The notes beneath the pieces are model-generated. The model worked only from the letters and a program-made list of their open reading frames with translations. It searched no databases and was not told where the DNA came from. Positions 1 through 64,000 of a DNA stretch of 64,000 bases are shown piece after piece; positions within the stretch are counted from its first letter, which is position 1; every line of letters begins with the position of its first letter. Origin of the DNA: an uncultured Bacilli bacterium. Lineage in GTDB: Bacteria > Bacillota_I > Bacilli_A > RFN20 > CAG-449. A program made the translations under genes and the position numbers. Location of the stretch: positions 1-64,000 of the forward strand of contig CALVJL010000005.1 in the NCBI GenBank assembly GCA_944332075.1, given 5' to 3'.

Positions 1-92
1 TGGATGTTATTTTCCCGTGGGAAAAGATACTATCTAATGTTTAATAAATTATGCTTGACTAATGTTATCAAATTTTTGTTGCTGAAAATTTA

Positions 93-121
93 TTAACATC
101 CTTACTAAATTCGTATAGAAT
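93..121 (+). promoter_or_regulatory. Probable sigma-A promoter of the SGNH hydrolase gene
   Basis: A TTAACA -35 box (93-98) and a TAGAAT -10 box (116-121) are separated by 17 nt. A strong ribosome binding site (GGAGGAG) follows just before the ATG at 150. The assignment rests on box match and spacing only. Confidence 0.4.
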
Positions 122-149
122 AAAGATAAATGGGTAACGGAGGAGTTTT

Positions 150-938
150 ATGAAAAAGAAAAGCTTGATAATTGGGGGAGTGACCGGAGGGGTAATAATT
201 TTAGCTCTTGTCGGTTTGATTTTAGCTGGCTATTTTGCTAGTTTTGGACCATTTAGTTTTTTATTTAATAATTATTTGATGACGAAGGAAGGAAATGCTG
301 AAAAATATAGTGTAGCAGAAGTAATTCCTGATGAAAATTCTTCTCTTAAAGGCAAAAAAATCGCTTTTCTCGGATCATCTGTTACATATGGTTATGCCGC
401 TCTTGGTGAATCATTTGCAGATTTTTTAGAAACTAAAGATGGTGTTATTAAATATAAAGAAGCAGTCTCCGGTACAACTTTAGCAGATATTGATAATCAA
501 AGTTATGTCTCGCGCTTTTCTAATTTTTCTACTGATTTAGACCTTGATTTATTTGTTCTTCAATTGTCAACTAATGATGCGAGTAAGAGAGCTGAACTCG
601 GCGATATCTCTTCTAGTGATAAAACAACATCTTTTGGAGCGATTAACTATATTTATCAAAAAGTTGAAGAACAGTATAATTGCCCGGTTTTAATTTATAC
701 CAATCCTTATTACCAAAACGAAACTTATCAAAATATGGTTTCTTTAGCTGAAGAACTCTGCAAAGATGAAAATGATAATCTCTATCTTTTAAATCTTTAT
801 GATGATGAAGAATTTAATTCCATTACCTCTGAAGAAAGAAAGCTCTATATGTTTGATAATATTCATCCGACGAGATGTGGATATCAAAACTGGTGGTTAC
901 CGGAGTTTGAAGAGGTAATCGCGGCAATTTGTCAATAA
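150..938 (+). CDS. Membrane-anchored SGNH/GDSL-family hydrolase
   Basis: Predicted esterase/lipase-fold enzyme that would act outside the membrane on an ester or acetyl group; the substrate cannot be told. A Lys-rich start and one hydrophobic segment (residues 7-29) form an uncleaved anchor because no lipobox Cys is present. SGNH blocks are visible: block I FLGSSVT with Ser77 as nucleophile (GSS instead of the usual GDS), the block II Gly near residue 108 (SGTTL), block III LSTND with Asn142, and block V DNIHP with Asp236 and His239. The length (262 aa) suits a single-domain member. The ATG has a GGAGGAG site 7 nt upstream. The family is well supported; the biological role is not. Confidence 0.8.
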   Translation: MKKKSLIIGGVTGGVIILALVGLILAGYFASFGPFSFLFNNYLMTKEGNAEKYSVAEVIPDENSSLKGKKIAFLGSSVTYGYAALGESFADFLETKDGVIKYKEAVSGTTLADIDNQSYVSRFSNFSTDLDLDLFVLQLSTNDASKRAELGDISSSDKTTSFGAINYIYQKVEEQYNCPVLIYTNPYYQNETYQNMVSLAEELCKDENDNLYLLNLYDDEEFNSITSEERKLYMFDNIHPTRCGYQNWWLPEFEEVIAAICQ

Positions 939-977
939 ATAAAAAAAGTTTTATAATAGTTTTGGAGGATATAACAA

Positions 978-1235
978 ATGGAAGAAGTCAAATATATTTA
1001 TGACACACAGATGTTAATTGAAGGAAAAAATCTTTCGGAAGATGCGATTAATGATTACATTACCAAAAACATTGAAGGCGACTGCTTATTAGCTGTCGGT
1101 GATGATGAATTAATTAAAATTCATTTCCATACCAATGAACCTTATAAAGTTTTAGAGTACGCTTTATCTTTAGGTGAAGTTTACGATGTTGTAATCGAGA
1201 ATATGAAGAGACAAGCTGAAGGTCTTAAGGGTTAA
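978..1235 (+). CDS. Stand-alone FakA (YloV)-type middle/C-terminal domain protein
   Basis: An 85-aa protein matching only the part of fatty-acid kinase subunit FakA that follows the ATP-binding DAK2 domain. Recognisable stretches are LLAVGDDELIKIHFHTN (usual VVVGDDDLVKVHVHTN), VLEYALSLGEV and IENMKRQ. The His-X-His pair is kept, but the Cys usually found in the YCTEF motif near the start is replaced (YIYDT). No kinase domain lies beside it, and the preceding gene is an unrelated hydrolase. It has its own ribosome binding site (TTGGAGGAT), so it looks translated rather than a 3' fragment. It could partner with or regulate a FakA/FakB complex (a DegV/FakB gene lies at 22.7 kb), or be a decaying remnant; function is inferred only. 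Confidence 0.65.
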   Translation: MEEVKYIYDTQMLIEGKNLSEDAINDYITKNIEGDCLLAVGDDELIKIHFHTNEPYKVLEYALSLGEVYDVVIENMKRQAEGLKG

Positions 1236-1238
1236 TTA

Positions 1239-1267
1239 TTGACTTTTATAAACAATTCTTTTACACT
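1239..1267 (+). promoter_or_regulatory. Sigma-A promoter of the riboswitch-controlled ATPase
   Basis: TTGACT (1239-1244), 17 nt, TACACT (1262-1267). This puts the transcript start near 1274, just before the riboswitch aptamer. Confidence 0.6.
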
Positions 1268-1273
1268 AAGTTC

Positions 1274-1406
1274 GTTAATAAAAGGGAGTAGCTAACACTT
1301 AAAGTGTTATAGTAACCGTCAATCACGATAAAGAACTCTTTATCCGGACTATATTAATTAGCGAGACTTTTATTGCATTTTTGCAATAAGAGCCTCGCTT
1401 TTATTG
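1274..1406 (+). ncRNA. yybP-ykoY manganese riboswitch with transcription terminator
   Basis: The leader carries the conserved core of the yybP-ykoY family: GGGAGTAGC (1284-1292), a small hairpin, CCGTCAAT (1316-1323), a stem AUAAAGA/UCUUUAU, and CCGGACT (1344-1350). This matches Bacillus leaders in both sequence and order. It is followed by a long hairpin (1361-1397, GCGAG...CTCGC, with CTTTTATTGCA pairing TGCAATAAGAG) and a T-rich tract, the usual expression platform. The family binds Mn2+ and turns on metal-efflux genes; the downstream gene is a P-type ATPase of the kind this riboswitch controls in lactic acid bacteria (YoaB/PatA). Family assignment is confident; the boundaries are approximate. 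Confidence 0.9.
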
Positions 1407-1423
1407 TAGAGAAAGGATTAGAT

Positions 1424-4045
1424 ATGGAAATTTATAATTTATCTGAAAAAGAGGTTAGAGAAAAAATTAATCATAAAGAAGGACCTCTAACCGCGGAAGA
1501 AATCAAAAAGCGGCAAATGGAATATGGCAAAAATGAAATTGAAGAAACTAAGAAGAAAAATCCGTTTTTAATTTTTTTATTACAATATACTGATTTCTTA
1601 GTTATCATTTTGATTATTGCCGCGATTGTTTCAGCTTGTTTAAAAGAAATTGAAAGCTCAATTGTCATTTTCGTTGTCATTACGATAAATGCGATTTTAG
1701 GGACAGTTCAAGAAATTAAAGCTGAAAAATCTCTCGATGCTTTGAAGAAACTTTCTTCTCCGAGCGCGAAAGTGTTAAGAGATGGAAAAATTATTCAGAT
1801 TGATTCAAAGGATGTAACTCTCGGCGACGAAGTCATTCTTGATGCCGGAGATTATATCCCGGCTGATGGTAGAATTTTAAAATCCTCTTCTTTGAAGGTT
1901 GATGAATCTGCTTTAACAGGTGAATCGGTACCGGTTGAAAAAAATAATTATGTTATCGACGGAAAAGTAGCTCTTGGCGATCAAAAAAATATGGTCTTTG
2001 CCGGCAATTATGTTACCTATGGCAGAGCTAATTATTTAGTAACTGCGATTGGCATGCAAACAGAAATTGGTAAAATTGCTACTTTACTAAAACAAGCCAA
2101 AAATAAGAAGACACCTCTTCAAGAAAATCTTGATAAATTCGGCGTTAGATTGTCGATTGGGATATTAGTTTTCTGCGCGATAATCTTTGTTGTGCAAATT
2201 ATTAATAAAGCGGAAATTATTGACGCATTTATGTTTGCTATCGCTTTAGCGGTTGCCGCGATTCCAGAAGCTTTATCAAGCATCGTTACTATCGTTTTAG
2301 CTATCGGTACCCGGAAGATGTCTAATGAAGGCGCGGTAATGAGAAAACTGCAAGCTGTTGAGGGATTGGGTTCAGTTTCAATTATCTGCTCGGATAAGAC
2401 GGGTACTTTAACTCAAAATAAAATGGTTGTTGAACATTTTTATCTCAACAATAAAGATACTGACGTTAAGAGAGATAAAATTGATGATAATTCATTACGC
2501 TTAATGAAAGATGCTATTCTTTGCAATGATGCTTCAAATGAAAATAATCAAGAAATCGGCGATCCAACCGAAGTAGCACTTCTTAATTTAGGAAGATTTA
2601 AAAATCTTTTAGCTAGTGAAGTTAGACATGATGAGCCGCGTTTAAAAGATTTGCCATTTGATTCCGACAGAAAATTAATGACAACTTTAAATCTTGTTGA
2701 TAGTGAGTATCGCTTAATTACTAAAGGTGCTGTTGATGTCATTTTAAATAGATGTAAATTCATCGATATCAATGGTGAGATTAAAGAAATTAATTCTGAA
2801 TTTAAAAAGAATATTGAGAACATGAATTTATCGTATTCCGAAAGTGGCTTAAGAGTTCTCGCCTTTGCTTATAAATATTTAGATTCTGACAGAGCTTTAA
2901 CTTTTGACGATGAAAATGATTTGATATTCCTAGGATTAATCGCCATGATGGATCCACCTAGAGAAGAATCTGCGGAAGCTGTTAAAAGATGTAAAGAGGC
3001 GGGAATTACTCCGATTATGATTACCGGCGATCATATTATTACCGCGTCAGCTATCGCAAAGAGAATTGGTATTCTTAATGACGGGGATAAAGCTGTTCTC
3101 GGAAGTGAAATCGATAAGTATAGCGATGAAGAATTAAAAGAGTTTGTTAAAGATATCCGCGTCTATGCGAGAGTCTCCCCAGAACATAAAATTAGAATTG
3201 TTAAAGCCTGGCAAGAAAGAGGTAATATAGTAGCTATGACCGGTGACGGAGTTAATGACGCTCCAGCCTTAAAGCAAGCTGATATTGGTGTTGCAATGGG
3301 TATAACAGGAACGGAAGTTAGTAAATCCGCCGCGGCTATGGTCTTAACTGACGATAATTTTGCAACGATTGTTAAAGCGATTAATAATGGCAGAAATGTC
3401 TATGCTAACATCAAAAAAGCTATTCAGTTCTTAATTTCGGGTAATTTTGCAGCAATTATCGTCGTTATGGTTTGCTCTTTAAGCTTCCTTCCTGTTCCTT
3501 TTGCGCCAGTTCATTTGTTATTTATTAATTTACTTACTGATTCATTACCGGCTATTTCTCTTGGCTTAGAACCGCATAGCGATGAGGTTATGAAGCAAAA
3601 ACCGCGTCCAATTCATGAATCAATTATGAATAAAGAGTTCTTAATTAATGTCGGTATTGAAGGATTCATTATCGCATGTGTTGTCTTTGCAGCATTTATG
3701 ACAGGTTTATATTGGGACGGAACTCAAAACGCCTTATTAGCATCAACTTTTGCTTTCGCTGTTCTTTGTTTAAGTAGATTGTTTCATAGCTATTCAACAA
3801 AACATAAAGATAGTTGCTTCAAAAAAGATATTTTCAATAATTCAATGATGCAGATTTCTTTCTTAATTGGATTTGTTTTGATAACATTGATTATGGTTGT
3901 TCCATTCCTTGATAATATTTTCTCTGTTCAAACCTTAAATATCTTCCAGCTTTTAGCTGTTTATGGGTTTGCGATAAGTTCTTTCTTATTAGTTCAATTA
4001 GAGAAAGTTATTCGCACTTTGATAAGAAAAAGAAAAAATAAATAA
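1424..4045 (+). CDS. P-type (P2A-like) cation-transporting ATPase, probably Mn2+/Ca2+ efflux
   Basis: A membrane pump of 873 aa. Visible features: the N-terminal cation-ATPase domain, the TGES actuator loop, four early hydrophobic helices including the PEAL motif of helix 4, the phosphorylation motif DKTGTLT (Asp324), the TGDGVNDAPAL hinge near residue 607, and a C-terminal block of helices. The start chosen is the ATG at 1424, because it has a GAGAAAGGA site. An in-frame TTG at 1373 would start inside the riboswitch terminator stem and is rejected. The Mn2+ riboswitch upstream argues for Mn2+ export or combined Ca2+/Mn2+ handling; sequence alone would say calcium-type ATPase. Confidence 0.9.
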   Translation: MEIYNLSEKEVREKINHKEGPLTAEEIKKRQMEYGKNEIEETKKKNPFLIFLLQYTDFLVIILIIAAIVSACLKEIESSIVIFVVITINAILGTVQEIKAEKSLDALKKLSSPSAKVLRDGKIIQIDSKDVTLGDEVILDAGDYIPADGRILKSSSLKVDESALTGESVPVEKNNYVIDGKVALGDQKNMVFAGNYVTYGRANYLVTAIGMQTEIGKIATLLKQAKNKKTPLQENLDKFGVRLSIGILVFCAIIFVVQIINKAEIIDAFMFAIALAVAAIPEALSSIVTIVLAIGTRKMSNEGAVMRKLQAVEGLGSVSIICSDKTGTLTQNKMVVEHFYLNNKDTDVKRDKIDDNSLRLMKDAILCNDASNENNQEIGDPTEVALLNLGRFKNLLASEVRHDEPRLKDLPFDSDRKLMTTLNLVDSEYRLITKGAVDVILNRCKFIDINGEIKEINSEFKKNIENMNLSYSESGLRVLAFAYKYLDSDRALTFDDENDLIFLGLIAMMDPPREESAEAVKRCKEAGITPIMITGDHIITASAIAKRIGILNDGDKAVLGSEIDKYSDEELKEFVKDIRVYARVSPEHKIRIVKAWQERGNIVAMTGDGVNDAPALKQADIGVAMGITGTEVSKSAAAMVLTDDNFATIVKAINNGRNVYANIKKAIQFLISGNFAAIIVVMVCSLSFLPVPFAPVHLLFINLLTDSLPAISLGLEPHSDEVMKQKPRPIHESIMNKEFLINVGIEGFIIACVVFAAFMTGLYWDGTQNALLASTFAFAVLCLSRLFHSYSTKHKDSCFKKDIFNNSMMQISFLIGFVLITLIMVVPFLDNIFSVQTLNIFQLLAVYGFAISSFLLVQLEKVIRTLIRKRKNK

Positions 4046-4050
4046 AATAT

Positions 4051-4078
4051 TAGCCCGTGATTCGCGGGCTATTTTTTT
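4051..4078 (+). terminator. Rho-independent terminator after the P-type ATPase
   Basis: The GC-rich hairpin AGCCCG...CGGGCT is followed by seven T residues. Confidence 0.85.
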
Positions 4079-4115
4079 GCCTTGATTAAAAATGATATAA
4101 AAACAAAAAAAGTTG

Positions 4116-4144
4116 TTGATTTTACTTTTGGCTTATAGTATTAT
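4116..4144 (+). promoter_or_regulatory. Promoter of tRNA-Ile
   Basis: TTGATT, 17 nt, TATTAT, ending 13 nt before the mature tRNA start. Confidence 0.5.
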
Positions 4145-4157
4145 AATCAAGCGCGAT

Positions 4158-4234
<77 letters not shown>

Positions 4235-4247
4235 TCAAGTATTTATT

Positions 4248-4274
4248 AAGGTTGCTAATAACAACCTTTTTTAT
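4248..4274 (+). terminator. Terminator of tRNA-Ile
   Basis: AAGGTTG/CAACCTT stem with a 7-nt loop, then a T run. Confidence 0.75.
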
Positions 4275-4456
4275 TTATAAAAAAACCATTTTATTCATAT
4301 TTTCAAATTAAAAAAAATCAAAAAAACTAAAATTTACGACAAATGCCATTAAATTAATCTCTTTTTGTAAATAATCTGTAATAAAAAAACAAATTATTTT
4401 TTTCAAAGTAAAAATAGAATAATAGCCTTGAAATGGTAATGTCTTTTTTACTAAAA

Positions 4457-4484
4457 TTGACACGGCAAGAGAAGTTTATATTAT
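4457..4484 (+). promoter_or_regulatory. Promoter of the OB-fold lipoprotein gene
   Basis: A consensus TTGACA (4457-4462), 16 nt, TATTAT (4479-4484). The AAAGGAGAT ribosome binding site of the gene follows. The rest of 4275-4526 is plain AT-rich sequence in which I see nothing else. Confidence 0.55.
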
Positions 4485-4526
4485 TGCTTGAGCCATTTTG
4501 TTTTTAACTTAAAGGAGATTTAAAAG

Positions 4527-4829
4527 ATGAAAAACAAAAAATTCTTGTTACTCTTAGCAATGCCATTATTATTAGTTGGCTGCGGAGGAACCTCATCAAG
4601 TGGTAGCAGTGTTACACCTTCCGTGAGCACATCTACACCAGAAAGTTCAACTTCAGTTGGTAGTAGCACAAGCGTTTTTGACCCAGAAGAAGGTGCTCAC
4701 TTAACTGTCGCTCAAGTTAAGTTATTAGTACCAACTAATGGTGATGAAACAACTAAAAAATTCTATGTTACTGCAACAATTAAAGAAGTAACCGATGCTA
4801 CAAAGGGGTCACATGGTTATCGAAGATGA
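4527..4829 (+). CDS. Lipoprotein with OB-fold domains, 5' part (frameshifted)
   Basis: The first 100 aa of a secreted lipoprotein: signal peptide, lipobox LLVGC with Cys19, GGTSS and a Ser/Thr-rich tether to about residue 50, then the first strands of an OB-like fold (KFYVTATIKEV). The reading frame is lost at a run of four G (4805-4808), and the ORF stops at 4829 after a short nonsense tail. Removing one G restores continuity into the following ORF (TKG then HMVIEDETGEM). The two parts are therefore one gene, broken by a single-base insertion or by an assembly error. It has its own promoter and a strong AAAGGAGAT site. Confidence 0.75.
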   Translation: MKNKKFLLLLAMPLLLVGCGGTSSSGSSVTPSVSTSTPESSTSVGSSTSVFDPEEGAHLTVAQVKLLVPTNGDETTKKFYVTATIKEVTDATKGSHGYRR

Positions 4830-6660
4830 AACTGGTGAAATGGAAATCTACTTTTCATTCTCTGAAGATGGTGAATATAGATATGGTGAATTAATTAATT
4901 TAGGATGCGATGTTCCTGGTGAAGGCGATGAGGCTACATTCTATGGTATCTTAAAGAATTATAAAGGTACTTTCGAAATGGAAGATGCTAAAATTCAGGG
5001 ATGCAACTATGTTCCTCCAGCAATTAGCGAATATACTGAAATGACAGTTGCAAAAGCTAGAGAAGCTGCTGATAACGCTTTAGTTAGAATTAAAGGTAAA
5101 GTTATTGCTGTCACCAAAAATGACTCATTAGATTCAATTGGTGCTTTAATTGCTGATGAAACTGGCTCGATTTATGTTTATGATGATATCTGCTCACAAT
5201 TATCAGTCAATGATGAAGTTGATATTGCTGGTAGAAAAGAACACTATATTTCTAGCAGTGAAGCAAGCTATGCTGAAAAGTTTGGATATAAGGGTTCTAA
5301 CCAATTATCTATGTGCCAATTAGTTTCTAGAGAAGCAAGCACAGAAGAAGCAGATTTATCTTTTGCTACCGAAGCATCTGTTAGTGACATTATCGATACT
5401 GATTTCGCAAATGATATCACCGGTAAACTTTACAAAGTTAATGGTTACATCATTAAAGACGTTCATGAAGGTGCTGGTGGATATACAAACTACTATATTC
5501 ACGGATTAGATGGAAGAGATTCCTATGTCTATTCTCAAGCATCAGGTGCAGATTTCACTTGGTTAGATCAATATTGCTCAGAAAAAGGCAGCGAAAAGAT
5601 CTATACAATCTATCTCACACCTCTAAATGCAAAGAGCACTTCTACAGGATGCACTTGGAGATTCTTACCTGTCAAAGTTATCGATGAAAACTTTGAATTT
5701 GATAAGAATGAAGCTACTAAGTTTGTTCTTGATTCCTTCCTTTACAGCCAATTTGAATCATTATATTATGCTGATCCAAACAAAGAATTAATTTCTACTT
5801 ACTCTTCAACAATGCTTGGCTTTGAGAATGTTAAAATCGAATATTCTTCCAGCAATACCGCATCTGTTTTCTTTGAAACAAAAGATGGTAAGACCTACTT
5901 ACATACTGGCACTACTGGTAAAGCAACAATTACTATTGATGTTACTTTAGCTGGTTTTGCTTCTGCTCAAGGTACTGTTGAAGTAGAAATGCAAGAACCA
6001 GATGATATTGAAGCTCTCAATGTCAAAGGTGCAATTGATGCTGCTGATGAAACTCCAGTAATAGTTAGAGCTATCGTTGGTCCATCACTTATCAATCAAC
6101 CTGGTTTCTATTTAATTGATGATACTGGTGTTATCGCGGCTAGATTAGCAGTTGATGATGATATCGAAAAATTCAATCTCGGCGATGAAGTCATCATTAA
6201 AGGTAAGAGAGATGTTTGGGGCAATTCCCAATATGGTGGAGCAGATTTCCCTACCCAAATTTGTATTTCAGACGTTGAATTAATTGCTAACTTATATGGT
6301 GAACATGATTATTCAACCGCTACCTTCATCGAAGGTAAGAATGCAAAATATGTTTCAGACCTTGATTATCATGAAATCATCCATACTACTGAAGTTTACG
6401 TTATTGAAGGTCAAGTTGAAGTCACTGGTTCTGGTCAATCTACTCAATGGCAAATTGTTGATCCAACTGACGGCTCTGAACTTTCTCTTTATGCAAGTGG
6501 TGTTGCACAATATAACTGGTTAAAAGGTTATGAAGATCAAACCCTTACTATTGAAGTCGCTCCAGTTAACTGGAATAACAAAGCGTATATGAGAGGTTGC
6601 ATCTTATCTATCACTACTGCTGATGGTGAAAAGGTTGTTAACACTTATAACTTCCAATAA
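4795..6660 (+). CDS. Lipoprotein with OB-fold and Ig-like domains, 3' part (frameshifted)
   Basis: The remaining ~615 aa of the same gene; real homology starts at about 4807 (HMVIEDETGEMEIY), and the apparent ATG at 4795 is only an artefact of the shift. At least three OB-like units are visible, each with the pattern V.V.G.V....(L)I.DETGSI.V...., followed by a conserved GD(E)V.I.G: residues ~10-70, 85-150 and 400-480, with a further unit near 520-600. Between them lies an Ig-like stretch (YSSSNTASVFFE...GTTGKATIT) typical of bacterial Big_2 domains. No catalytic motif is seen. Such OB units occur in extracellular nuclease or binding proteins; here a surface binding role is the most one can infer. 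Confidence 0.7.
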   Translation: MLQRGHMVIEDETGEMEIYFSFSEDGEYRYGELINLGCDVPGEGDEATFYGILKNYKGTFEMEDAKIQGCNYVPPAISEYTEMTVAKAREAADNALVRIKGKVIAVTKNDSLDSIGALIADETGSIYVYDDICSQLSVNDEVDIAGRKEHYISSSEASYAEKFGYKGSNQLSMCQLVSREASTEEADLSFATEASVSDIIDTDFANDITGKLYKVNGYIIKDVHEGAGGYTNYYIHGLDGRDSYVYSQASGADFTWLDQYCSEKGSEKIYTIYLTPLNAKSTSTGCTWRFLPVKVIDENFEFDKNEATKFVLDSFLYSQFESLYYADPNKELISTYSSTMLGFENVKIEYSSSNTASVFFETKDGKTYLHTGTTGKATITIDVTLAGFASAQGTVEVEMQEPDDIEALNVKGAIDAADETPVIVRAIVGPSLINQPGFYLIDDTGVIAARLAVDDDIEKFNLGDEVIIKGKRDVWGNSQYGGADFPTQICISDVELIANLYGEHDYSTATFIEGKNAKYVSDLDYHEIIHTTEVYVIEGQVEVTGSGQSTQWQIVDPTDGSELSLYASGVAQYNWLKGYEDQTLTIEVAPVNWNNKAYMRGCILSITTADGEKVVNTYNFQ

Positions 6661-6680
6661 TTAATATTTAATCATTTAAA

Positions 6681-6712
6681 GAGGACCTACGATTATTGTA
6701 GGTCCTTTTTCT
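6681..6712 (+). terminator. Terminator of the OB-fold lipoprotein gene
   Basis: A perfect 8-bp stem GGACCTAC/GTAGGTCC with a 7-nt loop, then T5CT4. Confidence 0.88.
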
Positions 6713-6753
6713 TTTGTAATTTTACTTATATTGTAGTATTATTAATAAGCGAT

Positions 6754-6829
6754 GGACGCTTAGCTCAGCAGGGAGAGCGTTTCCTTCACACGGAAGAGGT
6801 CGTGGGTTCGAACCCCGCAGCGTCCACCA
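6754..6829 (+). tRNA. tRNA-Val (CAC)
   Basis: A 76-nt cloverleaf with encoded CCA. The acceptor GGACGCT pairs with AGCGTCC. The anticodon loop TTCACAC gives CAC on a TTTCC/GGAAG stem. The T loop is GTTCGAACC. A -10-like TATTAT lies at 6737-6742. Confidence 0.95.
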
Positions 6830-6841
6830 TTTCTGACGAAC

Positions 6842-6876
6842 ACCTATAATGAATAAACATTATAGGTTCTTTTTTT
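6842..6876 (+). terminator. Terminator of tRNA-Val
   Basis: A perfect 10-bp stem ACCTATAATG/CATTATAGGT with loop AATAAA, then TCT7. It resembles the hairpins behind tRNA-Arg and tRNA-Pro. Confidence 0.85.
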
Positions 6877-7220
6877 ACCAAATCTTACCAATTCGTGCTC
6901 ACTATGTCGTATCCTAAAATTTTATGGTCCTGTCATGGCCATCGAAAATAGTCAAAAATACCCCTAAAAGTTCGAACCACCGCAATACGCACACCGCAAT
7001 AGTACAACGGGCTCGAACATTCGCAAATTATAAATATAAATAAGGATATATGGGGGAAGCATTGTTAATCGCATAGGTTAGTCATTAAAAGTTAACGTTT
7101 ATCAAAAATTTTTGTTTTAGTCGAAAAATTAGCCAAAACCTTGGCTGAATCTAATTTATATGTACCAAACAGTCATAAATTATCGATATTGAAGAAACTT
7201 AAAAGTTAAAATGTATACTA
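6877..7220. other. Gene-free accessory segment with tRNA-like and direct repeats
   Basis: No plausible gene is seen here. At 6970-6997 there is a degenerate echo of the tRNA-Val 3' end (GTTCGAACC, CCGCA, ACG, CACC), 164 nt after the matching site in the tRNA. The 10-mer CACCGCAATA is repeated at 6978-6987 and 6992-7001. Base composition is less AT-rich around 6890-7025 than in the flanks. This could be an old integration scar beside the tRNA gene, but no integrase is present. Confidence 0.35.
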
Positions 7221-7253
7221 TTTTCTGGTTGTTTTCTGGTTGTTTTCTGGTTG
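7221..7253 (+). repeat. Three tandem 11-bp repeats in the AlbA_2 regulator promoter
   Basis: TTTTCTGGTTG occurs three times without change (7221-7231, 7232-7242, 7243-7253). The array overlaps the -35 box and spacer of the probable promoter at 7240-7268, as an operator would. The same unit occurs on the other strand within the downstream gene (8389-8422). Confidence 0.9.
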
Positions 7254-7268
7254 TGGTAGAGCTATAAT
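7240..7268 (+). promoter_or_regulatory. Probable promoter of the AlbA_2 regulator, overlapped by repeats
   Basis: TTGTTT (7240-7245), 17 nt, TATAAT (7263-7268). The -35 box lies inside the tandem repeat array. A second weaker -10 (TATACT, 7214-7219) sits just upstream of the array. Confidence 0.55.
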
Positions 7269-7289
7269 AATTAGCGAGGTGATATTGAG

Positions 7290-8609
7290 ATGCTTATCGA
7301 TGAAAATGACAAATTAGAATATAAAGAAAAAGTTTCAAATTCTTTACCAAAAGAGATTGTTTCGTTCTTAAACTCTGAAGGAGGAACAATATTAATTGGT
7401 GTAAGCAAAAATAAAAATCTTGTTGGTATTATTAATATCGATGAAACTATGCGAGAAATCTCGGATATCATAACCGATCAAATTTCACCACGTTGCATTT
7501 CTTTTGTTAAACAATTTCATGAGATAATAGATGGGAAAGATATTATTAAAATTGAAATCAAAAAAGGCAACCAGTTATTTTATGTAAAGAAATATGGTTT
7601 ATCAGAAATGGGGTGCTATATAAGAATAGGATCTTCTTGCAAAAGTTTAATGCCAGAAGAAATAAAAGAAAGATTTATCAAGTCGTTATCAAATTTTACA
7701 ACGAATATTGTTGATATTCCTTCTAGAAAAAATAATCTGACATTCCAAATTTTAAAAAACTATTTATTGTCGAATAATAACCATATTTCAGACGATACTT
7801 TTTTAGAAAACTATCATTTGCTAACAAAGGATGGACATTTTAACTATTTAGCAGAACTTTTGGCTGATAAAAATGACATTGTTATAAATGTTGCAACATT
7901 TGCATCCTCGGATAAAACGAAATATTTAAGAAGAGAAGAATTTGGTGGGAAATGTTTGCTACTGGCAATGGAACAGGCGAAAAATTATGTGAATTCAATT
8001 AATCAAACATTTGTAGATGTTACAACAACACCGCGAAAAGAAAGAAAAATGTTTGATACTGAGGCGTTTGAACAAGCGTGGATCAACGCATGTGTACACA
8101 ATAAATGGAGCGAAAGCAATCATCCGGGTATATATGTTTATAGTAATCGCTTAGAAATTGAATCGTTTGGTGGAATACCTAGCGTTTTAACCAAGGAACA
8201 ATTTCTGCGTGGCAAAAGCGAACCTGTAAATAAACAACTATTTGATATTTTTAGAGCGTGTAATTTTGCTGAAGAAAGTGGCCATGGTGTCCCTTCTGTT
8301 GTTAAAGTTTATGGTGAGGATGCATATATCTTTTCTGAATATTTCATCGATGTAGTAATCCCGTTTAATAGAGAAGGTTTTGATAAAACAACCAGAAAAA
8401 CAACCACAATACAACCAGAAAACATAGAAGAGGAAATAATTCAATTAATTAAAAATAATGAAAAGATTTCTAGAAAAGATATAGCTATTGTTTTGCATAA
8501 AACAGAGGGAAGCATTAGACACCATTTAAAAAAATTACAAGAAAAAAAGATTATCAAGCATTCAGGACCAGACAAAGGTGGATACTGGGAAATAATCAAA
8601 TCAAAATAA
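7290..8609 (+). CDS. AlbA_2 / HATPase / winged-helix regulator (RecG-like 'AAA_4' family)
   Basis: A 439-aa DNA-binding protein of the family often annotated as ATP-binding or putative transcriptional regulator. Residues ~1-125 match the AlbA_2 (Schlafen-like) domain: LEYKEKV, EIVSFLNSEGGTILIGV, CYIRIGSS. Residues ~250-350 match the HATPase_c_4 domain: AWINACVHNKW, EIESFGGIPS, NFAEESGHGVP. A Thr/Lys-rich linker (~366-378) precedes a C-terminal winged helix (~380-435, SRKDIAIVLHKTEGSIRHHLKKLQEK). The linker is encoded by inverted copies of the promoter repeats. The start has a GAGGTGAT site. It stands alone, with no obvious partner genes. Autoregulation is inferred from the repeats; the true role of this family is unclear. 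Confidence 0.8.
   Translation: MLIDENDKLEYKEKVSNSLPKEIVSFLNSEGGTILIGVSKNKNLVGIINIDETMREISDIITDQISPRCISFVKQFHEIIDGKDIIKIEIKKGNQLFYVKKYGLSEMGCYIRIGSSCKSLMPEEIKERFIKSLSNFTTNIVDIPSRKNNLTFQILKNYLLSNNNHISDDTFLENYHLLTKDGHFNYLAELLADKNDIVINVATFASSDKTKYLRREEFGGKCLLLAMEQAKNYVNSINQTFVDVTTTPRKERKMFDTEAFEQAWINACVHNKWSESNHPGIYVYSNRLEIESFGGIPSVLTKEQFLRGKSEPVNKQLFDIFRACNFAEESGHGVPSVVKVYGEDAYIFSEYFIDVVIPFNREGFDKTTRKTTTIQPENIEEEIIQLIKNNEKISRKDIAIVLHKTEGSIRHHLKKLQEKKIIKHSGPDKGGYWEIIKSK
8389..8422 (-). repeat. Inverted copies of the promoter 11-mer inside the coding region
   Basis: Read on the minus strand, three units lie in tandem: TTTTCTGGTTG (8412-8422), a degenerate TATTGTGGTTG (8401-8411, 9 of 11 bases) and TTTTTCTGGTTG (8389-8400, one extra T). 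They encode the linker KTTRKTTTIQPEN of the regulator. The array as a whole is an inverted repeat of 7221-7253. Confidence 0.9.
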
Positions 8610-8701
8610 GAACAGAAGGCTTTTGCCGAAACATTAAAGGCGTTCGCTTATTGATTTCGAGGGCATTTAAGGCGTTTTCCAAGCACATTTAAATAAAACA
8701 G

Positions 8702-8730
8702 ACTATAATGGTTAACGTTATAGTTTTTTT
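8702..8730 (+). terminator. Terminator after the AlbA_2 regulator
   Basis: ACTATAA/TTATAGT stem followed by seven T. It is close in sequence to the tRNA-Val terminator at 6842, so the accessory segment is bracketed by related hairpins. Between 8610 and 8700 a near-repeat CATTAAAGGCGTT / CATTTAAGGCGTT is visible but no gene. Confidence 0.7.
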
Positions 8731-9437
8731 TATAATTTGTAAATAACTTTATCTGATCCAGTTAAGGCTGATTTCTTTCGCATTATAATGAACTTTTCTA
8801 ATAAAAAACTTAAACCGATTATTAACAGACAAGCGAATATCATGATATAAAATACACCGAAATGGTGATTAGAGACGCTGATATCAAACCAGCTTAAATA
8901 TGTATAATCAAGGAATGGATATGGGACAGCTTGACCATTATAAGTTTTTCCGTTTGTAGATAACGATAAAATTACAATCGCATATATTAATGGATAAATA
9001 GCACCTAAAAGATAAGATTTCTTTTGAATATTAAAATTGTAGTCAAAATAATAGAAATCGAATAAAGCGATTAAAGGTGAAAATAGATGAACAGATAAAT
9101 TTTTATAGGTAAATAGCATTTCAACTGGATAAAATGGAGCAATAAAACATGAGAACACAAAGAATGTCACCGTAATATTAATAACAACTAAATATTTAAG
9201 ATGGTATAGTTTACTATTATTAAATTTTCTTAATGTAATATATGAGTAGGTATCTAATATTAAACAGACCGCCGCGGTTAAGAAAACTAAAATATTTGAT
9301 TGGATAGTAAAAAAGAAGAGATTATCAAGATTTATTGGTGTTTCCATAATTGAGAGCAAAACACCTGATAAACTAATACACATTAATAAAAGTTTTATAA
9401 AGATTTTTTTGAAAAATAAACGACTTTCCTGATGCAT
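8730..9437 (-). CDS. Pr6Pr / FAR-17a-like integral membrane protein
   Basis: About 235 aa with six or more hydrophobic helices. The FTIQSN motif after the first helix and the conserved SVHLFSPL and YPFLDY stretches match the Pr6Pr (FAR-17a/AIG1-like) membrane family common in Firmicutes. The reaction is unknown; eukaryotic relatives hydrolyse unusual fatty-acid esters, which may not apply here. The start chosen is the ATG at 9437, because AGAGG lies 6 nt upstream; the longer frame to 9470 has no ribosome binding site. It is transcribed away from the DUF3737 gene. Confidence 0.7.
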   Translation of the reverse strand: MHQESRLFFKKIFIKLLLMCISLSGVLLSIMETPINLDNLFFFTIQSNILVFLTAAVCLILDTYSYITLRKFNNSKLYHLKYLVVINITVTFFVFSCFIAPFYPVEMLFTYKNLSVHLFSPLIALFDFYYFDYNFNIQKKSYLLGAIYPLIYAIVILSLSTNGKTYNGQAVPYPFLDYTYLSWFDISVSNHHFGVFYIMIFACLLIIGLSFLLEKFIIMRKKSALTGSDKVIYKL

Positions 9438-9545
9438 ACATACCTCTAAATTTATTATAGACAAAAGCAAAGACTTTCAAAACAAAAAACATTAATTGCA
9501 TTTATCAAAAGCAATATTTAATATATAATCTATGTAGGAGTTATT

Positions 9546-10400
9546 ATGGCTAAAAGTACTAGAAGAGTAATTGAGAATCAAACATATGAAGAGGAGAGAT
9601 CTCTTTATTTTTTGTCTAATGCCGATGTTGTTAATTGCACATTTGCCGGAGAAAAGGACGGAGAGTCAGTTTTAAAAGATTCACGTAATGTTTCGGTTAG
9701 AGATTGTAAATTTTCGCTTCGTTATCCTCTTTGGCATGCTCAGCAGTTGCAGATTAACCATGTCACAATGGATGATAAAGCAAGAGCACCTTTATGGTAT
9801 GGCGATAGTGTTGTCATTGATAACTGTGATATTCAAGGTATCAAGTGTTTACGGGAAACTAGTAAGATTTCTATTAGAAATAGCAATATTATTTCTGATG
9901 AATTTGGTTGGAAGTGCCATGATGTCAATATTGCTAATTGCACGATTGATAGTGAATATGCTCTGTTTGAATCGGAAAACGTTACAATTGACAATGTAAA
10001 ATTAACTGGAAAATATACTTTGCAATATATGGCAAATGTTAAGGTTACTAACTGCGTTCTCGATACGAAAGATGCCTTTTGGCATAGCCATAATGTGCTT
10101 ATTAAAGACTGCGTTGTCAAGGGTGAATATCTTGGCTGGTATAGTGATGGATTGACCTTTATTAACTGCAAAATCATATCTCATCAACCATTAGTTGATT
10201 GCAAAAATTTAACTTTGGTCAACTGTACGATGGAGGGATGTGATTTAGCATTTGAATATTCGGATGTCAACGCTGATATTATCGGAAGTATTGAATCAAT
10301 TAAAAATCCGCGTTCAGGAATCATTACTGTCGATAGCGTTAACGATGTTATAACCGGCGATGAAGTCATTCCTTGTAAAGGTAAAGTAGTAATTAGATAA
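9546..10400 (+). CDS. DUF3737 family protein, right-handed beta-helix
   Basis: A 284-aa protein built almost entirely of short repeats of the form ...V.I.NC.I.....(L/F)W.., seen from about residue 25 to 235. This is the pattern of the DUF3737 family and of pectate-lyase-like beta helices. Conserved residues include the N-terminal NQTYEEERSLY, WHAQ, the WYGDS and WKCHD turns, and the final GEVIPCKG. No signal peptide is present, so it is cytoplasmic. It is followed 15 nt later by the dUTPase gene, probably in one transcript. The function is not established for the family; a carbohydrate or surface-binding role would be a guess. Confidence 0.85.
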   Translation: MAKSTRRVIENQTYEEERSLYFLSNADVVNCTFAGEKDGESVLKDSRNVSVRDCKFSLRYPLWHAQQLQINHVTMDDKARAPLWYGDSVVIDNCDIQGIKCLRETSKISIRNSNIISDEFGWKCHDVNIANCTIDSEYALFESENVTIDNVKLTGKYTLQYMANVKVTNCVLDTKDAFWHSHNVLIKDCVVKGEYLGWYSDGLTFINCKIISHQPLVDCKNLTLVNCTMEGCDLAFEYSDVNADIIGSIESIKNPRSGIITVDSVNDVITGDEVIPCKGKVVIR

Positions 10401-10415
10401 TTTAGGAGAATAATT

Positions 10416-10928
10416 ATGGAAAAAGTTGCAAAATTTGAAAAAGTTTCTTTAAAACAATTTGAAAAGGATTATCTTAATTCTTTTCCAGAATTAAGTTTGA
10501 GTAATATTGATTTAATTTATAGTCATATCAAACTTCCAAAAAGAGCAACAGTTGGCTCGGCAGGATATGATTTCTTTGCACCATTTGATATTGAATTAGC
10601 TCCGCATGAAACAGTTAAAGTTCCAACCGGCATCCGTTGCACGATGAAGGAAGGCGTGGTATTACTTGTGTTTCCGCGTTCTGGGTTGGGGTTTAAGTAT
10701 CGTCTTCAATTAAATAATACCATCGGCGTTATTGATGCTGATTACCATGGCTCATCTAACGAAGGCCACATATATGTAAAATTGACTAATGATACTAATG
10801 AGAACCTTCATATTAAGATTAAAGAAGGTGAAGGTTTTGCACAAGGCATCTTCTTCCGCTTCGGCATTACTGAAGATGATGAAGTAGAAGCTTTACGCGA
10901 TGGCGGATTCGGTTCTACCGACAAATAA
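10416..10928 (+). CDS. dut: dUTP diphosphatase (dUTPase)
   Basis: Hydrolyses dUTP to dUMP and diphosphate, keeping uracil out of DNA and supplying dTMP synthesis. All five trimeric-dUTPase motifs are present: AGYDFFAP (49-56), PRSGLGFK (88-95), GVIDADYHGSSNEG (104-117), EGFAQGIF (139-146) and the C-terminal RDGGFGSTDK (161-170) that closes over the active site. The ~35-residue N-terminal extension and the long loop EGVVLLV give 170 aa, longer than the usual ~145. The ribosome binding site is AGGAG. The 3' end overlaps the convergent secreted-protein gene by 14 nt. Confidence 0.95.
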   Translation: MEKVAKFEKVSLKQFEKDYLNSFPELSLSNIDLIYSHIKLPKRATVGSAGYDFFAPFDIELAPHETVKVPTGIRCTMKEGVVLLVFPRSGLGFKYRLQLNNTIGVIDADYHGSSNEGHIYVKLTNDTNENLHIKIKEGEGFAQGIFFRFGITEDDEVEALRDGGFGSTDK

Positions 10929-11784
10929 GTTTCCACAGTTTCTTAAAGAAGTCAGAAATGGCTTCTTTTATTTTGTCGAGAAGAGTATATTTTTCTTTTT
11001 GTTGCTCTTTAATTTCTAAAGTAAAATTAATTTCAGTTGGTCGATAATGATAATCTAAAGTTTCAAAAATAATATTCATAGGATATTTACCAATTTTGGT
11101 ATTATCAAATGAACTGTTAATAGTTAACGATTTATATGGCAAAGCTTGAAGATAATTATTTTGAATTAAAAAATTATAAAGCTCGTAAGGAGAAATTAAT
11201 TGTGAAGGGGCTAAAGTCAATGTAAAGTTATCGATATGTGGAACTTCTCTTCTATTATCTATAACTTGAATAATAAATGGTTTTTCAATTAAGCGATATT
11301 CATCTTGATAGATTACTTGGCATTGATAATATCCTTCATCGCTAGGGGATTCGTAGTATTGTGTAGCATTTAACTGCAGTTTTGGTTTACTTAAATAATT
11401 ATCAAAAACTGTGAAATTATTGAGAATCTCTTCTTCTTTTAAAATTTTACTAGGTGAAGCGTAGATAAATGTTGGTCCGTTTATAATTACTTTATAAGGA
11501 TTAATAATTTCAACAGTCACTTGATATGAACTTACGCTTATGCCGTCACTAGCTTCTATTACAATCTCTTGCTTAGATAAAACTTTAGTATCAATGCTTT
11601 TATCGATAGTTATTACTAAATCTTCAAAAGGTGTATCTTCGTCAAAAATAACAAAATTTGCGAGTATTCTTTCAGAAGTAACCTCTTCACCAAGGTAATA
11701 TTGCAAATAAGTTGGTCCAATTATCATCGGTGAGGAATTATTGGAAGCTAATATACTAAAAAGTAATAATAATTTCATATACAT
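10915..11784 (-). CDS. Secreted Ig-like domain protein of unknown function
   Basis: 289 aa. A short hydrophobic signal peptide (MYMKLLLLFSILAS) is followed by three related beta-rich segments of ~85 residues: IIGPTYLQYYLGEEVTSERIL, then INGPTFIYASPSKILKEEEIL, and a third near LTLAPSQLISPYEL. Each has a conserved (I)I.GP...Y start and a final V.V.....K strand, like bacterial Ig/DUF5011-type repeats. The C-terminus is basic and amphipathic (KIKEAISDFFKKLWKLI). It is not recognised beyond this. Its 3' end overlaps dut, with no terminator between the two convergent genes. Confidence 0.6.
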   Translation of the reverse strand: MYMKLLLLFSILASNNSSPMIIGPTYLQYYLGEEVTSERILANFVIFDEDTPFEDLVITIDKSIDTKVLSKQEIVIEASDGISVSSYQVTVEIINPYKVIINGPTFIYASPSKILKEEEILNNFTVFDNYLSKPKLQLNATQYYESPSDEGYYQCQVIYQDEYRLIEKPFIIQVIDNRREVPHIDNFTLTLAPSQLISPYELYNFLIQNNYLQALPYKSLTINSSFDNTKIGKYPMNIIFETLDYHYRPTEINFTLEIKEQQKEKYTLLDKIKEAISDFFKKLWKLICR

Positions 11785-11851
11785 CCCCTATAAATTAAAT
11801 AGGGATAGGAAGATATTTCTTAGTAAAAATAATGCTAAAATAAATCTATTT

Positions 11852-11860
11852 TGCTATAAT
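11852..11860 (+). promoter_or_regulatory. Extended -10 promoter of asnS
   Basis: TGCTATAAT forms an extended -10 element 31 nt before the asnS ATG. No T-box leader is visible in the short 5' region. Confidence 0.45.
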
Positions 11861-11891
11861 TTATCTACCGGAAAGGTCAGGAATAAAATAT

Positions 11892-13283
11892 ATGTACGAA
11901 TTTAAGACTGTCAGAGAATTATATGAAGCATCCTATTATGGCGATGCTATCTTAAAAGATTCTATCGATGAGGTAGGTCTTGAAGGATGGATTAGAACTA
12001 ATCGCAATAATGGATCAATCGGCTTTATCGAACTAAATGATGGTACTTATTTTAAAAATGCTCAAATCGTTTACGATAAAACCTTAGCTAATTTTGATGA
12101 TGTAGCTCGTCATCTCACTGGATGTTCAGTTTCAGTTAAAGGCAAATTTGTCTTAACTCCAGAAGCTAAACAACCTTTTGAAATTCATCTTGAAGAATTC
12201 ACTTTAATCGGTGATTGCGATAATACTTATCCTCTTCAAAAGAAACGTCACTCTTTTGAATATCTTAGAACTATCGCGCATCTCCGTCCAAGAACAAATA
12301 CTTTTAATGCTGTGTTCCGCTTAAGAAGTGTTTTATCAATGGCTATCCATGAATTCTTTCAAGATCAAGGATTTGTTTATGTTCACACCCCGTTGCTCAC
12401 CGGTATTTCTTGTGAAGGTGATGACATGTTCCATGTCGTAACCGGCAATAAGATGGATGAACTCGATAATTATTTTGGTAAGAAGACTTTGCTTTCAGGA
12501 TCTGGTCAAATCCATGTCGAAGCTTTTGCAATGGCCTTTAGAGATGTTTATACTTTTGGACCAACATTCAGAAGTGAAAAGTCGAATACTAGAACCCACG
12601 CGGCAGAATTTTGGATGATTGAACCAGAAATTGCTTTTGCTGATCTCGGCGATGACATGGATTTAATTGAAGACTGCGTTAAATACTGCATTAAATATTG
12701 TATGGAGAATGCACCTGAAGAAATGAATTTCTTCAATACAATGATTGATAAAACATTGTTAGATAGATTAAATCATGTTTTAAATTCTCCATTCAGAAAA
12801 ATGGAATATACCGAAGCAATTGAAATCTTGAAAAAAGCAATTTCTGACGGAGTAAAATTTGAAGACAATAATATTTTCTGGGGCAAGGATTTAGAAAGCG
12901 AACACGAGAGATATATTACCGAACATGTCGTTAAAGGACCGGTTTTCTTAATTAATTATCCAGAAGAAATTAAATCTTTCTACATGAAGAGAAATGCTGA
13001 TGGTAAGACCGTTGCAGCTTGCGATTTATTAGTCCCAGGTATTGGTGAACTCGTCGGAGGTTCTGAAAGAGAAGAAAACTATGATATTCTCAAAGAAAAG
13101 ATGATTAAAGCCAATTTGAAATTAGAAGATTATCAATGGTATCTCGACTTAAGAAGATACGGAGGATGCAAGCACGCGGGCTTCGGTATCGGTTTTGAAA
13201 GATTCTTAATGTATATTTCCGGAATGGAAAATATCCGCGATGTTGAAGCCTTCCCAAGAACCTATAAAAACTTAGATTATTAA
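11892..13283 (+). CDS. asnS: Asparaginyl-tRNA synthetase
   Basis: Charges tRNA-Asn with asparagine. An N-terminal OB-fold anticodon-binding domain ([21 protein letters not shown], ~28-120) is followed by a class II catalytic core: motif 2 [21 protein letters not shown] (~223-243) and motif 3 [12 protein letters not shown] (~441-452). The long insertion and the absence of the AspRS flipping-loop pattern favour AsnRS; 463 aa is the usual length. The gene carries its own extended -10 promoter. The next gene begins 1 nt after its stop, suggesting co-transcription. Confidence 0.95.
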
Positions 13284-13284
13284 T

Positions 13285-14316
13285 ATGCCGAACGCAGAGA
13301 GAAAAAATAAATTAGGTTTATTAAATATTATCCTTATCGGATTAATCTCTTTGTTGTGCGTTGCTTTAATTGTTGATGTGACCACCTCTTTCTTTGATTT
13401 GAAGAAAGAAGGTGGTTTTATTTCTTTTAACGGCTATGATGAAAAACAAAGCCGTGAGATTTATGACCGTTATTTAAAAAAGAAAGGTAATGGCTATGAT
13501 GTTTTACCGGTTTATGATTATGGATTATACGGCCATTACCTTCATTTAAATCAAGAAAAGATTGTTTTACCAGAATACACATCTTTTTCTTCTTTAGCTC
13601 TTTATAATATTGATAAAGAGATTATTTCATTGCAGGATATAAATTATTCGTTTGACGGCAAAAAGAATATTCTTAACGGAGGAATTGATTTATTTTCTTT
13701 AGATGAAGGTAATTATCTCGTTCTTTCTTCTTTAGTAATGAACGAAAATTTAAATGGTCCATTTACCGGGTTAAAGGTGGTACCTTATGATTTTGATATA
13801 ACAATTTTCTCTTTGCCGGAAAACGGGGTTAGAAAAAAAGTACAAATTCAAAATCAACAATCTTCACCTAATTTAGTTATTAAGGTATCCAAGGTTTCTT
13901 TCTTGCCGTCCGCCTATTATGATTTAATCTTAATTGGCGAAAAAGAGGCTTGTGAAACATATAGAGAATCTTTACCTGATAATTTAGCCGTCAAAATAAC
14001 TTCTTCTCTTGGAGAAGCTTATAAAAGCAATAGTACCTTAGCATTATGTATCGGTGATGAAGTCTTTACTACTTCTAAATATTATTCTTCTGATATAAAT
14101 AAAGATGATGTTGTTGTGGATGATATACGTTTATTAAATGCGGATAAAAATGATTATATTCGAGAATTAGGTGGTTATTTGACTTTAGGTGGCTCAGCAA
14201 GTTCTTCTTGTCCGAGTTCGTTTGAAATCATCCCCTATCAAAAATACCATCAAGGTAAGATTACATTCTTAGTTAATAGCGAAGTAAGCTTTGAAAAAAT
14301 AAAAGAAATTTATTAA
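13285..14316 (+). CDS. Hypothetical membrane-anchored extracytoplasmic protein
   Basis: 343 aa, not recognised. One hydrophobic helix (residues ~11-34) follows a basic N-terminus, and the remaining ~300 residues are polar, beta-rich and probably outside. Visible stretches such as GFISFNGYDEKQSREIYDRYLKKKG do not point to a known family, and no catalytic motif stands out. It starts directly after asnS (TAATATG) without its own ribosome binding site, so translation is probably coupled. It is followed 40 nt later by a thioredoxin-like lipoprotein. Confidence 0.55.
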   Translation: MPNAERKNKLGLLNIILIGLISLLCVALIVDVTTSFFDLKKEGGFISFNGYDEKQSREIYDRYLKKKGNGYDVLPVYDYGLYGHYLHLNQEKIVLPEYTSFSSLALYNIDKEIISLQDINYSFDGKKNILNGGIDLFSLDEGNYLVLSSLVMNENLNGPFTGLKVVPYDFDITIFSLPENGVRKKVQIQNQQSSPNLVIKVSKVSFLPSAYYDLILIGEKEACETYRESLPDNLAVKITSSLGEAYKSNSTLALCIGDEVFTTSKYYSSDINKDDVVVDDIRLLNADKNDYIRELGGYLTLGGSASSSCPSSFEIIPYQKYHQGKITFLVNSEVSFEKIKEIY

Positions 14317-14356
14317 AAGATCAGAGAAAATCCCTATTAGTTTTATAGGAGGAGAT

Positions 14357-14761
14357 ATGAAAAAAATTCTGATCTTTTTTTTATGCTTTTTACTTTGTGC
14401 TTGCAATAATGAAACTTCATCGTTTGAGAGAAAGAAAATTTCCTTTGATAAAATATTTCAAATCGATGAAGAAATGTATTATATCTTTTTTTATCTTGAT
14501 GGCTGTTTAGCTTGCCGAAATATTGTTTTATATTTAAAAGAAATTTCTGCTTTGATTAAAGAAAATATTTATTCTGTTGATCTTTTAGAATGCTCATTTG
14601 CAGAAAAAAATGAAAGTAATATCGGTGTATCAGAAAATGAAAAACTTTATATTCCTTATGCTCCGTATATTTTAAAAATTATTGATGGCGAGGTTAAAGA
14701 GGAATTAGCCGGTTATCAAGCTATTCGCGAGAATGATAATTTTTTCTCACAATTTTCATAA
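14357..14761 (+). CDS. Thioredoxin-like lipoprotein with CXXC motif
   Basis: 134 aa. The signal peptide ends in a lipobox (LLCAC) with the lipidated Cys near residue 16, followed by NNETSS. The body is short and thioredoxin-like: a beta strand (EEMYYIFFYLDGC), a CLAC redox pair followed by RN and a helix, and a late PYAPYIL segment in the position of the cis-Pro strand. This suggests a surface thiol-disulfide protein, though it is short for a full thioredoxin fold. The ribosome binding site is GGAGGAG. It probably forms a unit with the preceding membrane protein gene. Confidence 0.6.
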   Translation: MKKILIFFLCFLLCACNNETSSFERKKISFDKIFQIDEEMYYIFFYLDGCLACRNIVLYLKEISALIKENIYSVDLLECSFAEKNESNIGVSENEKLYIPYAPYILKIIDGEVKEELAGYQAIRENDNFFSQFS

Positions 14762-14804
14762 GTGTTTTTTGCCATATATGATATAATCATTAAGGCGAAT
14801 AAAC

Positions 14805-17036
14805 ATGAACTTTATTAATGATTTAAATCACGAACAGCTGACGGCTGTCACAACTGATAAAAAATATGTTTCGGTCATTGCCGGGGCAGGGTCTGGAAAG
14901 ACTAGGGTATTAACTTACCGCATTAGCTTTTTGCTTAGTGAAAATATTGCTTTACCAAGTCAAATTTTAGGAATTACATTCACCAATAAAGCGGCGAAAG
15001 AGATTAAGGAAAGAGTTTTAAAACTGATTCCAGGCGCGGAGAGAATGACTTTATCAACAATCCATTCTTTTTGCGCGCGTTTTTTGAGAATTTATATTGA
15101 TGCTTTAGATATTTATCAGAAGAATTTCACCATTATCGATGAAGAAGATCAAAAGACGATTATGAAAAATCTTTTCGTCAGCAAAGGATTAACAAAGACT
15201 GATGAAAGAATAAAAGAAGCGATGAATTTTATTTCTTCAAAGAAAGGTGAAGGTTTAGAATACCAAGATATCGCAGATAAGGTTTATCCTAATCATGAAC
15301 TAAATTTTTATAAGGAGTGCTTTGCAGATTACGATGCTTATTTAAAGAAGACTAATTCCTTAGATTTTGATGATTTAATTTTGTTAACTATTAAAATTTT
15401 GGAAGATGACGTCAACGGAATTAGAAAAGAAGTAACAAAAAAATACCATCATATTTTAGTTGATGAATTCCAAGATATTGATGATGTGCAGTTCCATTTA
15501 ATAACTTTATTAATGAATCAAGAAACATCGCTTTATGTTGTTGGTGATCCTGATCAAACTATCTATACCTGGCGCGGAGCGAATAATAAAATCCTCTTAG
15601 ATTTAGAAAAAAATCTTTCTTATCAATTTAGAAATGTCACTTTAGAAACAATAGTTCTTAAAAATAATTATCGGTCGACAAAAAATATTCTTGACGCCTC
15701 GAATGCTTTAATTTCTCATAATAAAAACAGAATAAAAAAAGATTTAGTCGCGGTTAACGGAGAAGGTGATAATATCACCGTCTACAACGCTTATGATGGA
15801 GAAGAGGAGTCTTCATATGTTGCCTCGATGATTGATGAGCTTGTGAGAAAAGGTGAAGAATACAAAAATATCGCAGTTCTATATCGGTCTAACTATCTTT
15901 CTCGAGAACTTGAATCGCAACTTAATTTAATGCGAATCCCTTATCAAATTTTCGGAGGCATTCGCTTCTTTGCAAGAAAAGAAATTAAAGATTTATTAGC
16001 TTATTTTAATTTATTTATCAATCCGAGCAGCGATATTTCTTTTGACCGAATTATCAATGTTCCAAAGCGGAACATTGGTCCGACGAGCCTTGATAAAATA
16101 AAGATGGGGGCTAATTCTGCCTCGCAGCCGATTTATTATTTCTTAAAAGAGAATCTTTCAAACTTAGAGTTACCAAAAAGCAAACTTGCTGAACTGGAGA
16201 AGATGATAAATATTATCGACGCGACTAGTGAAAAATTGAAAGTTGCATCACCATTAGATTTTGGTGATGTAATTAAAAAATTTATCGATGATATTCATTT
16301 TTACGATTCGTTTAGCAAAGAAGATGATAAAGATGAGAGAATTGATAACGTTAAAGAATTAATCGGTAACATTAAATTATTCTTTAATAACAATCAAACT
16401 TCTCCATTTGCTGATTTTGTTGAAAATGCTTCTTTACAAGCGTCTGGTGAAGAGATTAATGATGGTAATTATGTTTCTCTTATGACGGTCCATTCAGCGA
16501 AAGGCTTAGAGTTTAACGAAGTATTTATCTTCGGCTTTAATGACGGGGTCTTCCCGTCAGCCCGTTCCGTTAGCGAAAATGCAGAAGCTATGGAAGAAGA
16601 AAGAAGACTTGCCTATGTTGCCTTTACCAGGGCGAAGAAGCATCTTTATGTTTCTTTTAATAACGGATTTTCTTATGTTCAAGGTCGAACTTTAGTCCCG
16701 TCACCTTTCTTAAAAGAAGCTGGATTAAAGGTTAAAGAAAAAATAGTTAAAACTCCTTATAACGGAAAAAATATCTATAAAAACGAATCATATAGTTCTT
16801 ATGGAAACAAAGCTGCCAGTAAGGTAAATATCAATAAACCGATTATTATTCCTCAAGGCAGCAATAATGTAAAATCTTGGAACGTTGGTGATTTACTAAA
16901 ACATGCTGATTACGGGGTAGGGAAAGTTATCGAAGTCGTATCTGATAAGATTATAAAAGTAAAATTTGAAAATAAAGCGTTCGGAGAGAAGACATTGCTC
17001 TCGACACATATTAAAATAAGTAAGTTAGAAAGTTAA
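14805..17036 (+). CDS. pcrA: ATP-dependent DNA helicase PcrA/UvrD
   Basis: A superfamily 1A 3'-5' helicase acting in repair and in clearing proteins from DNA. Visible motifs: N-terminal Q-motif LNHEQLTAVT, Walker A AGAGSGKTR (~26-34), motif Ia GITFTNKAAKE, Walker B VDEFQD (usual VDEYQD), motif III VGDPDQTIYTWRGA, motif IV ENYRST-like NNYRST, motif V LMTVHSAKGLEF, and motif VI EERRLAYVAFTRAK. The C-terminal tudor-like segment (GDLLKHADYGVGKVIEV) that contacts RNA polymerase in PcrA is present. At 743 aa it is a normal length. The gene is followed 10 nt later by gatC, an arrangement seen in several Firmicutes. Confidence 0.95.
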   Translation: MNFINDLNHEQLTAVTTDKKYVSVIAGAGSGKTRVLTYRISFLLSENIALPSQILGITFTNKAAKEIKERVLKLIPGAERMTLSTIHSFCARFLRIYIDALDIYQKNFTIIDEEDQKTIMKNLFVSKGLTKTDERIKEAMNFISSKKGEGLEYQDIADKVYPNHELNFYKECFADYDAYLKKTNSLDFDDLILLTIKILEDDVNGIRKEVTKKYHHILVDEFQDIDDVQFHLITLLMNQETSLYVVGDPDQTIYTWRGANNKILLDLEKNLSYQFRNVTLETIVLKNNYRSTKNILDASNALISHNKNRIKKDLVAVNGEGDNITVYNAYDGEEESSYVASMIDELVRKGEEYKNIAVLYRSNYLSRELESQLNLMRIPYQIFGGIRFFARKEIKDLLAYFNLFINPSSDISFDRIINVPKRNIGPTSLDKIKMGANSASQPIYYFLKENLSNLELPKSKLAELEKMINIIDATSEKLKVASPLDFGDVIKKFIDDIHFYDSFSKEDDKDERIDNVKELIGNIKLFFNNNQTSPFADFVENASLQASGEEINDGNYVSLMTVHSAKGLEFNEVFIFGFNDGVFPSARSVSENAEAMEEERRLAYVAFTRAKKHLYVSFNNGFSYVQGRTLVPSPFLKEAGLKVKEKIVKTPYNGKNIYKNESYSSYGNKAASKVNINKPIIIPQGSNNVKSWNVGDLLKHADYGVGKVIEVVSDKIIKVKFENKAFGEKTLLSTHIKISKLES

Positions 17037-17046
17037 GGAGGCTATT

Positions 17047-17343
17047 ATGCAGGAAATTACTTTAGAGCTTCTAAAAAAATGCGCGAACAATTTAATGTTT
17101 GATATGAAGGAAACGGAGTATGAGACTCTGCTTCATGAATTTGATGTTTTGACCAAGCAAATGGATTTGATTGGTAAAATACAAGGAATCGATGATGAAG
17201 AAGAGATGACTTTCCCTTTTCCATGCGAAGTTACTTATCTCCGCGAAGATGAACCGGAAGAGCCTCTTCCACGCGAAGATGTATTAAGAAATGCTAAAGA
17301 CGTAGTTGACGGACAAATCCGTCTGCCAAAGGTGGTTTTATGA
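17047..17343 (+). CDS. gatC: Asp/Glu-tRNA amidotransferase subunit C
   Basis: The 98-aa tether subunit that wraps around GatA and GatB in the GatCAB amidotransferase. It has the typical helical N-terminus (LELLKKCANNLMFDMKETEYETL), the acidic middle, and a C-terminal LREDEPEEPLPREDVLRNA followed by GQIRLPKVV. The ribosome binding site is AAGGAGG. Its stop overlaps the gatA start (ATGA). Confidence 0.9.
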   Translation: MQEITLELLKKCANNLMFDMKETEYETLLHEFDVLTKQMDLIGKIQGIDDEEEMTFPFPCEVTYLREDEPEEPLPREDVLRNAKDVVDGQIRLPKVVL

Positions 17344-18806
17344 GTTATTTAGATAAGAATATTGTTGAACTTCATAATTTATTAGTCGAAAAGAAGGTTA
17401 CACCTTTAATGTTGGCTACTGAAGCTATTGAAAAGGCTAAAAAAGACCCAAATAATGCTTTCGAAACTATCTTAGAAAAAGAAGCTTTAGAATTTGCTAA
17501 AACCTTAGTTGAACCGGAAAAAGATAATCTTTTCTGGGGTATACCTTATGTTGCAAAAGATAATTTTTCAACAAAAGATATTTTAACTACAGCATCTAGT
17601 AATATCTTAAAAGATTACGTACCAGTTTTTGATGCGACAGTTATCAAAAAATTAAAAGAGGCAAAAGCTGTTTTAATTGGTAAAACCACCCTCGATGAAT
17701 TAGCTATGGGCGGAACCGGCACAACCGGACATTTAGGTACAACCTATAACCCATATGATCCTGAACATAAGTATATGGTTGGCGGTTCTTCTTGTGGCTC
17801 GGCTGCCGCGGTCGCGGGAGGAATTGTTCCATTTGCTTTAGGCTCTGATACTGGTGACTCAATTAGAAAACCAGCTTCATATGCTGGATTAGTTGGCTAT
17901 AAACCGACCTGGGGAAAAATTTCCCGTTATGGATTATTCCCATTTGCTCCATCACTTGATCACGTCGGATTTTTTACCCGTTCAGTTCTCGATGCGGCTT
18001 ATAGCTTAAATTTATTGCAAGGGAAAGATTATAACGATTCAACTTCATCTTTCTTGCCAAATGAAGATAATACCGAAGACATCGATAAAGGCATTGAAGG
18101 AATGAAAATTGCCGTTTTAAAACCAATTATCAATTCAGTACATGAAAAAGTTATTCTTGATGCCTTTGATAAGACTGTTGAAGGCTTAAGAAAAGCTGGA
18201 GCAATAGTTGACTATATCGACTTTGATGAAGATTTACTTAACGCTATTTATCCGACATACATGGTTATTTCCTGTGCAGAAGCCACCTCAAATAACGCGA
18301 ATCTCGACGGCATTAAATTCGGTCCGCGTATTGGAGGAGAAAACACTTATCAAGAAGTGATGATGAAGGCGCGTACTGCTGGATTTTCTGAATTAATTAA
18401 AAGAAGATTTGTCATCGGTTCATATTCACTTTTCAAAGATAATCAAAAGTATCTTTTCTTAAGAGCTCAAAAAGCCCGTCATATGATTGTGAGAAAAATT
18501 AATGAAGTTTTCGAAACATATGATGCGATTTATTTGCCTTGCGTAGCTAAGGTTAGAAATCCATTTGAAGGTGGATATTCAGATAAATTATCATCGACTT
18601 ATCTCGTTGCTGAAAATCATTTAGCAATTGGTAACTTTGGCGGATTACCATCGATTTCTTTACCAATTGGTTTAGATAATAAATTCCCATTTGATAGCAA
18701 TTTAACAGCGAAAGCTCATGAAGATAAAAAACTTCTCAGAATAGCTTATGCGCTTGAAAAAATCACATCCTTAAAAGATTTATCGGTAGAAAAGGTGGTG
18801 AAGTAA
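17340..18806 (+). CDS. gatA: Glutamyl-tRNA(Gln) amidotransferase subunit A
   Basis: The amidase subunit, which releases ammonia from glutamine for transfer by GatB to Glu-tRNA(Gln). The amidase-signature triad is present: Lys in YVAKDNF (~76), the cis-Ser in GGSSCGSAAAVAGG (~151), and the nucleophile Ser in GSDTGDSIRKPAS (~176). The TGDSIRKPA form, instead of TGGSIRQPA, and KPTWGKISRYGLFPFAPSLDH are typical of Mollicutes and relatives. The gene overlaps gatC by 4 nt and is followed directly by gatB. At 488 aa it is a normal length. Confidence 0.96.
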   Translation: MSYLDKNIVELHNLLVEKKVTPLMLATEAIEKAKKDPNNAFETILEKEALEFAKTLVEPEKDNLFWGIPYVAKDNFSTKDILTTASSNILKDYVPVFDATVIKKLKEAKAVLIGKTTLDELAMGGTGTTGHLGTTYNPYDPEHKYMVGGSSCGSAAAVAGGIVPFALGSDTGDSIRKPASYAGLVGYKPTWGKISRYGLFPFAPSLDHVGFFTRSVLDAAYSLNLLQGKDYNDSTSSFLPNEDNTEDIDKGIEGMKIAVLKPIINSVHEKVILDAFDKTVEGLRKAGAIVDYIDFDEDLLNAIYPTYMVISCAEATSNNANLDGIKFGPRIGGENTYQEVMMKARTAGFSELIKRRFVIGSYSLFKDNQKYLFLRAQKARHMIVRKINEVFETYDAIYLPCVAKVRNPFEGGYSDKLSSTYLVAENHLAIGNFGGLPSISLPIGLDNKFPFDSNLTAKAHEDKKLLRIAYALEKITSLKDLSVEKVVK

Positions 18807-18807
18807 T

Positions 18808-20232
18808 ATGAATTTTGAAGCAGTTATCGGAATTGAAATCCACGTTGAAATGAAAACAAAAAGTAAAATGTTTTCCGCTTCGCCTAATCGATTTGGCGCT
18901 TTGCCTAATACCTTAGTTACCCCATTAGATATGGCATTTCCTGGTACGATGCCGAGATTAAATAAACAAGCGGTTATCAAAGCATTAAGAGTTGTTAATG
19001 CTTTGCATATGGAAATCGATCACGATTTGTATTTCGATAGAAAAAATTATTTCTATGCTGACTTACCGAAGGGTTATCAAATTACTCAAGATAAACGTCC
19101 GATTGGTAAAAATGGCTATGTAGAAATTGAAACTAGCCACGGCGTGAAGAGAATTAGTATTGAAAGATTACATATGGAGGAAGATACTTGTAAACAATTA
19201 CACTTAGCTTCTTATTCTCTTCTCGACTATAACCGCGCGGGCACTCCGTTAGTTGAAATTGTTTCTCGCCCAGAGATTAGGAATGGTGAAGAAGCGATGA
19301 AATATGTCGCTAAAATCAGAGAAATCGTTATTTATTCTTTAGTTAGTGACGGCAAGATGGAAGAAGGATCTCTCCGCTGCGACGTTAATATTTCTCTCCG
19401 TCCAGCTGGCAGCGATGTTTTTGGTACTAAAGTAGAAATTAAAAACCTCAATTCGCTTTCCAACGTTCAAAAGGCAATTGATTTTGAAATGCACCGTCAA
19501 GAAAAGTTACTTCTCAGCGGACAAAAGGTTGAACAAGAGACGAGAAGATTTGATGAAACGAAAAAAGAGACAGTTTTAATGCGTAAGAAAACCGATGCTG
19601 TCGATTATAAATATTTCACTGAGCCAAACTTAGTCCCGGTTCATCTTAGCGATGAATTTATTAATGATGCAATTGCCTCTTGCCCGGAACTCGCTGATGA
19701 AAAATTAGCTAGATATACTAAGATGGGATTAGGTAAAGAGGAAGCTTTACAAATTCTCGATTCCTACGATATGACGATGTATTTTGATAAGACTCTTGAT
19801 AAAGGCGCGTCGATTAAAGGATTATGGAACTTTTTAACGGGTGATGTCGCTTCTTACTTAAAGAAGAATAATTTAACGATTAAAGAGTTTAATGTTTCAC
19901 CGGATCACTTAGTATCTTTAATGAAGATTATTGAAAAAGGTGATGTTTCCTATCCTCAAGGCAGAAAAATCTTTGAAGAAATGGTTAAAAATGATGAAGA
20001 TCCATTAATACTTCAAGAAAAGTTAGGATTAAAGCAAAATTCTAACCAAGATGAAATTCTTACATTATGTCAAACGGCGATGAAGAATAATCCTCAGTCG
20101 ATTATTGATTATAAAAACGGAAAAGACAGAGCTTTAGGATTCTTAGTTGGACAAGTTATGAAAGCTTCAAAAGGCAAAGCCAATCCTCAAATGGTTAGTA
20201 AGACCATTAAAGAATTGCTAGATAAGGAGTAA
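18808..20232 (+). CDS. gatB: Aspartyl/glutamyl-tRNA amidotransferase subunit B
   Basis: The kinase/transferase subunit, which activates the tRNA-bound glutamate with ATP and amidates it. The N-terminal cradle domain begins EAVIGIEIHVEM. Signature stretches are YFYADLPKGYQITQ, RLHMEEDTCKQ, DYNRAGTPLVEIVS, EEGSLRCDVNISLRP and EIKNLNSL. The C-terminal YqeY-like tail domain (~325-474) ends KTIKELLDK. With gatC and gatA it completes the complex; the window also has asnS, so the pathway is chiefly needed for Gln-tRNA(Gln). Confidence 0.96.
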   Translation: MNFEAVIGIEIHVEMKTKSKMFSASPNRFGALPNTLVTPLDMAFPGTMPRLNKQAVIKALRVVNALHMEIDHDLYFDRKNYFYADLPKGYQITQDKRPIGKNGYVEIETSHGVKRISIERLHMEEDTCKQLHLASYSLLDYNRAGTPLVEIVSRPEIRNGEEAMKYVAKIREIVIYSLVSDGKMEEGSLRCDVNISLRPAGSDVFGTKVEIKNLNSLSNVQKAIDFEMHRQEKLLLSGQKVEQETRRFDETKKETVLMRKKTDAVDYKYFTEPNLVPVHLSDEFINDAIASCPELADEKLARYTKMGLGKEEALQILDSYDMTMYFDKTLDKGASIKGLWNFLTGDVASYLKKNNLTIKEFNVSPDHLVSLMKIIEKGDVSYPQGRKIFEEMVKNDEDPLILQEKLGLKQNSNQDEILTLCQTAMKNNPQSIIDYKNGKDRALGFLVGQVMKASKGKANPQMVSKTIKELLDKE

Positions 20233-20237
20233 TAAAA

Positions 20238-20792
20238 ATGAAGGGTTTAATTATTTTAGGCGATAGTTTTGAAGATACAGAAGCCTTATCTTCTACAGAT
20301 GTTTTAATTAGAGCTGGTGAACAAATCACGAGAGCTTCAGTTATGAGTTCACTAGATGTTCTTAGCCAATGTAAAGTACATATTAAAGCGGATATTAGCA
20401 TCGATGATGTTAAAGAAAGCGACTATGACTATTTAATTATTCCAGGCGGAAAAGCCTCATTTACAATTTTAAATAAAGATGTTCGCGTTGAGAGATTAAT
20501 TGATGAATTCTTAGCTAAAGGAAAACTTGTCGCGACCATCTGCGCAGCTCCGCATTTATTGAGCCGTAAAGGATATTTTGCTAATCGTCAGTTTACTTGC
20601 CATCCAGGATTTGAAACCTACGCGGCAGCGGGAACATACCGTCGGGATTTAGGTGTCTACCGCGATGATAAGTTCGTAACTGCTAAATCGATGTATTATT
20701 CTATTCCGTTTGGATTAGAAATCATCGCTTTCTTATATGGCGAAAAGAGAAGAGACGAAGTTGAAAAACAATTAATGGGCGAAGGCAGATAA
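20238..20792 (+). CDS. DJ-1/PfpI family protein
   Basis: A 184-aa flavodoxin-fold protein of the DJ-1/PfpI superfamily. The reactive Cys102 sits in the nucleophile elbow (ATICAAPHLL), Glu15 (EDTEA) is in the place of the conserved acid, and the strand YDYLIIPGGKASF precedes it. Relatives act as glyoxalase/deglycase or stress chaperones; the exact activity is not predictable. It starts 5 nt after gatB and shares the operon. Its last codons form one arm of a terminator hairpin. Confidence 0.88.
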   Translation: MKGLIILGDSFEDTEALSSTDVLIRAGEQITRASVMSSLDVLSQCKVHIKADISIDDVKESDYDYLIIPGGKASFTILNKDVRVERLIDEFLAKGKLVATICAAPHLLSRKGYFANRQFTCHPGFETYAAAGTYRRDLGVYRDDKFVTAKSMYYSIPFGLEIIAFLYGEKRRDEVEKQLMGEGR

Positions 20793-20802
20793 GCCCATTT
20801 TT
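20775..20802 (+). terminator. Terminator at the end of the gatCAB operon, abutting tRNA-Arg
   Basis: ATGGGC/GCCCAT pairs across the DJ-1 stop codon and is followed by a five-T tract that ends at the first base of tRNA-Arg. Confidence 0.65.
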
Positions 20803-20878
20803 GTCCACGTAGCTCAGTGGATAGAGCGACCGCCTCCTAAGCGGTAGGCCGGAGGTTCAAATCCTCTCGTGGACGCCA
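20803..20878 (+). tRNA. tRNA-Arg (CCT)
   Basis: A 76-nt cloverleaf with encoded CCA. The acceptor GTCCACG pairs with CGTGGAC. The anticodon loop CTCCTAA reads CCT on an ACCGC/GCGGT stem. The T arm is GGAGG/CCTCT with loop TTCAAAT. Confidence 0.95.
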
Positions 20879-20890
20879 TTTAGAAAAAGC

Positions 20891-20921
20891 GCCTATAGCC
20901 ATATCGGTTATAGGCTTTTTT
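20891..20921 (+). terminator. Terminator of tRNA-Arg
   Basis: GCCTATAGCC/GGTTATAGGC 10-bp stem (one G-T pair), 5-nt loop, six T. Confidence 0.85.
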
Positions 20922-20947
20922 ATAGGATTTTATTAAGTTATTGGCAT

Positions 20948-20989
20948 TTAATGCAAAAAAATGCCTTTATAGGTAAAAATTTGCATTAA
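20948..20989. repeat. Inverted repeat in the gene-free stretch after tRNA-Arg
   Basis: TTAATGCAAA (20948-20957) and TTTGCATTAA (20980-20989) form 10-bp perfect arms 22 nt apart, with GGCAT/ATGCC nested across the left arm. No T run follows, so it is not an obvious terminator. The rest of 20990-21107 is very AT-rich with nothing I can identify. Confidence 0.5.
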
Positions 20990-21107
20990 GGTCATTTAAA
21001 AATATAAATTTGATAAACAAATTAAACTTTATTTTTTAGATATGCTGAAAATATATTTTTTCCTATTTTTTATTAATCATTTGATTTTAAATATAATTGC
21101 CTTTTTA

Positions 21108-21269
21108 TTACGTTATTAATTTTAAATTATTGTTTGCAACAATTACTTCATATTTCTTTGCTAATTCTATCGAAGCTGCCTCATCATTACCGATTATTTT
21201 ATGACTAGAATCTAGGCCTTCAATCAATTTATAATAGATTTGATGTTCATCAGAGAAAATAGAAAAATA
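21108..21269 (-). pseudogene. C-terminal gene remnant, possibly PIN-domain protein
   Basis: The minus strand is open for 53 codons with protein-like content: DEHQIYYKLIEGLDSSH, then HKIIGNDEAASIELAKKYE, then VIVANNNLKL, ending in a TAA at 21108. A stop at 21270-21272 lies immediately upstream, and no start or ribosome binding site is present. The order (acidic-residue GNDEAA.I.LAK, then V.VANNNLK) resembles the second half of PIN-type nuclease/toxin proteins, but this is recognition by eye only. It is best read as a decayed gene. Confidence 0.4.
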
Positions 21270-21295
21270 TTACTTTTGATGTTTTATAAGATTTA

Positions 21296-21324
21296 TTTAA
21301 CTTTAGATTTTATCTAATTATAAT
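21296..21324 (+). promoter_or_regulatory. Promoter of the MATE gene, giving a leaderless transcript
   Basis: TTTAAC, 17 nt, TATAAT, with only 10 nt between the -10 box and the ATG at 21335. The expected transcript start is within about 4 nt of the start codon. Confidence 0.6.
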
Positions 21325-21334
21325 ATTCTTTGTT

Positions 21335-22738
21335 ATGGTCAAAAGAAGAAGTCTAGATTTAGGAAAAGATAACATTATTCAGTTAATTATCAAATTATGC
21401 GTTCCCGCGGTAATTGCTCAGATTATTAACTTTTTATACAATCTTGTCGACCGCATTTATGTTAGTAATATCGCCGGAATTGAAATGCAGTCTTTAAGCG
21501 CTTTAGGCGTTGTTTTACCAATTACTTCAATAATCGCCGCCTTTGCTAATCTCGTCGGTTATGGTGGATCGCCTTTAGCAACTATTAAATACGGCGAAAA
21601 TAAAAAACAGGAAGCCGATTATATTTTTAATAATTCTGCAGTTTTATTGCTGATTTTTGGAGTTTTAATTGCAGTTATAACGTTTATATTTGCTGGAGAT
21701 ATAATTAATTTGTTCGGCTGCCCGGATGCTTCTTATGTCTATGCTGTTAATTATTTAAAAATATATTCTTTAGGATCGGTTTTCGTTTTATTATCTTTAG
21801 GTCTTAATCCGTTTATTACCGCGCAAGGAAAGGCTTTAATTGCAATGATTAGCGTTGCTTTAGGTGCGTTATTAAATATCGCTCTCGACCCGCTTTTCAT
21901 CTTTGTTTTTGATATGAAAGTCGATGGAGCAGCTTTAGCAACGGTGATTTCACAAGCCGCTTCATTTGTTTTTATTATTTGCTTTTTCTTTAGTAAAGGT
22001 GCGTTATTTAAATTCGATGTCCATTATTTAAAATTAAAATGGTCTTACGTTTCTAAAATCTTATTGCTCGGATTATCACCTTTTATCATGCAGGTTACCG
22101 AAGCCGCAATCCAAATTGTTTTTAATGTTAATTTGAAGATGTATTCCTTAGGCGATGAAAATTACACCGCGGCAATGACAGTTATGCTATCCGCTTTGCA
22201 GATTATATCTTTACCTTTAAATGGATTAGGGTACGGAATTCAGCCATTTATTTCTTATAACTATGGATCAGGGCAAGTTGACAGAATAAAAAAAGGACTA
22301 AAATATATTGTTATTATTGCCTTTATTTTCGCGTTTATAACTTGGCTACTATCATTGCTTTATCCAGTGATTTACACATATATATTCAATTGCAGCTATA
22401 TTGTCGCTTCCTTAGTTGTTAAATATACTCCGATTTTCTTGATGGGAACAATTATGTTCTTTGCTCAGATGACATTGCAAAATGTTAATATCGCCTTAAA
22501 TGAAGCCAAAGTATCAATTTTCTTAGCGCTTTTTAGAAAAGTTATTTTATTAATACCTCTTTGCTTTATCTTGTCATATTTCTTCGGTGTTCAAGGAGTC
22601 TTTTATAGTGAAGGTATCGCTGATTTAGTCGCAGGAACTGTGACGATGACGGTTATCTTTATTAGAATACCGAGATTATTAAAAAGACGTGTTGAACAAA
22701 TAAAAAAAGAGCACGAGGCTCTTATAGATATTCATTAA
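21335..22738 (+). CDS. MATE family efflux transporter
   Basis: A 467-aa multidrug/toxin antiporter with 12 predicted helices in two related halves. The N-terminus LGKDNIIQLIIKLCVPAVIAQIINFLYNLVDRIYVSN and the internal second copy near GLSPFIMQVTEAAIQIV are typical of the DinF/NorM-like Firmicute group. The substrate cannot be inferred. There is no ribosome binding site, and the -10 box is 10 nt from the ATG, so initiation is probably leaderless. Its 3' end overlaps the convergent DegV gene by 17 nt. Confidence 0.9.
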   Translation: MVKRRSLDLGKDNIIQLIIKLCVPAVIAQIINFLYNLVDRIYVSNIAGIEMQSLSALGVVLPITSIIAAFANLVGYGGSPLATIKYGENKKQEADYIFNNSAVLLLIFGVLIAVITFIFAGDIINLFGCPDASYVYAVNYLKIYSLGSVFVLLSLGLNPFITAQGKALIAMISVALGALLNIALDPLFIFVFDMKVDGAALATVISQAASFVFIICFFFSKGALFKFDVHYLKLKWSYVSKILLLGLSPFIMQVTEAAIQIVFNVNLKMYSLGDENYTAAMTVMLSALQIISLPLNGLGYGIQPFISYNYGSGQVDRIKKGLKYIVIIAFIFAFITWLLSLLYPVIYTYIFNCSYIVASLVVKYTPIFLMGTIMFFAQMTLQNVNIALNEAKVSIFLALFRKVILLIPLCFILSYFFGVQGVFYSEGIADLVAGTVTMTVIFIRIPRLLKRRVEQIKKEHEALIDIH

Positions 22739-23621
22739 GTGAATGATTGAGAATTCTTGGTGAAACGATAAATCCTATTGTACCTGGACCGGCATGAGCG
22801 CAGACGTTAATAGCGATAGGTAAGACTTTAACTTCCAATCCTTTAGTATCTTCTTTAATCGAATCTTTAATAGAAGAAAGCAATGCGTCATTGCCGTCAA
22901 ACGAGACAATAGTATAATCGTATTTTTCAAGAGGATAGTTTTTAACTGCAAAATCGATGATTTCTTTCATAGATTTTTTAGTGTTTCTAGTCATGCTATC
23001 TTTACCAAGTCCACCTTCAAATAAGGAAAGAACTGGTTTTAAACCGATTAAATTACCTAATGCTGCAATAGCTGGGGAGATTCTACCTCCATTTTTTAAA
23101 GCTGTGAGATTTTCTGGAATAAACCGGACATAGTTGTCATTTAATCGATTTTTGATTTCTTCGACGATAACATCGATATCGATGCCTTCATTAAGTCTTT
23201 CATGAGCATAAAGTACATGAGAGAGCATCAAAGAACAAACAGAATAAGAATCAATAACGATAACTTTATCATCAAAGGAGTCATGTGAAATATTGGTGAA
23301 TAATGAGAACATTGATGAAAGTTTACTTGAGATTGTAAAATGTATAACATAATCAAAGCCTTTATCAAATAAGTCTTTAAAATATTCAACAATCATCGCT
23401 GGAGGAGGTGTTGAAGTTTTAATTACTTTTCCTCCGCGCATATATTCGCAAAGCTGGTCTTGATTAATCGAGATTCCGTCGAGATATTCTTCCCCATCAA
23501 CAATAACATTTAACGGAAAAACATTAATATTGAGCTTTTTAGCTAATTCTTTACTAATAGTGCAAGAAGAATCCGTTGATAAAGCAATCTTTGCATTATG
23601 TATATTTATATTTTTTTTCAT
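22722..23621 (-). CDS. DegV family fatty-acid-binding protein (FakB-like)
   Basis: A 299-aa lipid-binding protein that presents fatty acids to the kinase FakA for incorporation into phospholipid. The N-terminal LSTDSSCTIS carries the Ser contacting the carboxylate, and KTSTPPP (~69-75) and the later ALKNGGRISP and VCAHAGPGTIGF match the DegV fold. The ribosome binding site GGAGG precedes the start. Its catalytic partner is not in the window; only an isolated FakA-like domain is present at 978-1235. Confidence 0.92.
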   Translation of the reverse strand: MKKNINIHNAKIALSTDSSCTISKELAKKLNINVFPLNVIVDGEEYLDGISINQDQLCEYMRGGKVIKTSTPPPAMIVEYFKDLFDKGFDYVIHFTISSKLSSMFSLFTNISHDSFDDKVIVIDSYSVCSLMLSHVLYAHERLNEGIDIDVIVEEIKNRLNDNYVRFIPENLTALKNGGRISPAIAALGNLIGLKPVLSLFEGGLGKDSMTRNTKKSMKEIIDFAVKNYPLEKYDYTIVSFDGNDALLSSIKDSIKEDTKGLEVKVLPIAINVCAHAGPGTIGFIVSPRILNHSLNEYL

Positions 23622-23765
23622 AAATACCTCCGCATTTGATTATAACACAGATATTAATATTAAAAAATATCTGTTTATAATGGGCATGTTACGCTTATAA
23701 TAATATTTAGCGAGAGATAAATGCAATCTCTATGTTGGTTTTGAATTATTTTGGAGGTGTAAAAA

Positions 23766-24899
23766 ATGGCGGTTTGTAAGTGTAAATGCCCAAATTGCGG
23801 GAAAATAATTGAAATTGATGATAAAGAATTCATGGTTAATTGCCGTTTTTGCGGTGTGCCATTTTTACCTCGTGAAGGAAAGGCTGCTTACCAAGAATAT
23901 CTCCTTAATAATGTTTCTGTTGATACGGTTTCTTACGAAGGCGATATGAGCAATTTAAAAGTTCTAGGTCTTCAAGCATTGAAAGAAAATAATCCAGAAA
24001 AATGCGGTTTTTATTCTGAAGATATTTTAAAAAGAGATGCTTTATCTGCTGAAGGATTGCTTTTAAAAGGATTTTTTGCCGCGGACAATTATTCAGTTGA
24101 GGAAGGTATTAGATGCTATTTAGCAGCTTATGAAAATGCAAAAACGGCTGATTTGAAGAAACTTATCATCGATACTTTTATCAAGGGCTTTGAGAAATAT
24201 AAAGCGGAGAATTTTGCATATTTATTTTCTGTTATGAAAAAGAATCTGCCTCATGAGTTAAAAGAAGTTTACCTTACAGCATTAACTCATCTTTCAACAT
24301 CGTTATTAACAGATCCAGAGATGCTCAAAAAATTAGAATTACCTCAAAGTACTATTGATGGTTTAGTAGAAGATTATCAAACAAGAATTATTGATAATAA
24401 TACTTTTCTTTTTAGCAAAGAATTTATTGCCGTTAGCGAAAATGGTAAGTTAACGCATTTCTTATATAGTAAATTAATAAAAAAGACAGTTGAATGCTTC
24501 CATAATAAAAAAGATAATACATATCGTTATGTCTTTTATTACCCTCTTGATGAAGAACGCGTCGATGAAATTGTTTTAAGCGATAATTCTCTTTCCGATA
24601 TTTTAAAGTCAGAAGGATATGAGATAAAGGAAATTGCAAGTGGCTGTTATGTCGCGACCTGCGTTTATCATGGATATTCGAAAAATGAAGTTAATGTTTT
24701 AAGGCGGTACCGCGATGAATGTTTAAATAAGCATTTTTTTGGACGTATTTTTATAAGATGTTATTACACTATTTCTCCATCTCTTATCAAGTATTTGGAA
24801 AAATATCCGCGTATCAATAATGCAGTCAAAAAAATATTAGACAAATTTGTTATTTCTTTGAAAAAGAAAGGCTATGAAGGTAAGATATATCACGAGTGA
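23766..24899 (+). CDS. Zinc-ribbon and CFI-box (CFI-box-CTERM-like) protein
   Basis: 377 aa. The N-terminus is a zinc ribbon with CPNC (8-11) and CRFC (26-29), preceded by extra Cys at 4 and 6. A helical, TPR-like middle (~60-200, e.g. LLLKGFFAADNYSVEEGIRCYLAAYENAK) follows. Near the C-terminus, residues 293-342 match the CFI box: GCYVATCVYHGYSKNEVNVL, RRYRD, a Gly-Arg, and RCYYTISPSLIKYL. The function of the CFI box is unknown; it ends many otherwise unrelated bacterial proteins. The dxs-like gene starts at the stop codon (TGATG), so the pair is translationally coupled. Confidence 0.75.
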   Translation: MAVCKCKCPNCGKIIEIDDKEFMVNCRFCGVPFLPREGKAAYQEYLLNNVSVDTVSYEGDMSNLKVLGLQALKENNPEKCGFYSEDILKRDALSAEGLLLKGFFAADNYSVEEGIRCYLAAYENAKTADLKKLIIDTFIKGFEKYKAENFAYLFSVMKKNLPHELKEVYLTALTHLSTSLLTDPEMLKKLELPQSTIDGLVEDYQTRIIDNNTFLFSKEFIAVSENGKLTHFLYSKLIKKTVECFHNKKDNTYRYVFYYPLDEERVDEIVLSDNSLSDILKSEGYEIKEIASGCYVATCVYHGYSKNEVNVLRRYRDECLNKHFFGRIFIRCYYTISPSLIKYLEKYPRINNAVKKILDKFVISLKKKGYEGKIYHE

Positions 24900-26734
24900 T
24901 GAAAATGGAAAAGATTAATCTTGAACAAATTAATGACCCGTCGTTTATTAAAAACCTCACCCCTGCAGAATTAGAAGAACTGGTTAAAGAAATCAGAACT
25001 TTTATCTTAGAAAAAGTTAGTAAAAATGGTGGGCATCTCTCTAGCAATCTCGGAACTGTTGAACTGATTGTGGCGATGCATTATATTTTTGACTGCAAAA
25101 AAGATAAGTTTATTTTTGATGTTTCCCATCAAGCTTATACTCATAAAATTTTAACTGGGCGGGCTAAAGATTTTGATACATTAAGAAAATTTGGCGGTTT
25201 ATCAGGGTTTGCTAATTATAAAGAATCGGAATACGATGTTTGGGAATCTGGACATTCCTCAACGTCTTTAGCAGCTCAATGCGGATTTTTATTAGCGAGA
25301 AAAGATCCTTCAGAAAAAGTTGTCGCTTTAATCGGCAATGCCTCAATTATGAACGGGGTTTCTTTTGAAGCTTTAAATTATATGGGTAATTTAAAAGGTT
25401 TGAATCCAATTATTATTCTTAATGATAATAATATGTCAATCTCTCCATCTGTCGGAGCGGCATCGCGTTCGTTATCGCATTTAAGATCTTCAAAAGCCTA
25501 TCAAAAAGTTAATAACTTTTTTGCTAGACATACCCCAACTTTTGTTAGAAATCTTTTTCATAGATTGAAAAAATCTTTAAAAGGCTTTATTTTGCAAGAA
25601 AATCTGTTTGAGGACTTTGGCTTTGATTATATGGGTCCATATGATGGAAATAATTTGGCTATCTGCATTAAATCGTTAAGAGCCGCGAAAATGTTAAATA
25701 AGCCATGTGTTATCCATTTTGTAACCAAAAAGGGTAAAGGTTACAAATTCGCTGAGGATGATAAAATCGGTATCTATCACGGTGTTGGGCCATTTGATTT
25801 GAAAGAAGGAGTACATGTTTCTAATGCGATGACTTTCTCTAAAGCTGCCGCGGAAACTCTTTTAAATATGCGTAAAGAAAAAGAATTTTATGTTATTACT
25901 CCAGCGATGATTAGAGGAAGTGAGTTAGAGGAGTTTGAAAAAGCTTATCCTTCTTCTTTGCTTGACGTTGGAATCGCCGAAGAATTAGCCGCGGTGGTTG
26001 CTTCAAGCATGGTTAAAGAAGGCAGCAAATGCATTTTAATGCTTTATTCTACCTTTGCTCAAAGAGCATATGATTATTTACTTAATGATATCGCAAGAAG
26101 CAATATTCCGGTTCTTATGTTAATCGACCGCGCGGATATTGTTCCAGGTGACGGGGAAACTCATCAAGGAATTTATGATATATCGATGTTCAGCGCGATG
26201 CCGAATGTTGAAATTTATCAGCCGCGTAACGGCGATGAATTAAACGCTTTGATTAATTATTCATATACTAGACAAAACCCTATTGTTATCCGTTATAACA
26301 AAGGTAAAACAGTTTTAACTAACCATAAGGTTGATTTAACAAATATGACCGAGACAGTCGTCGAAGGAAGAAACGGATATATAATAACCTATGGAGAAAA
26401 TGTTAATTATATTCAAGAACTTATGGATAAAAATAATCTTGATTACACCTTGATTAACATGCGTAAAATTCATCCGTTTGATCGAGATAAAGTCGATGAA
26501 ATTATTGCCAGTGGAAAACCATTATTAGTATATGAAAATTGTGCGAAATCTGGCTCTTTAGGTATGCATATCGGCGATTATTTAATTGAAAAGAAAGCTC
26601 ATAACCATTATATAGCTATGTCGATAAAAGATTCGCTTAATCTTCCATGCGGTTCAGTTGAAGAATTAAGAAAATTTGCTTCATTAGCTGAAGAAGATAT
26701 TATAAAAGCCATTAAAAATTTAGAAAATATGTAA
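24899..26734 (+). CDS. dxs: 1-deoxy-D-xylulose-5-phosphate synthase-like enzyme
   Basis: A thiamine-diphosphate enzyme of about 611 aa, normally making DXP from pyruvate and glyceraldehyde-3-phosphate for isoprenoids, thiamine and pyridoxal. Dxs features: KNGGHLSSNLGTVEL, DVSHQAYTHKILTGR, GHSSTSLA, the transketolase pyrimidine domain starting near residue 310, DRADIVPGDGETHQGIYD, and the C-terminal domain. The ThDP GDG motif is altered: the usual IGDGA reads IGNAS, with LNDNNMSI intact. No other MEP-pathway gene is nearby. The start is set at the ATG overlapping the previous stop. It could be a Dxs paralog with another acceptor. Confidence 0.8.
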   Translation: MKMEKINLEQINDPSFIKNLTPAELEELVKEIRTFILEKVSKNGGHLSSNLGTVELIVAMHYIFDCKKDKFIFDVSHQAYTHKILTGRAKDFDTLRKFGGLSGFANYKESEYDVWESGHSSTSLAAQCGFLLARKDPSEKVVALIGNASIMNGVSFEALNYMGNLKGLNPIIILNDNNMSISPSVGAASRSLSHLRSSKAYQKVNNFFARHTPTFVRNLFHRLKKSLKGFILQENLFEDFGFDYMGPYDGNNLAICIKSLRAAKMLNKPCVIHFVTKKGKGYKFAEDDKIGIYHGVGPFDLKEGVHVSNAMTFSKAAAETLLNMRKEKEFYVITPAMIRGSELEEFEKAYPSSLLDVGIAEELAAVVASSMVKEGSKCILMLYSTFAQRAYDYLLNDIARSNIPVLMLIDRADIVPGDGETHQGIYDISMFSAMPNVEIYQPRNGDELNALINYSYTRQNPIVIRYNKGKTVLTNHKVDLTNMTETVVEGRNGYIITYGENVNYIQELMDKNNLDYTLINMRKIHPFDRDKVDEIIASGKPLLVYENCAKSGSLGMHIGDYLIEKKAHNHYIAMSIKDSLNLPCGSVEELRKFASLAEEDIIKAIKNLENM

Positions 26735-26742
26735 AAATCTCA

Positions 26743-26781
26743 GTATCACATTTCTTGCTTCCTTGAATGTGATACTTTTTT
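26743..26781 (+). terminator. Terminator of the CFI-box/dxs transcript
   Basis: GTATCACATT/AATGTGATAC perfect 10-bp stem followed by six T. Confidence 0.85.
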
Positions 26782-26808
26782 CTTGCATAATGAAACTGAG
26801 GCAAGGAC

Positions 26809-27636
26809 ATGAGATTTATTGAAAACGCGAAAAATTACCTAGAACTTAGTTTAGTTGATTCTGGTAAGGAAAAATGCATTCCTTTAAAGGGAGTGTTTTT
26901 TCATCCCCGCGATTATTATTTATTTCATTATGTTATCGCCGGGAAAGGCGTGCTGGAATTAAATAATCATAAATATGAATTAAGCAAAGGCCAAATTTTT
27001 ATGATACCTCCTTTAACTGAGGCGCGTTATTATCCCGCTAGCAGCAATCCTTGGACTTATCTCTGGGTAGGTTTTAGCGGAGCTAATGTTGAAGAATATT
27101 TAAAGATTTGTTCTCTAAGTATTAATCAGCCGATTTTTAATGATGATAAAAATCTCACATTTAAAACAATTTTTGAAAGAATTGAATCGCATGGATATGA
27201 ACGCGGATTTTCCGATTTAACATCGCTTGGATATACTTATATTCTAATCCAAGAAATGATTAATCATCTCGGCAGAGAAAAGAAAATATCGACGATAGCT
27301 CAACATACTTATATGGCGATGGAATTTATCAAAAATAATTATAAAGTTCAAATCTCTGTCAGTGATATCGCTTCTTCTCTCGGGGTAAACGTTAACTATC
27401 TAGCAAATATTTTTAAAAAGGTAGCCGGAATTTCCCCAAAGGAATATCTAACAAAAACTCGAATGGAGAAAGCCGGAATTTTATTGCGGACTAATCGTTA
27501 TAAAATCAAAGAAGTCGCTGAAGAGGTCGGATATCCTAATCAGTTACATTTCTCATCGCAATTTAGAAAATATTATCATTGTTCACCAAGTGAATTTGCT
27601 TTGAAAGGAGAAAAAGAAAATGAAAGAAGTGAATGA
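26809..27636 (+). CDS. AraC-family transcriptional regulator of the galactose operon
   Basis: 275 aa. The N-terminal cupin-like AraC binding domain (~10-150: FHYVIAGKGVLELNNHKYELSKGQIFMIPP) resembles MsmR/sugar-responsive regulators. The C-terminal double helix-turn-helix (~172-270) has VSDIASSLGVNVNYLANIFKKVAG.SPKEYL and IKEVAEEVGYPNQLHFSSQFRKYYHCSPSEF. It overlaps galT by 17 nt, so it is the first gene of the operon and most likely activates it in response to galactose or a galactoside. The ribosome binding site is AAGG, 6 nt from the ATG. Confidence 0.88.
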   Translation: MRFIENAKNYLELSLVDSGKEKCIPLKGVFFHPRDYYLFHYVIAGKGVLELNNHKYELSKGQIFMIPPLTEARYYPASSNPWTYLWVGFSGANVEEYLKICSLSINQPIFNDDKNLTFKTIFERIESHGYERGFSDLTSLGYTYILIQEMINHLGREKKISTIAQHTYMAMEFIKNNYKVQISVSDIASSLGVNVNYLANIFKKVAGISPKEYLTKTRMEKAGILLRTNRYKIKEVAEEVGYPNQLHFSSQFRKYYHCSPSEFALKGEKENERSE

Positions 27637-29131
27637 AGTAATTGAAGAGTTATTATTTTACGGAAGAAAGCATTTAGATCTTAATGATTTAGATGAAGTC
27701 TATTTGAGAAATCTTTTATTGCATAGACTTAATTGCTCTGAGCCATTTATGGGAAAGATTGATGAAGATAAAATAAGCTCTTTAACTGTCGCTGATAGTT
27801 TAATTGAAGATCTTAACGAAGCTATTAAAACTCGTGACGGCGAAGTTTCACCTCTTCTCAATGTTGAAATCTTAGGTTTGTTGACACCGATGCCAAGTTT
27901 TGTTGCTGATAAGGTTAATCGCTTAGAGAAGGAAGAACATGGCAAAGGGCTTGATTATCTTTTCAATTTAGAAATAGCTAACAACTATATTCAAAAAACC
28001 GCGATTGATAAAAATATTTATTTTAAAAAAGATTTTGGCGATAACTTTGTTGAAGTCACAATTAATTTATCGAAACCGGAAAAGAAGAATTCAGATATCG
28101 CGAAATTATTGACTAAGGAAGTTAAAGAGAAATATCCTAAGTGTTTGCTTTGCTTAGAGAATCTTGGCTACAGCGGTAGAAGTGATCATCCAGCAAGAGG
28201 AAATATCAGAATTGTTCCAATGACTTTAAATAATGAAAAATGGTTCCTTCAATATTCACCTTACGCTTATTTTGATCATCACGCGATTGTTATTAATTAT
28301 TCGCATCATAATATGGTCATCAATCACGATACCTTTAAAAAATTATTAGAGTTTGTTAATCTTTATCCGACTTTCTTTGTTGGCAGTAATGCTGATTTAC
28401 CTATTGTCGGAGGCTCAATTTTAAACCATGAGCATTACCAAGGTGGACTTCATCTATTACCGGTTTTCTATTCAAAAGATAGAAAAGTTTATTACAAAGA
28501 TAAAGATATCAAGATTTCTTTATTAAACTGGTATAACACAGTCATTAGAATTGAAAGTGAAAATCTTGATAAAGTTGTCCAGGCGGCAAGCAAAATCTTT
28601 GATACTTGGAAAGATTATGATGACGAAACTTGCGATATTTTATCTCATAGCGGAGAAACACGTCATTCAACAATCACTCCGATTGCTCGGAAAATTGGTG
28701 ATTTGTATCAATTAAATTTAATTTTAAGAAATAACAGAACTTCCGAAAAATATCCTGATGGCATTTTCCACGCTCATCCAGAATATTTCCATATCAAACA
28801 AGAAGGTATCGGCTTAATTGAAGCAATGGGATTATTTATTTTACCTCCGCGTTTAAAAAGAGAAATGGGCTATGTTGAAGAAGTTTTAACTTCTGATAAT
28901 AGCTTAGAAAGTTTCTTAGAAAAATATCCGGATTTAGTTAAGCATGCAGAGATGGTTAAAGAATTAAGAGCTAAGGCTCAGAAAAAGTTATCAACTGTTG
29001 AAGCTAAAGAATATATTGATGAATATTTAGCAGAGACTTGCAGAAATATTTTAATGAATACTGCGGTCTTCAAAGATGATGAAAACGGCAGAGCCGGAAT
29101 CGATAGATTCATGAAAAAAGTAGGTGAATAA
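27620..29131 (+). CDS. galT: UDP-glucose--hexose-1-phosphate uridylyltransferase (Firmicute type)
   Basis: The Leloir-pathway enzyme that swaps UMP between UDP-glucose and galactose-1-phosphate. The 503-aa length and the sequence belong to the long GalT family of Firmicutes (class II), not the ~350-aa type. Features: EDLNEAI, TPMPS near residue 93, SRSDHP-like GRSDHPARGN, PYAYFDHHAIVI, and VGSNADLPIVGGSILNHEHYQGG containing the active-site His region. The ribosome binding site AAAGGAG precedes the ATG inside the end of the araC gene. galK follows immediately. Confidence 0.94.
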   Translation: MKEVNEVIEELLFYGRKHLDLNDLDEVYLRNLLLHRLNCSEPFMGKIDEDKISSLTVADSLIEDLNEAIKTRDGEVSPLLNVEILGLLTPMPSFVADKVNRLEKEEHGKGLDYLFNLEIANNYIQKTAIDKNIYFKKDFGDNFVEVTINLSKPEKKNSDIAKLLTKEVKEKYPKCLLCLENLGYSGRSDHPARGNIRIVPMTLNNEKWFLQYSPYAYFDHHAIVINYSHHNMVINHDTFKKLLEFVNLYPTFFVGSNADLPIVGGSILNHEHYQGGLHLLPVFYSKDRKVYYKDKDIKISLLNWYNTVIRIESENLDKVVQAASKIFDTWKDYDDETCDILSHSGETRHSTITPIARKIGDLYQLNLILRNNRTSEKYPDGIFHAHPEYFHIKQEGIGLIEAMGLFILPPRLKREMGYVEEVLTSDNSLESFLEKYPDLVKHAEMVKELRAKAQKKLSTVEAKEYIDEYLAETCRNILMNTAVFKDDENGRAGIDRFMKKVGE

Positions 29132-29132
29132 A

Positions 29133-30305
29133 ATGGAAGAAAGATTAGAAAAATTACAACGTAAATTTAAAGAGAGATTTTCAGTTGCTGCTACGGATGT
29201 ATTTTCTTCTCCTGGCAGAATTGAATTATTAGGCAATCATACCGACCATAATAACGGCAAGGTTCTCGTCTCGTCAGTTAACGTCAATATTCTCGCGGTT
29301 ACTAAGAAAAATCCATCTGAAATTATCTTCATTTCAGAAGGTTATAAAGAAATGCATGTTAAGCTTGATGAAGTTGAATATGATCCAAAAGAAGACGGAA
29401 CATCTTTAGCCTTAATCAAAGGTACGGTTAAGAAGATGAAGGATCTTGGATATAATGTCGATGGATTCCTCTGCTATTGCGATTCAACAATTTTTAAAGG
29501 TGCTGGCGTTTCTTCTTCGGCAGCCTTTGAAGTCTTAGTCGCTAAAATCATTTCTTATTACTATAATGATGATAAAATTGCTCCGTTTATCTTAGCTACT
29601 ATCGGTCAATTTGCTGAATCAGTTTACTTTAATAAGCCATGCGGATTACTTGATCAATCAGGTATTGCTTTAGGCGGAGTTAATTATATCGATTTTAAAG
29701 ATACAACCAATCCGTTTATTAACCACTTAGAAACAGAAATTCCAGGTTATCAATTTATTTTAATTAATACTGGAGATGATCATACTAAGCTAACTTCTTG
29801 CTATGCAGCAATAAAAGATGAAATGGCTGATGTTTCCCATTTCTTTAATAAAAAGGTTCTTCGTGAAGTTGACGAAGAAGAGTTCTATAAGCATGAAAAA
29901 GAAATTATTGCTGCGACTAGTGAAAGAGCATTCCTCCGCGCGAAGCATTATTTTGAAGAAAATAAACGCGTAGAAAAAGCTTATAATGCTTTAAAAGAAA
30001 AAGATTTTGTCACTTTCTTAGAAATGATGAATGCATCAGGTAAATCTTCTTATTATCAACTTCAAAACTGCTATGTCTCTAGTGAAGATGAGAAGCTTCC
30101 TTCAGCTCTTCGCTATACTAGAGAGCTTGATAATCAAGCTTATATCCGCGTTCATGGAGGTGGATTTGCTGGGACAATGCTGATGGTAATTAGCAATGAT
30201 AAAATACCTACCGATGTTCCAGTTTTAGAAAAGCATTTCGGAAAAGAAAATGTTATGCTTGTTTCCTTAGCTAAAGAAGGAACAATTCACGTTAAGTCTT
30301 TATAA
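29133..30305 (+). CDS. galK: Galactokinase
   Basis: A GHMP-family kinase making galactose-1-phosphate, the substrate of the neighbouring GalT. Motifs: the galactose-binding signature PGRIELLGNHTDHNNG (~23-38), the GHMP ATP loop GAGVSSSAAFE (~125-135), and the C-terminal RVHGGGFAGTMLM. The start chosen is the ATG at 29133 (390 aa), one base after the galT stop, with AAGTAGGTG upstream; a GTG at 29124 is a weaker option. No galE or mutarotase lies in the window. Confidence 0.95.
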   Translation: MEERLEKLQRKFKERFSVAATDVFSSPGRIELLGNHTDHNNGKVLVSSVNVNILAVTKKNPSEIIFISEGYKEMHVKLDEVEYDPKEDGTSLALIKGTVKKMKDLGYNVDGFLCYCDSTIFKGAGVSSSAAFEVLVAKIISYYYNDDKIAPFILATIGQFAESVYFNKPCGLLDQSGIALGGVNYIDFKDTTNPFINHLETEIPGYQFILINTGDDHTKLTSCYAAIKDEMADVSHFFNKKVLREVDEEEFYKHEKEIIAATSERAFLRAKHYFEENKRVEKAYNALKEKDFVTFLEMMNASGKSSYYQLQNCYVSSEDEKLPSALRYTRELDNQAYIRVHGGGFAGTMLMVISNDKIPTDVPVLEKHFGKENVMLVSLAKEGTIHVKSL

Positions 30306-30310
30306 AAAAT

Positions 30311-30336
30311 AATACCGCCTCGAGGCGGTATTTTTA
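30311..30336 (+). terminator. Terminator of the araC-galT-galK operon (bidirectional)
   Basis: AATACCGCCT/AGGCGGTATT stem with a 2-nt centre; T run on the plus strand and A run before it, so it can also serve the convergent gene. Confidence 0.88.
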
Positions 30337-30690
30337 ATTATGTTTCTTTTTATCTTGATAATAAAACACTAATCCAATAGCGAGAATTATTAAGAGAATA
30401 GCAATTACCACGTCATAGATATAGAAGATCCAATGAGCTTTATGACCATATCCAATGCTGAGATAGATAATAGATAATATTAAATAAGGTAAAATTGTTC
30501 CAATGATAAAATAAGGATTTTTATGGAAGAAAAATAGAAGGCTGAAAGTGAAAGAAACAACTAAAGCAAAAATCATAATTGAGGCCAAATCGATATCATC
30601 GAGTATGACATAAGTGAGTATTTCCCCTAAACCGACCAGCGCTGTGAAAATTAAGGTAAGATATGATAAAATCTTAAGTTTTCTTTCCAT
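30334..30690 (-). CDS. Small four-helix membrane protein, unknown
   Basis: 118 aa with four hydrophobic helices (~8-28, 36-53, 60-82, 90-110) and a basic C-terminus (YYQDKKKHN). No family is recognised. The start follows an AGAGGATA site. It is convergent with galK and shares the hairpin at 30311. Confidence 0.6.
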   Translation of the reverse strand: MERKLKILSYLTLIFTALVGLGEILTYVILDDIDLASIMIFALVVSFTFSLLFFFHKNPYFIIGTILPYLILSIIYLSIGYGHKAHWIFYIYDVVIAILLIILAIGLVFYYQDKKKHN

Positions 30691-30851
30691 TTCGTATATC
30701 CTCTATAGCATTTATAATATCATTAGTTTAGAAAAATTGATAGAGCAATGGAGATAAGATAAAAATTTCTTTCTTTTAATTATTAAAAAACATGTTACAA
30801 TATAGTTACAAGTAAGCGGTTACATGCATAATTTATTAGAAGGAGTTTAAT

Positions 30852-32912
30852 ATGATTGTTAATCCCGAAAAAATCAGAAATATTGTCGTTTTGGGCCATC
30901 AGGGCTCCGGCAAGACCTCGTTAGTGGAAGCGATGTATCAAATCGCTAACGAATTAGGCGAAAAAGGTTCTATTGAAAAAAAGAATACTTTATCGGATTT
31001 CTTGCCGGAGGAAATGAAAAGACTATCTTCGGTTTCTACAGCGGTTATTTCTTTCTCATATCAAGGAACTGAGATTAATTTGCTCGATGTTCCTGGTAAT
31101 GATGATTTCGTTACTGAGGCTATCTCTTCAATTAAAATGGTTAAGGGGGCAATTTTAGTTATTGATGCCTCATCTTCAGTTCAAGTTGGAACAATCCGTC
31201 ATTATCAAATGCTGAAGAAAAGAAATATTCCGACGATTATCTATGTTAATAAAATGGATAAGAGCGATGTCGATTTTGAAAAAGTATTAGCCGACATTAG
31301 AGAAAAATTAGGAAAAGAAGCTGTTCCTTTCTCTTATCCGCTTGGACATGAGAATAAATTTGATGGATTTGTTAATGTAGTCGAACTGAAAGCGCGAATT
31401 TATAATGGAAAAGAATGTGTCGATGCAGAAATTTATGAAGATAAGAAGTTAAAGGTTTTTGAACTCCATAATACAATCTGTGAAGCCGTGGCCACGACTG
31501 ATGAAGAACTATTAGAAAAGTTTTTCTCTGATGAGCCGTTAACCCATGAAGAGATTTCTCGTGGTTTGCGAACTGGCGTTCTTAACGGAGAGTTGATGCC
31601 AGTTTTAGTCGGATGCGCGTTGAAGAATATCGGTATCCATACGTTGTTATCTATGGCGATTGATTATTTGCCGCGTCCAAATGATCTTAAGCCGTATTTA
31701 GCTAAAGATGATGCGGGAAAAACTGTCGAAATACCTACCGTTTTAGATGATTATTTTTCCGCGTATGTCTTTAAAGTCACTTATGATCAATTCTCGGGAT
31801 ATCTTTCATATATTAAAATTACTTCTGGTAAGTTAAAAGTCGGTGATGAAGTGATGATTTCTAATTTAGGTAAAAAAGTCAAGATCACTTCAATGTATCG
31901 CTTATCAGGCAAAAATAAAGTCAATATTGATGAAGCCGGAGCTGGGGATATCGTCGCTTTAGGTAGAATTGATGAGCTTAGGAACGGAATGACTTTATGC
32001 GATGATAAGCGCATGGTAATCTTTGATACTATTAAACTTCCGACCGCCGTTTACTACCGGGCTTTAGTCACTAAAGATAAAGATGATGAAAATAAATTGA
32101 TGAAAGCTCTCGATTTCTTAAAAGTTGAAGATCCAGCTTTAGATATCAGGAGAAATGTTGAAACTCATCAACTTCTTTTAGGCGGATTATCCAATAGTCA
32201 TATCGATTATCTTTTAGGAAAAATTAAATCGACATATAAGATTTCTGTTAGCGACGCTGATGTAAAGATTGTCTACCGCGAAAGCATTCTTAAAGCAGCT
32301 GAAGGCGATGGGCGATATATTAAGCAAAGCGGAGGTTCAGGCTTCTACGGAGTCGTCAAGATGCGGTTTGAACCTTATGAAGGTACAGCTTTTGCTGAAG
32401 AAGTATTCGGTGGCGCGGTTCCTAAACAATATTTCCCGGCTGTTGAAAAAGGTTTCTATGAAGCCCTTCAGCAAGGATTATTAGCAGGATTCCCAGTTAT
32501 TAATGTCAAAGCGACATTATTAGACGGAAAATATCACGATGTCGATTCTAATGAATTAGCCTTTAAGATGGCAGCGATTTTAGCTTTCAAAAACGCCTAT
32601 GAAAAATGTCATCCAATTATTTTGGAACCAATTATTCGGGTAAGAGTTTCGGTTAATCAAGAATTTATTGGAAATGTTTTAAGCGATTTAACTTCGCGTC
32701 GCGGCCGCGTGCAATCTTTTGAAGAAGATGAAGGTGGTAGACAAGAAATTATCGCTTTAGTTCCAGAAGCTGAAATCTTAGATTACGCTTCTTCGTTAAG
32801 AGCGTTAACCCAAGGATCAGGATTCTTTACTAGAAGCTTTGAATGTTACGAACAAGTTCCAGAATATCTTAAAGACAAAGTCATTCGGGATAATTCTTTG
32901 TTAAACAAATAA
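30852..32912 (+). CDS. Elongation factor G-like translational GTPase (EF-G2/TetM-like group)
   Basis: 686 aa with EF-G domain order: GTPase domain, beta-barrel domain II (~300-385), domain III, domain IV (RESILKAAEGDGRYIKQSGGSGFYG, ~475-600) and domain V. G1 is GHQGSGKTS (15-23) and G4 NKMD (133-136). Switch 2 reads DVPGNDDF (79-86) where EF-G has DTPGH, so the catalytic His is replaced by Asn. The usual RGITI of switch 1 is also absent (EEMKRLSSVST). It is therefore an EF-G paralog, not the main FusA. Its role is unknown; relatives have been tied to ribosome recycling or stress, but this is inference. The ribosome binding site is AAGGAG. Confidence 0.88.
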   Translation: MIVNPEKIRNIVVLGHQGSGKTSLVEAMYQIANELGEKGSIEKKNTLSDFLPEEMKRLSSVSTAVISFSYQGTEINLLDVPGNDDFVTEAISSIKMVKGAILVIDASSSVQVGTIRHYQMLKKRNIPTIIYVNKMDKSDVDFEKVLADIREKLGKEAVPFSYPLGHENKFDGFVNVVELKARIYNGKECVDAEIYEDKKLKVFELHNTICEAVATTDEELLEKFFSDEPLTHEEISRGLRTGVLNGELMPVLVGCALKNIGIHTLLSMAIDYLPRPNDLKPYLAKDDAGKTVEIPTVLDDYFSAYVFKVTYDQFSGYLSYIKITSGKLKVGDEVMISNLGKKVKITSMYRLSGKNKVNIDEAGAGDIVALGRIDELRNGMTLCDDKRMVIFDTIKLPTAVYYRALVTKDKDDENKLMKALDFLKVEDPALDIRRNVETHQLLLGGLSNSHIDYLLGKIKSTYKISVSDADVKIVYRESILKAAEGDGRYIKQSGGSGFYGVVKMRFEPYEGTAFAEEVFGGAVPKQYFPAVEKGFYEALQQGLLAGFPVINVKATLLDGKYHDVDSNELAFKMAAILAFKNAYEKCHPIILEPIIRVRVSVNQEFIGNVLSDLTSRRGRVQSFEEDEGGRQEIIALVPEAEILDYASSLRALTQGSGFFTRSFECYEQVPEYLKDKVIRDNSLLNK

Positions 32913-32935
32913 ATAAATTTTAATCTTCAGCATAG

Positions 32936-32966
32936 CAGGTCCTTTTATTTAAAAGGGCCTGTTTTT
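32936..32966 (+). terminator. Terminator of the EF-G-like gene
   Basis: CAGGTCCTTTT/AAAAGGGCCTG stem with a 4-nt loop and five T. Confidence 0.8.
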
Positions 32967-33007
32967 CTTGAAAAAAAATCAAAAAAAGTCTTTAATAATG
33001 TAGTGAC

Positions 33008-33092
33008 GGAAGTGTGGCGCAACTGGTAGACGCGTTGGTCTCAGAAGCCAATGCCTAACGGCTTGGGAGTTCAAGTCTCCTCACTTCCACCA
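33008..33092 (+). tRNA. tRNA-Leu (CAG)
   Basis: An 85-nt class II tRNA with encoded CCA. The acceptor GGAAGTG pairs with CACTTCC. The anticodon loop CTCAGAA reads CAG on a TTGGT/GCCAA stem. A long variable arm (TGCCTAACGGCT) is present. Confidence 0.95.
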
Positions 33093-33099
33093 AAAAAAT

Positions 33100-33176
33100 C
33101 GAAATGTAGCTTAGCTTGGTAAAGCGCTTGGTTCGGGACCAAGAGACCATGGGTTCGAATCCCATCATTTCGACCA
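33100..33176 (+). tRNA. tRNA-Pro (CGG)
   Basis: A 77-nt cloverleaf with encoded CCA, 7 nt after tRNA-Leu. The acceptor CGAAATG pairs with CATTTCG. The anticodon loop TTCGGGA reads CGG on a CTTGG/CCAAG stem. Confidence 0.95.
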
Positions 33177-33188
33177 TTGAAATAATTT

Positions 33189-33217
33189 CCTATAGTGCTG
33201 AGCATTATAGGTTTTTT
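33189..33217 (+). terminator. Terminator of the tRNA-Leu/tRNA-Pro pair
   Basis: CCTATAGTGC/GCATTATAGG stem with a 3-nt loop and six T. Confidence 0.85.
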
Positions 33218-33228
33218 AATTTTTGCAA

Positions 33229-33258
33229 CAAAAAAACTGCCAGATTAAGCTGACAGTT
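33229..33258 (-). terminator. Terminator of the lipoprotein operon
   Basis: On the minus strand, AACTGTCAG/CTGGCAGTT is followed by T-rich sequence, 8 nt after the last gene's stop. Confidence 0.8.
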
Positions 33259-33265
33259 TTAATTG

Positions 33266-35029
33266 TTAAGCGACGATTATTGATCCATCTGAGCAAGTAA
33301 CTGAGCCATTAGTAAGCGTTGTTCCCAAATGCCATTCTCCGTTGCTGCCGTGGAAGTTAATTTGTCTAAATTGCGCGGAAGTTCCGAGATAGACAATTGA
33401 TAAAGTATGTCTTTGACCATCGGTTACATCGGTATACATTGAAACAAAAGCTTCGTTGATGTCAGCGACGGAAACAGGGATAGTTACAGTCGCCACAGAA
33501 CGTTGATAGATGAAAGCATCTTGGGCTAAAGTTGTAACTCCGTCAGGGATAACATATTCTTCTTCAATTTTGCCAATTGGATAACAAATTAAAGATCTAT
33601 TGTCTCCTTTAGAGAAAAGTACTCCGTCGATAATTTCAAAATATTGGCTTTCACCTCTGATGGTGAAGGAACCATCTTCATACCCTAAACGGGTGATGCC
33701 GGAGAAAGGATTAATACCAATCGTGGTGACAGAAGACGGAATTTCAATTGAAGTTAGAGAATAGGATCTCGAGAAGCAAAGATCGCCGATTTCTAATAAT
33801 CCATCATTCATTTTTACCTGAGTTAATGATGAACAGGTTTCAAAGACATGACCTTTTAGATAACGTAGGGAATTTGGCAAGGTTACTGAGACAAGCGGTG
33901 TTGAGATGAATGCTTGTTCTTCAATCGTCTCTAATCCCTCGTTAAATGTGACTGATTTGAGACTTTTGCAGTAGTAGAAACAATATTCAGAAATAGTTTT
34001 TAATGATGACGGGAAAGTTATTGTAGTAATTCCACTGGTATAGAAAGCTCCATCGCCAATAGATGTTAAAGATGTTCCTAAATCGATAGTTTCTAATTCT
34101 TGGCAGTTTCTAAATGCAAATTCTCCAATGGATTCAACTCCAGATGGAAGATTGCATTCTCTTAACCATTGATCATAATAGAAAGCATAATTTCCAATAG
34201 TTTTTAAACTAGAAGGTAAAACAACTTTTTCTATTGATAAAACATTAGAAACAGAATAATCTGCTAAGGCAGTAATCCCTTCTTTAATGGTTAAAGTTTT
34301 ATTTTGATAGTTTAACGGGACTCTGACGAGTTCGTTATCTTTTGAATAGAGAAGACCGTCTTCAGCAAAGAAAGTCTGATTTTCCTCATCGACTTTAAAC
34401 TCTGTGAAATATGTCATATTAGCAAAAGCTAATGAAGTTACCGAAGAAATATTCTTTCCTAATTTTAAACTAGTTACTTCTAGATTTGAGAAGGCGTAAT
34501 CAGCAATTCCGGTGACGTTATATGTAATACCTTCAGAAACAACTGTGTCAGGAATAACGACAGGTGAAGGTATTTCAATGGTTGAGCATTGATAACCGGT
34601 GATAATTGCTTGTCCGTTTTCAATTGAGAAGGTAAAGTCTTTAGAATTAGTTTCTATAAGTGAAAAAACTACAGAAATATTGTTATTTCCCTCGACCGCG
34701 GTGAATGTATAAGTTCCGTTTGAACGGATAATATATTCACCATTTAAAGAAACCGAAGTTGTTTCATAACCTTTTGAAGGAGTGACGACAAGAGTGATTG
34801 AATCACCGACTTGTACTTTACTAGCAAAGTTATCTTCAGTGATTGTTTCACCGTTTTTATAAGCGGTTACTATTCCTTCTCCAGTGATACTAACATCATA
34901 GGAGAAGGTAGAAACTTGAGAAGTAATACTTGATGAAATAGATGAACTTGATGAAGGTGTACCATTGCAGGCAGTAACCATGAAAGCTGATGCTGCAAGA
35001 AGCGATAGGACAATAATTTGTTTTCTCAT
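33266..35029 (-). CDS. BspA-type leucine-rich-repeat lipoprotein
   Basis: 587 aa. The signal peptide ends in lipobox MVTAC (Cys ~21) and a Ser-rich tether. Residues ~45-125 are an InlB-like beta repeat (ITEDNFASKVQVGDSITLVVTP...GYETTSVSLNG, closing YTFTAVEGNNNISVVF), the same unit that builds the first gene of this operon. From ~165 on there are about a dozen LRR_5 repeats with the form ..(L)K.IG.YAF..C..L..V.LP.SL. BspA-type repeats are surface adhesin or binding domains. It is the last gene of the operon, 2 nt after the preceding one. Confidence 0.85.
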   Translation of the reverse strand: MRKQIIVLSLLAASAFMVTACNGTPSSSSSISSSITSQVSTFSYDVSITGEGIVTAYKNGETITEDNFASKVQVGDSITLVVTPSKGYETTSVSLNGEYIIRSNGTYTFTAVEGNNNISVVFSLIETNSKDFTFSIENGQAIITGYQCSTIEIPSPVVIPDTVVSEGITYNVTGIADYAFSNLEVTSLKLGKNISSVTSLAFANMTYFTEFKVDEENQTFFAEDGLLYSKDNELVRVPLNYQNKTLTIKEGITALADYSVSNVLSIEKVVLPSSLKTIGNYAFYYDQWLRECNLPSGVESIGEFAFRNCQELETIDLGTSLTSIGDGAFYTSGITTITFPSSLKTISEYCFYYCKSLKSVTFNEGLETIEEQAFISTPLVSVTLPNSLRYLKGHVFETCSSLTQVKMNDGLLEIGDLCFSRSYSLTSIEIPSSVTTIGINPFSGITRLGYEDGSFTIRGESQYFEIIDGVLFSKGDNRSLICYPIGKIEEEYVIPDGVTTLAQDAFIYQRSVATVTIPVSVADINEAFVSMYTDVTDGQRHTLSIVYLGTSAQFRQINFHGSNGEWHLGTTLTNGSVTCSDGSIIVA

Positions 35030-35031
35030 GC

Positions 35032-36582
35032 TTAAGCAGTTAATCCTTCCAGGGTTACATTACCTAATTCGCTATAGGTAACAACGATATTTCCATCATA
35101 GATAATTCCATTAAAGCTATCAGTATAGTTATAGATGATATCAATTTGTGAAATATTACCTGCATCATCAAGAGAAATCTTTAAGGTATCAGCATTCTTG
35201 AAACCATCGTTATTGAACGGTCTTTCATTGATGATGAAGCAGTTAGAAAGATAACTAATCATTCCGTCTTTTGCATAGAAAGCATTTTCGTCAGCATTGT
35301 AAGTGAAGAAGGTACCAGAAACTCCAGCGATAGTTGGAAGTAAATCTTCATAGAGATAAGTTCCGCAGTAGCCTTTAGCAAATCTAACACTGCCATCTTC
35401 GTCATAATAACCTTCTCTATTAATGACCCAGCTTCCTGTTGCGGAATCATATCCATATGGATAGAGATAAGGATCAGCTTCAGAAGCAGGTGCGAGATAA
35501 TAGTCAGTAGCCTTATCTAAGACTGTTGATGTTTCATTTCTGCCTCTTTCGTGGATATAGATTTCTTCACCGGTGAAATAGTAATCTTGAGTATAGTTGA
35601 TTAATTGTTCGACTTCACCTGTATAAATATTAGTACTTTCATAATTTTCAACAGTGGTCATCTTATAGGAAGTATCAGCAAATTTGCTAAAAGCAGCCTC
35701 TAATTTAGCAGAATCAGCGGTAGCTTCATTTGGTTGAAGGTGAGTAATAGTCTCTTCGCCAATATTGCTAAAAGTGAAGGTGACAGTGTTAGTAATCATT
35801 GTGATTTGACCGGTATAGATATCGAGTGATTGAATTGGTGATAAAACGATATTAAGAGAAGTAAAGATACCATTATCAACACGGACATAGGCTTCTTCAG
35901 GTAATGCGTAAGCACCAGAGTTTAAAGAGTAAAGCAAGTTATTAGAAATAATAGCGGCTTTATCAATATTTAAATCATAACGGGTAAAAGCAACTGTACT
36001 TTCATCTTTAGTGAAATCATCTTCTAATAAGATTGTCGCAAAGTTATAGAAACCATTATCAGCAAAAGTTAAACCGGCTTGGGTTGTTGCTAATGATGAA
36101 TCATAATCTCTAATAATTGTATTAGAATAATCAATCTCTTCAGTATAAGCATATCCATTTTCATCTTCAAAATAGGTATATGGTCCTTCAGCTGGGATTG
36201 TGACACCTTCGACAGTACGATAAGAGTATTTATAGAAAGCTTTCTCAGTTTCGCTATTGAAAGCGACTTCGGTTACATAGCGGTTTTCTTCAATTGGTTC
36301 ACCGACTGGGATATAGTTACCTTGATTATCGACTGAAGAATTATAACGTTCCTGTAAGACGTTACCAGTCATCTTAAATCCTTTGCGGAGATTGTCGATA
36401 TTGGTTTTTAAAACTTCATCAGCAAATGGTTCAATTTCAGCATCAGCAGTAGTGCCTTGTGAAGTAGAAACGGATGTTTGAGCAGAGGTATTGGAAGTTA
36501 CTTGTGAGGAAGTAGTTCCTCCGCATGAAGCGAGAGCCAAAACACCGAATAAAGATATTAATAAAATATTATGTTTTTTCAT
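35032..36582 (-). CDS. Large lipoprotein, paralog of its upstream neighbour
   Basis: About 516 aa. The signal peptide ends in lipobox LASC followed by GGTTSS and a Ser/Thr tether. The body is acidic, Tyr/Asn-rich and has no known motif. It shares the opening (I..LRKGFKMTG), a following YKY-type strand, NTV/TFTFSNIGE near the middle and a late FxNxDGFKN region with the adjacent gene, so the two are tandem paralogs. The start is set at the ATG at 36582, which follows AAGGAGG; an upstream TTG at 36588 is less likely. The function is unknown. Confidence 0.7.
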   Translation of the reverse strand: MKKHNILLISLFGVLALASCGGTTSSQVTSNTSAQTSVSTSQGTTADAEIEPFADEVLKTNIDNLRKGFKMTGNVLQERYNSSVDNQGNYIPVGEPIEENRYVTEVAFNSETEKAFYKYSYRTVEGVTIPAEGPYTYFEDENGYAYTEEIDYSNTIIRDYDSSLATTQAGLTFADNGFYNFATILLEDDFTKDESTVAFTRYDLNIDKAAIISNNLLYSLNSGAYALPEEAYVRVDNGIFTSLNIVLSPIQSLDIYTGQITMITNTVTFTFSNIGEETITHLQPNEATADSAKLEAAFSKFADTSYKMTTVENYESTNIYTGEVEQLINYTQDYYFTGEEIYIHERGRNETSTVLDKATDYYLAPASEADPYLYPYGYDSATGSWVINREGYYDEDGSVRFAKGYCGTYLYEDLLPTIAGVSGTFFTYNADENAFYAKDGMISYLSNCFIINERPFNNDGFKNADTLKISLDDAGNISQIDIIYNYTDSFNGIIYDGNIVVTYSELGNVTLEGLTA

Positions 36583-36597
36583 TGTCAATCATCCTCC

Positions 36598-38097
36598 TTA
36601 TTCATCAATTACGATATCAAAGACTGGTTTAGAATCACCTAAGTCTTGATAAGAAATGGTCATTAATCCGGAATAGCCAACAAAATCAGCATATTTGATA
36701 TCAATATGATCAATGCAAGTAGCATCTTCGTTAACATAAACTCTTACATCGTTAACATATCCCATATCAACTGGGGTGAACATATCAAAAGTAGACATAA
36801 ATAAGTCTCTGGTGATATATGGAAGATTATCGACATTTGGTGAATATGATCCATCTTCATTTTTAGTAAAGATATCAGCGCTGAGAACTGACAAATCGTA
36901 TTTAACATCGTCATAGAGGAAGGTGTTATCAAGATTACCAAAATTAGCGCTATTCATTGAGAATTTATTAGTTGTATCGTTTAATTGATAAACTCTTAAT
37001 AAAGTATTAGGTGTACCTTTATATGGCTTTAAGATGTAGTCATTTGTTGTAGCGTAAGTTGGTTCACTATCACCTTCAGCTAAATCAAATGATTGAGAAT
37101 AAATACCTTCGCTTTCGCCCATATAATAAACGGTTAAGCAGTTATCATATCCAACGTATTCACCATCAATATAAGGAGTTGTTCTTCTCTTAACGGTAAC
37201 TTCTTCTTTTTCGACCATGTTAGCAAGAGCAGATCTTAAAGGATCGTTTTCTTCAGACACTGGAAGAGGAGCAATCATATCACTGCTCTTTGCAGTTCCG
37301 ATTTCGCTGAAATCGAGGTGAGCTGTGAAGTTATATCTAATGAATGTTTGGTGATGTGGATCTTCTTCGGTTTCGACAGTTGATGCTGATACCGAGTCGA
37401 CATTATAAGAAACTAAATCAGCAGATGTTAAAGTATCCTCTGTGAAATTGAAATTTCTTGTTTCAAAAGTTATGTTTTGACGGTAATCTTCAACTTGAGC
37501 AAATAAAGTCGTGAATAATAAAGTCGTCTTAGTTGGTGATAAAGTAAATCCTTCAGCTGTTTGCTTGAAATCTTCACGTTGTAGAAGTTTAAAAGGATTT
37601 AATAATCCGTTGGTTCCATAAGGAACTAAGTCACCATTTGAATCGACTGCGAGTGATTGAGCGACTGTATTATCGTAGTCGAGATAATTTAAAGCCGCAT
37701 AACCATTATCGTTAAAAGAATTTTCACCATAATAATAGGTTTTTGTATCGCCTTCAAGTTTATAGAAGCGTCTATCAAGACCGGTATATGTATCTGAATC
37801 TTCGTAGTTGAATTCAAATGTATAGGTATTTGTTTTTTCTTCGACCATTGTATCTGGTACTTGGAAGGTAGAATCGGTGAAATAAGAGTAATCGACTGTC
37901 AAAGTTCCGGTCATTTTAAAACCTTTTCTAAGAGAAGCAATTACATCGTTAATTTCAATAGGTTCAATAGTTTGTGAAGGTGTTTGTGATGTTTGACCAA
38001 CACTTGATGTAGTTAAACTGGTAGATGTACCTCCGCAGGAGACTAATGTCCCGACGGTAAACAGCAGAGTTAATGCATTAATTAATTTTTTCTTCAT
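36598..38097 (-). CDS. Large lipoprotein, paralog of its downstream neighbour
   Basis: 499 aa. Signal peptide, lipobox LVSC and GGTSTS tether, then a body starting ASLRKGFKMTGTLTVDY that aligns with the next gene (LRKGFKMTG identical). Repeated Tyr/Phe/Asp-rich strands alternate (TYTFEFNYED, NFTAHLDFSEIGT), suggesting an all-beta surface domain. The C-terminus YAD.VGYSGLMTISYQDLGD also matches the partner's (YSELGN). No enzyme motif is seen. The gene lies between a hairpin at 38121-38146 and its paralog, only 16 nt away. Confidence 0.7.
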   Translation of the reverse strand: MKKKLINALTLLFTVGTLVSCGGTSTSLTTSSVGQTSQTPSQTIEPIEINDVIASLRKGFKMTGTLTVDYSYFTDSTFQVPDTMVEEKTNTYTFEFNYEDSDTYTGLDRRFYKLEGDTKTYYYGENSFNDNGYAALNYLDYDNTVAQSLAVDSNGDLVPYGTNGLLNPFKLLQREDFKQTAEGFTLSPTKTTLLFTTLFAQVEDYRQNITFETRNFNFTEDTLTSADLVSYNVDSVSASTVETEEDPHHQTFIRYNFTAHLDFSEIGTAKSSDMIAPLPVSEENDPLRSALANMVEKEEVTVKRRTTPYIDGEYVGYDNCLTVYYMGESEGIYSQSFDLAEGDSEPTYATTNDYILKPYKGTPNTLLRVYQLNDTTNKFSMNSANFGNLDNTFLYDDVKYDLSVLSADIFTKNEDGSYSPNVDNLPYITRDLFMSTFDMFTPVDMGYVNDVRVYVNEDATCIDHIDIKYADFVGYSGLMTISYQDLGDSKPVFDIVIDE

Positions 38098-38120
38098 GTT
38101 TAATTCCTTTCTAAATCATA

Positions 38121-38146
38121 GTAAAGCGAGTGAAAAAATCACTCGC
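38121..38146 (-). terminator. Hairpin between first and second lipoprotein genes
   Basis: On the minus strand GCGAGTG/CACTCGC is followed by TTTACT. The T run is poor, so it may only attenuate, leaving the first gene expressed more strongly than the rest. Confidence 0.5.
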
Positions 38147-38153
38147 CTTAAAA

Positions 38154-40217
38154 TCATGCCCATTCAGCAGTAATAACAACGTTTTCAGATCCTAAGGTCA
38201 AAGAATAAGTATATCCGTCAGCACCGATATGTAATTCTTCACCATTAGCATATAAAGCGACTAGTGAACTTTTCATCGACCATAAGTCAATGCTAAATAC
38301 TTCTCCTGTTTCTCCGAAATATTCATCTTCGCTTAATGTCTGCCAACCATTGCGGTTAACTTTGACAGATAATTCGTAATCAGCTGGCCAATTAGTTGTG
38401 TCAAAAGCGAATGTATAAGTTTGACCTAATGATTCTAATTCAATATCGATATGAATATCTTCGTCAACAACTGTGAATGTATAATGTCTGCTTCCATCAT
38501 CAGCCCAAGCTTGAGAAACGGTTGTTCCATCAATCTTGACGCTGCTGATACCATATCCTTGAGGAGCAGTGATATCAAAATAGATAACATCGCCATAGTG
38601 GGCTGTAGTAATTGGATCACCAAAGACATCAGTATAGAATTCAACAGTTGTTTCTGCTGTTAAGTCAGTTGTGCCTGCTTTGGCGGTATAGGTTAAGTTA
38701 TAAGCTGTTGTGGTATCGGCAAAAATTGCGGTAACTTCGACTTTTCCGCTGCTACCATATTTTGGTACATCAAATGTACAGCTATTACCATCATAAACAG
38801 CATTTGTAGCATCATAGCCGTTTACTTGTACATTATAAAGAGATAATCCATTTGGAATGTTTGAGAAAGTTGCAGTAACTCTTGATTTATATGGAGCGGC
38901 AGTTACTGTTTCTCCTTCTTCATTAGTAAAGACGCATGTCGCACCAGTACTATCATTATCTTTAAAGACTAAATCCATTGGAGTTGCTGCTGATTCAATT
39001 GTAATGACAACATCGTGGTCAGTGACGGTAAATGAATAGTATGGTAATTCAGAACCTGCATCACCAGTTTGACCAACTGGATCAACTTTGACACCATCGA
39101 CTAAAACATTAGTTAAAGTATATAAACCAACATATGGTCTAGATAGTTCAACTGTGAAATACATAGTTGTTCCTGATTCAAGTTCAGTATAATTAGCAAC
39201 AAACGTAGTTGATTCAACAAATTCGTTATTTGTACCTTTTAATGTTCCGAAATTTAAATTGAATACTTGAGCTTCATCTTCGACTTTAACAACGTATGTC
39301 GTATCTTCTTCAATACCTTCCTCCGCTGTATCAATAGATAAAGTAATTGTTCCACTTGGCATTGTAAAAGAATAGAAACCACTACTGCTCATTTCAATTG
39401 GCGAACCATTGATTTTGACAGCAGTAACAATGAAACCATCATTAAGAGTGTATTCAACGTTTACAGTTGCACCGACTAAGACAGATGTTGCTTCAACCAT
39501 TGTCTCGCCAACAACGAGATAAGGGGCTGTTTCAAAAGCTTCGGCATCATAATCGAGAACGACAACTCCGGTTTCTTTTTGTTCAATGATGATTGTATAG
39601 TTTTTTTCTGGCATCGTGAAAGAATAAATACCATCTTGTGAAGAAAATGGCCAATCTTTATATCCTTCTTGATAGATAAGAAGGTTATTATTTCCTCCAG
39701 CAACTGAGATGTAATATGGTTGATTAGCTTTTAGAGTGTAAACATCGTTTGTTCCAAATATTTCATTCATTCCTGAATCTAATAGATGGAACGTGACATC
39801 AGCTCTATTAAGAATAGTTAATTGGTATTCGGTAGCTACTTTGTCTTTCATTATGACGGAAATGGTTACATCAATATTTGGCATAATGAAATAGTAAGTA
39901 ACATTATCTGTAGTCATTACGTCGACACCTTCAATTCCAGTTGTTACTTCATCGATAACTTTATCTTCTGGAATATTAGTGATGGTGATTGTGACTTTTT
40001 CTCCGGCTGCCGCTGTTTCTTTATCAAAAGTAACAGTTGCTCCTCCGGTTTCTCCAACAGAAATTGTGTGCTTAGTTACTGTTTGAGATGTTCCACTTGA
40101 AGTAGTTTGACTTGTGGAGACTGGTTCAGTTGTGCTAGATACGGATGAAGTTCCCCCACAAGAGGCTAACATTCCTACGGCTAGTAAACTGACAAGCAAG
40201 ATTTTAGATTTTTTCAT
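38154..40217 (-). CDS. Lipoprotein with InlB-like tandem beta repeats
   Basis: 687 aa. Signal peptide, lipobox LASC, GGTSS and a Ser/Thr tether to ~48. The rest is a chain of at least six beta-rich repeats of ~80-100 residues, each closing with an aromatic-X-Phe-Thr-(Met/Val) strand: YYFIMPNIDVTISV, YSFTMPEKNYTIII, YSFTMPSGTITLSI, YSFTVTDHDVVITI, YTFTVVDEDIHIDI, plus CTFDVPKYG. Each begins with a G(E)KV.VT....GY.I..V.I.G-type segment. This is the pattern of bacterial InlB/Listeria-Bacteroides repeats used as surface stalks or binding modules. It is the first gene of a four-gene lipoprotein operon. Confidence 0.8.
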   Translation of the reverse strand: MKKSKILLVSLLAVGMLASCGGTSSVSSTTEPVSTSQTTSSGTSQTVTKHTISVGETGGATVTFDKETAAAGEKVTITITNIPEDKVIDEVTTGIEGVDVMTTDNVTYYFIMPNIDVTISVIMKDKVATEYQLTILNRADVTFHLLDSGMNEIFGTNDVYTLKANQPYYISVAGGNNNLLIYQEGYKDWPFSSQDGIYSFTMPEKNYTIIIEQKETGVVVLDYDAEAFETAPYLVVGETMVEATSVLVGATVNVEYTLNDGFIVTAVKINGSPIEMSSSGFYSFTMPSGTITLSIDTAEEGIEEDTTYVVKVEDEAQVFNLNFGTLKGTNNEFVESTTFVANYTELESGTTMYFTVELSRPYVGLYTLTNVLVDGVKVDPVGQTGDAGSELPYYSFTVTDHDVVITIESAATPMDLVFKDNDSTGATCVFTNEEGETVTAAPYKSRVTATFSNIPNGLSLYNVQVNGYDATNAVYDGNSCTFDVPKYGSSGKVEVTAIFADTTTAYNLTYTAKAGTTDLTAETTVEFYTDVFGDPITTAHYGDVIYFDITAPQGYGISSVKIDGTTVSQAWADDGSRHYTFTVVDEDIHIDIELESLGQTYTFAFDTTNWPADYELSVKVNRNGWQTLSEDEYFGETGEVFSIDLWSMKSSLVALYANGEELHIGADGYTYSLTLGSENVVITAEWA

Positions 40218-40243
40218 TATTGTTAGAATCCCCTTTCTTTAAT

Positions 40244-40275
40244 AAAAAAGGAGGTAATGTTAAAGTGCACTTCCT
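40244..40275 (-). promoter_or_regulatory. Possible attenuator hairpin in the lipoprotein operon leader
   Basis: On the minus strand AAGGAAGT/ACCTCCTT (one mismatch) is followed by TTTTTT, about 65 nt into the leader and upstream of the ribosome binding site. This is the arrangement of a leader terminator; no known riboswitch core is seen. Confidence 0.4.
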
Positions 40276-40331
40276 TAAGAATGTGTACATGAATATCAAA
40301 TTTAACTAAGTCCCCTTTTTTAATTGATTTT

Positions 40332-40360
40332 ATATTAAAGTCTTTTTTTCACTATTTCAA
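40332..40360 (-). promoter_or_regulatory. Promoter of the lipoprotein operon
   Basis: On the minus strand: TTGAAA, 17 nt, TAATAT. The leader is about 105 nt. The surrounding 40361-40532 is very AT-rich with alternating TATA tracts and nothing else identifiable. Confidence 0.55.
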
Positions 40361-40532
40361 TAAATTTTTTTATTAATTAATGATTTAAAAGAGTTTTATT
40401 TTTAAATTTTTTTGAAAGAATAAGACAGTTGCTAACTAATAGTAAAATAGGTTTTTTCTCAAATAGAAATTAGTATATATATTTTATATATTTATATATA
40501 TAAAAAAGAAAGCTCTTTCAACAAAAATCTTG

Positions 40533-40560
40533 TTGACTTAAATAAATTTCCAATTAAAAT
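40533..40560 (+). promoter_or_regulatory. Promoter of the MarR/ABC exporter operon
   Basis: TTGACT, 16 nt, TAAAAT, giving a transcript start near 40567. Confidence 0.6.
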
Positions 40561-40570
40561 AATGTAAGGA

Positions 40571-40592
40571 ATTTGTTAGCATCCTAACAAAT
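40571..40592 (+). promoter_or_regulatory. Probable MarR operator palindrome
   Basis: ATTTGTTAG, CATC, CTAACAAAT: perfect 9-bp arms with a 4-nt centre, just downstream of the -10 box and 9 nt before the marR start. The size and position are typical of MarR autorepression sites. A weaker AGTTGCTAACT palindrome lies near 40427. Confidence 0.75.
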
Positions 40593-40601
40593 GAGGAGAT
40601 T

Positions 40602-41045
40602 ATGGAGAGAACTACTGATATTTGGCTTTTAATTCGTGAATGCAATATCTTGCTTGACCGTTTCTTCAATGAACTTTCTCTAACCTATGATGTTCGAGGA
40701 GGGACACAAGGAAGGGTGATTAGATATTTGTATCGCCACCGCGATGAAGACACCTTTCAAAAAATTCTTGAAAAGCGTTTTTCTGTTCGCTCATCCACTA
40801 TGACCTCAATTATTGCTGCTTTGGAAAATGATGGTTTTATTTGCCGCGAAAAATCTAATGTTGATTCGCGTTTAAAAAAAATCACATTAACCGAGAAGGG
40901 AATTGAAGAAGGGTTGAAGATGGATAAACAAACGCATGCCTTAGAAAAAAAGGTTAGCGAAAATCTTTCAAAAGAGGATGTTAATAACTTATCAGGCTAT
41001 CTGATAACGATTATTTCCAATTTAAAAGAAGCGAGAAAGGAGTAA
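40602..41045 (+). CDS. MarR family transcriptional regulator
   Basis: 147 aa with the MarR winged helix: a helical dimerisation N-terminus, RVIRYLYRHRDEDTFQKILEKRFSVRSSTMTSIIAALENDGFICREKSNVDSRLKKITLTEKG (HTH and wing with the DxRxK motif), and a long C-terminal helix. It is the first gene of an operon with two ABC exporter genes (8-nt gap) and is preceded by a perfect palindrome. It probably represses the exporter until a drug or metabolite releases it; the ligand is unknown. Confidence 0.93.
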   Translation: MERTTDIWLLIRECNILLDRFFNELSLTYDVRGGTQGRVIRYLYRHRDEDTFQKILEKRFSVRSSTMTSIIAALENDGFICREKSNVDSRLKKITLTEKGIEEGLKMDKQTHALEKKVSENLSKEDVNNLSGYLITIISNLKEARKE

Positions 41046-41053
41046 AACAGAAC

Positions 41054-42802
41054 ATGGATATTATCAAGACGCTTGCAAAAAGTATCCGAGAATACAAGAA
41101 ACAATCAATTTTAACGATGATTATTGTTTTCTTTGAAGTTATCCTGGAAACATTAGTTCCATTCGTCATGTCTATTTTGCTTGATCAAGGACTTAAAAAG
41201 AATGACCTTAATTTATGTTTCTATTTAACTATTGTCTTAGTCGTTATGACAGTTATCTGCTTTATCGCTGGTGTGGAAGCTGGTTTTATGGCTTCAACTG
41301 CTGCGTGTGGATTAACTAAAAATTTAAGACATGATTTGTATTATAAGTTGCAGAGTTATTCATTCAAAAATATTGATAAATTCTCTTCTGCATCTATCGT
41401 TACAAGAATTACAACAGACTGCACTAACGTTCAAAACGCTTATTTAATGATAATTAGAACAGCGATTAGAGCTCCGATTATGTTAGTTTTAGCATTAATT
41501 TTAACATTTATCAGCAGCTGGATTATTGGCTTGATTTATCTAGGAATTGCAATTTTACTCGGTGGAGCATTAATTTTTATCATTTTCAAGGCCCATCCTT
41601 ATTTCCATAAAGGTGTTACTACTTACGACTGGTTAAATGGTGTTGTTCAAGAAAACTTACAAGGTATGCGAGTAGTCAAATCTTTCAATAGAGAGGAATT
41701 TGAAAATCAAAAATTTAATAAAATTTCCACGACTATATATAAATTATTTTCTACAGGTGAAAAAATTTCTGCATTCAACTCACCATTTGTTCAATTCGCA
41801 ATTTATGCGATTATGGTTGTGTTAAGCTATTTTGGAAGCAGATTAATTGTTGATCCAAATACGACTATGACAACCGGTGTATTATCTTCCTTAATCTCAT
41901 ATGCTTGGATGGTTCTTAATACACTTATCATGATTTCAATGATTTTCGTCACTATCATCATCGCATCTTCTTCTGCGGAAAGAATTTACGAAATGCTCGT
42001 TGAACAAAGTGATATCACCTCTAAACAAAATCCAGTTATTGAAGTTAAAAACGGCAATGTTGAATTTAGACATGTTAACTTTGCTTATTCAGCAAAAGCT
42101 AGCAAATTAGTATTAAACGATATTAATTTCAAAGTTAAAGAAGGTGAAGTCGTCGGTATTTTAGGCGGCACTGGTTCATCTAAAACTTCACTTGTCAATT
42201 TAATCGCGCGTCTTTACGATGTCACAAGCGGCGAGGTTTTAGTCGGTGATGTTAATGTTAAAGATTATGATTTAGCCGCATTAAGAGATAAGATTGCAGT
42301 CGTTTTACAAAAGAACACCCTTTTCTCTGGTACGATTAAAGATAACCTCCGTTGGGGAGATGAAAACGCAACTGATGAAGAAATGATTGAAGCTTGTAAA
42401 TTAGCTCAAGCTGATAGCTTCATCGAACAATTCCCTGACAAATACGATACCTATATTGAACAAGGCGGTAACAATGTTTCTGGTGGACAAAAACAAAGAC
42501 TCTGTATCGCTAGAGCTTTATTAAAGAAACCAAAAGTATTAATTCTCGATGACTCAACATCTGCCGTTGATACAAGAACAGATGCTTTAATTAGAGAAGC
42601 ATTCCGCGAAAAGATTCCAAATACGACAAAGTTTATTGTTGCTCAAAGAATTACTTCAATTCAAGATGCCGATAAAATTATCGTTTTGGATGATGGTAAA
42701 ATCGATGATATGGGAACTCATGAAGAACTCTTAGCACGTAATAAGATTTATCAAGAAGTTTACTATACACAAAACAATAAAGGAGGGGACAACAATGAAT
42801 AA
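41054..42802 (+). CDS. ABC exporter, subunit with degenerate ATP site
   Basis: 582 aa: six-helix transmembrane domain (~15-300), then the nucleotide-binding domain. Walker A is GGTGSSKTS (usual GxxGxGKS/T), the Q-loop VLQKNTLFSG, signature NVSGGQKQR, Walker B VLILDDSTSAVD with Asp in place of the catalytic Glu, and an H-loop that reads VAQRITS (Gln instead of His). The missing Glu and His mark the non-catalytic half of a heterodimeric exporter like LmrCD/EfrAB/TM287-288. It overlaps the second subunit gene by 8 nt. A drug or metabolite export role is inferred from MarR control. Confidence 0.92.
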   Translation: MDIIKTLAKSIREYKKQSILTMIIVFFEVILETLVPFVMSILLDQGLKKNDLNLCFYLTIVLVVMTVICFIAGVEAGFMASTAACGLTKNLRHDLYYKLQSYSFKNIDKFSSASIVTRITTDCTNVQNAYLMIIRTAIRAPIMLVLALILTFISSWIIGLIYLGIAILLGGALIFIIFKAHPYFHKGVTTYDWLNGVVQENLQGMRVVKSFNREEFENQKFNKISTTIYKLFSTGEKISAFNSPFVQFAIYAIMVVLSYFGSRLIVDPNTTMTTGVLSSLISYAWMVLNTLIMISMIFVTIIIASSSAERIYEMLVEQSDITSKQNPVIEVKNGNVEFRHVNFAYSAKASKLVLNDINFKVKEGEVVGILGGTGSSKTSLVNLIARLYDVTSGEVLVGDVNVKDYDLAALRDKIAVVLQKNTLFSGTIKDNLRWGDENATDEEMIEACKLAQADSFIEQFPDKYDTYIEQGGNNVSGGQKQRLCIARALLKKPKVLILDDSTSAVDTRTDALIREAFREKIPNTTKFIVAQRITSIQDADKIIVLDDGKIDDMGTHEELLARNKIYQEVYYTQNNKGGDNNE

Positions 42803-44696
42803 TGCAAAGAAAACGCAAGTCCGTCCATCAGCCTTTAAAATCTTAGGCAGAATTTTCTCCTATATTTGGAAAAACTTCCCAAAAAGATTTATTGTTGTTT
42901 TAATTGCGATTATCGTATCCGGTGTTGTCGCAGCAATTAATACGATGTTTATTCAAGTATTAGTTGACCATTATATCGATCCGATGGTTGCTGATCCAAC
43001 TTTAGTTGATCCTTTAATGAAGGAACTCAGCATCGTCATCATTATTATCGCTTGCATGTACTGTATCGGTGTCGTCGCGATGTATATCTACACGCGCTTG
43101 ATGGCCGTTATTTCTCAAGGTACATTAAAAGCTATTCGTGATGATATGTTCTGGAAAATGCAGAAGTTACCTATTTCCTATTTTGATTCGCATACACATG
43201 GTGAAATTATGTCTTATTATACCAATGATACCGATACATTAAGACAGTTAATTTCCATGTCATTACCGCAGATGATTAACTGCTTTGTTATGATTGTTTG
43301 TAACTTAGTAGCAATGTTCGTCCTTAACTGGGCTTTAGCTTTAGTTGTTATCTTCTTAACATCGTTTATTGTCTTATTTACTAGATTATTAGTTTCTAGA
43401 AGCGCTAAATACTTCAAAGAAACTCAATTATGCTTAGCAGAAGAAACTGGATTTATTGAAGAATATACCAATGGTCAAAAAGTCATCAAAGTATTTAACC
43501 ATGAAAGAAAAGCTGAACAAGCTTTTGATAAGTTAAATAATGAACTTTGTAAAGCTTCAACAGCTGGTAATAAATATACAAATATCTTAATGCCTGCTGC
43601 TAATAACCTCGGTAACCTTGCTTATATCTTTGTCGCTTTAATCGGTGCTGTCTTTGCAATTAAAGTTCCGTCATTAGATGTTGGAATTGGTACAATTATT
43701 GCTTTCGTTAACTTTACAAAAGCTTTCATTAACCCAATCGGACAAGTCTCTCAACAATTAACATTCGTTATTCTCGCTTTGGCTGGTGCTGGCAGAATCT
43801 TCAACTTCATGAGCGTTGCTCCAGAAGTCGACAACGGCTATGTCACATTGGCAAATGTTGAAGTATCCGAAGATAAAAAGATTACTGAAGTTGATCACTG
43901 GACTGGTAAATGGGCTTGGAAACATTACCATAAAGACACAGGAAAAACAGATTATATTCCTTTAAAAGGCGATATTGTATTTGAAGATGTTTGCTTCGGT
44001 TATACCAAAGAAAAAGAAATCTTACATCATATCAATCTTTATGCTCGCCCAGGTCAAAAGGTAGCATTCGTCGGTGCTACGGGAGCTGGGAAAACAACTA
44101 TTACCAATTTAATTAATCGTTTCTACGATATTACTTCTGGCAAGATTCGCTATGACGGAATTAATATTGATAAGATTAAGAAAGACGATTTAAGAAAATC
44201 CTTAGGTATTGTTTTACAAGATACTAACCTCTTCACAGGAACTATTATGGATAACATCCGTTATGGTAAATTAGATGCAACTGATGAAGAATGTATCGCC
44301 GCGGCTAAATTAGCTAATGCTGATGGCTTTATCCAAATGCTTCCAGAAGGCTACAATACGATGTTACTCGGCGGAGGTATGTCATTATCTCAAGGACAAA
44401 GACAGCTACTTGCTATTGCCCGTGCCGCTGTTGCTAATCCACCAGTTATGATTCTTGATGAAGCTACTTCATCAATTGATACTAGAACTGAAAGATTGGT
44501 TCAAAAAGGTATGGATGCCTTGATGGAAAATAGAACGGTCTTCGTTATCGCTCACCGCTTATCAACAGTTCAAAATTCTGATGTAATTATGGTTCTTGAT
44601 CACGGTAACATCATCGAAAGAGGTACCCACGATCAGTTAATTGCTCAAAAAGGAGTTTATTATCAACTCTATACTGGAGCTTTCGAACTCGAATAA
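42795..44696 (+). CDS. ABC exporter, catalytic subunit
   Basis: 633 aa: transmembrane domain (~25-330), then the nucleotide-binding domain with Walker A GATGAGKTT, Q-loop VLQDTNLFTG, a divergent signature MSLSQGQRQ (Ser-Gln instead of Ser-Gly-Gly), Walker B VMILDEATSSID with the catalytic Glu, and H-loop IAHRLST. An insert before the NBD (EVDHWTGKWAWKHYHK, ~375-395) is a known feature of the larger subunit in Firmicute heterodimers. The ribosome binding site AGGAGGGG lies inside the upstream gene. Confidence 0.94.
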   Translation: MNNAKKTQVRPSAFKILGRIFSYIWKNFPKRFIVVLIAIIVSGVVAAINTMFIQVLVDHYIDPMVADPTLVDPLMKELSIVIIIIACMYCIGVVAMYIYTRLMAVISQGTLKAIRDDMFWKMQKLPISYFDSHTHGEIMSYYTNDTDTLRQLISMSLPQMINCFVMIVCNLVAMFVLNWALALVVIFLTSFIVLFTRLLVSRSAKYFKETQLCLAEETGFIEEYTNGQKVIKVFNHERKAEQAFDKLNNELCKASTAGNKYTNILMPAANNLGNLAYIFVALIGAVFAIKVPSLDVGIGTIIAFVNFTKAFINPIGQVSQQLTFVILALAGAGRIFNFMSVAPEVDNGYVTLANVEVSEDKKITEVDHWTGKWAWKHYHKDTGKTDYIPLKGDIVFEDVCFGYTKEKEILHHINLYARPGQKVAFVGATGAGKTTITNLINRFYDITSGKIRYDGINIDKIKKDDLRKSLGIVLQDTNLFTGTIMDNIRYGKLDATDEECIAAAKLANADGFIQMLPEGYNTMLLGGGMSLSQGQRQLLAIARAAVANPPVMILDEATSSIDTRTERLVQKGMDALMENRTVFVIAHRLSTVQNSDVIMVLDHGNIIERGTHDQLIAQKGVYYQLYTGAFELE

Positions 44697-44701
44697 TTAT
44701 T

Positions 44702-44729
44702 AGCATGAGGTTCTGCCTCATGCTTTTTG
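44702..44729 (+). terminator. Terminator of the MarR/ABC operon
   Basis: AGCATGAGG/CCTCATGCT perfect stem, five-nt loop, T5. Confidence 0.88.
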
Positions 44730-44744
44730 TTTGTATTTTATGTC

Positions 44745-44773
44745 TTTAAATAAAAAAATAGATTATGTAAAAT
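44745..44773 (+). promoter_or_regulatory. Possible promoter giving a leaderless transcript
   Basis: TTTAAA, 17 nt, TAAAAT, ending 6 nt before the ATG at 44780. The gene has no ribosome binding site. Confidence 0.4.
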
Positions 44774-44779
44774 AAACTT

Positions 44780-45445
44780 ATGTTGATATACGGGATTTTA
44801 AGTTTAATTTCACTTGCTGTCTTTCTAGTATTGTATTTCTTTTTAAAAGGAAATTTTAAATATATTAGTTTAGTGTTTTTGCTATTAGAAGGTATATTTT
44901 TATCTTTATTTGCTTTTGAGGGATTATATTTAGATCCATCAGCGACGAATATCTTGCTATTCAATAGCGTTTTATTTATTTTTATAGGTTCATTTGTAAG
45001 TAATATTTTAAAAAAATATGGATTGCTAATTGATAAAGTACTTAGTTTGTTATCGTTTATTATGATAATTATTGCTGAGTTAATTTATTTAAATGGGTCA
45101 GATTTAGTTTGGAGCAATCTAGATAATAGTTTATATTTATTAATCGTTTTATTGTTAGTAGCAATATTTTTCTCATATCAAAAAATTGGTGCGTATCCAC
45201 TTAAAACAGTTTTAAAAATTTTATATTTGGTATTACCGATTTTTTTGATTATTTTTAATTTCTTTTCTTACCAAGGTCAACCGGCTATTACCTTTTTTAT
45301 TCCTTTTTCTGTATTTATTGCTTTCCGCGAATTTAGTTCGTTTAATCATGAGAAAAAAGTTTTCTTTATTATAGAAGAGATAAGCACATTTTTGGCTTTA
45401 ATTTTTATTATTGATTTTATGTGCCTTCCTTTGATGGTGTATTAA
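44780..45445 (+). CDS. Polytopic membrane protein, unknown
   Basis: 221 aa with seven predicted hydrophobic helices and few charged residues. No motif is recognised; the spacing is loosely like YhhN-type membrane proteins, but I would not assign it. No ribosome binding site precedes the ATG. The next gene, for a GH43-like lipoprotein, begins 1 nt after its stop, so the two are co-transcribed. Confidence 0.6.
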   Translation: MLIYGILSLISLAVFLVLYFFLKGNFKYISLVFLLLEGIFLSLFAFEGLYLDPSATNILLFNSVLFIFIGSFVSNILKKYGLLIDKVLSLLSFIMIIIAELIYLNGSDLVWSNLDNSLYLLIVLLLVAIFFSYQKIGAYPLKTVLKILYLVLPIFLIIFNFFSYQGQPAITFFIPFSVFIAFREFSSFNHEKKVFFIIEEISTFLALIFIIDFMCLPLMVY

Positions 45446-45446
45446 T

Positions 45447-46619
45447 ATGAAAAAGAAAAGTTTACTTTTATTATCTTTATTTGCTTTACTTACTAGCTGC
45501 GGGTCATTGCCATCTTTTTCCCGTGATCAAACAGTTCCATATGACTGCTTTGCTCCTGGTGATATCTATAATGATACAGATGGTAATCTCATTCAAGCAC
45601 ATGGGGGACAGATTTCTCAATATACTTATCAAGAAAATGGGAAAACTGTTACTAAATATGTTTGGATTGGCGAAGATAGAAAAAACGGATATTACGCCGA
45701 AGTTAATGCCTATTCTTCAACTGATTTATATAACTGGGATTTTGAAGGAACAATCTTAAAAAGAGTTCCGTCGATGGAAGCTATTGATGAAGATAGTTAT
45801 TTTAATTCGTTATATGGCTCATTGACATCTCGGGAAAGAGAAGATCTTTTAAAAGCCATTGGACCGACTTCCGTTATTGAAAGGCCAAAACTACTATATA
45901 ATGCCAAAAATGATAATTATGTCTTATGGTTTCATCAAGACGGATACTCATCAGTTAACGATTATTATCGCTACGGAACGGGTAATGCCGCGGTAGCTGT
46001 TTCGGATAGTATTTTTGGCCCATATCGTTTTATTGCTTCGCATCGACTTAATTATGTTACAGATGGCTTTAATGCTAATCCCAATTCTTTAGGTGAAGCA
46101 AGAGACATGAATTTATTTCTTGATGATGATAATCAAGCCTATATTGTATATACTTCAGAGAATAATAAATCGCTTTTTATCTCGCGTTTAAATGAAGATT
46201 ATACCGATTTAGCTGTTCCTGCTTCTTTAGCAAAGGAAGGTAAAGACTTTACTAGAATTTTCCCAAATGCGATGAGAGAAGCACCGGTTTTAACTAAGTA
46301 TGATGGAAGATATTATTTAATGTCTTCATCGACTACCGGCTGGATGAGTAATTCAGCGCGCGTTTATTCTAGCGATACGATTTTTGGCAAATATGTTAAT
46401 GACGGAAATCCTTGTGTCGGTAACGGTAAGATGGTAACTTTTGATACTCAATCGACTTCAATTTTTAAATACGGGGAGCAGTATATTTATTTAGGTGACC
46501 GCTGGAACAGTCAAGATCTTAGAGATTCGCGTTATGTATTTTTACCAATTACTTTTGAAGATGCTAAAATGCAGATAAGATATTATAGTAAATGGAATTT
46601 AGAAGGAGAAAGAATATGA
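45447..46619 (+). CDS. GH43-like glycoside hydrolase lipoprotein (subfamily 24-like)
   Basis: 390 aa. Lipobox LLTSC with Cys near 18, then a five-bladed beta-propeller domain. Stretches shared with GH43 exo-beta-1,3-galactanase-like enzymes: IQAHGGQI near 53, YAEVNAYSSTDLYNWDFEG, VIERPKLLYNAKNDNYVLWFHQDG, ARDMNLFLDDDNQAYIVYTSE, REAPVLTKYDGRYYLMSSSTTGW, QSTSIF and YLGDRWNSQDLRDSRYVFLPI. The first acidic residue at the usual catalytic position is not clear from the sequence (HGG takes the place), as in several GH43_24 proteins. Surface glycan trimming is the likely role. Its stop overlaps the peroxiredoxin start (ATGA). Confidence 0.75.
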   Translation: MKKKSLLLLSLFALLTSCGSLPSFSRDQTVPYDCFAPGDIYNDTDGNLIQAHGGQISQYTYQENGKTVTKYVWIGEDRKNGYYAEVNAYSSTDLYNWDFEGTILKRVPSMEAIDEDSYFNSLYGSLTSREREDLLKAIGPTSVIERPKLLYNAKNDNYVLWFHQDGYSSVNDYYRYGTGNAAVAVSDSIFGPYRFIASHRLNYVTDGFNANPNSLGEARDMNLFLDDDNQAYIVYTSENNKSLFISRLNEDYTDLAVPASLAKEGKDFTRIFPNAMREAPVLTKYDGRYYLMSSSTTGWMSNSARVYSSDTIFGKYVNDGNPCVGNGKMVTFDTQSTSIFKYGEQYIYLGDRWNSQDLRDSRYVFLPITFEDAKMQIRYYSKWNLEGERI

Positions 46620-47077
46620 ATATCGGTGATAAAATTGAATTCGCTTTACCTAATCAAAACGGAGAGATGATTTCTTCAGAAAATTATCTTAATCAAGGAA
46701 TAATCATTTATGTTTATCCTAAGGATAATACTCCAGGCTGTACGAAAGAAGCTTGTTCTTACCGCGACAATTACCAATTATTAGAGGCTAAAGGTTATAA
46801 AGTTTTCGGATTAAGCAAAGATTCAGTCAAATCTCATAAAAATTTTGAAGAAAAATATAGTTTACCTTTTACTTTGCTAAGCGATGAAAATTTAACTTTG
46901 ATTAAAGAACTCGGATCATATCAAGAAAAGAGTCTATACGGCAAAAAGTTTATGGGTGTAGTTAGATCAACCTTTATCTTTGATAATAATCATCAACTAG
47001 TCTATCAAAATTTTAAAGTTAAAGCGGCTGAAGATGCTGTTTCAACATTGAAAATATTAGAAAAATTAGAAAAGTAA
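46616..47077 (+). CDS. bcp: Peroxiredoxin, BCP/PrxQ type
   Basis: A 153-aa thiol peroxidase reducing hydroperoxides with thioredoxin. PKDNTPGCTKEACSYRD carries the peroxidatic Cys (TPGCT) and a second Cys five residues later, the PrxQ arrangement. GVVRSTFIFD holds the conserved Arg. The true start is the ATG at 46616 with GGAGAAAG upstream; an earlier start inside the previous gene is not supported. Confidence 0.92.
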   Translation: MNIGDKIEFALPNQNGEMISSENYLNQGIIIYVYPKDNTPGCTKEACSYRDNYQLLEAKGYKVFGLSKDSVKSHKNFEEKYSLPFTLLSDENLTLIKELGSYQEKSLYGKKFMGVVRSTFIFDNNHQLVYQNFKVKAAEDAVSTLKILEKLEK

Positions 47078-47083
47078 AAAAAG

Positions 47084-47112
47084 AGCATATCAGTTTCTCT
47101 GATATGCTTTTT
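47084..47112 (+). terminator. Bidirectional terminator between bcp and FGGY kinase
   Basis: AGCATATCAG/CTGATATGCT perfect 10-bp stem, five-nt loop, T run on one side and A run on the other. Confidence 0.85.
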
Positions 47113-48661
47113 AAAATCTTTCATTTGTGAATTCTCTTAATGTGGCATCAATGTTTTTTAATTGCTTATACATTTTGAGATAGACTTTTTCATAAAGTTT
47201 TTGATATAGTTGATGATTTTCTTTTATTGGTAAAAATTCTTTTTGGTAATGGACCATTGAATCTTTAGCTTCTTGATAAGAAGAAAAACGTTTTAAAGAC
47301 ATAAAGCCAACAATTGCCGCGCCTAAGGATGATGTTTCCGTTGTTGGCGCGCGGTAGACTGGAAGATTAAAAATATCTGCGGTAATTTGTAAAACGATAT
47401 CGGAAGTTGAACCTCCTCCGGAGCAAACTAAATATTTAACTTTTTTATCTTCTTTTTTCTGAATTCTTTCAAATCCTTCTTTTAAGCAGTAGGCAATACC
47501 TTCAATAATCGCGCGGTAGATATGATACTTATCGTGGCGTTCAGAAAATCCGAGGATCGCTCCGCGAGCATTCGGCCTTTCTAGGCATGGACCCCAATAT
47601 GGCTGCAAGATTAAGCCGTCATCTCCAGGAGGTATTTTTTCAATGACTTGATCGAGATAATCAAAGAAAGCATGCTCATTTGAATATTTTTTGATTTCAT
47701 CCTTACAAAATTCATCTTTGAACCAGTTAAGCATCCAATAGCCGCGGTAGATTTGTAATTCTGAATTAAAGTAACCTTTTTGCGCGGCGGTGTAAGCCGG
47801 TAAAAACGGTGATGGTTCGACATATTTTTTACTGGTAATTGTCACAGTTGAAGCTGTGCCGTAGGAAATAGAAGCAAATGTTTCGTCAATGCAGCCGTTT
47901 CCTAATGATTCGCATGATTTATCAGATCCGGATCCGATTAAAGGAATTTGATAATCAATATTTAAAATATCTAAGATATCTTTTTTTAAGTATCCAAGAA
48001 TTTCACCAGGCTTTTTTAACGTGCAATATGTGGATTCTTTGATATCAAAAACCCCATATTTAATCGAATGATGACTATACCATTTTCCGGTTCTATATTC
48101 TAATGGATAATGTCCGATAACCGCGGCAGGAGTATCCACTAATTCCCCGGTTAATTTATAATTTAAATATGTTGATATGTTGACATATTTTTTTGTTTTA
48201 TCGTAAATGTCTCTTTGATGCTGTTTTACCCAGTGAATCGCGGTTTTCATCTGTTGAAAGCGAATAAAAGATGTCATATGGACAAGTTTAAAAGCTAATT
48301 TCTTCCAAAGAGGAAATGTCGGATATTCAGTAGCAATTCTTTGATCAAGCCAAAGAATGCAAGGCCTTAAGACTTCATTATTCTCGTCTAAAAAAACAGC
48401 TGTATCACGAAATGTTGTTAATACGCAGGCCCCTATGTCTTTTAAATATTCTCCCCCGTTTTTCTTTAACTCCAATAAGGCTTTTTTGATATAGTCAAAA
48501 TAGACATCTGGATGTTGTTCGCAGACTCCTTTTTCGTCGGTTAAATATAACGGATTATATTTTACTTTTGATAACGCTTTGATATTGCCGTGATCATCAA
48601 TTAAAGATGCGCGCGCTGACTGCGTCCCTAAATCTAGGGCGAGAATGAGCTTAGATTGCAT
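47111..48661 (-). CDS. FGGY-family carbohydrate kinase (xylulokinase-like)
   Basis: 516 aa sugar kinase with an ASKHA fold. N-terminal LALDLGTQSARASLID (phosphate 1 loop), ILWLDQRIA, then IGSGSDKSCESLGNGCIDE and SYGTASTVTI (phosphate 2), the FGGY-like EGIAYCLKEGFERI, and the adenosine loop VCSGGGSTSDIVLQITADIFNLPV. The substrate cannot be fixed: no isomerase, transporter or epimerase lies beside it. The D-D-R motif (DQR) is shared by xylulose, ribulose and glycerol kinases. The ribosome binding site AGAGGTCC precedes the ATG. Confidence 0.85.
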   Translation of the reverse strand: MQSKLILALDLGTQSARASLIDDHGNIKALSKVKYNPLYLTDEKGVCEQHPDVYFDYIKKALLELKKNGGEYLKDIGACVLTTFRDTAVFLDENNEVLRPCILWLDQRIATEYPTFPLWKKLAFKLVHMTSFIRFQQMKTAIHWVKQHQRDIYDKTKKYVNISTYLNYKLTGELVDTPAAVIGHYPLEYRTGKWYSHHSIKYGVFDIKESTYCTLKKPGEILGYLKKDILDILNIDYQIPLIGSGSDKSCESLGNGCIDETFASISYGTASTVTITSKKYVEPSPFLPAYTAAQKGYFNSELQIYRGYWMLNWFKDEFCKDEIKKYSNEHAFFDYLDQVIEKIPPGDDGLILQPYWGPCLERPNARGAILGFSERHDKYHIYRAIIEGIAYCLKEGFERIQKKEDKKVKYLVCSGGGSTSDIVLQITADIFNLPVYRAPTTETSSLGAAIVGFMSLKRFSSYQEAKDSMVHYQKEFLPIKENHQLYQKLYEKVYLKMYKQLKNIDATLREFTNERF

Positions 48662-48821
48662 ATGGACCTCTTATTTCTATATGTTAATTATAACCCATTT
48701 TTTTATATAGTCAAAATTATGAAGATAAAATATAATTAAGGCTACTTTTTTTAGAATAATTAAATAAAATATCTTTTAATTTAGTAAAAGTGTTATAATC
48801 TTTAGAAAAAGGGAGGACATT

Positions 48822-49823
48822 ATGAAAAACGTTACGATAATCGTACCTTGTTATAATGAGGAGGAAATGCTTCCATTATTTTTAAAAAAGGCTGAAGAAC
48901 TTTTTATTGATAATGATAAATATAGTTTTGATTTTATTTATGTTGATGATGGATCTAAGGATAAAACATTGGAAATTTTGCGTGAAGCAAGCCTTAAATC
49001 CGAACGTATTTCATATATATCATTAAGTAAGAACTGCGGACAAGACCCAGCTTTATCAGCTGGCTTAAAAAAAGCAACCGGCGACTGCGCAATTATGATT
49101 GACTGCGATATGCAAGATCCACCTGAATTAATTTTTCGGCTCTTAGAAAAATATGAAGAAGGATATGATGTGGTAAATCCTCAGCGGAGTAAAAGAGAAA
49201 CCGATACTTATTTTAAAAAGACTAGTTCGGGAATATTTTATCGTTTCGTAAATAAAATGGCTAAGAAAGAGGTCGTACCTCCAAATGTTTCAATGTACCG
49301 CCTTCTTTCAAGAAAAGCTTTAGACTACCTTAATTCATTACCTGAAAGCGATAGAATCATTCGTAGTGAAGTTCCGTTTATTGGACTTAAAACTTGCTAT
49401 ATTAAATTTGAAAGACAACAAAGAGAAGCCGGAAAAACTAAATATAATTTCCATAGAATGTTTGATTTAGGCGAGAGAACCCTTGTCGATTCTACAACCG
49501 GCTTATTAACGATGGTTTTGAAAATCGGATTATTATTTTCTTTTGTCGGATTTTTAGGAATGCTTGGCTGCATTATCGCTTATATAATAATTAACACTAA
49601 TTTAGATATTGGTACTGGATCAACATATTTTCATTTAATTTTTGCTTTAATAATTTTTGTTGGAATTTTGATTGTTGGGGTTCTATCAATTGTAGTGTAC
49701 ATCCCATGTATGTATTTAAAGGTCATTCACATTAATACTCAAAATCGTCCGACCTATCTTATCGGTGAACAATTTGATTCAGTGAGGTCTATTGCCCATG
49801 GAGAAAAGTCTGACAAAAAATAA
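48822..49823 (+). CDS. GT2 glycosyltransferase, polyprenyl-phosphate sugar type (CsbB/GtrB-like)
   Basis: 333 aa. The GT-A domain starts TIIVPCYNEEEMLP with YVDDGSKDKT, ISLSKNCGQDPALSAGLKKATGD, the metal-binding DCDMQDPPE, and two C-terminal transmembrane helices (~232-255 and 268-292). These features mark enzymes that make undecaprenyl- or polyprenyl-phosphate-linked sugars. The downstream gene is YfhO-like, and such pairs glycosylate lipoteichoic or wall teichoic acids outside the membrane. The ribosome binding site is GGGAGG. Confidence 0.9.
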   Translation: MKNVTIIVPCYNEEEMLPLFLKKAEELFIDNDKYSFDFIYVDDGSKDKTLEILREASLKSERISYISLSKNCGQDPALSAGLKKATGDCAIMIDCDMQDPPELIFRLLEKYEEGYDVVNPQRSKRETDTYFKKTSSGIFYRFVNKMAKKEVVPPNVSMYRLLSRKALDYLNSLPESDRIIRSEVPFIGLKTCYIKFERQQREAGKTKYNFHRMFDLGERTLVDSTTGLLTMVLKIGLLFSFVGFLGMLGCIIAYIIINTNLDIGTGSTYFHLIFALIIFVGILIVGVLSIVVYIPCMYLKVIHINTQNRPTYLIGEQFDSVRSIAHGEKSDKK

Positions 49824-52665
49824 TCTACAATCAATAATTAAAGAAATATTCATCGCAATATTAATTTTACTTATTCCGAGCATCATGGTTATTTTCTTAT
49901 TTTATAACCATGATTTTTATCCTTTTAATGAAAACGGATTAACAATGTTAATGATTGATGCCCAAAGCGAATATGTGGCTTATTTTCGTTATTTAAAGGC
50001 TATTTTAGTTAATGATCAATCACTTGCTTATACTTTAGGAAAAGCTTTCGGCGGAAATTTCATGTCGATATACGCATTTTATTTAGCATCCCCGTTAAAT
50101 TTATTAGTCGCTTTTGTTAATGATAAAGATATTCCGGGATTTATGTTAATTATAGGGATTGTTAAAATGATTTTAAGCTCGGTGAGTATGTATTTACTTT
50201 TAAGATTTAAAACCGGACATGCTAAAGTTGGTTACTTAATGTTTGCTTGTGGATATGGACTATGCGCGTATTCGTTTATGTATCTTTCAAATATTATGTG
50301 GCTTGACGGAGTCATGATTTTGCCGTTAGTAGTTCTTGGGTTAGAGCGGTTAACAGAAAATAAGACGCGGTGGCTTTATCCTTTAGCACTTATGTACGCG
50401 CTGATTTGCTCTTGGTATATCGGAGCATTTATTTGCATGTTTAGCGTGCTTTTTATGGCTTTTAAAGTCATCAGCAGCTATGGCGAATACAAAAAAGACT
50501 TACATTTAAAAAGCGATAAATTTCCTTGGCAAAAACTAGTAGGACGATTCATTACTTATTCGTTAATCGGCGGTCTTTTATCTTCGCCGGTTTGGTCATC
50601 AGCATTTATTCATTTTGGTGGAACAAAGGCGAGCGGATTTTCTTTTTCTTATTCTCCTTTTTCCTTTGATACTTTGGCAATGTTATTGCAGGGATTTTTT
50701 GAAAATAGTTATTCTGCAAGTGAGATTAAGATATACGATGGGTATGCGAATATGTTTACTTCAATCTCTTTACTCACTTTTGTCGTTTTATATTTTTTCA
50801 ACCGTCATTATTCTAGGCAAGAACGCTTCTCTGCTTTAGGATTATTACTTATTTATCTTTTAGCGGTTTTAAATTATGGACTATATGTAATTATGCATGG
50901 TGGAAAACCACCTACGTGGTTCCCGACGCGCTTTTCCTTTATCATTTCCTTTATGGTTTGCTATTTTGGAGGCAAACAATATGATCAGATGGATAAAACG
51001 CGTTTAAGCGATTATTTAGCTCCACTTTCTTTAACCGTTATAGCTTTAATCGTTATTTTTAATCAACCGATTAATGATAAGGGTGAGATGTATGATTTTT
51101 CTTTAATTAGCTTTGCAATTTTTGCTTCAACATTACTGCTTTTATTTATAAATAGTTTAATTACAAATAAATCTAATTCAAAAGCAAAATTTGTTACACC
51201 GGTTATAACTATTGCTATTACTGCATTGAGTTTAATCTCGACTTATCGCGGCGATGATAATATTTTAAAAAGCAATATTGAAAGCAATGAATATCAAAAA
51301 TACCAAACTTATTTAAAAGATGATGAGTTCCAAACAGTTGTTGATGAAGTAAAAGCGTTAGATGTTAATAACGCTTATAGAATGGAAAACACCTTTAATA
51401 GGCCAGGTAATTATAATCAAATCGATAATGACCCTTTATTTTATGACTATAACGGGATTTCTCATTTCTCATCGTGCGAATTAGCTGATGTGATGTCTTA
51501 TATGGGAAAACTTGGATTTCATGATAATGGATTCTTTGAAGGATATGATGGCGGATCGACATTAGCAGCGAATTCTTTTTTAGGGATTCGTTATCTTATT
51601 GATGATAAGGATGATTATTCAGTTAATAAACCACATTTTTTAACCTCGATAGATGATATTACCAGCCAACTTAGTTCTGAGAATTTAAAGATGAGTTACC
51701 GCGATATTTCTGTTTATGAAAATCAATATGCTTTACCTTTAGGTTTTAGCGTTTTATCTAACTCTGCGACTTTTCTCGGAGACGGGTATTATATTGGTGA
51801 TAATATTTATTGGTATGATCATTTTGAGTATCAAAACTCTTTATACCGCGCGATAACAAATCAAGTAAACGCAGATATTTTCTCACCTCTTGATTACGAT
51901 ATTTCGTATAGTTCAGGAGTAGAGGATGTCACTTCATCACATCAAGAATATCTTCATCCAGGTGAACGTTATTATAACCTTAAACCTAATGCTCAGATAA
52001 CGATTACTTTTGAAGTTCCAGAAGAAGTATATTCACTTGGTGAAGATGAATATAATTTATATTTTGCTTTAAAAGATATGTATAACGATGTTTTACAAAT
52101 CAGAATGGACGGAAGAAATTATGAGATGACTTCCTATTGGCATCGCGGGATTAGATCTTTTGAGGATAATAGCCGTCATTATCATACTTTAATTCTTCGT
52201 AATAAAAGCGGTTATGAATTAACCAACTTTAGAGTTCAACCAGAAATATATTATGAAAACGTTGATGTTTTAAGAAAGTACGCGGAATCAATTAATCAAA
52301 GTTCTCTATTTGATGCATCATTTTCTTATCAATTACAAAGCTTAATTTTAAGCGGTAAATTTAATAAGGTAGAAGGGTTAAATGAGTTTTTATTTACTTT
52401 GCCATATGAAGATGGAATGCAGATTTATATAGATGGTAAGAAAATGAATACATATGTGCGTTTTAATATCTTCTCTGCCTGCGATATTTCATCGCTTGAA
52501 GAAGGTGAACACATGGTTAAAATTGTTTATACCGAAAAAGGTATTATCTATGGATCATTGTTTGCTTCTTTAGCTTTAGAACTGCTTTTGGCTTTATATT
52601 TTTCACCTTTATTCACTTATAAAAAAAGACAATTCCCATTAGATGAAGTGCGCATATATAAATAA
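49798..52665 (+). CDS. YfhO family membrane glycosyltransferase
   Basis: About 955 aa. It has a GT-C-like multipass domain (roughly residues 10-460) with the first extracellular loop DAQSEYVAYFRYLKAI, LGKAFGGNF, and SNIMWLDGVMILPLVVLGLE, then a large extracytoplasmic beta-rich part (~470-920) and a last helix near the C-terminus. YfhO proteins transfer the sugar from the polyprenyl carrier made by a CsbB/GtlA-type GT2, here the overlapping upstream gene (26-nt overlap). The ATG at 49798 is preferred over the TTG at 49792. Confidence 0.88.
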   Translation: MEKSLTKNNLQSIIKEIFIAILILLIPSIMVIFLFYNHDFYPFNENGLTMLMIDAQSEYVAYFRYLKAILVNDQSLAYTLGKAFGGNFMSIYAFYLASPLNLLVAFVNDKDIPGFMLIIGIVKMILSSVSMYLLLRFKTGHAKVGYLMFACGYGLCAYSFMYLSNIMWLDGVMILPLVVLGLERLTENKTRWLYPLALMYALICSWYIGAFICMFSVLFMAFKVISSYGEYKKDLHLKSDKFPWQKLVGRFITYSLIGGLLSSPVWSSAFIHFGGTKASGFSFSYSPFSFDTLAMLLQGFFENSYSASEIKIYDGYANMFTSISLLTFVVLYFFNRHYSRQERFSALGLLLIYLLAVLNYGLYVIMHGGKPPTWFPTRFSFIISFMVCYFGGKQYDQMDKTRLSDYLAPLSLTVIALIVIFNQPINDKGEMYDFSLISFAIFASTLLLLFINSLITNKSNSKAKFVTPVITIAITALSLISTYRGDDNILKSNIESNEYQKYQTYLKDDEFQTVVDEVKALDVNNAYRMENTFNRPGNYNQIDNDPLFYDYNGISHFSSCELADVMSYMGKLGFHDNGFFEGYDGGSTLAANSFLGIRYLIDDKDDYSVNKPHFLTSIDDITSQLSSENLKMSYRDISVYENQYALPLGFSVLSNSATFLGDGYYIGDNIYWYDHFEYQNSLYRAITNQVNADIFSPLDYDISYSSGVEDVTSSHQEYLHPGERYYNLKPNAQITITFEVPEEVYSLGEDEYNLYFALKDMYNDVLQIRMDGRNYEMTSYWHRGIRSFEDNSRHYHTLILRNKSGYELTNFRVQPEIYYENVDVLRKYAESINQSSLFDASFSYQLQSLILSGKFNKVEGLNEFLFTLPYEDGMQIYIDGKKMNTYVRFNIFSACDISSLEEGEHMVKIVYTEKGIIYGSLFASLALELLLALYFSPLFTYKKRQFPLDEVRIYK

Positions 52666-52757
52666 GTGAAAGTTCAGAAAAAATTATTCATTTAGTCATT
52701 TTATTTAAAAAAAATAATTGTTATACTAAAAATAGATATTAAAAAGAGGGTATGAAA

Positions 52758-53588
52758 ATGGCTTTTAACGCGGCAAATTTATTAATGACTAATCTTGAAA
52801 TTGCAAATCTAACAGTGGTTATCGTTTGCTTTGTTGCTTTTGCTGTTCTTAATATCATTATTTTCCGTAAAATCCCTGCTATTTATGTCTTATTGACAGT
52901 CCTTTTATTAACAGTTATTTTATCTTTAGTTGGCTTAGCGACAGTTGCTTTATTTCTCGGATTACTTTCAATTATTGGCTTTGTTATTTTCTATTTTGTT
53001 AATGTCGCTTCAATTCGACATTTTCTTTCATTGCCGATGAAAAAAACCAAGTCAAATCAGTTGAAATACGATAAGACTGATTTATATAGAAAGATTGATG
53101 ATACAGTTCATTCTCTTTCAAGAAGTAAAACCGGTGCTTTAATGACATTTGAAAGATCGACTAATCTCGATGAATACATGAAAAACGGAACCATTATTAA
53201 TGCACCAGTTAGCCAAGAACTTCTAGAAACAATTTTCTATGAAGGGACGAGATTACACGATGGTGCGGTTATTATTAGAGGTAATATCATCGTCGCAGCA
53301 TCTGTTTATTATACCCCGTCAACTCGTGCGGTTAATGGTAAGTTTGGCTCTCGTCACCGCGCGGCATTTGGTATTTCGGAAGTCACAGATTCTGTTACAG
53401 TTGTCGTTTCAGAAGAAACAGGAAGAGTTTCTATCGCTTATAACGGCTCATTAGAAGTTGTCCCACTTGATACCTTCCTTAGCGAATTTAGCGATTTGAT
53501 GTCGATAGATGATAAAAAGCGGGCTCAAGAAGAACAAAACAAAGAAACTAAAAAGAAGAAAAGATTCTTCCATCATAATGAAGATTAA
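52758..53588 (+). CDS. cdaA: Diadenylate cyclase (CdaA-type)
   Basis: Makes the second messenger c-di-AMP from two ATP. Three N-terminal membrane helices (~14-90), a linker helix, then a DAC domain with LHDGAVII (the DGA motif) and the GSRHRAAFG (RHR) motif, followed by SEETGRVSIAYNG. A basic, charged tail ends the protein (KKKKRFFHHNED). The 276-aa length is typical. GAGGG is 7 nt from the ATG at 52758, and only 1 nt from the alternative at 52752. The CdaR and GlmM genes that often follow are absent here. Confidence 0.93.
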   Translation: MAFNAANLLMTNLEIANLTVVIVCFVAFAVLNIIIFRKIPAIYVLLTVLLLTVILSLVGLATVALFLGLLSIIGFVIFYFVNVASIRHFLSLPMKKTKSNQLKYDKTDLYRKIDDTVHSLSRSKTGALMTFERSTNLDEYMKNGTIINAPVSQELLETIFYEGTRLHDGAVIIRGNIIVAASVYYTPSTRAVNGKFGSRHRAAFGISEVTDSVTVVVSEETGRVSIAYNGSLEVVPLDTFLSEFSDLMSIDDKKRAQEEQNKETKKKKRFFHHNED

Positions 53589-53591
53589 TTG

Positions 53592-53618
53592 AAGAGGAAT
53601 AAAATTCCTCTTTTATTT
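53592..53618 (+). terminator. Terminator of cdaA
   Basis: AGAGGAAT/ATTCCTCT perfect stem with an AAA loop, then TTTATTTT. Confidence 0.8.
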
Positions 53619-53699
53619 TGTGACAAAATCTTTGATATATTTTTTATTTGCTATTTTTGTGATAGACTAAAATAGGTTACATTAATAGGAGGAAATCAA

Positions 53700-54404
53700 A
53701 TGTCAACACCTCATAATCAAGCAAATAAAGGCGATTTTGCTAAAACAGTTTTATTCCCAGGCGATCCTTTAAGAGCTAAATTTATCGCTGAACATTTTTT
53801 AACTGATGTTAAGCAGGTTAACGGAGTTAGAAATATGTTAGCTTTTACCGGTTATTATAACGGCAAAAAGGTTTCAGTCATGGGTTCGGGCATGGGGATG
53901 CCAAGCGTCGGTATCTATGCGACGGAATTATATAATGAATATGGCGTAGAAAGCATTATTAGAATTGGCTCAGCCGGTTCTTATCAAGCTGACTGCAAAT
54001 TATTTGATGTCGTTTTAGCTGAAGGAGCTTGCACAAATTCTTCTTGGGCTCATCAATACGGACTCCCAGGAACATTCTCGGCAATCGCTTCTTTTGATTT
54101 ATTAAAGAAAGCTTATGATAAAGCTCAAGAATTAAAAGTTAGAACGCATGTCGGAAATATTTTATCAAGTGATATTTTCTATAATGATCGTCCAGAAGTT
54201 TGGAAAAATTGGGCGAGAATGGGCGTTATGGCTGTTGAGATGGAAACATATGCACTTTACTCAATCGCTGCCTCTTTACATAAAAAAGCTTTAACGATTT
54301 TGACCATCTCGGATTCTTTTATCGTCTCTGAAGAAACAACTGCAGAGCAAAGAGAGAAATCATTTACCGATATGATGAAAATCGCTTTGGAAATCGCTGA
54401 ATAA
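53700..54404 (+). CDS. deoD: Purine-nucleoside phosphorylase, DeoD type
   Basis: 234 aa, the normal length of hexameric bacterial PNP, which splits purine (deoxy)nucleosides with phosphate. Motifs: VLFPGDPLRAKFIAEHF with the phosphate-binding GDP-R, GSGMGMPSVGIYATELY, IIRIGSAGSY, VEMETYALY (ribose Glu) and LTISDS with the catalytic Asp. The ribosome binding site is AGGAGG. The next gene starts on the stop codon (TAATG). Confidence 0.96.
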   Translation: MSTPHNQANKGDFAKTVLFPGDPLRAKFIAEHFLTDVKQVNGVRNMLAFTGYYNGKKVSVMGSGMGMPSVGIYATELYNEYGVESIIRIGSAGSYQADCKLFDVVLAEGACTNSSWAHQYGLPGTFSAIASFDLLKKAYDKAQELKVRTHVGNILSSDIFYNDRPEVWKNWARMGVMAVEMETYALYSIAASLHKKALTILTISDSFIVSEETTAEQREKSFTDMMKIALEIAE

Positions 54405-55012
54405 TGTTTATCTTTTTGATTGTTATCATCGTTATATTTTCTCTATGCGGATTACTTTTATTGTTTTATCATCCGTTATCTTTGCTTTGGGAAAAAATAA
54501 CCTTTAAGAAGAAAGTCTATAAAATATTATATAAAATAGCTAAAAATTATGATTTATATCTTCTTAATAAAGTAGCAATCAAAGTAGGTAATAAAATTAT
54601 TCACTTCGACCACCTTCTCTTTGGCGATAAATATATCTATTGCGTCGGTAGAAATTATTATTCTTATGGTATTGACGGGAAGATGAGCGACCCATCGTGG
54701 TTTAGCTATAATCACCGCGGAAAGAATAAAATTATTAATAATCCGATGAAATTACATCGCGAGAGAGTTAATTACTTTGCTTCTTTAATCACTTCTTCCA
54801 AGGAATTGTTTGTCGCCTGTGTCATTGTTAATAATTCTTGTTTATTAAGAAATGTTATCGACGGAGAAGATAAATATAGCAAAGTTATAAATTTAAAAAA
54901 TTTCGAAAAATTGGTCAAAAATTATGAACGCGACAATTCAGTTGCTGAAATTGATCCGCAGCTTCTTTCAAGACTAGTTCTCGATATTTACAAAAAAGGC
55001 GTTGTTCATTAA
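54404..55012 (+). CDS. Membrane protein with possible degenerate NERD-like domain
   Basis: 202 aa. An N-terminal helix (1-25) is followed by a cytoplasmic domain in which KVGNKIIHFDHLLFGDKYIYCVGRNYYSYGIDGKMSDPSW follows the order of the nuclease-related NERD domain (hiDh...f....iyvie.k.y.G.i). The catalytic Glu-Lys pair is not evident, so nuclease activity is doubtful. Translation is coupled to deoD by a one-base overlap (TAATG). Family assignment is tentative. Confidence 0.5.
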   Translation: MFIFLIVIIVIFSLCGLLLLFYHPLSLLWEKITFKKKVYKILYKIAKNYDLYLLNKVAIKVGNKIIHFDHLLFGDKYIYCVGRNYYSYGIDGKMSDPSWFSYNHRGKNKIINNPMKLHRERVNYFASLITSSKELFVACVIVNNSCLLRNVIDGEDKYSKVINLKNFEKLVKNYERDNSVAEIDPQLLSRLVLDIYKKGVVH

Positions 55013-55041
55013 AGAAGATTAAAAATTAATCTTCTTTTTTT
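55012..55041 (+). terminator. Terminator of deoD and its partner gene
   Basis: AAGAAGATTAA/TTAATCTTCTT stem with an AAA loop, starting at the stop codon, then a T run. Confidence 0.8.
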
Positions 55042-55066
55042 ACAAAAGATAGAAAGTTGCTATAAT
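55038..55066 (+). promoter_or_regulatory. Promoter giving a leaderless HAD transcript
   Basis: An extended -10 (TGCTATAAT, ending at 55066) with TTTTAC 17 nt upstream. Only 9 nt separate the -10 box from the ATG at 55076. Confidence 0.5.
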
Positions 55067-55075
55067 TAATTTATT

Positions 55076-55717
55076 ATGAGAAATGTTCATTATATTTTGT
55101 TTGATTTCAATGGTACGATTCTTGATGATGTCGATGTCTGTTTAGATATTCTTAATCAGATGTTAAATGAAAAAAATCATCCTTCTATCGATAAAAAAAG
55201 ATATTTAGATATTTTTACCTTTCCGGTGATTGAATATTATAAGAAAGCTGGTTTTGATTTGCCAAAAGATGATTTTGACGCATTAGCAAAACACTTTTTT
55301 GCTTTATATAACGAAAAAAGTTCAAAATGCCATCTTTATCCAGGATTAGTCGAAACTTTAGACAAATTAAAAAAACTTAATAAGCATCTTTATGTTGTGT
55401 CAGCTTCAGAAAAAAATATGTTAATTAAGCAGCTAAAACAAGCTAATATTTATGATTATTTTGAAGATATTGTCGGCCAAGATGATATTAAAGCCCAAGG
55501 GAAATTAGCTTCATTAGAAGAATTTTTAAAGCGTAAAGAATTAAAACGCGATGAAACAGTAATGGTCGGTGATACTTTACATGATGGAGAAATCGCTCAA
55601 AAATGCCATATCAATTATTTGTTAGTCGCGGATGGACATCAAAGCTTTCAAGTATTGTCTAAGATGGGTAAACCTCTGCACCATATTGATGAACTGCTTG
55701 AAGTAATAAAGGAGTAA
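55076..55717 (+). CDS. HAD-superfamily phosphatase-like hydrolase
   Basis: 213 aa, subfamily IA by its helical cap after motif I. Motif I is FDFNGTILDD: the nucleophile Asp9 is present, but the second position of DxD is Asn. Motif II is VVSAS, motif III is a Lys in LASLEEF or KRKE, and motif IV is MVGDTLHDGE. The fold matches phosphoglycolate-phosphatase-like enzymes; the substrate is unknown. It has no ribosome binding site, and the -10 box is 9 nt away. The downstream membrane-protein gene starts 4 nt after its stop. Confidence 0.85.
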   Translation: MRNVHYILFDFNGTILDDVDVCLDILNQMLNEKNHPSIDKKRYLDIFTFPVIEYYKKAGFDLPKDDFDALAKHFFALYNEKSSKCHLYPGLVETLDKLKKLNKHLYVVSASEKNMLIKQLKQANIYDYFEDIVGQDDIKAQGKLASLEEFLKRKELKRDETVMVGDTLHDGEIAQKCHINYLLVADGHQSFQVLSKMGKPLHHIDELLEVIKE

Positions 55718-55721
55718 GGTA

Positions 55722-56963
55722 ATGTTTAGAGAATATTCATCAAATATTTTTTTGACATATAAACGGAACTTCCGTTATTTTTTTGCTTTTTCTATCGCTT
55801 TATTTTTAATGGAAGTTTTAGAGCTTGTCCTTTTTTATCTTATTAGTCCTTATGATGGAGGACTGATAAGTGTTTTAGTTGGCTGGCTAATCTTTTTTCC
55901 ATTTGTTTTTGATTTTCTCTCAGTTATCGGTGAAGCTTCTTCAGGAGAAAAGATAACTTATAATAGTTTTGGAAAACATCATAAAGAATATTTTTCTCCG
56001 CGTTTTAGAGGTATTTTTAATTCGTTATTAACGTTTATTTTCTTTGTTTTAATTCAATGGCTTTGCTTAATTGTTTTTACGATGATCTATGTTGCTTTTA
56101 ATCAAGAAATTATTCTTAGTTTATATGAGCAAATCAATAATAATGGCGTAACTGCGGATATTTATAATCAAATTGTTAATTTACCGAATTATATCTATGT
56201 TTATTTAACTAGCGATATTGTTGCCTGCTTATTTTTCTTATATCGGATTTATCGTTATTCTTATGATGCTTTTTCTTCATTTGCCTTACCTCTTCCTTAT
56301 CGCTTAGCGCATTTGGGCAGCAAAGTTGGCCGTCAAAAAATAAGCCCGGCTTTAAAAAAGTGCGGATTGATTTACGGACTTATTTACGCGTTACTTTTTA
56401 TTATTGGCTGCGTTATTGGAATGTGTATTTCATTGTTTTGTACAGATATTGCTTATCTTAGCTTAATTGAAGTAATTATGATTGGTAGCGGCCTTCTTTT
56501 AACTTTCGTCCTTAACCCTTTTATGGGTATTTTAACTGCATATCAAGCAGATTACGGAATTATTCCTTATCTTCAAGAAATTAAAACTTTGGTTAATCAA
56601 AATAGCTCTTTGATATCGCAAAGCGAAAATAATCCTTCACTTCAAGAGATTAACACGCTTATTGATAATCGTATTAAAGAGATAGAATCATTGCGTTCGA
56701 CAAATATTTTTCACGGTTTGAAACCAATTAATAAAAAGGTTTTAGCAAGAGCTTTAAAGGTTTTAAATGCGGATTTGAAAAAAGAATTTGAAGATAGCTT
56801 TAAGCTTTTTGCAGCAGGAAAATTTGCAGAGCATATGGAAGTTATTAAACAAATTCGCGAAAAATATCTGCAAGGCGACAAAATAGATAATGATATATTA
56901 GAATTATTTAATACCATCATTGAAAATGATGAATTTCTGCTTAAGGCTGCTAAACATCAATAA
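55722..56963 (+). CDS. Polytopic membrane protein with coiled C-terminal domain, unknown
   Basis: 413 aa. Five to six hydrophobic segments lie between residues 15 and 290 (e.g. FNSLLTFIFFVLIQWLCLIVF), with the basic loop YRLAHLGSKVGRQKI. A soluble, Glu/Lys-rich helical tail (~300-413) likely forms a coiled coil. No family is recognised. An inverted copy of bases 55988-56107 lies at 60667-60785. It is convergent with the next gene and overlaps it by 7 nt. Confidence 0.6.
   Translation: MFREYSSNIFLTYKRNFRYFFAFSIALFLMEVLELVLFYLISPYDGGLISVLVGWLIFFPFVFDFLSVIGEASSGEKITYNSFGKHHKEYFSPRFRGIFNSLLTFIFFVLIQWLCLIVFTMIYVAFNQEIILSLYEQINNNGVTADIYNQIVNLPNYIYVYLTSDIVACLFFLYRIYRYSYDAFSSFALPLPYRLAHLGSKVGRQKISPALKKCGLIYGLIYALLFIIGCVIGMCISLFCTDIAYLSLIEVIMIGSGLLLTFVLNPFMGILTAYQADYGIIPYLQEIKTLVNQNSSLISQSENNPSLQEINTLIDNRIKEIESLRSTNIFHGLKPINKKVLARALKVLNADLKKEFEDSFKLFAAGKFAEHMEVIKQIREKYLQGDKIDNDILELFNTIIENDEFLLKAAKHQ
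55988..56107 (+). repeat. Source of an inverted duplicated segment
   Basis: This interior piece of the membrane-protein gene (about residues 90-128) recurs on the opposite strand at 60667-60785 with about 95% identity: one T lost, three substitutions and some divergence at the ends. The copy here is in an intact reading frame, so it is taken as the original. Confidence 0.85.
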
Positions 56964-58687
56964 TATTTGTTGTAAATTTCAATTAAACTTTGTAATACTC
57001 TAGTGGAAACTTCGCTTTGGAGATTGTTTTCAGTTTCCAAAATTGAACCTTCAATTTGAGTAATACCTTGACTGATTAATGTTTCAAAATCGAACATATT
57101 ATTAACATCGGTGAAGATCGCTTCTTTTTGAAGATTTAATAATTTATCGATTAAACCTGGGTAGAGAATTTTGTTTTCCTTTATTTTTGAAGCGCGAGAA
57201 TATTGATCCATCGGGCAAATAAAACCGTTTGCGCAAGTGACGATGTCGTTATCTTTAAGAAGTGGGTTAGTTAATTCAATATAATAATTGAATTTTGAAG
57301 ATGAGACATCTTCTTGTAAAGAGAATACTAAGTCATTGTTGATTTTTAGAGTTTCGCCGATATCTATGTCAGTTAAGATGATGCTGATTTCTAGAGATGT
57401 CGGTTCAATGTATTTTCTTAAATTTTTAAATTCACCTAAAAGCATTAACGGAAGTGGGATATAGATGTGTTTTTCGTGAATGTTTAATGCATCTTTTTGC
57501 AAACGTTCAGCGATTAATTTGAAAAAATCTTCAGTTAAATTTTCTTCCTTAATAGTTTCATAAAGATAATTTCCTTCACGAATCATTTTATTATTAGGAA
57601 TTATATTTAGAATATATCCGGAACGGGATTTTTCTTTGATATTAAATATTGTTTTATAGATGAAGGAAAAATCTTTTTCGACAATTAATGCCTTAACATC
57701 TTGATTGATTCTAAGTTGTAATGTTTCTTTAAATTTGATTTCGTTATTTTGGTTATAGTAGTAAGTTTCATTATTATCCTCGCGCATTGCGATATGGTAA
57801 TTAGATAAATCGCGGGCTTTCTTAAGGAGGACTTTATAATTGACTTTGTTGCCTTTAGCGTAGATGACTGACATATTGAAGGCTTTATCGTTTAAATTAT
57901 TGATGGCATAAAATCTCTTTAAAGCGCTTTGGAGACGTTTTAATAAGGTATTGTCGCTTGTTACATTATTAATTGAAACAATTGCTAAATCACCATTTTT
58001 AAGAACAGTGATATAACGATTTTTCTTTACATTAACCATTTTAGATAAAATATCAATTAATCTTCTTTGAGTGATTCTGTCAAAAGATTGCTCATCTGAT
58101 TTAATTCTTGTTTTTGAATAGAAACTGATTAAATTCAGCATTAAAGTTGAGTTCTTATGGAGTCTTTCGATGATATTTTCAATTTCATCATCAGTTTTAA
58201 TTAAATTTGACTCATCATGGTTTTTAACTAAACGCGGAGAGCGATATATATCGAGATGGATTAAAGTTTTCTTTAGATTAATTTTTGTTGCATGCAAAAT
58301 CACTAATGAGTAATAAAATGATTTAACTGGAACGTAGATTTCTAAATAATGCGATGTTTTGATGTTTGGGTTTAAAAGATTTAATAGCCATTGATTAATT
58401 AAAGAAGCGTTTTTAGCGTTGCCATATTTTTTTAAATAGGAATCAAGATCAAGTTTTTTTGATGAAGTGATATCGACTAAATTAAAAGAATTAACCATTC
58501 TGTTTAATAAATCGACAGTTAAATGACTAGTATTATTGCATTCAGCGATAGCCTTGTTCATCTGTTCGTTTTTCTTATGATAAAAATAGGTAAAAATAGT
58601 TGCTATTGCAATAAAACAGATGACAAAAGCGAGAAGAATGATTATATGTGATGTTTCTAATGTAAAGGCTAAAGAATTTATTTTCAT
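56957..58687 (-). CDS. Membrane protein resembling a degenerate GGDEF-EAL
   Basis: 576 aa. One strong N-terminal helix (~12-35), then a region (~60-200) of unknown fold. Residues ~210-330 follow the GGDEF order: a helix, the strand/hairpin YITVLKNGDLAIVSIN where GG(D/E)EF should be, a long helix LKRLQSALKRFYAIN, a strand, and a helix ending VLLKKARDLSNYHIAM before an aromatic strand. Residues ~335-560 follow an EAL-like order (LRINQDVKALIVEKDFSFIYKTIFN) without the EAL signature or metal ligands. If correct, both domains are inactive and might only bind nucleotide. The start at 58687 has GAGGAA upstream; the frame extends further to 58750 without a site. Confidence 0.5.
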   Translation of the reverse strand: MKINSLAFTLETSHIIILLAFVICFIAIATIFTYFYHKKNEQMNKAIAECNNTSHLTVDLLNRMVNSFNLVDITSSKKLDLDSYLKKYGNAKNASLINQWLLNLLNPNIKTSHYLEIYVPVKSFYYSLVILHATKINLKKTLIHLDIYRSPRLVKNHDESNLIKTDDEIENIIERLHKNSTLMLNLISFYSKTRIKSDEQSFDRITQRRLIDILSKMVNVKKNRYITVLKNGDLAIVSINNVTSDNTLLKRLQSALKRFYAINNLNDKAFNMSVIYAKGNKVNYKVLLKKARDLSNYHIAMREDNNETYYYNQNNEIKFKETLQLRINQDVKALIVEKDFSFIYKTIFNIKEKSRSGYILNIIPNNKMIREGNYLYETIKEENLTEDFFKLIAERLQKDALNIHEKHIYIPLPLMLLGEFKNLRKYIEPTSLEISIILTDIDIGETLKINNDLVFSLQEDVSSSKFNYYIELTNPLLKDNDIVTCANGFICPMDQYSRASKIKENKILYPGLIDKLLNLQKEAIFTDVNNMFDFETLISQGITQIEGSILETENNLQSEVSTRVLQSLIEIYNKYY

Positions 58688-58774
58688 ATTAAGTTCCTCA
58701 TGAACGTATTTTACTACACTTTGAAAAATTATAATAGCATTTGAAATCAAGTGTTGTTATAATAATTTTTGCTG

Positions 58775-58864
58775 GAGGAATACCCAAGAGGCTGAAGGGA
58801 CTAGTTTCGAAAACTAGCAGTGGTTTCACGACCAGCGGGGGTTCAAATCCCTCTTCCTCCGCCA
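58775..58864 (+). tRNA. tRNA-Ser (CGA)
   Basis: A 90-nt class II tRNA with encoded CCA. The acceptor GGAGGAA pairs with TTCCTCC. The anticodon loop TTCGAAA reads CGA on a CTAGT/ACTAG stem. A long variable arm follows. An extended -10 (TGTTATAAT) lies just upstream. Confidence 0.95.
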
Positions 58865-58875
58865 TTGGAAAAAGA

Positions 58876-58905
58876 ACTTAGATGGTGCATTGCATCGTCT
58901 TTTTT
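58876..58905 (+). terminator. Terminator of tRNA-Ser
   Basis: AGATGGTGCA/TGCATCGTCT stem with two G-T pairs, then TTTTTT. It also lies just beyond the stop of the convergent HxlR gene. Confidence 0.65.
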
Positions 58906-59227
58906 ATATTTGAGATTTATAATAATCACCAAATTCAGCCATCGTATCTAATAATGTTTTTAAATGTTTTCCTAAATTCGTTAATCCATATTCAACTTTT
59001 GGAGGATTAGTTTGATAATCTTTACGGTAGATAATCCCATCGCTTTCTAGTTCTCTAAGGCTTGATGTTAAAACTTTTTGCGATATTCCGTCAATGGATT
59101 TTTTTAGTTCATTAAACCGCCAATCGCGTTTAACTAGGTTTCTAATAATTAATAATTTCCATTTACTGCCAATCAAGCTAACAGTTGTTGCAACTGGACA
59201 AGAAGGTAATTGATCTTTTGTTTTCAT
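58904..59227 (-). CDS. HxlR family transcriptional regulator
   Basis: 107 aa winged-helix regulator. The conserved N-terminal Cys10 (SCPVATTVSLIGSKWKLLIIRNL) is the redox or electrophile sensor in several HxlR proteins (e.g. YodB/HypR). The recognition helix region FNELKKSIDGISQKVLTSSLRELESDGIIYR and the wing PPKVEYGLTNLG are typical. It is divergent from the cupin gene, which it probably controls together with itself through a palindrome between them. Confidence 0.92.
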   Translation of the reverse strand: MKTKDQLPSCPVATTVSLIGSKWKLLIIRNLVKRDWRFNELKKSIDGISQKVLTSSLRELESDGIIYRKDYQTNPPKVEYGLTNLGKHLKTLLDTMAEFGDYYKSQI

Positions 59228-59264
59228 GTTGATTCTCCATATGTTTATTTTATCACGTATTTAT

Positions 59265-59286
59265 AAAAGTACATGTAGTTACTTTT
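59265..59286. promoter_or_regulatory. Probable HxlR operator between divergent genes
   Basis: AAAAGTA, 8 nt, TACTTTT: perfect 7-bp arms. An overlapping TGTAGT/ACTACA pair extends to 59300. The site lies between the HxlR start and the cupin promoter region. Confidence 0.5.
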
Positions 59287-59344
59287 TTGTGCGTACTACA
59301 AATATTTTTTACGGTTAGTAAAATTAAGCTTAGGAGGAAAAAAT

Positions 59345-59695
59345 ATGATTAATTATTCGATATTTAGAAAAGAAGAAGGAGCAAGAATTGAACTACATGA
59401 TAAATTATCTTTAACTGGTTCAGAAATTAGCATTAATACTTTACCTGCTAATGCATCAGTGCCATTCATTCACGCACATAAACAAAATGAAGAAGTCTAT
59501 TACATTGTTGAAGGTAATGGAAAAATCGTTATTGATGATGAAGATGTTTTGGTGAATGCTGGTGATTTTGTAAAAATTAATCCAGAGGCTAATCGACAAA
59601 TTTTCGCTTTTGAAAACGGCATCAAATATATTTGTATTCAGACAAAAAAGGGTTCTTTGGAAGAATTTACAGCAGGCGACGCAATTATTAAATGA
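59345..59695 (+). CDS. Small cupin-domain protein
   Basis: 116 aa, a single beta-barrel cupin. Motif 1 is PFIHAHKQNEEVYYIVEGNGKI, holding His-X-His and Glu metal ligands, and motif 2 is VNAGDFVKINPEANRQIF, where the usual His is replaced. It may be an enzyme (dioxygenase or isomerase) or a redox sensor partner. Divergent pairing with HxlR suggests induction by oxidants or quinones. The ribosome binding site is AGGAGG. Confidence 0.85.
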   Translation: MINYSIFRKEEGARIELHDKLSLTGSEISINTLPANASVPFIHAHKQNEEVYYIVEGNGKIVIDDEDVLVNAGDFVKINPEANRQIFAFENGIKYICIQTKKGSLEEFTAGDAIIK

Positions 59696-59779
59696 GTCTT
59701 TAATATAATAATATATAATAATCTTAGCCGATAGTTTAATTTAGTCTGCGGGCATTTATAAATAAAAGAGGAGAGCTTT

Positions 59780-60676
59780 ATGAAAGATATAATAGTTAAA
59801 GAAATAAATGTAAAAAATGTCTTAACAAAGTCTAATTTGCCTGTTTCTGATTATTCAGTAAATCCTTATGTCGGATGTCAGCATGGCTGTAAATATTGCT
59901 ATGCATCTTTTATGAAAAGATTTACTAATCATAGCGAGCCTTGGGGAAGTTTTGTTGATGTCAAGTATTGGGAACCAATTAAAAATCCCAAAAAATATGC
60001 AGGAAAAGAGATGTTTTTTGGCTCGGTTACCGATCCTTATCAACCATTAGAAGAAAAGTATGAAAGAACAAGAAATCTTTTAAAAGAACTGCAAGGCAGT
60101 GGCTGCAAAGTCTCTATCGCGACAAAATCGGATTTAGTTTTACGCGATCTCGATTTAATTAAAACTTTTCCTGAAGCGCGCGTTTCTTTTTCTATTAATA
60201 CTCTTGATGAAGAATTTCGCATGGAAATGGATGATTCTGTATCAATTGAAAGAAAAATAAAAGCGATGAAGATTCTCCATGAAGCTAACATTCGGACGAC
60301 TTGTTTTATTTCACCGATTTTTCCAGGAATAACAGATGTTGAGGCGATTATTAGAAAATGTAAAAATATTTGTAATTTAATCTGGTTAGAAAATCTAAAT
60401 TTACGCGGAGATTATAAAGAAGTAATTATGAAGTATATTAAAGAAAAACATCCGGATTTATTACCTTTATATGAAGAAATATACCGTAAAAATAACTATC
60501 AATATTGGTATGATTTAAATGAAAAATTAAAAAAGTTTTGCTTAAATGAAGGACTTGAATATGTTAGAGATGATGATTCGATGAAAAGACCATTCTCTGC
60601 TAAACCAATCGTGGTTAATTATTTTTTTCATGAAGAGGTTAAAAGAAAACCAACTAAAGAAAATTCTCTTGATTAA
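59780..60676 (+). CDS. Radical SAM protein of the SplB-like (Rv2578c) group
   Basis: 298 aa. The 4Fe-4S cluster motif is Cys33-x3-Cys37-x2-Cys40 (GCQHGCKYCYA), the start NPYVGC and the FGSVTDPYQPLE, SIATKSDL and FSINTLDE segments match the spore photoproduct lyase-like radical SAM family of unknown reaction. The ribosome binding site is GAGGAGAG. The last codons (about 60667-60676, including the TAA stop) lie in an inverted copy of another gene, so the native C-terminus has been replaced. The catalytic core appears unaffected. Confidence 0.88.
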   Translation: MKDIIVKEINVKNVLTKSNLPVSDYSVNPYVGCQHGCKYCYASFMKRFTNHSEPWGSFVDVKYWEPIKNPKKYAGKEMFFGSVTDPYQPLEEKYERTRNLLKELQGSGCKVSIATKSDLVLRDLDLIKTFPEARVSFSINTLDEEFRMEMDDSVSIERKIKAMKILHEANIRTTCFISPIFPGITDVEAIIRKCKNICNLIWLENLNLRGDYKEVIMKYIKEKHPDLLPLYEEIYRKNNYQYWYDLNEKLKKFCLNEGLEYVRDDDSMKRPFSAKPIVVNYFFHEEVKRKPTKENSLD

Positions 60677-60785
60677 AAGCAACATAGATCATCATAAAAA
60701 CAATTAAGCAAAGCCATTGAATTAAAACAAAGAAAATAAAGGTTAATAAAGAATTAAAAATACCTCTAAAACGCGGAGAAAATAT
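60667..60785 (-). repeat. Inverted copy of part of the 55.7-57.0 kb membrane-protein gene
   Basis: The minus strand here reads almost the same as 55988-56107, including the long shared runs CGTTTTAGAGGTATTTTTAA and AATTCAATGGCTTTGCTTAA. Weaker similarity continues to about 60652. The left junction falls inside the end of the radical SAM gene, and the right junction inside the N-terminal tether of a flavodoxin lipoprotein. No insertion-sequence ends or target duplications are visible. Confidence 0.85.
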
Positions 60786-60786
60786 C

Positions 60787-61341
60787 ATATCATCAACTTC
60801 TATATCTAATAGCAGTATCTTTTCATCTGAAAGTAATATTGGAGAAAATCTTAATGCAAATGCTTTAGTCGTTTATTTATCTGCAACTGGATATACAAAA
60901 GAAGTTGCAGAGATTATCTCTAATTATATTGCTTCACCTTTGCATGAATTGCTTCCAATTGATCCATATACCAATGAAGACCTTGATTATCTTGACTCTG
61001 ATTCGCGGGTTAGTCAGGAGAGAAATGATCCTAATCATTTAACAGAGTTAATAAATGTTGATTTCTCAGAATTTAGTGAATCTGATTATATTTTTATCGG
61101 TGCGCCTGTTTGGTGGGGAGAGTTAAGCTGGGTAATTAATGATTTTGTGATTTCTAATGATTTTACTAATAAGACTATTATTCCTTTTGCGGCAGCTTCA
61201 CCATCAAATTTTTTTATTGATGAACTAGAAGATTTGACCCCGGAAGCAAATGTTTTGTAGGGAAGAAGATTTCGCCATAGTGAAATTGAAGAAAATGTTA
61301 TTCATTCTTGGATAAATAGTCTAGATATTAATTTAATTTAA
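60787..61341 (+). pseudogene. Flavodoxin-like lipoprotein, truncated at both ends
   Basis: The plus strand encodes a Ser-rich tether (SSTSISNSSIF), then a flavodoxin domain: ALVVYLSATGYTKEVAEIIS (FMN phosphate loop), FIGAPVWWGELSWVINDF, and IIPFAAASPSNF. The start codon, signal peptide and lipobox are missing because an inverted gene fragment abuts the tether at 60785. A TAG at 61258-61260 interrupts the frame, after which homologous-looking sequence (GRRFRHSEIEENVIHSWINSL) continues to a TAA at 61339. An ORF from a TTG at 60940 is open but has no ribosome binding site. It is judged non-functional. Confidence 0.75.
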
Positions 61342-61368
61342 AAATGTTATAATTAATTAGATGATAGT

Positions 61369-61767
61369 ATGAATAATATAAATGGTTTAATAATTAAAAT
61401 TACCTATCCGTTTCATGGAGATGGAATTGCTCGGAAAAAAGAGTATGTTATTAATTTAGATAAAATTGTTTTTAATGGAGAAACACAATCACCTAATTTA
61501 TTAAATTACGGATACGAATATTATTTTAGTGATGATGAAAAAACTTTAATTAATGAATTATTTATTGCCGCGGATAAATTAAACAACGTCTGCATGACTA
61601 AATTATTTGACGGATTAGTTTATCAAATTACAATATTTGATAAAGAAAATAATCCAAAAGGAATAAAATATGTATCAATGGTCAATTCATCTTTAAATGA
61701 TTTTCTAGCAAAATTAAATGCTTTAACTGAAATTGTTAAAGCATTAATTAAAACAGAAATAGAATAA
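61369..61767 (+). CDS. Hypothetical protein, small soluble
   Basis: 132 aa, not recognised. The mix of strands (LIIKITYPFHGDGIARKKEYVINLDKI) and a C-terminal helix (LNDFLAKLNALTEIVKALIKTEIE) suggests a compact alpha/beta protein without membrane segments. TATAAT at 61348-61353 lies 15 nt from the ATG, with no ribosome binding site, so initiation may be near-leaderless. A terminator follows. Confidence 0.55.
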   Translation: MNNINGLIIKITYPFHGDGIARKKEYVINLDKIVFNGETQSPNLLNYGYEYYFSDDEKTLINELFIAADKLNNVCMTKLFDGLVYQITIFDKENNPKGIKYVSMVNSSLNDFLAKLNALTEIVKALIKTEIE

Positions 61768-61771
61768 AAAA

Positions 61772-61798
61772 AGTAGGTCATCAACCTACTTTTATTTT
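61772..61798 (+). terminator. Bidirectional terminator
   Basis: AGTAGGT/ACCTACT stem, five-nt loop, TTTATTTT; an A run on the other side serves the convergent lipoprotein gene. Confidence 0.8.
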
Positions 61799-61800
61799 AC

Positions 61801-62475
61801 TTAAGCTTTATAGAAATAAATTCCATCAAGTGAATCACTACCGAAAGAGATAACTACTCCGTTTTCTTCATTAATATATGTATCTAAACCTGCGTATTCT
61901 TCGGCATAACTTCCGAAACCTAATAATTCAGCAATTACTAAGACATCTGCTTCGCTATTGCTTTGAATATAATCATTACCGGTTAATTCGGTAGTAGAAA
62001 TTTTTGTTGCTAATGCTGGTAAGCCGTAGAGTAAATCTTCAAATTCTGCATATCCTGTTTCATTTTCAGGTCTGCCTTCTAAGGCGATAGAGTTATTATC
62101 GACAGAATAAACATAGATTTGCTTTTCATCTTTATAAGGTAAAGTTATATAACCGGATTGATCATAATCGATATAAATATAGCCTTTTTCAATATTATAG
62201 ATATCAGTAAAATCTTCGCCGTCATAGTTATAATTCATTGAGAAACTAGTGCTTTCTGCTAATGCTTTCGCGGCAGAATGAATTTTTTCATCAATTGTTA
62301 GAGATGAGATTGATGAACTAGGCGATGAAGTAACATTTGTACTTGGTATAGGTGTAGAAGTCACCGGTGAGGAAGGTGAACTAGTAGATATTCCTAAGCT
62401 AGTAGAAGAACTAATTGATGAAGTTCCTCCGCAAGAAGCTAAAATTAAACTGCTTGCCATTAATGAAAATAGCAA
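61801..62475 (-). CDS. Small lipoprotein with Ser/Thr/Pro tether; signal peptide start frameshifted
   Basis: A 224-aa frame with lipobox LILASC, GGTSS and a ~45-residue Ser/Thr/Pro tether, then a ~160-residue domain (FSMNYNYDGEDFTDIYNIEKGYIYIDYDQ) like small beta-rich LolA/LppX-type folds. The frame starts at a TTG with no ribosome binding site. A good start exists upstream (ATG at 62494 after AAAGGGGGG), encoding MRKKHF, but it is out of frame by one base in the A7 run at 62474-62480. Removing one A restores MRKKHFLLFSLMASS. This is phase variation, a pseudogene or an assembly error. Confidence 0.65.
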   Translation of the reverse strand: MLFSLMASSLILASCGGTSSISSSTSLGISTSSPSSPVTSTPIPSTNVTSSPSSSISSLTIDEKIHSAAKALAESTSFSMNYNYDGEDFTDIYNIEKGYIYIDYDQSGYITLPYKDEKQIYVYSVDNNSIALEGRPENETGYAEFEDLLYGLPALATKISTTELTGNDYIQSNSEADVLVIAELLGFGSYAEEYAGLDTYINEENGVVISFGSDSLDGIYFYKA

Positions 62476-62715
62476 AAAAATGTTTTTTCCTCATAAAAAT
62501 CCCCCCTTTATTGTATATTAAAAATATAAAATGACTTTTTAAAATTTCAATATTTGATTTTAATACTTTTTTATTTTGTAACAAAATTATTTAATTTTTC
62601 CAATAACTATAAAAATAGACTGATTACACATGTTTATTATATTTTTTTAATCTTACTGAATGTGTATTATTTTAAACATTCATTTGTTATAATCTAATCA
62701 ATAGGAGGAAACTAT

Positions 62716-62943
62716 ATGGATAAGGCATTTATGCGTTTACCGCGTTTAATCCAAATCATTTTGCTTTTGATTCCTGGCGTCAACTGGATTACAGAAATAA
62801 TCGTTAGATGGTCCGCTTTCCTTTCTAAAGGTGGCTTGTTACGCTTAATCTTAGCAATTATCGTCATCTTTGGTGTTGGCATCATTCTTGGCTGGATTGA
62901 TTTGATTTGGTGCTTATTATTCAAGAAGTTGTTCTTACAATAA
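62716..62943 (+). CDS. Small two-helix membrane protein
   Basis: 75 aa with two hydrophobic segments (~10-28 and 41-68) and a basic turn (RWSAFLSKGG). The strong AGGAGG site 7 nt from the ATG, an upstream TATAAT, and a terminator right after the stop argue for a real gene. The family is unknown. Confidence 0.7.
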   Translation: MDKAFMRLPRLIQIILLLIPGVNWITEIIVRWSAFLSKGGLLRLILAIIVIFGVGIILGWIDLIWCLLFKKLFLQ

Positions 62944-62950
62944 TGAGAGA

Positions 62951-62976
62951 AAGGGAGGGTGACCTCCTTTTTTTTC
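62951..62976 (+). terminator. Terminator of the small membrane protein gene
   Basis: GGAGG/CCTCC stem with a GTGA loop and eight T. Confidence 0.75.
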
Positions 62977-62994
62977 TGCAAGATTGATTAATCT

Positions 62995-63023
62995 TTGTTT
63001 TATAAAGTTAAAATATATATAAT
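62995..63023 (+). promoter_or_regulatory. Promoter giving a leaderless ABC exporter transcript
   Basis: TTGTTT, 17 nt, TATAAT, with 9 nt to the ATG at 63033. Confidence 0.55.
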
Positions 63024-63032
63024 ACCTAAAGT

Positions 63033-64000
63033 ATGAAAAGAATTTTTATGTATTTATCCAGAACAAAAAAAGAAGCGATATTAGCTCCTCTTTTTAAGAT
63101 GCTGGAAGTAGTTTTTGAATTGTTAGTCCCAGTTATAGTTTCTTTAATTATTAATAAAGGAATTAATGAAGGAGGACAAAGCGATTTAAAGTTTATATTT
63201 TTAATGTGTGGAATTTTATTTGCTTTTGGCATTTTAGGATTGCTTTCATCGGTAACTGCGCAGTATTTTGCCGCGGTAGCATCTAGCAAATTACAGTCAG
63301 CATTAAGAACAGATTTGTTAAAGAAAATTAACTCTTTAGAATATAAAGAATTAGATGATGTTGGAACGGCTTCATTAATTACTAGAATGTCAAGCGATGT
63401 TAATCAAGTAACTACTGGAGTTAATATGGCTTTAAGATTACTTTTACGTTCTCCAATTGTCATTATCGGCGCGGTTATTGTGGCTTTTTTCTTTTCTAAT
63501 CTTGCCGGGATTACTTTTTTAATTACTGTACCGGTTTTATTTTTATTAATTTTTTTAGTAATGGTTTTTACCATTCCTCTATTTAAGAAAAGTCAACAAA
63601 AATTAGATGTTGTCGTTCGTTTATCAAGAGAAAATCTTAATGGGGTTAGAGTTATTAGAGCTTTTAATAAGCAAGAAGCAGAAATTGAGAAATTTAATAA
63701 AACAAATGATAAATTAGCAAAATATCAGCTTTTTGTCGGTAAGATTTCTAATATCATTAATCCATTAACATTTGCGTTAATCAATATTTTTATCATTGCT
63801 TTAATCTATGTTGGCGCATTGCAAGTTGACGTAGGCAGTTTAGAAAACGGGGATGTTGTCGCTTTATATAATTTAGCTAGCCAAATCTTAGTCGAGATGG
63901 TCAAGTTTGCTACGTTATTAGTTACCATGTCAAAATCTTTAGCTAGTAATAAGCGTATTGAACAGATATTCTCAATTAAATCAAATTTAAAACATCTTGA
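63033..64000 (+). CDS. ABC exporter transmembrane domain, cut by the window edge
   Basis: The first ~322 aa of an ABC exporter, open to the end of the window. The six-helix transmembrane domain contains FELLVPVIVSLIINKGI, LRTDLLKKINSLEYKELDDVGTASLITRMSSDVNQV (coupling region) and ENLNGVRVIRAFNKQEAEIEKF, closely like the first subunit of the heterodimer at 41.05 kb, so a partner gene probably follows. The nucleotide-binding domain lies outside. No ribosome binding site is present; the -10 box is 9 nt from the ATG. Confidence 0.88.
   Translation, partial: MKRIFMYLSRTKKEAILAPLFKMLEVVFELLVPVIVSLIINKGINEGGQSDLKFIFLMCGILFAFGILGLLSSVTAQYFAAVASSKLQSALRTDLLKKINSLEYKELDDVGTASLITRMSSDVNQVTTGVNMALRLLLRSPIVIIGAVIVAFFFSNLAGITFLITVPVLFLLIFLVMVFTIPLFKKSQQKLDVVVRLSRENLNGVRVIRAFNKQEAEIEKFNKTNDKLAKYQLFVGKISNIINPLTFALINIFIIALIYVGALQVDVGSLENGDVVALYNLASQILVEMVKFATLLVTMSKSLASNKRIEQIFSIKSNLKHL

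Follow-up and report, generated by a model that had tools for sequence, protein, structure and literature searches.

A putative promoter operator repeated in the linker codons of AlbA_2/HATPase_c_4/winged-helix regulator genes

C.Kpn2I is an autoregulator whose site inside its own coding region acts as a roadblock to transcription elongation, and the protein also represses a neighbouring promoter (PMC6237814). It offers a precedent for a roadblock within the gene of an autoregulator, but it is a small C-protein, and the abstract makes no mention of a tandem array in a linker between domains (PMC6237814). ZNF274 recognises at ZNF genes a motif that is the DNA encoding the linker and part of a finger of its own protein family, although this system is eukaryotic and works in trans on many family members (PMC2999557). 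NanR, a GntR-type bacterial repressor of sialic acid metabolism, binds cooperatively to a short operator of tandem direct repeats, (GGTATA)3, but no intragenic copy has been described (PMC8012715). The gene examined here lies in a 64-kb stretch of DNA (the window) and, like C.Kpn2I, has a sequence resembling a regulator site inside its own coding region. It differs from that system in that a tandem array in its linker codons repeats the array at its promoter, and the two change together across paralogues. In contrast to ZNF274, each gene of this family has a unit of its own, with no other clear genomic target where this was tested. No report of such a linker-operator arrangement was found in the open-access literature.

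The gene (7290-8609, forward strand) encodes a protein of 439 amino acids with an SLFN_AlbA_2 domain (residues 5-119, 7302-7646; Pfam, E 1.4e-19), an HATPase_c_4 domain (residues 278-343, 8121-8318; Pfam, E 8.7e-12) and a winged-helix DNA-binding domain (residues 379-423, 8424-8558; HTH_24, E 5.5e-6, and a fold match). With the first two domains above the curated cut-offs and a winged helix at the C-terminus, it belongs to the AlbA_2/HATPase_c_4/winged-helix (COG2865-like) regulators. The whole protein was not assigned to a family by NCBIfam or PADLOC. The top fold match is 3lmm, Schlafen structures come next, and the C-terminal part matches proteins of the winged-helix type. The 3lmm structure is that of DIP2311, a member of the AlbA_2/HATPase_c_4 family and the closest solved structure by both fold and sequence; we know of no DNA target for it. 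The predicted model has a mean pLDDT of 88.8, and its only segment below 50 is residues 367-373, within the stretch encoded by the linker array. This architecture sets the protein apart from the C-protein family of small regulators, although its mode of action may be similar. It is also not an iteron replicon protein, as it has no Rep domain and its gene is located in a chromosomal cassette next to a tRNA.

Three exact tandem copies of the 11-bp unit TTTTCTGGTTG, starting at 7221, 7232 and 7243 on the forward strand, make up the promoter array (7221-7253; sequence and tandem-repeat search), the proposed operator O1. The array contains the -35-like hexamer TTGTTT (7240-7245), which is separated by a 17-bp spacer from the -10 hexamer TATAAT (7263-7268), so that the repeats overlie the -35 and part of the spacer; a ribosome-binding site, GAGGTGA, follows at 7276-7282, all on the forward strand. 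No close co-directional neighbour lies behind the gene. The linker array is inverted relative to the promoter array, with its three units on the reverse strand: unit 1 (8389-8399) is exact and read as TTRK, unit 2 (8401-8411) matches at 9 of 11 positions, and unit 3 (8412-8422) is again exact and read in another frame as QPEN. The spacings are 12 and then 11 bp, which places the DNA-identical units 1 and 3 in different frames. Tandem Repeats Finder ranked these two arrays as the top-scoring ones in the window. Sites with at most one mismatch to TTTTCTGGTTG number 6 against 1.9 expected in the 64-kb window, a count attained in 0 of 100 shuffles, and the sole further one-mismatch site lies at 52237. 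When the gene was simulated with a Markov model, 0.2% of trials contained one exact copy and 0 of 20,000 contained two. A chance origin of the match between the arrays was ruled out by these shuffles, by other gene windows and by control segments. The preliminary description had reported three perfect copies over the -35 and spacer, three opposite-strand copies in the linker codons (two exact, one 9 of 11) and a match very unlikely to be fortuitous, and on all three points our analysis agrees.

The same description had proposed comparing linker repeats with the promoter of the same gene in homologues. Relatives were drawn from whole genomes, mostly of Bacilli with some Clostridia, and from plasmid and phage records, which held few distant relatives and added six to the pool; a search of viral contigs with a single-protein query found no relatives. 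For each gene, 200 nt upstream and the linker DNA were taken, every promoter was scored against every linker in both orientations, and a match was called at p1 <= 0.02, p2 <= 0.03 and a score of at least 26. The threshold and the search lengths were slightly adjusted as the set grew, and the result was strong at every stage. Linker DNA matched the gene's own promoter in 40 of 232 testable genes, belonging to 16 protein clusters and carrying about 14 unrelated unit sequences; four of the 40 (L319, L228, L267 and L211) are marginal or of low complexity and may be chance matches. Wherever repeats were detectable in both promoter and linker (14 genes), the two matched. Across 99 cluster representatives the own-pair scores summed to 2068 against 1709 +/- 31 for shuffled pairs, and none of 10,000 pair shuffles exceeded 1843. 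A linker score of at least 31 was obtained with 36 of 232 promoters but with 0 of 116 segments at -600 to -400, 0 of 232 at +300 to +500 and 4 of 223 after the stop codon. When the whole locus was searched, a match of at least 32 outside the linker was present in 39 genes and fell between -200 and +30 of the start in 32 of them, where 8% would be expected. The comparison was thus strongly positive, own pairs clearly exceeding shuffled ones. Matches were rare among the Clostridia relatives, and cross-matches between the promoters and linkers of different genes revealed no clear regulatory network.

Repeats were also found on one side alone. Promoter repeats had no linker match in 48 of the 232 genes. 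Linkers were repetitive in 91 of 232, and in 64 genes linker repeats had no counterpart in the promoter, which indicates that repetitive linkers arise for other reasons too. The suggestion that linker DNA of this family generally serves as operator was therefore too broad: a match is seen in 40 of the 232 genes, and linkers of the TTQK type mostly lack a match to their own promoter. Linkers with a repeat unit that could not be detected in their own promoter include those of L012, L014, L011 and L015 (GTVN) and of L010 and L045 (TTQE/TTQK); synonymous constraint was absent from the GTVN class and present in TTQE.

Close homologues of the window protein (73-100% identical) nearly all keep TTTTCTGGTTG at both sites, and diverged paralogues have other units, yet each matches itself. 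The second gene of L036 has TATCTACCAATT, which encodes VDKL, with an exact match of 33 nt in inverted orientation, and L133 has ACTGGTCGGTTT, encoding PTSK, with an inverted exact match of 34 nt. The unit of L067, ATGTCGGTGTAA (VGVN), is in direct orientation, as is that of L022/L024, where GGCGTAATAA is paired with GGCGCAATAA (GAIS), while in L091 TTATCCCCCACT (VGDK) is inverted. In L043, 59% identical to the window protein, the promoter has TTTTCTGGCTG, and GGCTG also occurs in two linker units. L008, a 74% identical relative, has the same promoter array as the window gene and no linker array. The putative operator is found more widely in promoters than in linkers. Very strong promoter repeats of 10-11 bp without a linker copy were seen in L030, L117, L152 and L175. 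The close paralogues L059, L035 and L068 have four, three and two copies of NDTE, respectively, and linker length is thus unstable.

The units appear to be confined largely to the genes that carry them. In genome-wide pattern searches allowing up to two mismatches, the window-type array was restricted in G000 and G094 to its own promoter and linker, and in other carriers it was likewise confined to the regulator gene except for one orphan promoter array (G008:C7:2407). This orphan, of TTTTCTGGTTG type and located around position 1408 of L326, has no regulator gene behind it and is probably a decayed copy. In G104 the VDKL-type unit had no site besides promoter and linker, and G091 added to these a single three-mismatch site; the PTSK-type unit was restricted to promoter and linker in G038. 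In four genomes (G000, G094, G104 and G038) with three different units, then, the array is present only at its own promoter and linker.

Constraint on the linker codons was examined by synonymous recoding, in which the linker protein was fixed and codons were drawn from the gene's own usage. In most strong cases the real score was reached by only 0-6 of 300 recodings. Among ten homologues of the window gene, the longest stretch of unchanged DNA anywhere in the gene is ACAACCAGA (8411-8419), the core of linker unit 3, although only 24 of 243 codons with an invariant amino acid are also invariant as codons. Pooled over nine classes, 94 of 122 linker codons were invariant compared with 1298 of 2725 elsewhere (odds ratio 3.7), and synonymous codons were more invariant in the linker in eight of the nine, though tandem slippage can homogenise codons and may inflate the apparent constraint. 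No such effect was seen in the GTVN class, whose linkers lack a promoter match. Constraint at the protein level alone was considered and ruled out by the recoding and by the reading of one unit in two frames.

The arrays are inverted relative to each other in some classes and direct in several others. In most classes the coding strand of the array gives a stop-free hydrophilic frame, while the opposite strand would give hydrophobic residues or stops in most frames; GAIS, VGVN and VDKL are less clear in this respect. The promoter period is mostly 11-12 bp and the linker period is 12 bp, the multiple of three nearest a helical turn, so the coding copy holds to about one helical turn within the codon rule. 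The promoter array lies 1-24 bp upstream of the -10 in most classes, while in L191, L195, L199 and the VGNK class it is near the start codon and might have an additional effect at the RNA level. Together, orientation and spacing favour a double-stranded site under coding constraint, as judged from the sequences, over RNA pairing or inversion arms.

The regulator gene is the cargo of a 1.86-kb cassette (6830-8687, forward strand, from the tRNA 3' end to the presumed native terminator) that starts at the base after tRNA-Val(cac) (6754-6829, forward strand, with encoded CCA) and has its own terminator hairpin. At its left end a hairpin and T-run (6842-6867) stand in for the tRNA terminator, and its conserved right end (8626-8687) finishes in GGCGTTTTCCAAGCACA, both on the forward strand. 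Cassette loci comprise the window one, L032, L034, L046 and L328-L353; the left end was detected in 36 and the right end in 21 of 196 related genomes, and the same ends occur in other genomes behind Arg, His, Thr, Ser, Leu, Ala, Lys and Pro tRNAs. Each of the 34 tRNAs identified upstream of a family gene is oriented toward that gene. The cassette is 99.7% identical over about 1.87 kb to a segment in a genome from another family, with different flanks. The same ends also flank single genes for AAA_14/DUF4143 proteins (L338, L342, L381) and Fic proteins (L341, L349, L372), and tandem cassettes behind one tRNA, the right end of one abutting the left end of the next, occur in L033, L361, L379, L365, L372 and L378. 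Genes or gene fragments for large serine recombinases lie beside the same left end (L350:3-1442, L331:462-1442, G051:C27:27269-29228), as genes in G051 and as a fragment in G099, so such enzymes could plausibly mobilise the cassettes in trans. Little beyond CA is common to the junctions, which would suit a two-base core.

We think it probable, from sequence comparison, that the window gene encodes a private autorepressor with an operator at its promoter and a second, intragenic operator in its linker codons. The gene product would repress its own transcription through this private site: protein bound at O1, over the -35 and spacer, would keep RNA polymerase off. The units, about one helical turn apart, would most likely be recognised by the C-terminal winged helix. 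The linker-coding DNA would form the second array (O2), oriented such that the codons still specify a hydrophilic linker. Binding of the same protein there would reinforce repression, whether as a block to polymerase elongating through the gene or through a bridge to O1, about 1.15 kb away. We infer both the binding by the gene's own product and the repression: an array over the -35 and spacer sits where a repressor would be expected to bind, a winged helix is present in the protein and no other clear copy of the site occurs in the genomes tested, which would make autorepression the most economical reading. L008, with no linker array, and the 48 genes with promoter repeats only suggest that O2 would enhance repression and not be required for it. 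Of the two-site looping operator proposed in the preliminary description, the two-site reading is supported by the homologue comparison; the loop and the roadblock are about equally likely.

A reading in which only the promoter array works as an operator, and the linker copy is operator DNA copied into a tolerant, disordered segment where it is harmless or serves as a protein-level repeat, appears rather unlikely, even though repetitive linkers mostly lack a promoter match, repeat number varies among close proteins (NDTE in L059, L035 and L068) and L008 is missing the linker array altogether. It does not readily account for a DNA identity that outlasts protein divergence, with unit 3 as the longest invariant run in ten homologues, nor for the same DNA read in two frames, the synonymous constraint in eight of nine classes and the recurrence of matches in 16 clusters with different units. 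The location of the arrays in a cassette filled by one gene, about 390 bp from its left and 265 bp from its right end, would suit subterminal sites of a single-gene mobile element, used by the encoded protein for transposition or recombination. The ends also flank unrelated genes (AAA_14/DUF4143, Fic), however, and hence work without the regulator protein, two genomes have genes or fragments of large serine recombinases beside this left end, and some classes have direct arrays; the locus therefore does not have the organisation of a transposon with subterminal transposase sites, and we regard this explanation as highly improbable.

The preliminary description had also named pairing of the 5' leader with the coding RNA and arms for recombination, neither of which fits the data. 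Control at the RNA level, by pairing of the 5' leader with the linker-coding RNA or by binding of the protein to repeats in its own mRNA, would draw on the complementarity of arrays in the inverted classes and on the few classes in which the array is downstream of the promoter. We give it a very slight chance, since the promoter array is untranscribed in the window and most classes, being upstream of the -10, and direct arrays are unable to pair. A role of the inverted arrays as arms that flip the 1.1-kb segment, as in phase variation, is scarcely credible: the window arrangement is indeed inverted, but it is shared by all ten of the aligned close homologues, with no inverted allele and hence only one orientation of an invertible switch, and several classes have direct arrays.

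Returning to the private autorepressor with two operators, we give an even chance to the further proposal that the operator dictates the amino acid sequence of the interdomain linker, the protein's own binding site doubling as linker codons, and that promoter operator, linker operator and binding specificity co-evolve and give each paralogue private self-repression. If so, each horizontally moving paralogue would have a self-repression circuit that needs nothing outside the gene; because the gene is cassette cargo, it can spread horizontally and a self-contained circuit would be useful to it. Intragenic operators are known singly, while here one family repeats the design with differing sequences, and the linker would neatly illustrate how regulatory DNA can shape part of a protein. 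Each operator could be read off twice independently, once from the promoter and once from the linker, allowing binding sites to be predicted from sequence for many uncharacterised regulators. The arrangement would also account for linker repeats of 12 bp (four residues) in some members of a widespread and poorly understood family.
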